The notes below the pieces were generated by a model. That model saw only the letters and a list, made by a program, of their open reading frames with translations, searched no databases and was not told the origin of the DNA. Both the position numbers and the translations under genes were made by a program. This document shows positions 1-32,034 of a DNA stretch of 32,034 nt, piece by piece. Origin of the DNA: a bacterium (GTDB taxonomy: Bacteria > Ratteibacteria > UBA8468 > B48-G9 > DTJG01); the NCBI GenBank assembly GCA_029552985.1, contig JAKPDB010000143.1, positions 1-32,034 on the forward strand. The letters run 5' to 3'. Positions within the stretch are counted from its first letter, which is position 1; the number at the start of each line of letters is the position of its first letter.

Positions 1-1
1 C

Positions 2-199
2 TTTATCCAGGCGACGATATCAACTCCATGTGGACCAGTAGAGATAGAGGTAAAAAAGACACTCACTCACATTGAGATAAAGTCGCGCAGTGAAAAAGAA
101 ATACACATCATCGTAATATTGCAAAATTCAAAGAGAGTCAGAATAAATAGTAACGAAATAAAAATAGTGGGGCTTATAAAAACACCTGTAAAATTTTAA
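2..199 (+). CDS. C-terminal fragment of an unidentified protein truncated by the window edge (ends ...EIKIVGLIKTPVKF*)
   Basis: Open frame 2 from the first bases to TAA at 197-199; not in the ORF track because the start lies outside. The stop overlaps the stop region of the convergent minus-strand gene. Confidence 0.6.
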   Translation, partial: FIQATISTPCGPVEIEVKKTLTHIEIKSRSEKEIHIIVILQNSKRVRINSNEIKIVGLIKTPVKF

Positions 200-1335
200 A
201 ACGTGAATCTTTTTGCTGTATCAATCATGGCAAACAGGTTTTCTTCTGTCTGGCTGCTTAATGGAATTGAAGAAGGCACCCCTGAAGGAATAAGAATAAA
301 TTTTGTACTTCTTCCATTTTGAACAATTGAATCCCTGCTGATCTGCGCTATTTCGTAAGACGAACGAAATTCAATTTCTTCAAGGGCAGGCCCTCCCATT
401 AACGTAATATCAGGACCAACAATTTTTCTCACCCTTGCAACAGTCATTGGAAATTCAACTGTATTGATGGCTGGTTCAAGAATATCAATGCCCATTCTCA
501 ATACATAGGGTAAAAGATCTTCCCTGATATCATGCCAGTGGAAGCAGATGTAATTAAGATTTCCTGAACGAAGGATATTGATAAGTTTTGTATCCGGCTT
601 TATCACATAATTAATAAAAACATCTCGATAGTTTCGAAAGTATTCAATAGGTAGTGCTGGTGGCGTTAAGTACTCTGCTCCACGGATTCTTATAATCACA
701 TTATGAACTTGCAATGATATTGCCCTGTAGATATTTTCAAGCCGCTCTGTGAAAATTTCAAAAAGTTGAGTAACCAGTTTTTCATTGTCGAGTAAAAATT
801 TTGCAAGGTCTCCTGGCGCAAAAAGTGTTCCTGCCACTCCAGCAGGGTCTGGAAGGGATATCACTGGCATTGATTTATTTCCGTAAAGCGCCTGCTTTTC
901 CTGAAAACCGCTTAAATCAGGAGTATATGGAATATAGGGCAACGATAGAAATTTTTCTATGTCATGAGTGCTTGTAATCCATGGTTTTAAAACCCACTGC
1001 TCAGAGCTGAGTTTTGTTGTTCGCGCAGAACGGGTGAGGATTCCCTTTTCAGTTTCAACTGTTAGCGTGACAACTTCAGAAATTCTTGTGTCCTGTTTTC
1101 TTTCTTCTATTACTTCAATGGAACCAGGAGCAGAAAAGAAAAATCCAGTGGCAGGCCTGAAAAAGAAAAAATTATGGCAATCATTACGCATCTTTTCAAG
1201 AAGCCGGTGAAAACTGGTATGGCCTGTCCAGAAGCTGTTTTCGTCATATGGGTCAATTTTATAAAGGGAAACAGGAACTCTACCTATGCTCTGACCTCGC
1301 AGTAAGGCAAGGATTTCCTGCCTTGTGTTGATCAT
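196..1335 (-). CDS. Uroporphyrinogen decarboxylase (URO-D)-like family protein, possibly a MtaA/CmuA-type methyltransferase
   Basis: 379 aa ORF with URO-D-like features (MINTRQEILALLRGQ..RVPV, FHWHDIREDLLPYVLRMGIDILEPAINT, LMGGPALEEI). Start overlaps the stop of the upstream gene (ATGA type). Confidence 0.75.
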   Translation of the reverse strand: MINTRQEILALLRGQSIGRVPVSLYKIDPYDENSFWTGHTSFHRLLEKMRNDCHNFFFFRPATGFFFSAPGSIEVIEERKQDTRISEVVTLTVETEKGILTRSARTTKLSSEQWVLKPWITSTHDIEKFLSLPYIPYTPDLSGFQEKQALYGNKSMPVISLPDPAGVAGTLFAPGDLAKFLLDNEKLVTQLFEIFTERLENIYRAISLQVHNVIIRIRGAEYLTPPALPIEYFRNYRDVFINYVIKPDTKLINILRSGNLNYICFHWHDIREDLLPYVLRMGIDILEPAINTVEFPMTVARVRKIVGPDITLMGGPALEEIEFRSSYEIAQISRDSIVQNGRSTKFILIPSGVPSSIPLSSQTEENLFAMIDTAKRFTF

Positions 1336-2174
1336 AAAAGTTTCAATATCCTGTTCAAACTGGTTGAAGCATGATAAATCACTGTTTCAGGACAGTATTT
1401 GTATGCCCAGAATTCTGCTGTTGCATATCCTTTGAAACCGATTTCTTTTAGTGCCTTCATCACTTCTTTCCAGTTCACATCTCCTTCCAGCAGCATACAG
1501 AATCCATTGAGGTTTCCAATTTGGACCCTGAAGTCCTTAAAATGAATTTTTCTGATATGTTTTCCAAGAATTCTAATCCACATTTCAGGATAACCATAGA
1601 GCATCACATTGCCTGTGTCAAAATACACTCCTACATAATCGGACCCGAAGGATTCAACAAAATTCTTCATTTCCACCGGACTAATTAACAGTTTGTTCCA
1701 GACAGGTTCAAGACACAGGCATACCTGATTTTTTTCAGCAAAATCAATGACATTTTTTATTGATTCCTTTACTCTTTCCAGAGCAACATCATAGGATACA
1801 ATTTCTTTCTGGTCTGACCAGTCGGCTTGAACAACACCGGGTATTACAAGGATACCATCTGTTCCAAGAATTCTTGCGCATTCAATCTGTTTTTTTATCA
1901 GAGTTTCTGCTTTTTTTCGTACCTGGGCGTCTGGATGGCTCAAGGTGTACTTCCACAGAAGCCCAGAACTGACACTGGCGATTTCAAGTCCGATTTTTTC
2001 AACGCGATTTCTGAATGCCTCTATTTCTTTTTCTGTACTTTCAGGATTGAGATACCCTTGCTCATCAAGGTTTGGTTCAACAGCATCAAAACCAGCATCT
2101 TTGATAATAGAAAGGACATCATAAATATCCATGCCCGGTGGTGCAACCCACAGGTTTATACTTTTTTTTATCAT
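1332..2174 (-). CDS. Sugar phosphate isomerase/epimerase family protein (xylose isomerase-like TIM barrel)
   Basis: 280 aa; DAGFDAVEPNLDE, CLCLEPVWNKL, VGVYFDTGNVMLYGYPE, IHFKDF motifs; SD-like GGAGGAATT before ATG. Confidence 0.85.
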   Translation of the reverse strand: MIKKSINLWVAPPGMDIYDVLSIIKDAGFDAVEPNLDEQGYLNPESTEKEIEAFRNRVEKIGLEIASVSSGLLWKYTLSHPDAQVRKKAETLIKKQIECARILGTDGILVIPGVVQADWSDQKEIVSYDVALERVKESIKNVIDFAEKNQVCLCLEPVWNKLLISPVEMKNFVESFGSDYVGVYFDTGNVMLYGYPEMWIRILGKHIRKIHFKDFRVQIGNLNGFCMLLEGDVNWKEVMKALKEIGFKGYATAEFWAYKYCPETVIYHASTSLNRILKLL

Positions 2175-2200
2175 AATTCCTCCGTAGTTTTTTCAAATAT

Positions 2201-2229
2201 AATTTAACGGTTTTTCAAAAATCTGTCAA
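2201..2229 (-). promoter_or_regulatory. Candidate sigma70-type promoter for the isomerase/URO-D operon
   Basis: Minus strand: TTGACA (2229-2224), 17 nt spacer, TAAATT (2206-2201), about 27 bp upstream of the start codon. Confidence 0.5.
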
Positions 2230-2416
2230 TACAGGCATTCCTCATTAAAAAATGGAAAGAAGGTAATCAGAATGGTATATCTAAATCTGGCAAATTAGAC
2301 ACTATGCAGCAGAGATATTCAATTATAGACAAGCAGGAGAAGTATGATTGGGAAGAGAACACAGAAGGTCAGTGATATATATGCAATAAAAGAAAAATGT
2401 CTTATAACATTTCATT

Positions 2417-3199
2417 TCAAATAGGTTCAATTTGAGGAAATACGCAGAGCGCAGCGCCATAGGCAACCACAAACCCTGGATTATCAAAAATTCTAATGTT
2501 TCTTCCACTGATCTTTTCAATTGCCTGCTTCAGTCCAGGTATTTCTGCTGGACCACCACAGAAAAAAACCGGAATCTGACTCTGGAAATGGTTTAACATG
2601 GTTGAAATTCTTCCGGCAATTGCATTGAGAAGCCCAGCAGCGATGTTGTCCTTCTTTTCATTATGGGCAAGCAGAGAAATTACCTCACTTTCTGCAAAAA
2701 CACTGCATGTGGCATTGATAGTCACAGGTCTTTCTGCTTTTAAAGACAATGTTCCAAATCCATGAAGGTCTGTGCCTAAAACACCCGCCATCATTTCAAG
2801 AAACCTTCCTGTACCAGCCGCACACTTGTCATTCATTAAAAAATCAACAACCTCTCCATTATGGTCCACCTCTATAATTTTTGTGTCCTGGCCACCAATA
2901 TCAATTACAAGACATCTCTGTTTTCCGGAAAGTAAAAAGGATGCCTTTGCCGCAGCAGAGATTTCTGTGACTGTCGCATGTGCCTTTGTAAAAATGTATC
3001 TGCCATAACCCGTACATACAATTTTTTCAATGAGAGAAAAATCAATCTCCGCATTTTTTAATGCCTGCTGCAGAACTGTGTCTGCGATAATTTCAGGCAT
3101 TGGACCATTCCTTGCTGCGGATTTTGCGATGATTGTCTCACCATTCACAATTACACATTTCACCATCACAGAACCCATATCAATACCTGCCTTCAACAC
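2417..3199 (-). CDS. BadF/BadG/BcrA/BcrD-type ATPase; HgdC-like activator (reductase) of 2-hydroxyacyl-CoA dehydratase / double-cubane protein
   Basis: KAGIDMGSVMVKCVI, VIDIGGQDTKII, MNDKCAAGTGRFLEMMA, CSVFAESEVISLLA, FFCGGPA motifs. GTG start at 3199 preferred over the ORF-track ATG at 3229 because AGGAGG lies just upstream. Confidence 0.88.
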   Translation of the reverse strand: MLKAGIDMGSVMVKCVIVNGETIIAKSAARNGPMPEIIADTVLQQALKNAEIDFSLIEKIVCTGYGRYIFTKAHATVTEISAAAKASFLLSGKQRCLVIDIGGQDTKIIEVDHNGEVVDFLMNDKCAAGTGRFLEMMAGVLGTDLHGFGTLSLKAERPVTINATCSVFAESEVISLLAHNEKKDNIAAGLLNAIAGRISTMLNHFQSQIPVFFCGGPAEIPGLKQAIEKISGRNIRIFDNPGFVVAYGAALCVFPQIEPI

Positions 3200-3209
3200 A
3201 TTTCCTCCT

Positions 3210-4454
3210 TCATACCTTGCGGGATTCAATCATTTCCCTGAATGCTTCCATTCTGGTTTTTAATTGTCCTGTGTCTTCCTTTCCAAGGTCTGTTTTTATT
3301 GAAAGAAATGGTATCCCTTTTTCTTTCAGAATCTGCCTGATTAATGCTGTTTGTAATTCAAAAACCTGGCACAATCTCAGATTGTAATAAATGATGCCGT
3401 CAAGTTTGTACTGATTCACAGTATCAATCATAAGATTGACCAGTTTTTCAAGATTCAGCATACATGGACACATGCTGCCGGCGATATCTTTCAATGTTAG
3501 AGCTCGCAAAATACCTGCTTCTGTTTCTTCATCTATCAGCACAGGATTATAGAATCTTCCGAATGATATGCACTGAAGATCTGCTGCCATTTTTAATCCA
3601 GATTCTTCCATCACATCAATAATCTTAAAATTGGGAAATATCACAGGTGTTCCAGCAAGAAGAACTCTGGGTTTATCAACAAATTTGTGAATTTGTTTTG
3701 CCTGTCGATAAACTTTCCCTGCAAGAGCATTCCATTTTTCAACCTTCATAAAAAAACCAGCATACATCATGATGTAATAATCAAAAACATTAATCGAATC
3801 CGGCTGTTCTGCTCTTAATTGATAAATGCTTCTGAAAATCTCTGTGCGGGCATTTGTAAGTTTGCACGCTGAAAGTAACTGGCGTCTTCCTGCATTGCAG
3901 TGAAATGTTTCTTTCAAAAACTGGAAAAATTGTGTATATTTTTTTTCCCAGACGTCGACATTGCCCAGGTATTCAGAGTTCCTTCCAATGTCAAGAAAAT
4001 ACACCTGTTTTACGGGTGATAGAATCTCAGCAAGTTTTGCTTTTGGGTCACATGTACCGGGGATAACAACAACTTCCAGATTGTCATATGTATTGCTATA
4101 AAATTTACCGCAGATTGATTTGATGACAGGGCAAATATCTCCAGGCACAATCTCTTCTCCTTTTGAACCGCATCCATAGTCCTCGCAGCACAACCTTACA
4201 GGTCGCAGAGAACAGGCAAGCATGATTTCCTCAGGAACAATGTTGCAAAAAAAGCCAACGGGTTTTTCACTGTTATCTATTCCATTTCTTTCAAAATCTA
4301 AAATCTCCTGATAGAACCCTTCCATTGAAGAAAGATTGGATTTTTTCATATACTCAACAAGGACATGATCTGGTATATTGTCAGAGTCAGAGCTACTGCA
4401 TTTCAGGTTTTTAAGCAACATTTCTTCGTACTGGCTCAGAAACTTTTTTTGCAT
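3210..4454 (-). CDS. 2-hydroxyacyl-CoA dehydratase HgdB/BcrC-fold protein; candidate double-cubane cluster protein
   Basis: 414 aa; DICPVIKS, VVIPGTCDPKAKL, FSIK-like C-terminus and conserved Cys residues; AAAGGAG SD before ATG at 4454. Confidence 0.8.
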   Translation of the reverse strand: MQKKFLSQYEEMLLKNLKCSSSDSDNIPDHVLVEYMKKSNLSSMEGFYQEILDFERNGIDNSEKPVGFFCNIVPEEIMLACSLRPVRLCCEDYGCGSKGEEIVPGDICPVIKSICGKFYSNTYDNLEVVVIPGTCDPKAKLAEILSPVKQVYFLDIGRNSEYLGNVDVWEKKYTQFFQFLKETFHCNAGRRQLLSACKLTNARTEIFRSIYQLRAEQPDSINVFDYYIMMYAGFFMKVEKWNALAGKVYRQAKQIHKFVDKPRVLLAGTPVIFPNFKIIDVMEESGLKMAADLQCISFGRFYNPVLIDEETEAGILRALTLKDIAGSMCPCMLNLEKLVNLMIDTVNQYKLDGIIYYNLRLCQVFELQTALIRQILKEKGIPFLSIKTDLGKEDTGQLKTRMEAFREMIESRKV

Positions 4455-5484
4455 CTAATGTTCTCCTTTGCATATTACCAATCTTTTTTCCAAAAAAACT
4501 AACGTTCAAACAGCCCTTTCTTGGACACACTTCCACGCATCTCATGCACATGATACAACCTGCTTGATTATAAATGGCATCCCTATTCAACTGGTACATT
4601 GCTGTCAGCCCCATGGGACAGGCATCCGCACAGTATCCGCACTTAATACACTTGATGGCTTTCTTATGAAGTTCTATTCCTGAACCTTTATTGAACCAGG
4701 AATTAATCAGTCCTACAACACACATATGACACCAGACCCTTCTTCCAAAATAAAATGCTGCAACAAAAAGTCCCAGTACAATCCAGGCAAGGATTGTAAA
4801 GCAGGTGGTAATACCGGTTGAAAAGTCCTTCCAGTTCGGTTTTATCAGACCAAACATCGGACATATCAATCTTGCAGGACATATCTGACAGTAAGGAAGA
4901 AACCAGTAGCATTGAAATCTTGCGTAATTTGGCATGCCTATGACAGTTGAAATAGCAAGAGCAATTACCATCAGTGAATATCCTGTGATGGAAAGGTTAA
5001 GTCTGAATCGTTCTGGAAACCTTCTGACAGGGATATTCATTTTCCTGCGCAGATATGTAAGGAAATCTCCAACTGTTCCGATTGGACACACCCATCCGCA
5101 CCACACCCTTCCAAGCAGAAAACACAGAGCAATAAAAAGAGTGATATATGGCAAAAGATACTTGAAAGATGTTTGCCAGGTGAGATTTTCTGAAAGAAAG
5201 TGCATGATGCATGCCTTAAACATGCCTCCTTTTGGATTAAATCTGCATACAAGTGAAGGTGGATAGTTTTCAATTACTGGTGTTGCTCCTGATGGCCATA
5301 GAATGCTTCCCTTTTCAAACTGTGTTGTGGACACGCTTCCTTCTGGTGCTTTGAGAGTAGGAAAAATCTTTTGCTGGCTGGTTTCAGCGGATTCTTTCCA
5401 GTCCTTAAAAATATAACCACCATAAACAAGAAGCACAAAGCAGATAATTTGAACGATTCTTCTTGCGACTGAAATACGTATCAT
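4411..5484 (-). CDS. Polytopic 4Fe-4S membrane protein, NapH/YccM-like
   Basis: GRVWCGWVCPIGT, C-x2-C-x2-C-x3-CP ferredoxin motifs (CIKCGYCADACP, CIMCMRCVEVCP), several hydrophobic segments; start at 5484 overlaps upstream stop (ATGA). Confidence 0.82.
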   Translation of the reverse strand: MIRISVARRIVQIICFVLLVYGGYIFKDWKESAETSQQKIFPTLKAPEGSVSTTQFEKGSILWPSGATPVIENYPPSLVCRFNPKGGMFKACIMHFLSENLTWQTSFKYLLPYITLFIALCFLLGRVWCGWVCPIGTVGDFLTYLRRKMNIPVRRFPERFRLNLSITGYSLMVIALAISTVIGMPNYARFQCYWFLPYCQICPARLICPMFGLIKPNWKDFSTGITTCFTILAWIVLGLFVAAFYFGRRVWCHMCVVGLINSWFNKGSGIELHKKAIKCIKCGYCADACPMGLTAMYQLNRDAIYNQAGCIMCMRCVEVCPRKGCLNVSFFGKKIGNMQRRTLDAKKVSEPVRRNVA

Positions 5485-6038
5485 AATTTCTGAGTCCTTA
5501 TGGTTCTGACGCTTCTGTAAACAGTTAAAAACAAAAGAATCGCCATCGGCACAATGTACCACCAGTATCTGATATTGGTGCTTTTGTCAACCCTTACATT
5601 GATCTGGCCAACCGATATGTCAACATTTTCCACAGGTCTTCCAGCACCTGCTGGGAAAAAGGAAATTGTGGGAAGAACCGCAGGTTCAGAAAAGGTTTTT
5701 CTTCTTTTGATATCACTTCCATAATGGATTGTATATGTTGTTTTTTTCTGACTGCTTGCAGGAAAAATAATTTCAACACTCATGATGGAATCATCAGGCC
5801 ATCTTTCCTGTACTGTAATTTTTGAAGCAATCTCTTTTTTCGTACTGGTATCCAGTATAAGAATGTTATTTACAGACATCACAGAAGACGGTGGAAAAAA
5901 AACAGTTCCGGCAAGATAAAAATCACCTTCTATGTCGGGATATTCAAAATTAATGTCAATCTGTTCAGCCCTGCCAATGAAAACATATGCAAAAACGACC
6001 ACGATGAGAAGCAATTTTTTCATTGGGATACACATCAT
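5481..6038 (-). CDS. Exported protein of unknown function with N-terminal signal and C-terminal transmembrane segment
   Basis: MKKLLLIVVVFAYVFIGRAE signal-like start (possibly from an internal Met); YWWYIVPMAILLFLTVYRS C-terminal hydrophobic segment; overlaps both neighbours by 4 nt. Confidence 0.6.
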   Translation of the reverse strand: MMCIPMKKLLLIVVVFAYVFIGRAEQIDINFEYPDIEGDFYLAGTVFFPPSSVMSVNNILILDTSTKKEIASKITVQERWPDDSIMSVEIIFPASSQKKTTYTIHYGSDIKRRKTFSEPAVLPTISFFPAGAGRPVENVDISVGQINVRVDKSTNIRYWWYIVPMAILLFLTVYRSVRTIRTQKL

Positions 6039-7069
6039 TGCTCAAAAACAATCTGACCGAACCCTTTTTCCTGATGATAGGATGATGCATCAACTGCCCA
6101 GAAACTTTCTTCAGGGGATTGCGTTGCCTTTGTTCGTATGATTTTCAAAGCCCAAATATTTCCTGATTCAGGAACCCTGGCTCCGATAGAAGAAAAGGGA
6201 ATCGCAACTTCAACCATCCACGCAGTCACACCTTTTGACATAGCATATTTCAATCCATTTATAGATACTGTTTGAAATTCACCGTTGACACTGGTCTTTT
6301 TGCAGGAAATTTTTTCGTCGCCTGTTAGAATAATAGAATAATAATTTTTCCCTGTCCGGTCAGGTGATACCTGTATTTCAATCTTATCCTTATCTGAGAT
6401 TTTTTCTGGGGTTCCGTCCCTGCAGTAAAATGCAAGATACATTGCTTCTGAGTCATATGCAAGCAACCCGACGGTCTGATAGACGGGCTTACCCTGATTA
6501 AACAAACAGAAATTTCCTGCAACGCCGGCATTTTTCCAGCATTCTTCAATAATCTTTCCATCTATTTTCGGAGACTGGTGTGTTCTGCGAACAGGTAGAA
6601 TTGACTGTGTTTTCATCAAAGGAACCTGACGGGTTTCCTGTGTTTCTTTTTTTATTTCACCAGGGTCTTTTTTATCACCTGCTATATCAATGCTGAAACT
6701 TTTGAATTGTCTTCCACCACCAACCAGTTTGAAAGTTACAGGATAATTTCCTGATGAGGTAGAAGGTTTGGGAATCATTGTCACTTCAAAATACACCCTC
6801 TGGTCTTTTGGAATTGACATCTTTTCAGGATAAATCTGGAAGTCAAATGCAGGGCTATCAGCAAGCAACTTTATTTCTGCGATGCCTCTATCCATATTAT
6901 TTTGCAGAAAGATTTTGAATGTCGTTTTGTCTTTCACAACAATATTGTATGTTTCTGGTTTAACAATCAGTTTGTCTGCCTGACGGAAAACATTATCACA
7001 GAGATGTCCGTACGAGGGAAAAATAAAGATGCTAAAAGAAAAAATCACAGCCGCATATATTTTTCTCAT
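6035..7069 (-). CDS. Exported protein with a CBM9/DOMON-like sugar/haem-binding fold domain
   Basis: Signal peptide MRKIYAAVIFSFSIFIFPSYG; ..PKIDGKIIEECWKNA..YDSEAMYLAFYCRD..IPFSSIG..WALKIIR pattern typical of CBM9-like domains. Confidence 0.65.
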   Translation of the reverse strand: MRKIYAAVIFSFSIFIFPSYGHLCDNVFRQADKLIVKPETYNIVVKDKTTFKIFLQNNMDRGIAEIKLLADSPAFDFQIYPEKMSIPKDQRVYFEVTMIPKPSTSSGNYPVTFKLVGGGRQFKSFSIDIAGDKKDPGEIKKETQETRQVPLMKTQSILPVRRTHQSPKIDGKIIEECWKNAGVAGNFCLFNQGKPVYQTVGLLAYDSEAMYLAFYCRDGTPEKISDKDKIEIQVSPDRTGKNYYSIILTGDEKISCKKTSVNGEFQTVSINGLKYAMSKGVTAWMVEVAIPFSSIGARVPESGNIWALKIIRTKATQSPEESFWAVDASSYHQEKGFGQIVFEQ

Positions 7070-7304
7070 ACAATCAGTTTAACCCAGGAAATACTTTCTG
7101 TCCAGTGACATCATTGACTCAAAAAATTATCGAGTTTATGATAAGAAATCAGTGCGCTTATGAAAAAACCAACTACTGCTGGTACTTATAATAAATTTCA
7201 TGTCTATTGATGGCTATGCTGAATCAGGCAGCAAGATATAGCGGTGGAAAAACAGAATCCTGGATTAAAGAAAGCCATTTTAACAAAGTCAGCACGGAGG
7301 AGCA

Positions 7305-9479
7305 ATGTGCAAAAATTGGTGGCAAAGACCGTTGAGGATGATGAGACGGGATTATCTTGGAGATTTCAGCAAATTTCTTAATGCAGACATGGACAAACTG
7401 GCGAGGGAAACAAAAACTCTGTGGAAGGCAAACTGTGAGTGGATTATGGCAACACCTGGATGCGCCCCTGGAACCGGATACCTCGTGACTTTCAACTCAG
7501 AAAAATTTGAGAAATTACAAGGGCTTGGAAAAAGAGATCTTTTGAGGGAATATGTACCGATTGCGAAAAAACATAAATTGCATGTCATTGCCTATATCAA
7601 TATGCACTGGTACAGTTATGAATTTGCGAGAAAAAATCCTGGATGGGAACAGTTGTGTAAAGATGGAGTTCCCTATGGACAAAAGCATCCTCTTTACGGT
7701 AATGGCACAACATTCTGTGTCAATAGCCCGTGGAGGAACTGGGCTTTTGAGATGATACAGGAAGTGATGAAAACAGGTGTGGATGGATGTTTTCTTGATG
7801 GTCCTGTGGTCTATCCTGAAGCCTGTTATTGCCCGTACTGTCAGAAAAAATTTGAAAAATTTTCAGGAGAAAATAGAATGCCTGATTTCTGCGACTGGAA
7901 AGACCCATTATGGAAAACATTTGCTCTTTTTCGCTCACACAGCTGGGCAGAATTCATGAGAGATGCCACAAATGCTGCAAAACAGATAAATGAAAACGCT
8001 GTGATGTTTCTCAATGGTGGGCATTTCAATACTTCAAATATTATTCTCGGTTATGACGCTGGAAGAATGGAGATGTTTCAAACCTTTACAGGCGCAGAGG
8101 ACTTTTTTCACTGCACAGATTTATACCGCTCTCCTTATACTTCTTTGAACCTTTCAAGATTTCTTTCTGCGGGGAAAAACCCATCGGTTGTGTTTACGCA
8201 TCATACACTTTCAAGTTGGCACTATGTGCCTTTGCCTGAGGCAGAGTTGTCAACTGCGCTGGCGCAGGCAACAGCTGGTGGTTCAAATACATGGTTTGCG
8301 ATATTTTATCCTGCGATTGAAAAGACGAAAAAATATGCCACAGGCGCTTTGAAAAGTACTGGTTCTTTAATCTCACGGGCTGAAAAATATATTGCTGAAA
8401 GCAGGTCATGCGCGGAAACCGGCATAATGATTTCAAATCAGACCCTTTATTTCTATATTTCGTCCCACAAAGGACTTTCCTATCAAGCCGGCTCTGGCAG
8501 AGAACAGGGCCTTATCATTGATTCAGGAAAAGACAACGACACAGCAGATATCAATGGAATGAGAAAAGTCTCAGAAGAAATTTTGAACAACGAAAATCAT
8601 GGTTGTCTTGACCTGTGTAATTTTGCTCATATACCAGCAAGGGTGATCTGGGATGAATATCTTGATGAAACCCATCTATCAGAAATCAAAGTATTGATAC
8701 TACCAGATGCCGCATGCCTGTCTGAATGCCACATTGATGCAATAATGAATTTTGTGCGCAATGGCGGAATACTAATTTCTGATTTTGAATCAGGAATGTA
8801 CGATAGTGAAGGAAACCATGTAGCCAGAAAACACTGGCTTGAATTTCTTGGAATAAAAGAAATTTGCGGAGTTTTCAGACCATCAAGGATTGAGGACTAT
8901 ATGGTATTGACTGAAAAAATTGGAAATATCGAAAAAGACATTCTCATTCCAAGACCAGTGAATGCCCTTGCGATAAAGCCCGCAAAGGATGCCAGAATAC
9001 TTGCGAAGTTTCTCAAACCCATAAATCTTGCGTACAGGCAGCCAGAAGGTATCAGCGACTATCCTGCGATCATCATGACTGAAAGAGGAAAAGGCAGGGT
9101 TGTTTATTTCCCTTCAGCGATTTTTGAAAGTTTTAATCGCTTCCACATTGACATTCACAAAAACCTGGTGCATTCATTGATAAGGATGATTACACCTGGT
9201 GGACTTCAGATTGAAACTGATGCTCCTGGAAGCCTGGCAATGGAATTGAGAGAAAACGAAAAATTTCAGATTCTTCATCTTGTAAATGTTACATCTGATA
9301 TGAAAAGGCCTATGGATAAAATCATTCACATTCACAATGTTTCCATTTCAATAAAAACAAACAGAAAAAAGGCATTTTCTCTATCATCTGGCAAATCACT
9401 ACCAGCGACATTTCAAAAAACGAAACTCTCTTTCGTGGTACCTGTGGTAAACGATTACGAAATTATCCTGCTTTCATAA
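7305..9479 (+). CDS. Putative glycoside hydrolase-like protein (TIM barrel plus GATase-like/beta-galactosidase-trimerisation-like region)
   Basis: 724 aa; VIAYINMHWYSYEF, VDGCFLDGPVVYPEACYCPYCQKKF, VLILPDAACLSECHIDAIMNFVRNGGILISDFESGMYD; GGAGGAGCA SD. Confidence 0.6.
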   Translation: MCKNWWQRPLRMMRRDYLGDFSKFLNADMDKLARETKTLWKANCEWIMATPGCAPGTGYLVTFNSEKFEKLQGLGKRDLLREYVPIAKKHKLHVIAYINMHWYSYEFARKNPGWEQLCKDGVPYGQKHPLYGNGTTFCVNSPWRNWAFEMIQEVMKTGVDGCFLDGPVVYPEACYCPYCQKKFEKFSGENRMPDFCDWKDPLWKTFALFRSHSWAEFMRDATNAAKQINENAVMFLNGGHFNTSNIILGYDAGRMEMFQTFTGAEDFFHCTDLYRSPYTSLNLSRFLSAGKNPSVVFTHHTLSSWHYVPLPEAELSTALAQATAGGSNTWFAIFYPAIEKTKKYATGALKSTGSLISRAEKYIAESRSCAETGIMISNQTLYFYISSHKGLSYQAGSGREQGLIIDSGKDNDTADINGMRKVSEEILNNENHGCLDLCNFAHIPARVIWDEYLDETHLSEIKVLILPDAACLSECHIDAIMNFVRNGGILISDFESGMYDSEGNHVARKHWLEFLGIKEICGVFRPSRIEDYMVLTEKIGNIEKDILIPRPVNALAIKPAKDARILAKFLKPINLAYRQPEGISDYPAIIMTERGKGRVVYFPSAIFESFNRFHIDIHKNLVHSLIRMITPGGLQIETDAPGSLAMELRENEKFQILHLVNVTSDMKRPMDKIIHIHNVSISIKTNRKKAFSLSSGKSLPATFQKTKLSFVVPVVNDYEIILLS

Positions 9480-9549
9480 GAAATATTTCATCCATGGGCT
9501 TTTTAATTGTATAATATATCCCAATATCTTTGCTGACAGGAGGTAAAAT

Positions 9550-10032
9550 ATGGCAAAAATCCTTATTGTCTATTATTCAAGAACCGGCAATACTGAAAAG
9601 ATGGCTCATGAGATACAAAAGGGTGTTCTTGAAGAAAATGTTGAGGTTGTTGTGAAAAAAGTTGAAGAAACAGAACCTGATGAACTTTTGAATTATGACG
9701 GCATTATCGCTGGTTCGCCCACGTATTTTGGTGGACCCGCCTGGGAAATAAAAAAACTTTTTGACCAGTCCGTGAAATTTTATGGAAAAATGATTGGTAA
9801 AGTGGGCGGCGCATTTACATCCTCTGCCAATATCGCAGGTGGCAATGAAACAACAATACTTTCTATTATTCAGATGATGCTGATTCATGGAATGATAGTT
9901 CAGGGAACGACAGAAGGAGGCCATTATGGACCTGTGGCGATCGGCACTCCTGATGAAAAGGTATTAAAAGAATGCAGGCATTTGGGGAAAAGAGTTGCGG
10001 TTGTTGTAAAAAAACTGAAAGGTGAGAAATAA
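9550..10032 (+). CDS. Flavodoxin family / WrbA-like NAD(P)H:quinone oxidoreductase
   Basis: ILIVYYSRTGNTEKMA FMN phosphate-binding motif; GSPTYFGGPAWEIKKLFDQ; GGGHYGPVA-like segment (EGGHYGPVAIG); AGGAGG SD. Confidence 0.85.
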   Translation: MAKILIVYYSRTGNTEKMAHEIQKGVLEENVEVVVKKVEETEPDELLNYDGIIAGSPTYFGGPAWEIKKLFDQSVKFYGKMIGKVGGAFTSSANIAGGNETTILSIIQMMLIHGMIVQGTTEGGHYGPVAIGTPDEKVLKECRHLGKRVAVVVKKLKGEK

Positions 10033-10033
10033 A

Positions 10034-12775
10034 ATGGACAAGCTCAATTATTCTGAAACAGTTTTGCTTCCAAAAACTGCTTTTCCCATGAAGGCAGACC
10101 TTGCAAAGAGGGAACCACAGTTGCTTGAGAAATGGAAAAAGATTGATATTTACAAGAAAATGCTTGAGAAGAATAAAGGTAGTCAAAGTTTTATTCTTCA
10201 CGATGGACCTCCATACGCCAATGGACATATTCATATTGGCACAGCACTAAATAAAATTCTCAAGGATACTGTTGTAAAATTCAAGTCATTACAGGGATTT
10301 TTCTCGCCTTTTGTTCCTGGCTGGGACTGTCATGGAATGCCCATTGAGCATCAGGTTTTTCAGCAAATGAAATTGAAGGACAAAAACGCTGTTGACATTA
10401 TTTCTTTTAGAAAAAAGGCCCATGATTATGCAATGAAATTTATGGCAATTCAAAGAGAAGAATTTAAGCGGCTTGGCGTTTTTGGTGACTGGGAACATCC
10501 GTATCTTACCTTAAATCCTGTGTATGAAAAAACGATTGTTGAAAGTTTTGGAAAACTATTTACCAGTGGATACATCATTCAGAGATACAAGCCAATACAC
10601 TGGTGCTGGCACTGTCAGACCGCTCTTGCTGAAGCAGAACTTGAGTACTGGGATGAAACAAGTCCATCCGTATATGTAAAGTTTCCTGTGAAAAAATTTT
10701 CAGCCGGCCGGGTACCTGATCATAGTTTCTTCTTAATCTGGACAACAACACCATGGACACTTCCAGCAAATGTTGCGATTGCTGTTCATCCTGAACTTGA
10801 ATACTGTATTATCAAAACAGATGCAGGTCATTTTATCCTGGCAACGACTCTTGTTGACACTGTCTGTGAGAAATTGAACTGGAAGAGCGAAAGAATTGCA
10901 ACGTTCAAAGGAAAGGACCTTGAACATACGATATACAGCCATCCATTTGTGGAAAGGGATAGTCCTGTGGTACTTGCTCATTATGTTTCTGCGGAAGAAG
11001 GAACTGGTTGCGTTCATACTGCCACCGGTCACGGTGAGGAGGATTATCAAACAGGCCTCAAGTATCATTTGCCAGTAATCTCCCCTGTTGATGAAAGAGG
11101 AAGATTCACAGAAGAAGTACCAGAATGGAAGGGAATGCTTGTGTTTGAAGCAGACCCTTTCATCGTTGACAGTTTAAGCAAGAGACACATTATTCTGCAC
11201 AGTGAAAATTATCGACACTCATACCCACACTGCTGGCGCTGCAAAAAACCAGTGATTTTCAGGGCAACAAAACAATGGTTTTTGAAAATAGACCATCAGA
11301 ACCTGAGAGAATTGTTGCAGAGTGAAATTCAAAAAACAACATGGATTCCAGAAGAAGGGCAGTCAAGAATCTCAAGCATGGTTGCCCTGAGACCTGACTG
11401 GTGCCTTTCAAGACAAAGATTGTGGGGAGTGGCTCTACCAGTTTTTTATTGTGAAAAATGTGGAACAGCAATCTGCAACAAAGAAACCATCAGCAAGATT
11501 TCGTCTCTGGTGGAAAAATTTGGTTCAGATGTCTGGTTTGAAAAGTCAGTTGAAGAATTGCTTCCAGAAAACTTTACCTGTCCTAATTGCAGCCAGGCAG
11601 GTCCTTTCATAAAAGAAAAGGATATTCTTGATGTTTGGTTTGATTCAGGGGTCAGTCATCTTGCTGTGCTGAAAAATGATCCGCAACTAAAATGGCCAGC
11701 TGAACTCTACCTTGAAGGAAGCGACCAGCACAGGGGCTGGTTTCAAACATCCCTTATCACCTCCTGCGCCATTGAGAAACACGCTCCTTTCAAAACAGTG
11801 CTCACGCATGGATTTGTTGTTGATGCTGAAGGAAGAAAGATGTCAAAATCCCTTGGAAATGTGATTACCCCAGAGCAGATTATTAATCAATACGGCGCTG
11901 ACATTTTAAGGTTATGGGCTGTGAGTGAAAATTACCAGCAGGACATGAGAATTTCTCAAAAAATTATTGACCATCTTGTCATTGTGTACAGAACACTTCG
12001 CAATACAATGAGGTTTATCCTTGGAAATATTTCTGATTATGACGTGCAATTTCAGGTTCAGGAAAGTGAACTACTTGAAGTTGATAGATGGGCAATTGCA
12101 AGGCTCAATCAATTGGTCAATGATGTCACGGGTTATTATGAAGCATGCCTGTTTCATAAGGGTGTCAATGAAATTTTTGATTTCTGCAATATTGATATGT
12201 CTTCGTTTTATCTTGACTATCTCAAGGATAGGTTATACACACATGGAAAAAACTCATGTACACGACGGGCGGCTCAACAGGTGCTTTATCAGATTCTTTC
12301 ATCCCTTGTGGTTATGCTTGCACCTGTTCTTTCCTTTACATGTGAGGAGGCATATTCTTTTATTCCATTCAAAAAACAGGAAAGCGTGTTTCTTGAACAT
12401 TGGCCTGAAGCAAAAGCACCTGACAATAATCTTCTTGAGAGATGGCTGAAATTTTTTGAGTTCAGGAAATTGGTTCTAAAACAAATTGAGCAGCAAAGAG
12501 CACAGGGAAAAATTGGAAGCAGCCTTGAGGCAGCAATCTTTGTGAAGGCAAATCCGCAGCATAGAGAATTTCTCGAAAGTTTCCAGCCGTATCTTACAAA
12601 TCTACTGATGATAGCAGAAATTCATCTTGAAAACGGAAATGAGCTGGAAGTGAAAGCAGAGAAAACAGACCTTCCAAAGTGCGCAAGGTGCTGGATACAC
12701 CACAAAACTGTGGGGCTTTCAAAACAGCATCCTCAACTATGCGAAAAGTGCTTACAGGTTGTGAATGATAAGTAA
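10034..12775 (+). CDS. ileS: Isoleucyl-tRNA synthetase
   Basis: HIGH motif (PPYANGHIHIGTALNKILKD), KMSKS motif (GRKMSKSLGN), editing region TTTPWTLPAN, C-terminal zinc motif CARCW...CEKC. Confidence 0.97.
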   Translation: MDKLNYSETVLLPKTAFPMKADLAKREPQLLEKWKKIDIYKKMLEKNKGSQSFILHDGPPYANGHIHIGTALNKILKDTVVKFKSLQGFFSPFVPGWDCHGMPIEHQVFQQMKLKDKNAVDIISFRKKAHDYAMKFMAIQREEFKRLGVFGDWEHPYLTLNPVYEKTIVESFGKLFTSGYIIQRYKPIHWCWHCQTALAEAELEYWDETSPSVYVKFPVKKFSAGRVPDHSFFLIWTTTPWTLPANVAIAVHPELEYCIIKTDAGHFILATTLVDTVCEKLNWKSERIATFKGKDLEHTIYSHPFVERDSPVVLAHYVSAEEGTGCVHTATGHGEEDYQTGLKYHLPVISPVDERGRFTEEVPEWKGMLVFEADPFIVDSLSKRHIILHSENYRHSYPHCWRCKKPVIFRATKQWFLKIDHQNLRELLQSEIQKTTWIPEEGQSRISSMVALRPDWCLSRQRLWGVALPVFYCEKCGTAICNKETISKISSLVEKFGSDVWFEKSVEELLPENFTCPNCSQAGPFIKEKDILDVWFDSGVSHLAVLKNDPQLKWPAELYLEGSDQHRGWFQTSLITSCAIEKHAPFKTVLTHGFVVDAEGRKMSKSLGNVITPEQIINQYGADILRLWAVSENYQQDMRISQKIIDHLVIVYRTLRNTMRFILGNISDYDVQFQVQESELLEVDRWAIARLNQLVNDVTGYYEACLFHKGVNEIFDFCNIDMSSFYLDYLKDRLYTHGKNSCTRRAAQQVLYQILSSLVVMLAPVLSFTCEEAYSFIPFKKQESVFLEHWPEAKAPDNNLLERWLKFFEFRKLVLKQIEQQRAQGKIGSSLEAAIFVKANPQHREFLESFQPYLTNLLMIAEIHLENGNELEVKAEKTDLPKCARCWIHHKTVGLSKQHPQLCEKCLQVVNDK

Positions 12776-12816
12776 AAAAATCTACAGGTTCAATATACTG
12801 GCAGGAACTGAATAAA

Positions 12817-13908
12817 ATGAAGGGATATCTCGTTATTGAAGACGGCACTATATATACTGGCGAAACATTTGGCAGCCAGGCCGAACGATTTGGTGAATTA
12901 ATTTTCAATACAAGTATGACAGGATACCAGGAAATCCTTTATGACCCATCCTATAAAGGTCAAATCGTTGTCATGACATATCCACTGATAGGAAACTATG
13001 GAATCAACAGCCAGGATGTGGAATCATACAAAATTCATCTTGAAGGATTTGTTGTCAGGGAAAAAAGCAAAATCTATTCAAACTGGAAAGCAGAGAAATC
13101 CATTGACCAGATTTTCAAGGAAAACGGAATTACTGGAATTGAGGGTGTTGACACAAGAAAAATCACAGAACTTATTAGAGATAAGGGCGCACAGAAAGCA
13201 GGGATATTTGTCGGCAGTCAGGATAAAAGACAGATGCTTGAAAAGGTTAGAAAATCTCCTTGTATTGTTGGCAGGGATATAGTAAAAGATGTTATCAAAG
13301 GTGAGCCATTTATCTGGAATAATCAGGGTAAATATAAGGTTGTTGTGATTGACTGCGGTGTAAAATACAACATTCTCAGACTTCTTGCAGAAAAAAATCT
13401 GAAGGTAGTAGTGTATCCGGCGAATGCGCCATATGAAGAAATAGATAAGGAAAAACCTGATGGGATTTTAATTTCCAATGGACCAGGAGATCCTGAGCCA
13501 TTGACATATGTAATAAAAACTGTTTCAAATCTTGTTGAAAAATATCCTGTGTTTGGAATCTGCCTTGGTCAGCAAATTCTTGGACAGGTTTTTGGCGGGA
13601 AAACGTATAAATTAAAGTTCGGCCATCATGGTGCAAACCATCCCACAAAAGATTTGAAGACAGGAAAAATCTCAATAACAGTCCAGAACCATGGATTTTG
13701 CGTTGACATCAATTCAATCAAGGACCCAAATATTGTTATTACGCATATCAATCTCAATGACCAGACACTTGAGGGCATAGAACACAAGAAACTTCCTGTA
13801 TTCAGCGTTCAATTTCATCCAGAAGATTCACCTGGTCCACAGGATGCACGATATCTGTTTGAAAAATTTTATAGGATCATTGATCATGGGAAAAAGAACA
13901 GACATTAA
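12817..13908 (+). CDS. carA: Carbamoyl-phosphate synthase small (glutaminase) subunit
   Basis: [70 protein letters not shown]. Confidence 0.97.
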
Positions 13909-15535
13909 GAAAATTTTGCTCATAGGTTCAGGACCCATTGTCATAGGGCAGGCATGTGAATTTGACTATTCAGGTTCACAGGCATGCAAGGCATTGAAAG
14001 AAGAGGGCTATAAAGTGGTTCTTGTTAACAGCAATCCTGCAACTATTATGACAGACCCAGAAATGGCTGACAAAATTTATCTTGAACCGCTTATCCCTGA
14101 AATTCTTGAGAAAATCATAGAAAAAGAAAGACCTGATGCTTTGCTTCCGACTCTCGGCGGACAGACCGCATTGAATCTTGCCACAAAGCTATATGAAATG
14201 GGAGTTCTTCAGAAGTATCATATGAAAATGATAGGTGCAAACTACCAAGCAATAAAAAAGGCAGAAGACAGAGAATGTTTCAAACAATCAATGAAAAAAA
14301 TTGGGCTGAAAGTGCCTGAAAGCGGGATTGCCCGCAGTTTGAGAGAAGCAATTGAGGTGGTAGGAAAAATTGGTTTTCCTGCTATCATAAGACCTGCATA
14401 TACACTTGGAGGTACCGGTGGTTCTGTGGCATATAACATAGAAGAGTTTGAAGAACTTGCAGAGGCAGGATTGAAGGCAAGTTTTATTGGAGAAATTCTT
14501 GTGGAACAATCAGTCCTTGGATGGAAGGAGTATGAATTAGAAGTAATGAGAGACCTGAAAGACAATGTGGTGATTATCTGCTCAATAGAGAATTTTGATC
14601 CAATGGGAGTTCATACAGGAGACAGCATCACAGTTGCACCTGTTCAAACCCTAACAGATAAAGAATATCAAGAAATGAGAAATGCGGCCATATCAATCAT
14701 CAGAGAAATAGGCGTTGAAACAGGTGGTTCAAATATTCAATTTGCAGTAAATCCTGAAAATGGAGAGATGGTTGTCATCGAAATGAATCCCCGCGTATCA
14801 AGGAGTTCAGCCCTTGCTTCAAAGGCAACAGGTTTCCCGATTGCGAAAATTGCCACAAAGCTTGCCATTGGTTATACGCTTGATGAGATACCAAACGATA
14901 TAACAAAAAAGACGCCTGCCTGTTTTGAACCTGCCATTGACTATTGTGTTGTCAAAATCCCAAAGTTTAATTTTGAAAAATTTCCAGGAGCATCTGATGT
15001 GTTAACCACCTCAATGAAGTCGGTTGGCGAAGTCATGGCGATTGGCAGGACTTTTAAAGAAGCGTTCCAGAAGGCGCTTAGAAGCATGGAAGAAAATTTT
15101 GCGGGCTTTGAAGATATTGCATTGAAACTTGACCTTCATGAGGGATTGAGAATTCCAAATTCAAAAAGGGTCTTCTATATTAAACAAGCTCTGAAACAGA
15201 ATTGGACCATTGATGAAATTTATCATCTGACAAAAATTGACAGATGGTTTCTTGCAAACATCAAAGAAATCGTTGATTTTGAAAAAATGCTTGAAAGACA
15301 AAAAGGAAAAACTGTTGATTTTGAAACGATGAAAAAAGCAAAGGAACTGGGATTTTCAGACAGTCATATTGCTAAAATTTTGGGATGCAGTGAGAGAAAA
15401 ATCCGAAATCTGCGAAAAAGGTATAACATAGTCGTTGACTATAAATGTGTGGACACATGTGCAGGTGAATTTGTTGCCTATACCCCTTATTATTATTCAA
15501 CTTACGAACATCCAGAAGTAATAAAAATCACATGA
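13886..15535 (+). CDS. carB: Carbamoyl-phosphate synthase large subunit, N-terminal half
   Basis: [69 protein letters not shown]; internal start at 13886 preferred over ORF-track 13844. Confidence 0.95.
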
Positions 15536-17085
15536 AGAAAAAGGTTGTGATACTTGGCGCAGGGCCAAATAGGATAGGTCAGGGAATAGAGTTTGATTAT
15601 TGCTGCGTTCATGCTTCATTTGCCCTGAAAGAAATTGGCTATGAAAGTATCATGGTGAATTGTAATCCTGAAACTGTTAGTACCGATTATGATACCTCTG
15701 ATAAACTCTACTTTGAGCCGCTGATATTTGAGGATGTGATGAACATTATTGAAAAAGAAAATCCTCTGGGTGTTATACTACAATTTGGAGGCCAAACCCC
15801 ATTAAAACTTGCAATTCCATTAAAAAAGGCAAAAGTGAACATTCTTGGAACAAGCCCTGACGCAATCGATATTGCAGAGGATAGAAAGAAATTTAAAAAA
15901 CTCCTTGATAAACTTGGGCTTATGCAACCACCGAGTGGTACAGCCAGAAATAAGAAAGATGCATTAAAGATTGCTCACCAACTTGAATATCCTGTACTTG
16001 TAAGGCCATCATATGTGCTGGGTGGAAGGGCGATGCAGATCGTCTATGACGATGGTATGCTGCAGGAGTTTATGGAAAAAGCCATTGAAGTTTCGCCAGA
16101 ACATCCTGTGTTAATAGACAAATTTCTTGAGGATGCCGCTGAGGTGGATGTTGATGCAATATGTGATGGAAAAACATGCGTGATTGGTGGAGTAATGGAA
16201 CACGTGGAGCAGGCAGGTATTCATTCTGGAGACAGTGCGATGGTGCTACCACCTTATAGTTTGAAGGAAAAAGTCATTAACGAAATCAAACAAGCAACAA
16301 AAAAACTCGCCCTATCTCTGAACGTTGTGGGACTGTTGAATATTCAATTTGCTGTGAAGGACGACAATGTTTATATTCTTGAGGTAAATCCACGCGCTTC
16401 AAGAACTGTGCCTTTTGTAAGCAAGGTTACAGGTGTTCCCCTTGCAAAACTTGCAACGAAAATCATGCTGGGTATGAGTTTAAAAAAATTGCATTTTGAA
16501 AAAGAAATTCGTCTCAATTATTTTGCTGTAAAAGAATCAGTGTTTCCATTCAACAGATTCTCTGGTATCGATGCTGTGTTAGGTCCTGAAATGAGGTCCA
16601 CCGGTGAAGTAATCGGCATTGACGAAAGTTTTGAAATGGCGTACGCAAAAAGCCAGCTGGCAGCAGGTCAAAATCTTCCACTCAGTGGAAATATTTTTAT
16701 CAGTGTTCGGGACAATCATAAAGAGTTAATTTATCCTATAGCAAAGGGTTTTGCTGAACTTGGATTCAAAATTATCACGACTGCTGGAACCGGGAAATTT
16801 TTGTCAGAAAAAGGGCTTGAAGTAACAATTATCGGCAAACTTCATGAAGCAGTAAGACCCAATGTCATTGACTATATAAAAAACAATCAGATTCAGATGA
16901 TTATCAATACTCCAACAGGAAACAGGCCAAAACAGGATATTGTTTCTATCAGAACAATGGCAATACATAGAAGCATTCCTCTTATCACAACAGCGCGAGC
17001 AGCGCATGCAACATTGCTTGCAATGAAAAGATTAAAGGAGCACAAAATACAGGTAAAGGATATTAAACAATACCATATGATGTAG
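15532..17085 (+). CDS. carB: Carbamoyl-phosphate synthase large subunit, C-terminal half including MGS-like allosteric domain
   Basis: [93 protein letters not shown]... Confidence 0.95.
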
Positions 17086-17090
17086 GAAGT

Positions 17091-17119
17091 TTGACAGGTG
17101 TTTAAGTATAATCTATAAA
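17091..17119 (+). promoter_or_regulatory. Candidate sigma70 promoter of the GAF-ANTAR gene
   Basis: TTGACA (17091-17096), 17 nt, TATAAA (17114-17119). Confidence 0.6.
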
Positions 17120-17147
17120 TTATTATAAAAAGGAAGCACAAACAGTC

Positions 17148-17843
17148 ATGGAAGGAAAAACTATTCAACAACAGATTGAAGCCCTGACGAAAATCAGTAA
17201 GGCAATTACTTCTGACCTGTACCTTGAGGACATTCTCAAACTCATAGTGCTTGTGACTGCAGAGCTAATGGGCTCCAACATCTGTTCTATACTTTTGCTT
17301 GATGAAAAAACCAAAAAACTACATATCAGAGCGACCCAGAGCGTCAGTGAAGAATATAATAAAAAACCACCATTAAGCATAGGCGAAGGTATTGCTGGAA
17401 AGGCTGTAAAGGAAAACAGACCCATTGTTGTCAAAGATGTTACAAAGGAAGAAGAATATAAATACAGGGATATTGCCATAAAAGAAGGACTCTGTTCTTT
17501 ATTATGCGTGCCCCTTGCAATCAAAAATCGGGTAATCGGTGTTATCAATTGCTACACTTCAAAACCGCATGATTTTACAGAAACAGAAATAAAAATTTTG
17601 ACCACAATTGCAAATCAGGCGGCAATGGCAATTGAAAATGCAGAACTGCTAGTAAAAAGTAAGGTGATCCAGGAAGAGCTTGAAACGAGAAAGCTTGTTG
17701 AAAGAGCAAAAGGAATTTTGATGAAGAAAGAAAACCTTACTGAAGAGGAGGCATACAGGAAAATCAGAAAGTACAGCATGGATAAGCGCAAGACAATGAA
17801 GGAAATAGCCGAAGCCATTATTCTTGCCTCGGATTTGATATAA
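17148..17843 (+). CDS. GAF domain - ANTAR domain RNA-binding antitermination regulator
   Basis: N-terminal GAF pattern (SNICSILLLDEKTKKLHIRATQS...GEGIAGKAVKENRPIVV...SLLCVPLAIKNRVIGVINCYT) and C-terminal ANTAR (LVERAKGILMKKENLTEEEAYRKIRKYSMDKRKTMKEIAEAIILA). Confidence 0.92.
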   Translation: MEGKTIQQQIEALTKISKAITSDLYLEDILKLIVLVTAELMGSNICSILLLDEKTKKLHIRATQSVSEEYNKKPPLSIGEGIAGKAVKENRPIVVKDVTKEEEYKYRDIAIKEGLCSLLCVPLAIKNRVIGVINCYTSKPHDFTETEIKILTTIANQAAMAIENAELLVKSKVIQEELETRKLVERAKGILMKKENLTEEEAYRKIRKYSMDKRKTMKEIAEAIILASDLI

Positions 17844-17845
17844 AT

Positions 17846-17873
17846 TTGACAGATAAAATTTTTGTGGTAATAT
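17846..17873 (+). promoter_or_regulatory. Candidate sigma70 promoter driving leader RNA 1
   Basis: TTGACA (17846-17851), 16 nt, TAATAT (17868-17873); predicted start about 17880, just before hairpin P1. Confidence 0.6.
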
Positions 17874-17892
17874 GTTACTGAATTAGATTCGT

Positions 17893-17925
17893 GCACGAAG
17901 TTGTGCGAGCTGGACGATGAGGTCC
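17893..17925 (+). ncRNA. Candidate ANTAR-responsive tandem hairpin (leader 1: P1 17893-17906, P2 17912-17925)
   Basis: P1 GCAC-GAAGTT-GTGC and P2 GGAC-GATGAG-GTCC: 4-bp stems, hexaloops closed by C-G, 5-nt linker; directly downstream of an ANTAR gene and upstream of a nitrogen gene. Confidence 0.75.
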
Positions 17926-17963
17926 TTTTCGGCGCAGAATGCCGGAAGGGACTTTTTTATTTT
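17922..17963 (+). terminator. Intrinsic terminator in leader 1 sharing its 5' arm with P2
   Basis: GTCCTTTTCGGC-[GCAGAAT]-GCCGGAAGGGAC (12 bp incl. two G.U) followed by TTTTTTATTTT; GTCC 17922-17925 is also the 3' arm of P2. Confidence 0.85.
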
Positions 17964-17983
17964 AACCAGGACAGGGGGAAAAA

Positions 17984-19552
17984 ATGTCTTACAGCAAACC
18001 AAATGCCAGTGCAGCCACAGGTACGAGAAATCGTGTGCATCCTTCGCCACTATCAGGGTTATGCGTCACATGTCTTGATGGTTGTATTGGACTATGTGAA
18101 GTCGCAAAATCAGGGATAAGGGGCAGAGAAATACTTTATCCCCAGCCATTTGGAAGCATTGTAGCTGGTTCTGAAAAGGACTACCCGATTGATTTTTCTC
18201 ATTTCAATATCATGGGTAGCTGCGTTGGCGCACAAGGAGTTGAACCAGATTCTGACCATGCCATATTTCCAAACGTGGATATATCAACAGAAATTGGCTT
18301 TCAGAATAAACTGAAACTGGATGTACCGTTTTTTACAGGCGCCCTGGGTTCAACAGATGTTGCGAAAATTAACTGGGAAGAAATTGCAATAGGCGCTGCG
18401 TTGTGTGGAACCATTGTGGTTATAGGAGAAAATGTATGCGGAATGGACCCAGAGGCAAAATTTCAAAATGGAAAAATTGTCAAATCTCCTGAAATGGAAA
18501 GAAGAATAAAGAGTTATCAGAGATGGCACAATGGAAGAGGGACTATTGTTGTTCAATATAATGTGGAGGATAGCAGATTTGGAGTGCCTGAGTATGTTGC
18601 AGGACTCGGCGTTGAAGCCATAGAACCAAAATGGGGTCAGGGTGCAAAGGATATTGGCGGAGAAGTGAAACTTCATGACCTTGAGTTTGCAAAAGAGATG
18701 AAAAAAAGAAATTATCTGGTGTTTCCTGATCCTGACAATCCCATCACTCAGAAAGAATTTAAAGAAGGAACCATCAAGGAATTTGAAAGACATTCAAGGT
18801 TGGGAATGGTGGATGAAGAAGGATTTTATAAAGAAGTTGAACGATTGAGGAAGATTGGCTTCAAGTATGTCACATTGAAAACTGGTGCGTATAGACCGGC
18901 AGACCTTGCAAGAGCAATAAAATGTGCATCAGTTGCGAAAATTGACCTTCTTACAGTAGATGGTGCTGGTGGTGGAACAGGCATGAGTCCCTGGAGAATG
19001 ATGAATGAATGGGGTATTCCAACAGTGGAACTTGAATGCTTGCTCTATCAGATGCTTAAAAAAATTGAAAAGAAGTCCTGGTACATACCATCAGTGGCAA
19101 TGGCAGGCGGGTTTGCACTTGAAGACCAGATTTTTAAGGGGATAGCTCTTGCTGCGCCATATATCAAAGCCATTTGTATTGGACGCGCGACCTTTGCTGC
19201 AGTGATGGCAGCAAAAACTGTCGGAAATCTTGTGAAAAAAGGCAAAATACCAGAGGAATACAAAAAGTATGGAACTACAATTGAGCAGATTTTCGTTTCT
19301 GCTGAACCGTTGAAGGCAAAATTTGGAAAAGATTTTAAGAATATTCCAGCTGGTGCTATTGGAATGTATACCTACTATGATAGGCTGGCAACCGGTCTTA
19401 AACAATTGATGGCAGGCGAAAGGAAATTTGCACTCAAATATATTTCGCGACGGGATATTGCAGCAATTACAAAACAGGCATCTGAGATATCTGGTATTCC
19501 TTATGTAATGGACTGTGATAAAGAACTTGTGGAAAAAATACTGGATGAATAG
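17984..19552 (+). CDS. FMN-binding glutamate synthase family protein (stand-alone GltB central domain with N-terminal Cys motif)
   Basis: VDGAGGGTGMSPWRMMNEWGIPTVE, KWGQGAKDIGGEV, N-terminal LCVTCLDGCIGLCEVAKSG; no GATase or GXGXG domain. Confidence 0.85.
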   Translation: MSYSKPNASAATGTRNRVHPSPLSGLCVTCLDGCIGLCEVAKSGIRGREILYPQPFGSIVAGSEKDYPIDFSHFNIMGSCVGAQGVEPDSDHAIFPNVDISTEIGFQNKLKLDVPFFTGALGSTDVAKINWEEIAIGAALCGTIVVIGENVCGMDPEAKFQNGKIVKSPEMERRIKSYQRWHNGRGTIVVQYNVEDSRFGVPEYVAGLGVEAIEPKWGQGAKDIGGEVKLHDLEFAKEMKKRNYLVFPDPDNPITQKEFKEGTIKEFERHSRLGMVDEEGFYKEVERLRKIGFKYVTLKTGAYRPADLARAIKCASVAKIDLLTVDGAGGGTGMSPWRMMNEWGIPTVELECLLYQMLKKIEKKSWYIPSVAMAGGFALEDQIFKGIALAAPYIKAICIGRATFAAVMAAKTVGNLVKKGKIPEEYKKYGTTIEQIFVSAEPLKAKFGKDFKNIPAGAIGMYTYYDRLATGLKQLMAGERKFALKYISRRDIAAITKQASEISGIPYVMDCDKELVEKILDE

Positions 19553-19565
19553 ATTTTCGAAAATC
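19552..19565. repeat. Perfect 14-bp palindrome GATTTTCGAAAATC
   Basis: Self-complementary; overlaps the last base of the upstream stop codon. Confidence 0.7.
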
Positions 19566-19589
19566 GGACAGCACGATATAGAAAAAATT

Positions 19590-19690
19590 CAGTAAGCGAC
19601 GAAGATTACTGGACAATGAAGTCCAGAGCCCATCAGGGAAGATTTCAATAAACCACCGAAGGTTTTCAGTCCAATAACGACGTTGTTATT
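19590..19690 (+). ncRNA. Candidate ANTAR-responsive leader 2 with four hexaloop hairpins
   Basis: H1 19590-19611 CAGTAAGC-GACGAA-GATTACTG (one G.A mismatch); H2 19609-19626 CTGGAC-AATGAA-GTCCAG; H3 19650-19665 AAACC-ACCGAA-GGTTT; H4 19673-19690 AATAAC-GACGTT-GTTATT. H2 matches leader 1 P2 at 14 of 16 positions. Confidence 0.65.
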
Positions 19691-19781
19691 CTATTAATAG
19701 TTGAATATCTTTAAAGAGATAAGAGGGATATTTTTAGAGTTTCGAGTTTAGGGTTTCATCGAGGGCACGACATCATTTGTT

Positions 19782-19804
19782 CCCTCTCCCTTGATGGGTG
19801 AGGG
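19782..19804. repeat. Imperfect palindrome CCCTCTCCCTTGATGGGTGAGGG, possible REP-like element
   Basis: CCCTC-T-CCC / GGG-T-GAGGG arms with TTGAT loop; resembles dispersed intergenic palindromes seen in many bacterial genomes. Confidence 0.45.
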
Positions 19805-19865
19805 TGCAAAGGAAGGGTAGGGAAGAGTAAAAATTCGCGCAAACTTCTAACAAAAAGGGAGAAAT

Positions 19866-21188
19866 ATGACGTCAAAAGACGTATTGAAGATGGTTAAGGA
19901 AAATGATGTAAGGTTTGTCAGATTATGGTTTACTGACCTTCTTGGACAGGTAAAAAGTTTTGCAATCACAAGCAGAGAACTTGAAGGAGCTCTTGAAAAC
20001 GGGATGGGTTTTGATGGTTCATCAATCACCGGCTATCAAAGAATAGAAGAATCTGACATGATTGCGATGCCAGACCCTTCCACTTTTGCGATACTTCCCT
20101 GGAGGCCAAAAGAACATGCTGTCGCAAGAATGATATGCGATGTGATGCAACCTGGCGGCAAACCATACGAAGGAGACCCAAGATTTGTGCTTAAAAAGAT
20201 GCTTAATGTAATGAAAAAATCCGGATTTTCTCATTACTATGTGGGACCAGAACTTGAATTTTTCTACCTGAAAAATGACAGATCAAACGAAACTCTGGAC
20301 GCCGGTGGATACTTCGATCTTACTACTCTTGATATTGCATCAGACCTGAGAAGAGATACAGTGCTTGCTCTTGAAAGCATGGGCATAAAAGTTGAGTACT
20401 CGCATCATGAGGTAGGTCCTTCTCAACACGAAATAGATATGAGATATGAAGACGCCCTGAAAATGGCTGATAATGTCATCACCTACAGAGTGGTTGTTAA
20501 AGAAATAGCAAGCATGCATGGCGTTTATGCAACATTTATGCCAAAACCGATTTTTGGTGTCAATGGAAGCGGTATGCATACTCATCAATCTCTTTTCATC
20601 GACGACAAAAATGCGTTTTTTGACCCAAAAGACCAGTATCACCTTTCTGATGTCGCAAAAAAATTTATTGCAGGGCAACTTGTTCATGCGAAAGAAATAT
20701 GTGCGGTATTTGCTCAATGGGTGAACTCCTATAAACGGCTGGTACCAGGATATGAAGCACCAGTTTACATCGCCTGGTCACAAAGAAACAGGTCTGCATT
20801 AATCAGGGTTCCATATTACCATCCAGGTAAACAACAGGCAACCAGAGCAGAATTTAGAGCATGCGACCCTTCGTGCAATCCATATTTGACCTTTGCCTGT
20901 CTTCTTGGAGCAGGATTACAGGGTATAAAAAATGACTACACCTTGAAATCTCCAATAGACCGGAACCTTTATCATCTTTCTGAAGTTGAACGAAAACAGA
21001 TGGGAATAGAAAGTTTACCCGGAAACCTTGGTGAGGCAATTTCCAATCTTGAACAAAGCAAATTGGTAAAAGAAATTCTCGGAGAACACATTTTTGGAAG
21101 ATTTTTAAAAATAAAGAAACAGGAATGGGAAGATTACAGAATTCAGGTGACAGAGTATGAACTTCAAAAATATCTGCCAGTTCTCTGA
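19866..21188 (+). CDS. glnA: Glutamine synthetase type I (paralog 1)
   Basis: MGFDGSSITGYQRIEESDM, VGPELEFFY, SHHEVGPSQHEIDMRY, FMPKPIFGVNGSGMHTHQSLF, NSYKRLVPGYEAP, RNRSALIRVP. Confidence 0.96.
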   Translation: MTSKDVLKMVKENDVRFVRLWFTDLLGQVKSFAITSRELEGALENGMGFDGSSITGYQRIEESDMIAMPDPSTFAILPWRPKEHAVARMICDVMQPGGKPYEGDPRFVLKKMLNVMKKSGFSHYYVGPELEFFYLKNDRSNETLDAGGYFDLTTLDIASDLRRDTVLALESMGIKVEYSHHEVGPSQHEIDMRYEDALKMADNVITYRVVVKEIASMHGVYATFMPKPIFGVNGSGMHTHQSLFIDDKNAFFDPKDQYHLSDVAKKFIAGQLVHAKEICAVFAQWVNSYKRLVPGYEAPVYIAWSQRNRSALIRVPYYHPGKQQATRAEFRACDPSCNPYLTFACLLGAGLQGIKNDYTLKSPIDRNLYHLSEVERKQMGIESLPGNLGEAISNLEQSKLVKEILGEHIFGRFLKIKKQEWEDYRIQVTEYELQKYLPVL

Positions 21189-22284
21189 TGACAGAAAAGT
21201 TCGCATACCATCAGGATGTGGAATAGCAGGCATATTCAATAAACATGGCGAACTGTTATCAGGCGAAATCATTGTGAGAGCCATCGACTCAATGAAAGAC
21301 AGAGGCAATGGTCTCGGCAGTGGCTATGCTGGTTATGGAATATATCAGGACTGCAGAAATTACTGGTGTTTTCACCTGCTTTATAACCAGGCCACTGCCA
21401 GAGACCAGGTGGAACAATACTTGAAAACTTATTTCAATGTGAAATTATCAGAACAAATACCAACAAGAAAAGTCAAATCTATCAAGAATCCTCCTGTGCT
21501 CTGGCGGTATTTTTTGGAAACAAAAGAACAAATGCCTTCAGAAAAAGAAGAAAATTTAATTGTTTCTGTGTGCATGGGGATTAATCATAATGCAAACGAT
21601 GCCTTTGTAATTTCTTCGGGCAAGAATATGGGAATTTTCAAAGGAGTGGGAGAACCATCTGAAATAGCAGATTTTTACAAATTAGAAGATTACAAAGGAT
21701 ATCTATGGACAGGACACAACAGGTTTCCTACCAATACTGTTGGATGGTGGGGAGGAGCGCATCCATTCGGTCTTCTTGATTGGTCAGTGGTTCACAATGG
21801 CGAAATATCTTCTTATGGTGTTAACCGGAGATATCTTGAAAACTTTGGATACTATTGTTCATTATTCACGGATACTGAAGTCATCACTTACCTTTTTGAC
21901 CTTCTTGCCAGGAGACAGAATCTTTCCCTTGACACGATTGGTAAAATCATAGCAGCGCCTTTCTGGATTCAATTAGAAAATTATTCCGATGAAGAAAAAC
22001 ACCTTCTCAAATGGCTCAGAATTATATATGGACCAGCGCTTGTTAATGGTCCTTTCAGTATTATCGTCGCCAGGAGCAATTTTATGCTGGGAATCAATGA
22101 CAGGGTCAAATTAAGACCGCTTGTTGCAGCAGAAAAAGGTAGCACCTTTTTTCTTGCTTCAGAGGAATCCGCAATTTGCTGCATGGAGAAAAATCCAGAC
22201 AGGACATGGACACCAAAAGCAGGAACCATGACTGTTTGTTTTTATGAAAAGGAGCATTATGGCAATTCCAAAGATTGTACCTGA
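21157..22284 (+). CDS. Class II glutamine amidotransferase domain protein (glutamate synthase GATase subunit)
   Basis: SGCGIAGIFNKHGELL with candidate nucleophile Cys after a short leader, GHNRFPTNT..GWWGGAHPFGLLDWSVVHNGEISSYG; overlaps glnA by 32 nt. Confidence 0.88.
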   Translation: MNFKNICQFSDDRKVRIPSGCGIAGIFNKHGELLSGEIIVRAIDSMKDRGNGLGSGYAGYGIYQDCRNYWCFHLLYNQATARDQVEQYLKTYFNVKLSEQIPTRKVKSIKNPPVLWRYFLETKEQMPSEKEENLIVSVCMGINHNANDAFVISSGKNMGIFKGVGEPSEIADFYKLEDYKGYLWTGHNRFPTNTVGWWGGAHPFGLLDWSVVHNGEISSYGVNRRYLENFGYYCSLFTDTEVITYLFDLLARRQNLSLDTIGKIIAAPFWIQLENYSDEEKHLLKWLRIIYGPALVNGPFSIIVARSNFMLGINDRVKLRPLVAAEKGSTFFLASEESAICCMEKNPDRTWTPKAGTMTVCFYEKEHYGNSKDCT

Positions 22285-23761
22285 TTTCAGAGTTATTAGA
22301 GATGAAAACCTGTGTATCAATTGCCAAGCGTGTTGCAGGGTTTGTTCCAATGATACTCACTCTTTCGACCAGAATATTGCGAAAATCATTTCAGACCATA
22401 GAAAGTGCGTGGGATGTCACTTCTGCGAGGAAATATGCTCTACAGGCGCCCTGACCATAGAAAAATGTTATTCGCAGATTCGCGAAAATTTCAACTGGAA
22501 TGAAGTGGATTTTAAAAATCTTATGAAGCAGGCGCATTCTGGAGGCATCCTGTTAACAGGCATGGGAAATGATAGGCCGTGGATTAATTATTTTGACCAT
22601 ATTGTTCTTAATGCTTCACAGGTTACCAATCCTTCGATAGACCCATTGAGAGAACCAATGGAAATCAAAACTTTTATAGGCAGAAAACCAGACAGCATTG
22701 AACAGCTAAAGAAAGAGAAAAAACTTCCTATTCTGCTTGAAACTGAAATACCGGTTTTGTTTTCTGCAATGAGTTATGGTTCAATTTCGCTGAATGCCTG
22801 CAAATCCATTGCCGCTGCTGCATGGGAAGCAAAGACCTATTGGAATACAGGTGAAGGTGGATTGCCTGAAAGTTTGAAAAAATTTGTTTCAAGAACAATC
22901 GTTCAGGTTGCATCTGGCAGGTTCGGCGTGGATGCCAGGTATCTTAATGAAGCATCAGCAATAGAAATAAAAATTGGTCAGGGCGCAAAACCTGGAATAG
23001 GAGGACATCTACCAGGAGAAAAGGTTACTGCTGATATTTCAGCAGCGCGAAAAATACCAGAAGGTACTGATGCCATATCTCCTGCTCCACATCATGACAT
23101 TTACTCTATTGAAGATTTGAAACAACTGATCTATGCATTGAAAGAAACTGTTGACTACAAAAAACCTGTGGGTGTTAAGGTCGCTGCTGTTCACAATATC
23201 GCTCCCATTGTCAGCGGCATTGTACGAGCCGGCGCTGACTTTGTGACGATTGACGGATTCAGGGGCGGAACAGGCGCAGCACCAGTTGTTATCAGAAACA
23301 ATGTTGGCATACCGATTGAAATTGCAATCGCTACTGTCGACAGCAGATTGAGACAGGAGGGTATAAGAAATCATGCTTCAATTATTGCTGCTGGCGGTAT
23401 CAGGTCAAGCGCTGATGTGGTAAAAGCCATTGCTCTTGGAGCTGATGCTGTGTACATAGGAACTGCCACGCTGGTTGCACTGGGCTGTCATATATGTCAG
23501 AAGTGTTATACTGGAAAGTGTAACTGGGGAATTGCAACACAGGATCCATATCTAACGCGAAGATTGAACCCTGAAATAGGCAAAAGACGGCTTACCAATT
23601 TACTCAGAGCATGGGCACTAGAAATTAAAGAAATGATGGGTGGAATGGGAATCAATGCCATTGAATCTCTCAGGGGTAACAGAGATCAGCTTCGGGGCAT
23701 TGGATTAAATGATAAAGAACTGGCACTTCTTGGTATTAAGCACGCGGGAGACGCATGGTAA
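22259..23761 (+). CDS. Archaeal-type glutamate synthase FMN subunit with N-terminal 2x[4Fe-4S]
   Basis: CINCQACCRVC, CVGCHFCEEICSTGA; SYGSISLNACKSIA, NTGEGGLPE, GQGAKPGIGGHLPG, FVTIDGFRGGTGAAP, CHICQKCYTGKCNWGIATQ. AAAGGAG before ATG at 22259. Confidence 0.93.
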   Translation: MAIPKIVPDFRVIRDENLCINCQACCRVCSNDTHSFDQNIAKIISDHRKCVGCHFCEEICSTGALTIEKCYSQIRENFNWNEVDFKNLMKQAHSGGILLTGMGNDRPWINYFDHIVLNASQVTNPSIDPLREPMEIKTFIGRKPDSIEQLKKEKKLPILLETEIPVLFSAMSYGSISLNACKSIAAAAWEAKTYWNTGEGGLPESLKKFVSRTIVQVASGRFGVDARYLNEASAIEIKIGQGAKPGIGGHLPGEKVTADISAARKIPEGTDAISPAPHHDIYSIEDLKQLIYALKETVDYKKPVGVKVAAVHNIAPIVSGIVRAGADFVTIDGFRGGTGAAPVVIRNNVGIPIEIAIATVDSRLRQEGIRNHASIIAAGGIRSSADVVKAIALGADAVYIGTATLVALGCHICQKCYTGKCNWGIATQDPYLTRRLNPEIGKRRLTNLLRAWALEIKEMMGGMGINAIESLRGNRDQLRGIGLNDKELALLGIKHAGDAW

Positions 23762-24228
23762 AAAATTCAAAAAGAAAAACCATTAACACAATTATTGCCA
23801 GGGAAGAATTCTGCATTGGTTGTCGACTGTGTGAAATTGCCTGTATTACCGCACACTCAAAAACGAAAAATATTATTAAGGCGTTCAAAGGGGAATATCC
23901 CCTGCCAGATTCCGCAATTGTTTTTGAGGAAAAAGGTCATATTTCTTTTGCTCTTCAGTGCAGACATTGTGATGATGCGCTATGCGTGGAGTGCTGTATC
24001 ACTGGTGCGATGACAAAAAAAGATGGTAAGGTGATATACAGGAAGGAGTTATGTGTTGGTTGCTGGATGTGTGTGATGGTATGCTCGTTCGGAGTGATTT
24101 CCCCTGATATCACTGCTTCTAAAATAAAATCAAAATGCGATTTTTGTCTTGAAACAGGAAAACCCGCCTGTGTTGAAATTTGCCCCAATGAAGCACTGGT
24201 TTTGAAGGAGGACAATGAACAGGACTGA
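23755..24228 (+). CDS. 4Fe-4S ferredoxin-type electron transfer protein (HycB/CooF-like)
   Basis: CIGCRLCEIAC, CRHCDDALCVECC, CVGCWMCVMVCSFG, CDFCLETGKPACVEICP. Confidence 0.9.
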   Translation: MVKNSKRKTINTIIAREEFCIGCRLCEIACITAHSKTKNIIKAFKGEYPLPDSAIVFEEKGHISFALQCRHCDDALCVECCITGAMTKKDGKVIYRKELCVGCWMCVMVCSFGVISPDITASKIKSKCDFCLETGKPACVEICPNEALVLKEDNEQD

Positions 24229-25507
24229 TTATCTCATTATCGGTAATTCTGTCTGTGGCGTCAATGCCATAGAGGGTATTCGTGAATATGACCCCAAAGG
24301 CGAAATTCTTGTGCTGTCAGATGAACCGTTTGAAAATTACTCAAGACCATTAATTTCATATTATCTGGGAGGAAAGATTTCGCAGCAACAAACCAGATTC
24401 AGGGACGAATCTTTTTATTCAGATATGAAGGCTCAACTGCTTGTTAACAATCCTGCCGTTTTTCTTGACTGTCGCAACCATGAAATAAAAGTTTCAAAAG
24501 GAAGGAAAATCAGGTATAAAAAACTTCTGATTGCGACTGGAGCAAAACCATGGATTCCTGCGATTGACGGATTTGCCAATCACTTAGAGGGAATTTTTAC
24601 TTTTTATTCAATGAATGATGCCATATCTCTGGCGCAATATATCCAATCTTTAAATCCACACAATTGCGTGATTCTGGGAGCAGGACTTATCGGATTAAAA
24701 GCAGCAGAAGGTCTATTGATGAGAAAAATTCCTGTAACAATTGTTGAGATGGCTGACAGAATTCTTCCAAACACAATGGATGTGAAAGGGTCTGAAATTT
24801 TTCAATCGTATCTTGTTAGGCACAATTCCGCATTTATGAAAAATGATACCATTGTCAAAATTGAAAGTAAAGATAAAAGAATAAAACGGGTAATTCTGAA
24901 AAGCGGGAAAAAGATTGAAACAGAATGTCTTATCGTTGCTGTTGGGGTACGGCCCAATACATCTATTGTCGCAGAAAGCTCCATTCTGGTAAAACGTGGC
25001 ATTATTGTTGACAACAAACTTAACACGAGTGTTCCTGACATATTTGCAGCAGGAGATGTTACGGAAAGTCCTGATTTTTTTGAAAATAAACACGCGCTCA
25101 TTCCTATCTGGCCAGTGGCTGCGAAAACAGGGAAAATTGCAGGAGCCAATATGACTGGGCAGGAAATTTCCTATACAGGTCTTTATCCCATGAATTCTAT
25201 ACAGATTTTTGGGCTACCTGCGATTTCTTTTGGCATCACAAATCCCCAACCCCAAAATTTTGAGATACTGGAAAAATATCAACCAGAAAACAATTTCTAT
25301 CGCAAATGTGTGCTTCGTGATGACAGAATTGTTGGTTGTATCCTAATAGGAAATATTAACAGAGCCGGGATTTATAACCTTCTGATAAGAGAAAAAATTT
25401 CTGTAGCAGCATTCAAAAAAGATTTACTGGAAGAATCCTTTGGATTTTTGATGCTTCCAAAAGAGGTTAGGAAACATATCGTTGTTGGAGAAAGTATGGA
25501 GGTTTGA
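24215..25507 (+). CDS. NAD(P)/FAD-dependent oxidoreductase (pyridine nucleotide-disulfide family)
   Basis: DYLIIGNSVCGVNAIEGI, LLIATGAKPWIP, VILGAGLIGLKAAEGL, IFAAGDVTE. Confidence 0.92.
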   Translation: MNRTDYLIIGNSVCGVNAIEGIREYDPKGEILVLSDEPFENYSRPLISYYLGGKISQQQTRFRDESFYSDMKAQLLVNNPAVFLDCRNHEIKVSKGRKIRYKKLLIATGAKPWIPAIDGFANHLEGIFTFYSMNDAISLAQYIQSLNPHNCVILGAGLIGLKAAEGLLMRKIPVTIVEMADRILPNTMDVKGSEIFQSYLVRHNSAFMKNDTIVKIESKDKRIKRVILKSGKKIETECLIVAVGVRPNTSIVAESSILVKRGIIVDNKLNTSVPDIFAAGDVTESPDFFENKHALIPIWPVAAKTGKIAGANMTGQEISYTGLYPMNSIQIFGLPAISFGITNPQPQNFEILEKYQPENNFYRKCVLRDDRIVGCILIGNINRAGIYNLLIREKISVAAFKKDLLEESFGFLMLPKEVRKHIVVGESMEV

Positions 25508-25508
25508 A

Positions 25509-26240
25509 ATGAAAAAAAGGATTGATGCTGCAAAAATGGATTTTAATATTTTGAATAAAACTTTGCGTGCAGCCATTGATGATGGATATGACGATATTGA
25601 AATCAATAATGTCTGTGGACAGAGATTTATTTGCGCAGGACTTGAAAAAAATATTACAGTTCGCATCACAGGGATTCCAGGCAATGACCTTGGTGCTTTC
25701 TTATCAGCAGGGACAATAATTGTTAACGGAAATGTCCAGGACGGTTGTGGGAATACAATGAATGGAGGAAGAATTATTGTGAATGGCAATGCCGGGGATA
25801 TTCTTGGTCACTCCATGAAAGGAGGAGAAATTTATGTGAAAAAAAATGCTGGATACAGAATTGGTATCCACATGAAAGCATATGAAAATGATTTTCCGGT
25901 TGTAGTCATTGGCGGAAGCTGCGGCGCTTTTCTCGGCGAATATCAGGCAGGCGGAATGATTATCGTGCTCAAGATATTTGATAATCCATTCGTTGATACA
26001 TTTTTCACAGGCACAGGTATGCACGGAGGAAAAATTTTTATTAGGGGCTCTTTCAAAGAAAAAAACCCTGGCAAGGAAGTTCGCACCAGAGTTGCCAGTT
26101 TTGAAGAAATGGCGTTTATAAAACAATATGTCGAAAAATTCGGCAGTTTTTTTGTTGTACCGTCCAATCTTCTCGATGACGAATTTACAGTGATCTTTCC
26201 TTATTCCCACAGGCCATATGGCAGAATATACTCTTATTGA
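25509..26240 (+). CDS. Glutamate synthase alpha-subunit domain 3 (GXGXG) protein
   Basis: IPGNDLGAFLSAGTIIVNGNVQDGCGNTMNGGRIIVNGNAGDILGHSMKGGEIYVKKNAGYRIG repeats; GGAGG SD before ATG at 25509. Confidence 0.9.
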   Translation: MKKRIDAAKMDFNILNKTLRAAIDDGYDDIEINNVCGQRFICAGLEKNITVRITGIPGNDLGAFLSAGTIIVNGNVQDGCGNTMNGGRIIVNGNAGDILGHSMKGGEIYVKKNAGYRIGIHMKAYENDFPVVVIGGSCGAFLGEYQAGGMIIVLKIFDNPFVDTFFTGTGMHGGKIFIRGSFKEKNPGKEVRTRVASFEEMAFIKQYVEKFGSFFVVPSNLLDDEFTVIFPYSHRPYGRIYSY

Positions 26241-26253
26241 ATTTTTTTGCCAG

Positions 26254-26290
26254 TGTCAAAAATATAGATTATTATAATTATGTCAAAAAT
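26254..26290. repeat. 10-bp direct repeat TGTCAAAAAT (26254-26263 and 26281-26290)
   Basis: Exact copies 27 bp apart in the gap upstream of the second glnA. Confidence 0.5.
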
Positions 26291-26319
26291 GTTCTGCGTA
26301 AGATAATTGGAGGTAATAC

Positions 26320-27642
26320 ATGGACAACAACGAAGTTTTGAAACAGGTTAGAGTTGACAGGGTGCAATTTGTAGAATTGTGGTTTGTTGATATTCTGGGA
26401 CAACTGAAGACAGTCACAATCACAACTGATGAACTTGAAAAAGCGTTTGATGAAGGAATTGGATTTGATGGTTCCTCAATAGAGGGGTTTGCAAGAATCT
26501 ATGAAAGTGACCTGGTTTTGAAACCTGAGCCAGATACATATCTTGTGCTACCATGGTCAAAACTTCCAACAGTGAGATTTTTCTGCTCTATTTATACTCC
26601 TGAAGGAAAATTTTATGATGGTGATTCAAGGTACGCGTTGAAAAGGTATCTTGAAAAAATCAAGGAGAACGGTTATACAATGAATGTGGGACCTGAGCTT
26701 GAATATTTTTATTTTAAGACACCAGAAAATCCTGGTCTTATTGACCAGTCGACATATTTTGATTTTATTCCTGCAGACATTGGTTCTCAGGTGAGAAATG
26801 AAACAGTATCTTTATGCGCAAAAATGGGAATGAAGGTTGAGGCAGCTCATCACGAGGTTGCTCCAAGCCAACATGAGATTGATGTAAGATATGCGGATGC
26901 CCTGAAAATGGCTGATATGATGGTAACATTGAAGGTGCTGATAAAACAGGTTGCTGCTGAACATGGTATTTATGCAACATTTATGCCAAAACCCCTTTTC
27001 GGTCATAATGGAAGCGGACTACATATTCATCAGTCCCTTTTCAAAGATGGCAAAAACGCATTTTTTGATGAGAAAGACCCGAATTATCTCTCATCAATTG
27101 CAAAGTCATACACTGCAGGCATTCTGAAATACATCAGGGAGATTACATCCATATGCAATCAATGGGTTAATTCATATAAACGGCTTGTTCCTGGATTTGA
27201 GGCGCCAGTTTATATTTCCTGGGGAAGAAAAAATCGTTCTGCCCTTGTTCGGGTTCCCATTTATAAACCTGGCAAGGAAAGCGCCAGTCGCATTGAATTG
27301 AGAAGTCCTGACCCTGCGTGCAACATGTATCTTGCCTTTACAGTGATTCTTGCTGCTGGATACGCTGGAATAGACGAAAATCTCAAATTGCCAGAACCTG
27401 TTGAAACAGACATTACAGACATTTATGAAATGACTGCTGAAGAAAAGGCAAAAAACAGCATAGAAACATTGCCCGGTAGTTTAATCGAGGCCATTCATGA
27501 AACTGAAAAGAGCAAACTTGTTAGGGATGCCCTCGGTGAACATATATTTACAAAATTCATAGAAAACAAGAAGATTGAATGGGATAAATACAGAATATGC
27601 GTTAGCCAGTATGAACTTGAAAATTATTTCCCTGTACTCTGA
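26320..27642 (+). CDS. glnA: Glutamine synthetase type I (paralog 2)
   Basis: GIGFDGSSIEGFARIYESDL, VGPELEYFYF, AAHHEVAPSQHEIDVRY, FMPKPLFGHNGSGLHIHQSLF, NSYKRLVPGFEAP, KNRSALVRVP; GGAGG SD. Confidence 0.96.
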   Translation: MDNNEVLKQVRVDRVQFVELWFVDILGQLKTVTITTDELEKAFDEGIGFDGSSIEGFARIYESDLVLKPEPDTYLVLPWSKLPTVRFFCSIYTPEGKFYDGDSRYALKRYLEKIKENGYTMNVGPELEYFYFKTPENPGLIDQSTYFDFIPADIGSQVRNETVSLCAKMGMKVEAAHHEVAPSQHEIDVRYADALKMADMMVTLKVLIKQVAAEHGIYATFMPKPLFGHNGSGLHIHQSLFKDGKNAFFDEKDPNYLSSIAKSYTAGILKYIREITSICNQWVNSYKRLVPGFEAPVYISWGRKNRSALVRVPIYKPGKESASRIELRSPDPACNMYLAFTVILAAGYAGIDENLKLPEPVETDITDIYEMTAEEKAKNSIETLPGSLIEAIHETEKSKLVRDALGEHIFTKFIENKKIEWDKYRICVSQYELENYFPVL

Positions 27643-27647
27643 TTTAT

Positions 27648-28169
27648 ATGCACTATATTCTGGATGGAAACAATATCATCAAGCACAGATTATGGAATCA
27701 GGGCAAACAAATTTTTGATGACAGGTTATCTCTGATTATTTCCCTGAAAGAATACTGCAACCAGCATCCATCTGTAAAATTTACGGTTGTATTCGACGGA
27801 TGGACTAGCATTTCTTCATCTCACCCGGGCATCAAAATCATCTGGTCTGATGACGAATCCGCTGATAGCGTGATTATCAGAAAACTTGCTTGCGCAGACA
27901 AAACAAGCATTATCGTTTCAAACGATAATCAAATTAGAAACAGAGCAAAATTCGCAGGGTTTAAAATTCTCAAAGTAGAGGAATTTCTCGCCATTTTAGA
28001 AAAAAGAAAAAACGAAAAAAAATCTAAATCCATAGATAGCAAAGAGAAAAAAATCTCTTATAACCGGGTACCGCAAATACAGAAAGAACTGGAGGAATAT
28101 TATGAAAGTCACTACCAGGAAACAGAATATATTAGAAAATTTAGAAAAAGACATAAGAAATTTTTTTGA
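27648..28169 (+). CDS. YacP-like NYN domain protein (predicted RNase)
   Basis: MHYILDGNNIIKH, VVFDGWTS, IIVSNDNQIRNRAKFAGFKIL: NYN/PIN-like acidic pattern. Confidence 0.8.
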   Translation: MHYILDGNNIIKHRLWNQGKQIFDDRLSLIISLKEYCNQHPSVKFTVVFDGWTSISSSHPGIKIIWSDDESADSVIIRKLACADKTSIIVSNDNQIRNRAKFAGFKILKVEEFLAILEKRKNEKKSKSIDSKEKKISYNRVPQIQKELEEYYESHYQETEYIRKFRKRHKKFF

Positions 28170-28734
28170 ATCTGAGGACAAAGCACGGGAACAGGCATTG
28201 AAACTTTCAAGAGAAGTTACACGATATTCTGCCCGCGCAATAAAAAAAATGCATCAGGGAGATTTCGAAGAAAGCAAAAACCTTCTCGAGCAGGCGATGT
28301 CGTCCATTGTTGCAGCGAAAAAAATTCTTGTGAAGTTTCCTGAAATTTTGTATGCTGGGTTTGTACATAATGCTGAAAAAGAATTGATTGAGGCACTTGT
28401 GTTTTACAGAATTGTTAAGGAAAATAGTTTATTTGTTCCTGACTTTGATGTCTTTGACAGAATCAGTTATTTACATGGACTTGCAGAGGCGATGGGTGAA
28501 TTAAGAAGGCACATTCTTGACCAGATGAGGCAGGATCACACATCCAATATGGAACAGTTTCTTTCTTTGATGGATGAAGTGTATTACTTTACAAGTTCTT
28601 TTGACTATCCTGATATGATTACTCGTGGATTAAGAAGGGTTGTTGATGTCCTCAGGACAATTGTTGAAAAAACAAGAGCTGATATTACACTTGTTGTACA
28701 GCAAAAAAAGTTTGAAAAGAAGCTGGAAAACTGA
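28102..28734 (+). CDS. Translin (TSN/TRAX) family protein
   Basis: AEKELIEALVFYRIVKENSLF, YLHGLAEAMGELRRHILDQM, FLSLMDEVYYFTSSFDYPDMITRGLRRVVDVLRTIVEKTRADITLVVQ co-linear with remembered TRAX segments (LQEYVEAVSFQHFI, YLLGVADLTGELMR, FLRQVYDGFSFI); GGAGG SD before ATG. Confidence 0.82.
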   Translation: MKVTTRKQNILENLEKDIRNFFESEDKAREQALKLSREVTRYSARAIKKMHQGDFEESKNLLEQAMSSIVAAKKILVKFPEILYAGFVHNAEKELIEALVFYRIVKENSLFVPDFDVFDRISYLHGLAEAMGELRRHILDQMRQDHTSNMEQFLSLMDEVYYFTSSFDYPDMITRGLRRVVDVLRTIVEKTRADITLVVQQKKFEKKLEN

Positions 28735-29519
28735 TGAATTACTCGCATCTGCCCTATTATATTTCTTTTGACGAAATTCCTGTTTTCAACTTTTGTACAA
28801 CACGCTCTGGCGGTTTATCCACATGGCCCTTTGAAACTTGCAATCTTGGTTTCAATACTGATGATAGTTTTGAAAAAGTGAGAGAAAACAGGGTCCTGAC
28901 AGCAGCCAGGTTGGGAATATCACCAGATAGATTTTTATTATTGAAACAGGTTCATAGCGATATCATCCACCATATAGGCAGGCGACATTGTGGAAAATTT
29001 CTTGATACGGAAATTATTGAAGGCGATGGAATGTTCACTGAATATGAAGGACTGACTCTCGCTGTAACTCTTGCTGACTGTGTTGGCATTGTACTTTATG
29101 AACCAGTAAGACATGTGGCAGGAGTGTGTCATAGCGGATGGAAGGGATGCGATCTTAATATCTGTGGAAAACTTGTGGATAAGATGGCTGAAACCTGTGG
29201 ATGTGATAGTGGAAAAATCATCGCAGGCATCAGCCCTGCGATATGTAAGAACTGTTACAATGTTGGCAGTGAAATAATCCAGAAATTTTCAGACAAATAC
29301 CGGGATTTTATTTCAGAACACAAGGATGGATGGCATCTTGATTTAGAAGGTATTGTGGTTTCTCAGTTGATTGAGAAAGGCGTAAAAAAAGAAAACATAC
29401 TTATCAGTAGAATTTGCACATACGAAAACACTCACGTATTTTATTCACACAGGGCAGAAAAAAACACAGGAAGATTTATTTTTGGAATTCATCTTACAAC
29501 AGGGAGCCAGCATGAATAA
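28734..29519 (+). CDS. pgeF: Peptidoglycan editing factor PgeF / YfiH (multicopper polyphenol oxidase-like) family
   Basis: TTRSGGLSTWPFETCNLGFNTDD, LLKQVHSDI, DGMFTEYEGLTLAVTLADCVGIVLYEP, VCHSGWKG; TGATG overlap with upstream gene. Confidence 0.92.
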   Translation: MNYSHLPYYISFDEIPVFNFCTTRSGGLSTWPFETCNLGFNTDDSFEKVRENRVLTAARLGISPDRFLLLKQVHSDIIHHIGRRHCGKFLDTEIIEGDGMFTEYEGLTLAVTLADCVGIVLYEPVRHVAGVCHSGWKGCDLNICGKLVDKMAETCGCDSGKIIAGISPAICKNCYNVGSEIIQKFSDKYRDFISEHKDGWHLDLEGIVVSQLIEKGVKKENILISRICTYENTHVFYSHRAEKNTGRFIFGIHLTTGSQHE

Positions 29520-30879
29520 TGAGTTTTTTGTTCGCAGTAAACCAGCCATTGCTATAAGAGGGATACATCTTGACTTAAAAGGACTTCCACCTACATCTGG
29601 ACGTCTTTTTGAACTACTGGAAATCCTTGCTGAAGCCAGGATAAATTGTATTGTTGTTGAATGGGAGGACATGTATCCATGGAAAACTTATCCAGAACTA
29701 AAAAATGAAACCGCCTATACTGAAAGCACTGTGAAAAAATTTGTTTCAAAGGCAGCATCTTTGGGCATTGAAGTAATTCCACTTGTGCAGAGTTTCGGAC
29801 ACATGGAAAATGTCCTTTCAAAAAGACGGTTCAAACACCTGCGAGAGATTCCTGATAATGTCAGTGATCTTTGTCCTTTGAAAACTGATTCCAGGGATAT
29901 TGTTTTACAGATGATAAAAGATGTGCTTTTAACCCATACCGGCATCAAACACTTTCATCTTGGCGGTGACGAGGTCTGGTCTTTTGGTAGTTGCTCTGCC
30001 TGTAAAAAATTTATTGAAAAACATGGTAAAGCATCACTCTATCTTTATCATCTGGAACCTTTGTTGCAATTTCTCAATGAAAGAGACATCAGACCGATTA
30101 TATGGGACGATATGATAAGAACTTGGAACATATCTGAGGTAAAAAAAATTGGCAAACAGGCAGATTTAATGTGCTGGAGTTATGGAATAGACCCATTCAA
30201 ATTTGTCACCAGAGAAACGATTGATAAATTTATGAATGCTGGCTGCAATCTCTGGGCAGCTTCTGCATTCAAGGGCGCAGATGGTGCTTATGTTGATATC
30301 CCATACGTTCAGGCAAGAATAGCCAATATGCTTGCCTGGGTAAAATGTGCGGAAACGATAAAAATGAAGGGAGTTGTTGCAACTGGATGGAGCAGATATA
30401 ATACCTTTGTAAGCCCATGCGAAGGGCTTGAAGCAAGTTTGGATACCCTTGTGCTTGCTGGAAAAATCGCATGGGATAGCAAGATACCTGACGATATCTC
30501 TGAATGGGTAGATGGTTTCCTTAAATTCTGCGAGAAAAAGGGTATAAGAACAGCTCATTTTTCAGAATGCAGAAGATTGTCAGAACAACTTCAAAACCTG
30601 CGTAATTCAGCATTTGCTTGTGCAAGAAATTTTCTTCAGCAGGCACATCTCGCAGGAGAACCAGAAAGAATAAATCCCTTCAGGACAAAAGATGCAAAAA
30701 GGCATCTTCTTGAGTCCTTAAAAAATGTACGAAAGGTTGCGAAGCAATGGGAAAAAGTCCACAGAACCCTTGTGCCTTCGATATGGCTAAAAAAATACAC
30801 ACTTTCAAGAATAGAACCAGTGAAAAAATTGATTGACATTGTTTATAGAAAATCGTCTTCAAGCAAATTGCAATTTTGA
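29512..30879 (+). CDS. Glycoside hydrolase family 20-like protein
   Basis: AIRGIHLDLKG, VIPLVQSFGHMENVLS, HFHLGGDEVWSFGSC (H-x-G-G-D-E), IIWDDMIRTW; AGGGAG SD before ATG at 29512. Confidence 0.8.
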   Translation: MNNEFFVRSKPAIAIRGIHLDLKGLPPTSGRLFELLEILAEARINCIVVEWEDMYPWKTYPELKNETAYTESTVKKFVSKAASLGIEVIPLVQSFGHMENVLSKRRFKHLREIPDNVSDLCPLKTDSRDIVLQMIKDVLLTHTGIKHFHLGGDEVWSFGSCSACKKFIEKHGKASLYLYHLEPLLQFLNERDIRPIIWDDMIRTWNISEVKKIGKQADLMCWSYGIDPFKFVTRETIDKFMNAGCNLWAASAFKGADGAYVDIPYVQARIANMLAWVKCAETIKMKGVVATGWSRYNTFVSPCEGLEASLDTLVLAGKIAWDSKIPDDISEWVDGFLKFCEKKGIRTAHFSECRRLSEQLQNLRNSAFACARNFLQQAHLAGEPERINPFRTKDAKRHLLESLKNVRKVAKQWEKVHRTLVPSIWLKKYTLSRIEPVKKLIDIVYRKSSSSKLQF

Positions 30880-30905
30880 CACCTGACTGGCTATTCAAGT
30901 AAAAT
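30876..30905 (+). promoter_or_regulatory. Candidate sigma70 promoter for the small basic ORF / tRNA-Ser unit
   Basis: TTGACA (30876-30881), 18 nt, TAAAAT (30900-30905), overlapping the end of the GH20-like CDS. Confidence 0.5.
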
Positions 30906-30940
30906 ATTCCTTATAAAAATGCGTTTTACAGGAGGTATGG

Positions 30941-31138
30941 ATGAAGAAACAGCAGCGGCTTTTAAGAAAGTATTATCACAGAAAAATGAAGGCAGCAAGA
31001 AAACAATTACAGGAATTTGAGCAGGGAAATCGTCCCTTTGAAAAACTCAATCGCAGGGCAAAAAAACTTCTTCAAAAACGAATTAAAGCCGGCTATGAAT
31101 TACCGGCAAGACTCTTCATAAGACATTCCACCCAGTAA
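30941..31138 (+). CDS. Small highly basic protein of unknown function (65 aa)
   Basis: MKKQQRLLRKYYHRKMKAARKQLQEFEQGNRPFEKLNRRAKKLLQKRIKAGYELPARLFIRHSTQ; AGGAGG SD 5 nt before ATG and upstream promoter-like sequence. Confidence 0.7.
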   Translation: MKKQQRLLRKYYHRKMKAARKQLQEFEQGNRPFEKLNRRAKKLLQKRIKAGYELPARLFIRHSTQ

Positions 31139-31149
31139 TTCTTTGTTCT

Positions 31150-31239
31150 GGAGGGGTCGCATAGTGGCCGAGTGCGCACGCTTGGAAAGCGTGTTCTCGA
31201 GAAATCGGGACGTGGGTTCGAATCCCACCCCCTCCGCCA
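31150..31239 (+). tRNA. tRNA-Ser(GGA), long variable arm, CCA encoded
   Basis: Acceptor GGAGGGG/CCCCTCC, anticodon arm CACGC-TTGGAAA-GCGTG, T arm GTGGG-TTCGAAT-CCCAC, G discriminator + CCA (31237-31239). Confidence 0.97.
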
Positions 31240-31271
31240 ATATTCAATTTCTGTGTTTTTGAGGGTTCTTG

Positions 31272-31316
31272 CCTTGCCCTCGTTTTGCTCGGGCTCGGCA
31301 GAAGCAAGGATTTTAT
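31272..31316 (+). terminator. Possible terminator downstream of tRNA-Ser
   Basis: CCTTGC (31272-31277) pairs with GCAAGG (31304-31309), followed by ATTTTAT; imperfect loop and weak U-tract. Confidence 0.35.
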
Positions 31317-31361
31317 AGGGATTTTTGAAATTAAAAAACAATTTCTGCCCGCTCAAAAGAA

Positions 31362-31473
31362 AGTTCGAACCAATCTTTTTTAGAAAATCGCGATCCTGTT
31401 CGGGATTTCCTTGCAAAGCGATAATTTCAGCTTGTTTTTACGGAGTTTATGAATCGGGCGGCGAGTTCGAACC
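31362..31473. repeat. 10-bp direct repeat AGTTCGAACC (31362-31371 and 31464-31473), each with the GTTCGAAC palindrome
   Basis: Exact copies 102 bp apart, downstream of tRNA-Ser; resemble a T-arm sequence. Confidence 0.5.
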
Positions 31474-31485
31474 GATTATCGCTTT
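31415..31485. repeat. 11-bp inverted repeat AAAGCGATAAT / ATTATCGCTTT
   Basis: 31415-31425 and 31475-31485, followed by TTT; 49-nt interior. Confidence 0.55.
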
Positions 31486-31614
31486 TTTGCTCAAAAGCGT
31501 TGAGTTTGTTTTTCAAAAGCTGTTTTTGATTGACTATTTTTGAATTCTTGTTTATCATTATAATAGAAAAACAAAAAAGTTTATAATTTATTCTATATAC
31601 TATAATGTTAAACA

Positions 31615-31827
31615 ATGATTATGGAAATGTCAAATAAAATCTCTGAAAATCTAAAGAAATTAAGGCAGAAAAAGGGCTATTCTTTAGAAAAAGTGGCTCG
31701 CCTTGCTAATTTGTCGCTTAATACAATTGTAAAAATAGAGAATGGAGTTAATAAAAATCCTACAATAGAAACATTAACAAAAATCGCCAAAGCATTAGAG
31801 GTTGGCGTAGATGATTTAATAAAATAA
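31615..31827 (+). CDS. XRE-family helix-turn-helix regulator (possible R-M controller)
   Basis: ISENLKKLRQKKGYSLEKVARLANLSLNTIVKIENGVNKNPTIETLTKIAKALEVGVDDLIK; exact start Met unclear (31615 or an internal ATG). Confidence 0.9.
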   Translation: MIMEMSNKISENLKKLRQKKGYSLEKVARLANLSLNTIVKIENGVNKNPTIETLTKIAKALEVGVDDLIK

Positions 31828-31831
31828 AATT

Positions 31832-32034
31832 ATGGAAAATTTATTAAACAATTTAAAATCATTACTTCAAAAAGATGAGCGACTTGTAAGTGAAGGCGAG
31901 ATCTTAAAGAATAAAATTATTGAGCTTGCTTTAAAATTGGATAGGGATTTAATAAAACTTCTTTTGTCCCACGAAAAGATGAAAGAGGTATTTTTTGTTG
32001 AAGTAGATGGGACGCTTATTTTTGACAAAGATAA
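31832..32034 (+). CDS. N-terminus of a probable type III restriction-modification DNA methyltransferase (Mod), truncated by window edge
   Basis: Open frame MENLLNNLKSLLQKDERLVSEGEILKNKIIELALKLDRDLIKLLLSHEKMKEVFFVEVDGTLIFDKD..., resembling the N-terminus of Mod adenine methyltransferases; not in ORF track as it has no stop. Confidence 0.65.
   Translation, partial: MENLLNNLKSLLQKDERLVSEGEILKNKIIELALKLDRDLIKLLLSHEKMKEVFFVEVDGTLIFDKD

Follow-up and report, generated by a model that had tools for sequence, protein, structure and literature searches.

A predicted ANTAR-type transcription attenuator with G1 hexaloops before a glutamate-synthase-like gene in an uncultured bacterial phylum

The leader of an FMN-binding glutamate-synthase-like gene (the FMN gene) very probably acts as a transcription attenuator of the ANTAR type. 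We read it in this way because its predicted folds are mutually exclusive, because homologous leaders carry tandem hexaloops with a constant G at loop position 4 (G4), and because a single GAF-ANTAR gene adjoins it. All coordinates refer to the window, the whole stretch of 32,034 nucleotides that was analysed, and all features discussed lie on the + strand. The gene of the GAF-ANTAR one-component regulator (17148-17843, 231 aa), the presumed cognate antiterminator, is separated by a gap of 140 nt from the presumed target, the FMN gene (17984-19552, 522 aa, ATG at 17984; Pfam Glu_synthase 2e-14). By sequence reading, a sigma-70-like promoter TTGACA-16-TAATAT with a TG ahead of the -10 element is found at 17846-17873. 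It is followed by two hexaloop hairpins, P1 (17893-17906, GCAC-GAAGTT-GTGC, loop 17897-17902) and P2 (17912-17925, GGAC-GATGAG-GTCC, loop 17916-17921), each with G at loop position 1 (G1), G4 and a C-G closing pair. An intrinsic terminator of 12-16 pairs with a U6 tract (17919-17958) shares the loop and the 3' arm of P2 as its 5' arm. A previous sequence-only reading of this DNA had placed the promoter, both hairpins and the terminator here, and they are read directly from the sequence. It also called the switch complete. The parts are present, while the term is too strong for a leader whose protein binding and readthrough we infer, and a larger hexaloop array before glnA had gone unmentioned.

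The dual-hairpin motif as defined by Ramesh and colleagues (2012, PMC3369931) has two hairpins in tandem, each with a stem of 3 bp or more and a 6-nt loop, an A at loop position 1 and a G at position 4 of both loops, and an overlap of P2 with an intrinsic terminator that makes the two mutually exclusive. P1 and P2 form such a tandem, with a linker of 5 nt (17907-17911) inside the eut range of about 5-12 nt. The core stem of the terminator pairs 17922-17933 with 17941-17952 and is followed by six T at 17953-17958. It can be extended to 16 pairs from a start at 17919/17920 within the P2 loop, which makes the overlap larger than the GTCC named originally. The full leader is predicted to fold as P1 plus the 16-pair terminator, with a minimum free energy of -32.5 kcal/mol (z -4.6), and a leader truncated after P2 forms both hairpins, P1 and P2. 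Upon stepwise lengthening, P2 is present in the minimum-energy fold at every length from 17925 to 17949 and loses its arm to the terminator by 17952. The exclusivity of P2 and terminator is thus borne out in the predicted folds. P1, described before as a 4-bp stem, has 8 pairs and an additional outer helix in the predicted fold.

By default, RNA polymerase starting from the promoter would make P1 and then the terminator, and stop. With the GAF domain in its active state, an ANTAR dimer would grip the hexaloops of P1 and P2, each G4 being flipped out onto a conserved Tyr. With P2 held closed, its 3' arm and loop would be unavailable as the 5' arm of the terminator, and transcription would read through into the FMN gene and probably onward into glnA.

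When the 140-nt gap was shuffled 20,000 times with its dinucleotide content kept, a qualifying tandem pair (R1/G4 loops, both C-G-closed) arose only once, and in no shuffle was such a pair overlapped by a terminator. On both strands of the whole window only two qualifying tandem pairs exist, one before the FMN gene and one before glnA. These counts weigh against the view that the terminator simply ends the upstream GAF-ANTAR transcript, or attenuates constitutively, and that P1 and P2 are coincidental small hairpins. The terminator does lie about 76 nt past the ANTAR stop codon, a usual position for such an element. However, homologous leaders show tandem hexaloops again, also when the ANTAR gene is divergent or at another place, and a promoter stands between the ANTAR stop codon and the terminator, likewise in relatives. 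The promoter match is statistically weak on its own (7 matches found in the region, 7.2 expected); in 20 of 24 related leaders a match of 10-12 out of 12 precedes the first hairpin. We consider an ordinary or constitutive terminator very unlikely. A covariance model was trained on 21 units with the P1/P2 site of the window left out. It ranks 17893-17925 first in the window (22.2 bits, E 0.0024), and the next two places fall in the glnA leader. In a genome-wide run over the own assembly the model did not recover the P1/P2 site, apparently since scoring covered only 150 of the 432 first-look candidates, and the ranking is therefore taken from the unfiltered search of the window. Copies of the P2 motif with one mismatch elsewhere in the own genome were dismissed as chance, being inside or antisense to open frames, a tRNA and a cold-shock-like gene.

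Relatives of the FMN gene provided 10 readable leaders within the phylum (including that of the window) and 80 loci from many phyla among the matches listed. Tandem R1/G4 hexaloop pairs with both loops C-G-closed are found 32 times in homologous leaders and 0.1 times in shuffles. The stems covary, with 94% of cells paired and 52 double changes, in rows picked because they pair. The shuffle counts are therefore the fairer test. With no loop letters demanded, 61 of 74 such hairpins carry G at position 4, and position 1 holds A in 47, G in 18, C in 7 and T in 2; shuffles show neither preference. Both loops of the window, GAAGTT and GATGAG, keep G4, and the A at position 1 is absent from both. This double G1 is one point against the ANTAR reading, as the published consensus is A, and an A-to-U change, the sole substitution tested there, lowers the EutV response (PMC3369931). 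Among actinobacterial motifs, A at this position is only >50% conserved (PMC8164766). When every strong hexaloop hairpin is counted, the two most enriched classes are A1/G4 (5.7-fold) and G1/G4 (2-fold), and a double-G1 leader occurs again in L069. Based on the position-1 counts and the G1/G4 enrichment in homologous leaders, G1, present in about a quarter of the hairpins, is a regular minority state, and the double G1 is a natural minority variant at the level of sequence, in keeping with the variant suspected at the outset. Hexaloop position 1 may thus be G in nature. A hexaloop at the terminator apex was also considered as a general third site. In an automated test, the strict R1/G4 form is found in 0 of 49 terminators overlapped with P2 and in 6 of 223 controls, and the general claim was dropped; individual cases seen by eye in the phylum remain. 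In L068 and L076, two ANTAR hairpin pairs stand in series before one gene, and L076 pairs each with its own terminator.

The leader could in principle have another reader, a small-molecule riboswitch or a different RNA-binding protein. A glutamine-responsive riboswitch is conceivable before glnA/gltS genes. Rfam, however, holds no family matching the leader at E<=1, the conserved part consists of two small hairpins, G4 and C-G closing pairs, a known type of ANTAR ligand, and the single ANTAR gene detected in the assembly adjoins the leader. Such a reader is, in our judgement, even slightly less probable than the ordinary terminator, and we retain the ANTAR-type attenuator.

The product of the adjoining gene matches Pfam GAF_2 (6e-27) and ANTAR (1e-22), the latter profile (PF03861) with 80.1 bits at a cut-off of 27.3. 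Its predicted structure (pLDDT 89.7) comprises a GAF domain, a long helix and C-terminal helices. By sequence comparison it keeps the EutV residues R142, K143, K149, E160, Y164, R168, M172 and R175, of which R142, K149, E160, Y164 and M172 have been assigned roles in recognising G4 and in the loop plug (PMC8934654). Against the ANTAR reading, EutV residues K147, N173 and R177 are replaced by R, D and T, and this D and T are also present in Rv1626. The GAF domain is nearest to PtsP GAF domains, both by sequence and by fold, and gives a weak match to the NifA model. The NifA GAF domain of Azotobacter vinelandii binds 2-oxoglutarate (PMC8219145). Since the domain resembles those of the PtsP/NifA type, it is a reasoned guess by analogy that the signal would be nitrogen/carbon status, e.g. 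2-oxoglutarate or glutamine. According to Ramesh and colleagues, GAF-ANTAR proteins were still uncharacterised (PMC3369931), and we encountered no characterised one in the literature found. At 13844-17085, the carbamoyl-phosphate synthase large subunit appears by eye to be divided between two neighbouring genes (563 and 517 aa) beside carA.

An ANTAR match is present in 24 of 35 genomes of the phylum, nearly always as a single one. In 6 of 10 phylum genomes the ANTAR gene adjoins the FMN gene, on the same strand in G000 and G023 and divergently in G005, G006, G008 and G009. In other phyla, an ANTAR gene is found within 12 of the 80 listed loci. ANTAR orthologues of about 400 aa, with an N-terminus longer by about 170 aa, were observed in G003, G004, G010 and G011 (L014, L015, L017, L027).

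The covariance model was also run over the 35 phylum genomes. Nine of its ten matches at E<=0.13 outside the training set precede nitrogen genes: GDH four times (G002, G003, G015, G016), AmtB twice, a glutamine-dependent NAD synthase, a GATase gene and one FMN gene. The tenth apparently falls within an open frame. In G033 a fifth GDH leader, with a lower model score, adjoins its ANTAR gene, and several glnA genes of the phylum are also preceded by tandem hexaloops. A further point against the ANTAR reading is that two good ANTAR-type leaders, G016:C17 (L163, GDH) and G027:C70 (L170, NAD synthase), come from genomes in which no ANTAR gene was detected, possibly through an assembly gap. The P-II/amtB leader of the own genome lacks the motif, and its contig looks foreign. 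This contig, G000:C147 (L186, L188), carries the only P-II and amtB genes of the assembly; it is Bacteroidota-like by eye and may be a contamination. Ammonium assimilation in this uncultured phylum would have a one-component GAF-ANTAR switch at its centre.

About 1.7 kb downstream of the FMN leader, the intergenic stretch 19553-19865 contains an array of five C-G-closed R1/G4 hexaloop hairpins (19592-19690). It precedes glnA (19866-21188; TIGR00653 4e-167), a type I glutamine synthetase gene and presumed second target. The loops are GACGAA, AATGAA, AGGGAA, ACCGAA and GACGTT, starting at 19598, 19615, 19635, 19655 and 19679; one hairpin has a G.A mismatch and one has 3 bp only. Under the identical rule, no chain in 5,000 shuffles is longer than 2, compared with 5 here. 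The array has no good promoter match and no called intrinsic terminator, and without protein its RNA favours another fold (-27.6 vs -12.3 kcal/mol). Between array and glnA, 19715-19850 shows short matches elsewhere in the genome and has a repeat-derived look. Chains of at least three hairpins are present in 14 of 126 leaders (0.02 expected), 13 of them from this phylum, and chains of at least four in five leaders. Three FMN leaders (L007, L008, L009) and one amtB leader (L167) carry four-hairpin chains spaced 16-23 nt apart with no called intrinsic terminator. Such arrays could suggest that the GAF-ANTAR protein works by sequestration or on translation, with multi-hexaloop arrays as sponges. 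The EutX/Rli55 precedents (cited in PMC8934654) point in this direction, as does the missing terminator in the glnA array and in several arrays of relatives. At the FMN gene, however, a strong intrinsic terminator directly overlaps P2, which fits antitermination, and we give sequestration or translational control as little weight as another reader of the leader. The glnA array may be a second checkpoint after co-transcription with the FMN gene, or it may serve sequestration. Tentatively, and with slightly less than even confidence, we propose that the phylum has expanded ANTAR control from dual hairpins to arrays with 3-5 hexaloops at a spacing of about 16-26 nt, certain arrays lacking an intrinsic terminator (glnA of the window; FMN of G006, G008 and G009; amtB of G011). 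A GAF-ANTAR dimer might step along or coat an array, so that control would be graded or cooperative, or would act on Rho-dependent termination or on translation. The arrays with 3-5 hairpins are new here, and this mode is not described for ANTAR proteins in the literature found. Multi-hexaloop leaders could test loop-to-loop cycling of the ANTAR dimer.

A comparison with the EutV-controlled eut leaders of Enterococcus faecalis (Ramesh 2012, PMC3369931; Walshe 2022, PMC8934654) shows the same two hexaloop hairpins with G4, AC/GU closing pairs, a short linker and a P2 overlapping the terminator. The eut loops begin with A1 while both loops of the window begin with G1, and eut is served by a REC-ANTAR phosphorelay instead of a one-component GAF-ANTAR protein. 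The NasR/nasF leader of Klebsiella oxytoca (PMC7496416, PMC3369931) is also an antitermination system in a nitrogen operon with a one-component sensor-ANTAR protein, but NasR senses nitrate through a NIT domain whereas the window protein has a PtsP/NifA-like GAF domain. For glutamate synthase and numerous further nitrogen genes, the dual-hexaloop motif has already been predicted upstream (PMC3369931). The ANTAR RNAs predicted there for the Desulfotomaculum reducens glutamate synthase and the D. acetoxidans nitrogen regulon have the same target class and attenuator type; they differ in coming from another phylum, while the window has G1 loops and its phylum arrays of 3-5 hairpins. Firmicutes relatives of the FMN gene also have ANTAR genes nearby. 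Since every tested ANTAR feature except A1 is found in the leader of the window, it is filed, as judged from its sequence, as a variant with G1 loops of this known attenuator type.

What the first reader, a model, noticed from the sequence alone, without database searches (positions are those of the whole stretch)
19590..19735. Second leader with four hexaloop hairpins upstream of glnA: a possible double ANTAR target
Seen: four hairpins in about 100 nt, loops GACGAA, AATGAA, ACCGAA and GACGTT, all closed by C-G, all with purine 1 and G4; two (AATGAA, ACCGAA) match A1/G4 exactly. H2 (CTGGACAATGAAGTCC) matches leader 1 P2 (CTGGACGATGAGGTCC) at 14 of 16 positions, with differences only in the loop ends. 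Taken as pairs, H1/H2 and H3/H4 would make two tandem ANTAR sites, unusual relative to the single two-hairpin unit. H1 and H2 overlap by CTG, so they may also compete. The 3' arm of H4 (GTTATTC 19685-19691) can instead pair with GAATATC (19703-19709), and AATATC/GATATT (19704-19709/19727-19732) precedes a short T-run; both are weak terminator candidates.
Basis: partly seen in the sequence, partly recalled or inferred. Interest (0 to 1): 0.82.

Follow-up and report, generated by a model that had tools for sequence, protein, structure and literature searches.

The report
Beaded ANTAR RNA array before glnA
The RNA leader of a glutamine-synthetase operon carries a string of five small look-alike hairpins of the kind bound by ANTAR regulators, where the textbook target has two; relatives carry similar strings before their ammonium-assimilation genes, often without the transcription terminator that ANTAR proteins are known to override.

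Summary
The four hairpins are real, at the stated coordinates and far beyond chance. Loops start at 19598, 19615, 19635, 19655 and 19679, i.e. 17-24 nt apart. The genome encodes one ANTAR protein, upstream in the same gene cluster. Leader 1 (17893-17965, before glt1) is a classic ANTAR attenuator (P1, P2, terminator sharing the P2 arm). Relatives show a lineage-wide pattern: arrays of 3-4 C-[RNNGNN]-G hairpins precede glt1, amtB and gdhA (pairs or shorter sets precede glnA, glnB and nadE), some ending in a terminator whose own tip is a hexaloop, others with no terminator. Serial attenuators, two or three in a row, occur in related genomes. So 'more than one ANTAR unit' is supported; the strict division into H1/H2 plus H3/H4 is not. 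Best reading: a poly-hexaloop ANTAR loading array regulating the glnA operon; the output step in leader 2 is inferred, not shown. A new variant of a known kind.

The parts
17148..17843 (+). GAF-ANTAR regulator gene, the only ANTAR protein in the genome
   Evidence: Pfam GAF_2 (6e-27) and ANTAR PF03861 (1e-22); one genome match; ANTAR domain aligns to EutV 6wsh/6ww6, Rv1626 1s8n and NasR 4akk
17846..17873 (+). sigma-70-like promoter of leader 1 / glt1 (TTGACA-16-TAATAT)
   Evidence: consensus scan; not evidence of function by itself
17893..17925 (+). leader 1 ANTAR pair: P1 GCAC[GAAGTT]GTGC and P2 GGAC[GATGAG]GTCC
   Evidence: R1 30.6 bits (a training sequence); similar P1 in L108, L133, L134
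17919..17965 (+). leader 1 intrinsic terminator and T-run, 5' arm overlapping the P2 3' arm
   Evidence: dG -23.2; 16 pairs then T-run
17984..19552 (+). glt1, glutamate-synthase-domain protein (PF01645)
19590..19611 (+). H1, loop GACGAA at 19598-19603
   Evidence: sequence
19609..19626 (+). H2, loop AATGAA at 19615-19620
19632..19643 (+).
   Evidence: R1 match 19611-19644, 23.6 bits; coordinates
19650..19665 (+). H3, loop ACCGAA at 19655-19660
   Evidence: pairing probability 0.92
19673..19690 (+). H4, loop GACGTT at 19679-19684
19595..19687 (+). competing compact fold: stem A 19595-19614 with 19669-19687, stem B 19617-19623 with 19641-19647, H3 retained
   Evidence: MFE; no more stable than expected once the hairpin stems are held fixed
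19721..19806 (+). segment containing two stretches (19721-19768, 19781-19806) of dispersed intergenic repeats, between array and glnA
   Evidence: matches on C8, C123, C142
19866..21188 (+). glnA, type I glutamine synthetase, followed by glxB-like, gltB-like, ferredoxin and reductase genes

Best explanation
Leader 2 is an ANTAR-protein target made of a string of five hexaloop hairpins, and the GAF-ANTAR protein encoded two genes upstream acts on it to control glnA and the genes behind it. The hairpins are evenly spaced (loop to loop 17-24 nt). By the published hand-off model, in which an ANTAR dimer contacts one hexaloop at a time and moves from an upstream recruitment hairpin to the next one, an array offers several consecutive docking sites while the RNA is made. 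Shown here: the anatomy, its statistical reality, the single regulator, and recurrence of multi-hexaloop leaders before ammonium-assimilation genes in relatives. Inferred: that the protein binds leader 2, that binding is sequential, and that binding raises glnA expression by keeping the nascent RNA in the array form instead of the compact alternative fold (attenuation or mRNA-level control). The output step is the least certain, because leader 2 has no good intrinsic terminator.
For: Array statistics. Sole ANTAR protein beside the array. Unbiased loop test: among 86 hexaloop hairpins (stem of 4 or more, any loop) in 30 leaders, 57 have A1, 57 have G4 and 51 have C-G closing; shuffled fractions are 0.33, 0.23 and 0.16, and loops of 4, 5, 7 or 8 nt show no such G4 bias. 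R1 found sites it was not trained on before gdhA (G010, G027), amtB (G008, G009), a glnB operon (G008), glnA (G010) and glt1 (G014). The own genome's only R1 hits are the two leaders. 24 of 35 class genomes carry an ANTAR protein. Among 25 control genomes none had an R1 hit below E 0.05, and the best (0.052) is in one of only three that encode an ANTAR protein. L106, with the same order ANTAR-glnA-glxB-gltB-fd-nox, has two serial hexaloop/terminator units before glnA. Single-hexaloop binding and hand-off: PMC8934654.
Against: No terminator, so the known output is missing. H1 needs a G.A mismatch; H1 and H4 have G, not A, at loop position 1. The isolated leader prefers a fold that breaks H1, H2, H2b and H4. 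No relative has an alignable five-hairpin glnA leader; the closest glnA (G009, 82%) shows two hexaloop hairpins, and G021 (75%) none. Repeat-type DNA between array and glnA could mean a damaged leader. G010 (96% complete) has arrays but no ANTAR gene was found.
Confidence: 0.6

Rival explanations
1. One reading: two complete P1/P2 attenuators in series, H1/H2 and H3/H4, each with its own weak terminator.
For: Serial attenuators exist in relatives: L106 (two before glnA), L098 (three before the ANTAR gene), L115 and L116 (two). Stem B (19617-19623/19641-19647) begins in the H2 loop like the terminators of relatives.
Against: Stem B has no T-run (AATAAACC follows), the H4-linked hairpin is weak, and 19727-19732 is in repeat-type DNA. 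H2b breaks the H1/H2 plus H3/H4 division.
Confidence: 0.17
2. A decayed leader: an ancestral attenuator whose terminator was lost when repeat-type DNA came in, leaving hairpins without regulatory output.
For: Repeat-type segments at 19721-19768 and 19781-19806; no terminator; strong alternative fold.
Against: Five intact G4 hexaloops with C-G closing at even spacing would not be expected to persist without selection. Terminator-less arrays exist without visible repeats in G002, G007, G008 and G009.
Confidence: 0.15
3. Translational control: the array controls ribosome access to glnA, as ANTAR RNAs overlapping the RBS do in actinobacteria.
For: Published for mycobacteria/actinobacteria (PMC8164766). 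Some terminator-less arrays of relatives end near the SD, and in G002/G007 the H1 3' arm is complementary to the SD (sequences).
Against: In the window the array ends about 165 nt before the glnA SD, and no consistent anti-SD pairing is seen across relatives.
Confidence: 0.12
4. The compact long-range fold is the selected structure and the hexaloops are incidental.
For: MFE z -3.4 to -4.2 against dinucleotide shuffles.
Against: With the hairpin stems and loop positions 1 and 4 held fixed, random linkers fold as stably in 27% of trials, so the fold follows from the hairpins' cross-complementarity. In most relatives' arrays the hairpins form on their own.
Confidence: 0.05
5. Ribosome-mediated attenuation through an 11-codon ORF, MKSRAHQGRFQ (19616), with two Gln codons.
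For: The ORF exists.
Against: No Shine-Dalgarno, starts inside the H2 loop, no terminator, not seen in relatives' leaders by inspection.
Confidence: 0.02

Closest known systems
ANTAR dual-hairpin antiterminators (EutV/eut, NasR/nasF, AmiR/amiE; PMC3369931)
   Same: Stems of 3 bp or more, hexaloops with purine 1 and G4, short linkers, nitrogen genes; leader 1 of the window fits the architecture (with G instead of A at loop position 1).
   Different: Leader 2 has five hairpins and no overlapping intrinsic terminator.
ANTAR regulon of Desulfotomaculum acetoxidans (13 elements in six transcription units; PMC3369931)
   Same: Several elements per transcription unit before nitrogen genes.
   Different: Described there as separate transcription attenuation systems; sequences not compared here.
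EutX/Rli55 RNA, ANTAR motif plus an extra single hexaloop (PMC8934654)
   Same: More than two hexaloops in one RNA.
   Different: A protein-sequestering small RNA, not an mRNA leader array.
Actinobacterial RBS-overlapping ANTAR RNAs (PMC8164766)
   Same: ANTAR RNA without terminator.
   Different: There the RNA covers the RBS or start codon; here it ends about 165 nt upstream.

Membership tests
ANTAR-target RNA | at least two hairpins, stem of 3 bp or more, 6-nt loops, short linker | tested here: met
   H2, H2b, H3, H4 with linkers of 5-7 nt; R1 23.6 bits
ANTAR-target RNA | A1 and G4 in each loop | tested here: inconclusive
   G4 in all five; A1 in H2, H2b, H3; G1 in H1 and H4. G1 also occurs in leader 1 and in relatives
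ANTAR-target RNA | ANTAR protein in the same genome | tested here: met
   one, in the same gene cluster
ANTAR-target RNA | direct binding by the ANTAR protein | not testable with these tools
   needs EMSA or SPR
ANTAR transcription attenuator (P2/terminator type) | intrinsic terminator that overlaps the P2 3' arm | tested here: not met
   leader 2: best -6.8 kcal/mol, no T-run at stem B. Leader 1: met (-23.2)
RBS-overlapping ANTAR RNA | motif covers the RBS or start codon | tested here: not met
   array ends 19690; glnA ATG 19866
ANTAR protein (PF03861) | ANTAR domain over Pfam cut-off, aligned with RNA-binding EutV | tested here: met
   80 bits, cut-off 27.3; EutV match E 5e-12
Rfam RNA families | match to any Rfam 15 family | tested here: not met
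   no relevant match at 17880-19740

The most novel reading that the evidence does not exclude
Terminator-independent ANTAR regulation by poly-hexaloop arrays: a chain of three to five evenly spaced hexaloops acts as a loading and hand-off track for ANTAR dimers on nascent mRNA and controls nitrogen-assimilation genes without an overlapping intrinsic terminator.
Probability: 0.25. Interest if true: 0.75.

Novelty: new variant of a known kind. Interest (0 to 1): 0.52.

Why it matters
Why two hexaloops are required when a dimer contacts only one, and whether ANTAR RNAs work without terminators, are open points in the ANTAR field (PMC8934654). Natural arrays of 3-5 evenly spaced hexaloops, some with and some without terminators and apparently served by one ANTAR protein per genome, are a ready-made length series for testing hand-off, cooperativity and terminator-independent output. 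They also suggest ANTAR control of core ammonium assimilation (glnA, glt1, amtB, glnB, gdhA) in uncultured bacteria, where such regulation is little known.

Tried and rejected
Pattern GGACRNNGNNGTCC in the own genome gave two extra sites (C87, C102), but they had no partner hairpin and appeared to lie inside coding DNA, so they were taken as chance. MAFFT misaligned hairpin pairs of unequal linker (A1-A3); solved by padding linkers with N (A4, A5). The covariation counts on A5 (94% of cells paired, 30 double changes against 8.3 shuffled) are partly circular because hairpins were picked for pairing; the test is the less biased one. The compact fold as a selected structure was rejected after the stem-preserving null. 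A common anti-SD mechanism for terminator-less arrays was looked for by eye and not found consistently.

Full report
OBSERVATION. The four hairpins were read directly at the stated coordinates. All have hexaloops with a purine at 1 and G at 4, closed by C-G. H1 is the weakest: after the closing C-G comes a G.A mismatch, then CAGTAA/TTACTG. A covariance model of hairpin pairs (R1) matched the window at only two convincing places, leader 1 (17893-17925) and leader 2 (19611-19644). With it, the otherwise long gap between H2 and H3 disappears and the loops start at 19598, 19615, 19635, 19655 and 19679, i.e. steps of 17, 20, 20 and 24 nt.

SIGNIFICANCE. The chain score of leader 2 is 33.3 with a maximum of 11.5 in 500 dinucleotide shuffles. 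Scanning both strands of the whole window for three or more such hairpins with linkers of 14 nt or less returned exactly the two leaders; 1.2 Mb of shuffled sequence returned none, and 2 Mb of strand sequence from loci brought in by the ANTAR search returned seven, mostly in GC-rich genomes. A test without any loop constraint over 30 leaders of this regulon gave A1 in 57 of 86, G4 in 57 of 86 and C-G closing in 51 of 86 hexaloop hairpins, against 0.33, 0.23 and 0.16 in shuffles; loops of other lengths show no such G4 bias. The leaders were partly chosen because they looked like arrays, so this describes the set rather than estimating a rate.

SURROUNDINGS. The gene order is a carB half, GAF-ANTAR gene (17148-17843), leader 1, glt1, leader 2, glnA, glxB-like, gltB-like, ferredoxin, reductase. 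The genome has a single ANTAR protein; its domain aligns with RNA-binding EutV, NasR and Rv1626. A TTGACA-16-TAATAT promoter precedes leader 1; no + strand promoter-like site was listed between glt1 and leader 2, so leader 2 is probably transcribed from upstream (inference). Leader 1 has the textbook ANTAR attenuator layout: P1, P2, and a -23.2 kcal/mol terminator whose 5' arm overlaps the P2 3' arm.

NO TERMINATOR IN LEADER 2. The best terminator-like hairpin is -6.8 kcal/mol and the consensus scan lists none on the + strand. The leader in isolation folds into a compact structure (stem A 19595-19614/19669-19687, stem B 19617-19623/19641-19647, H3 kept) at -28.2 kcal/mol against -13.5 for the four hairpins. 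It is stable compared with plain shuffles (z -3.4 to -4.2) but not when stems and loop positions 1 and 4 are held fixed (27% of trials as stable). It therefore follows from cross-complementary hairpin stems and is not evidence of a second selected structure, though it may compete with the array.

RELATIVES. ANTAR orthologues were found in most class relatives and in Omnitrophota, Aerophobetes, Auribacterota, Elusimicrobia and others. Four-hexaloop arrays precede glt1 in G002, G003, G005 and G007; three precede it in G001 and G017 (a fourth in G017 has an A-T closing pair). R1 then found sites it was not trained on before gdhA (G010, G027), amtB (G009, G008), a glnB operon (G008), glnA (G010) and others. 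Two architectures recur. In one, the array ends in a terminator that shares an arm with the last hairpin and often carries a hexaloop as its own tip (glnA of G003, G015, G024; glt1 of G018 and G014). In the other no good terminator is seen (glt1 of G002, G007, G017; glnA of G009; leader 2). Serial attenuators occur in related genomes: L106, with the window's operon order, has two before glnA; L115 and L116 have two and L098 three. Control: 25 genomes outside the class gave no R1 hit below E 0.05; the best (0.052) is in G049, one of only three control genomes with an ANTAR protein.

MECHANISM. Ramesh et al. (PMC3369931) defined the dual hairpin with A1/G4 and the P2/terminator switch; a later structural study (PMC8934654) found that a dimer contacts a single hexaloop with G4 as the only base-specific contact, that a 20-nt linker extension abolishes antitermination, and proposed hand-off from a recruitment hairpin to an antitermination hairpin. 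An evenly spaced array fits that model as several consecutive docking sites. Binding, order of binding and the regulatory output of leader 2 are inferred. I commit to an ANTAR-binding array that regulates the glnA operon (0.6). How it does so is open: attenuation by remodelling of nascent RNA is my first choice, translational control or a decayed leader the main rivals.

KNOWN OR NEW. ANTAR control of nitrogen genes and several ANTAR elements per transcription unit are published (PMC3369931). ANTAR RNAs without terminators are published for actinobacteria, where they often cover the RBS (PMC8164766). I found no description of arrays of three to five hexaloops with or without terminators, within an open-access literature search only. 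Hence: new variant of a known kind.

Noticed in passing
L098 about 5130-5340; L115 about 3080-3210; L116 about 6880-7040; L106 10700-11030: Two or three ANTAR-like attenuators in series, each with its own terminator, upstream of the ANTAR gene itself (L098, L115) or glnA (L106); suggests autoregulation of the ANTAR gene in some related genomes.
   Followed up: partly
L055, L057, L059, L084, L137, L106 17730-17763: Terminators whose apical loop is itself an A/G1-G4 hexaloop, so the terminator tip may also be an ANTAR site.
   Followed up: partly
L102 1628-1740, L103 1412-1515, L117 787-897, L119 2438-2543: Leaders between ANTAR gene and glt1 without hexaloop arrays but with a recurring possible three-way-junction layout; no Rfam match; the alignment is weak.
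   Followed up: partly
L115 about 3085, L100 about 4154, L106 leader, L083 leader: P1 hairpins that seem to have a 7-nt loop (e.g. AGGGTCA, AGTGTAA) with A1 and G4 kept.
   Followed up: no
window 13844-17085: Carbamoyl-phosphate synthase large subunit encoded as two genes that overlap by 4 nt.
   Followed up: no
window 19721-19806; contigs C8, C123, C142: Dispersed intergenic repeats (TTTTTAGAGTTTCGAGTTTAGGGTTTC and TCCCTCTCCCTTGATGGGTGAGGGTG types).
   Followed up: partly
window 26320-27642: A second glnA-like gene in the same cluster, without a convincing hexaloop leader (R1 9.9 bits at 26313).
   Followed up: no
G010 (C17, C37): Arrays before gdhA and glnA although no ANTAR protein was found in this 96% complete genome.
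   Followed up: no
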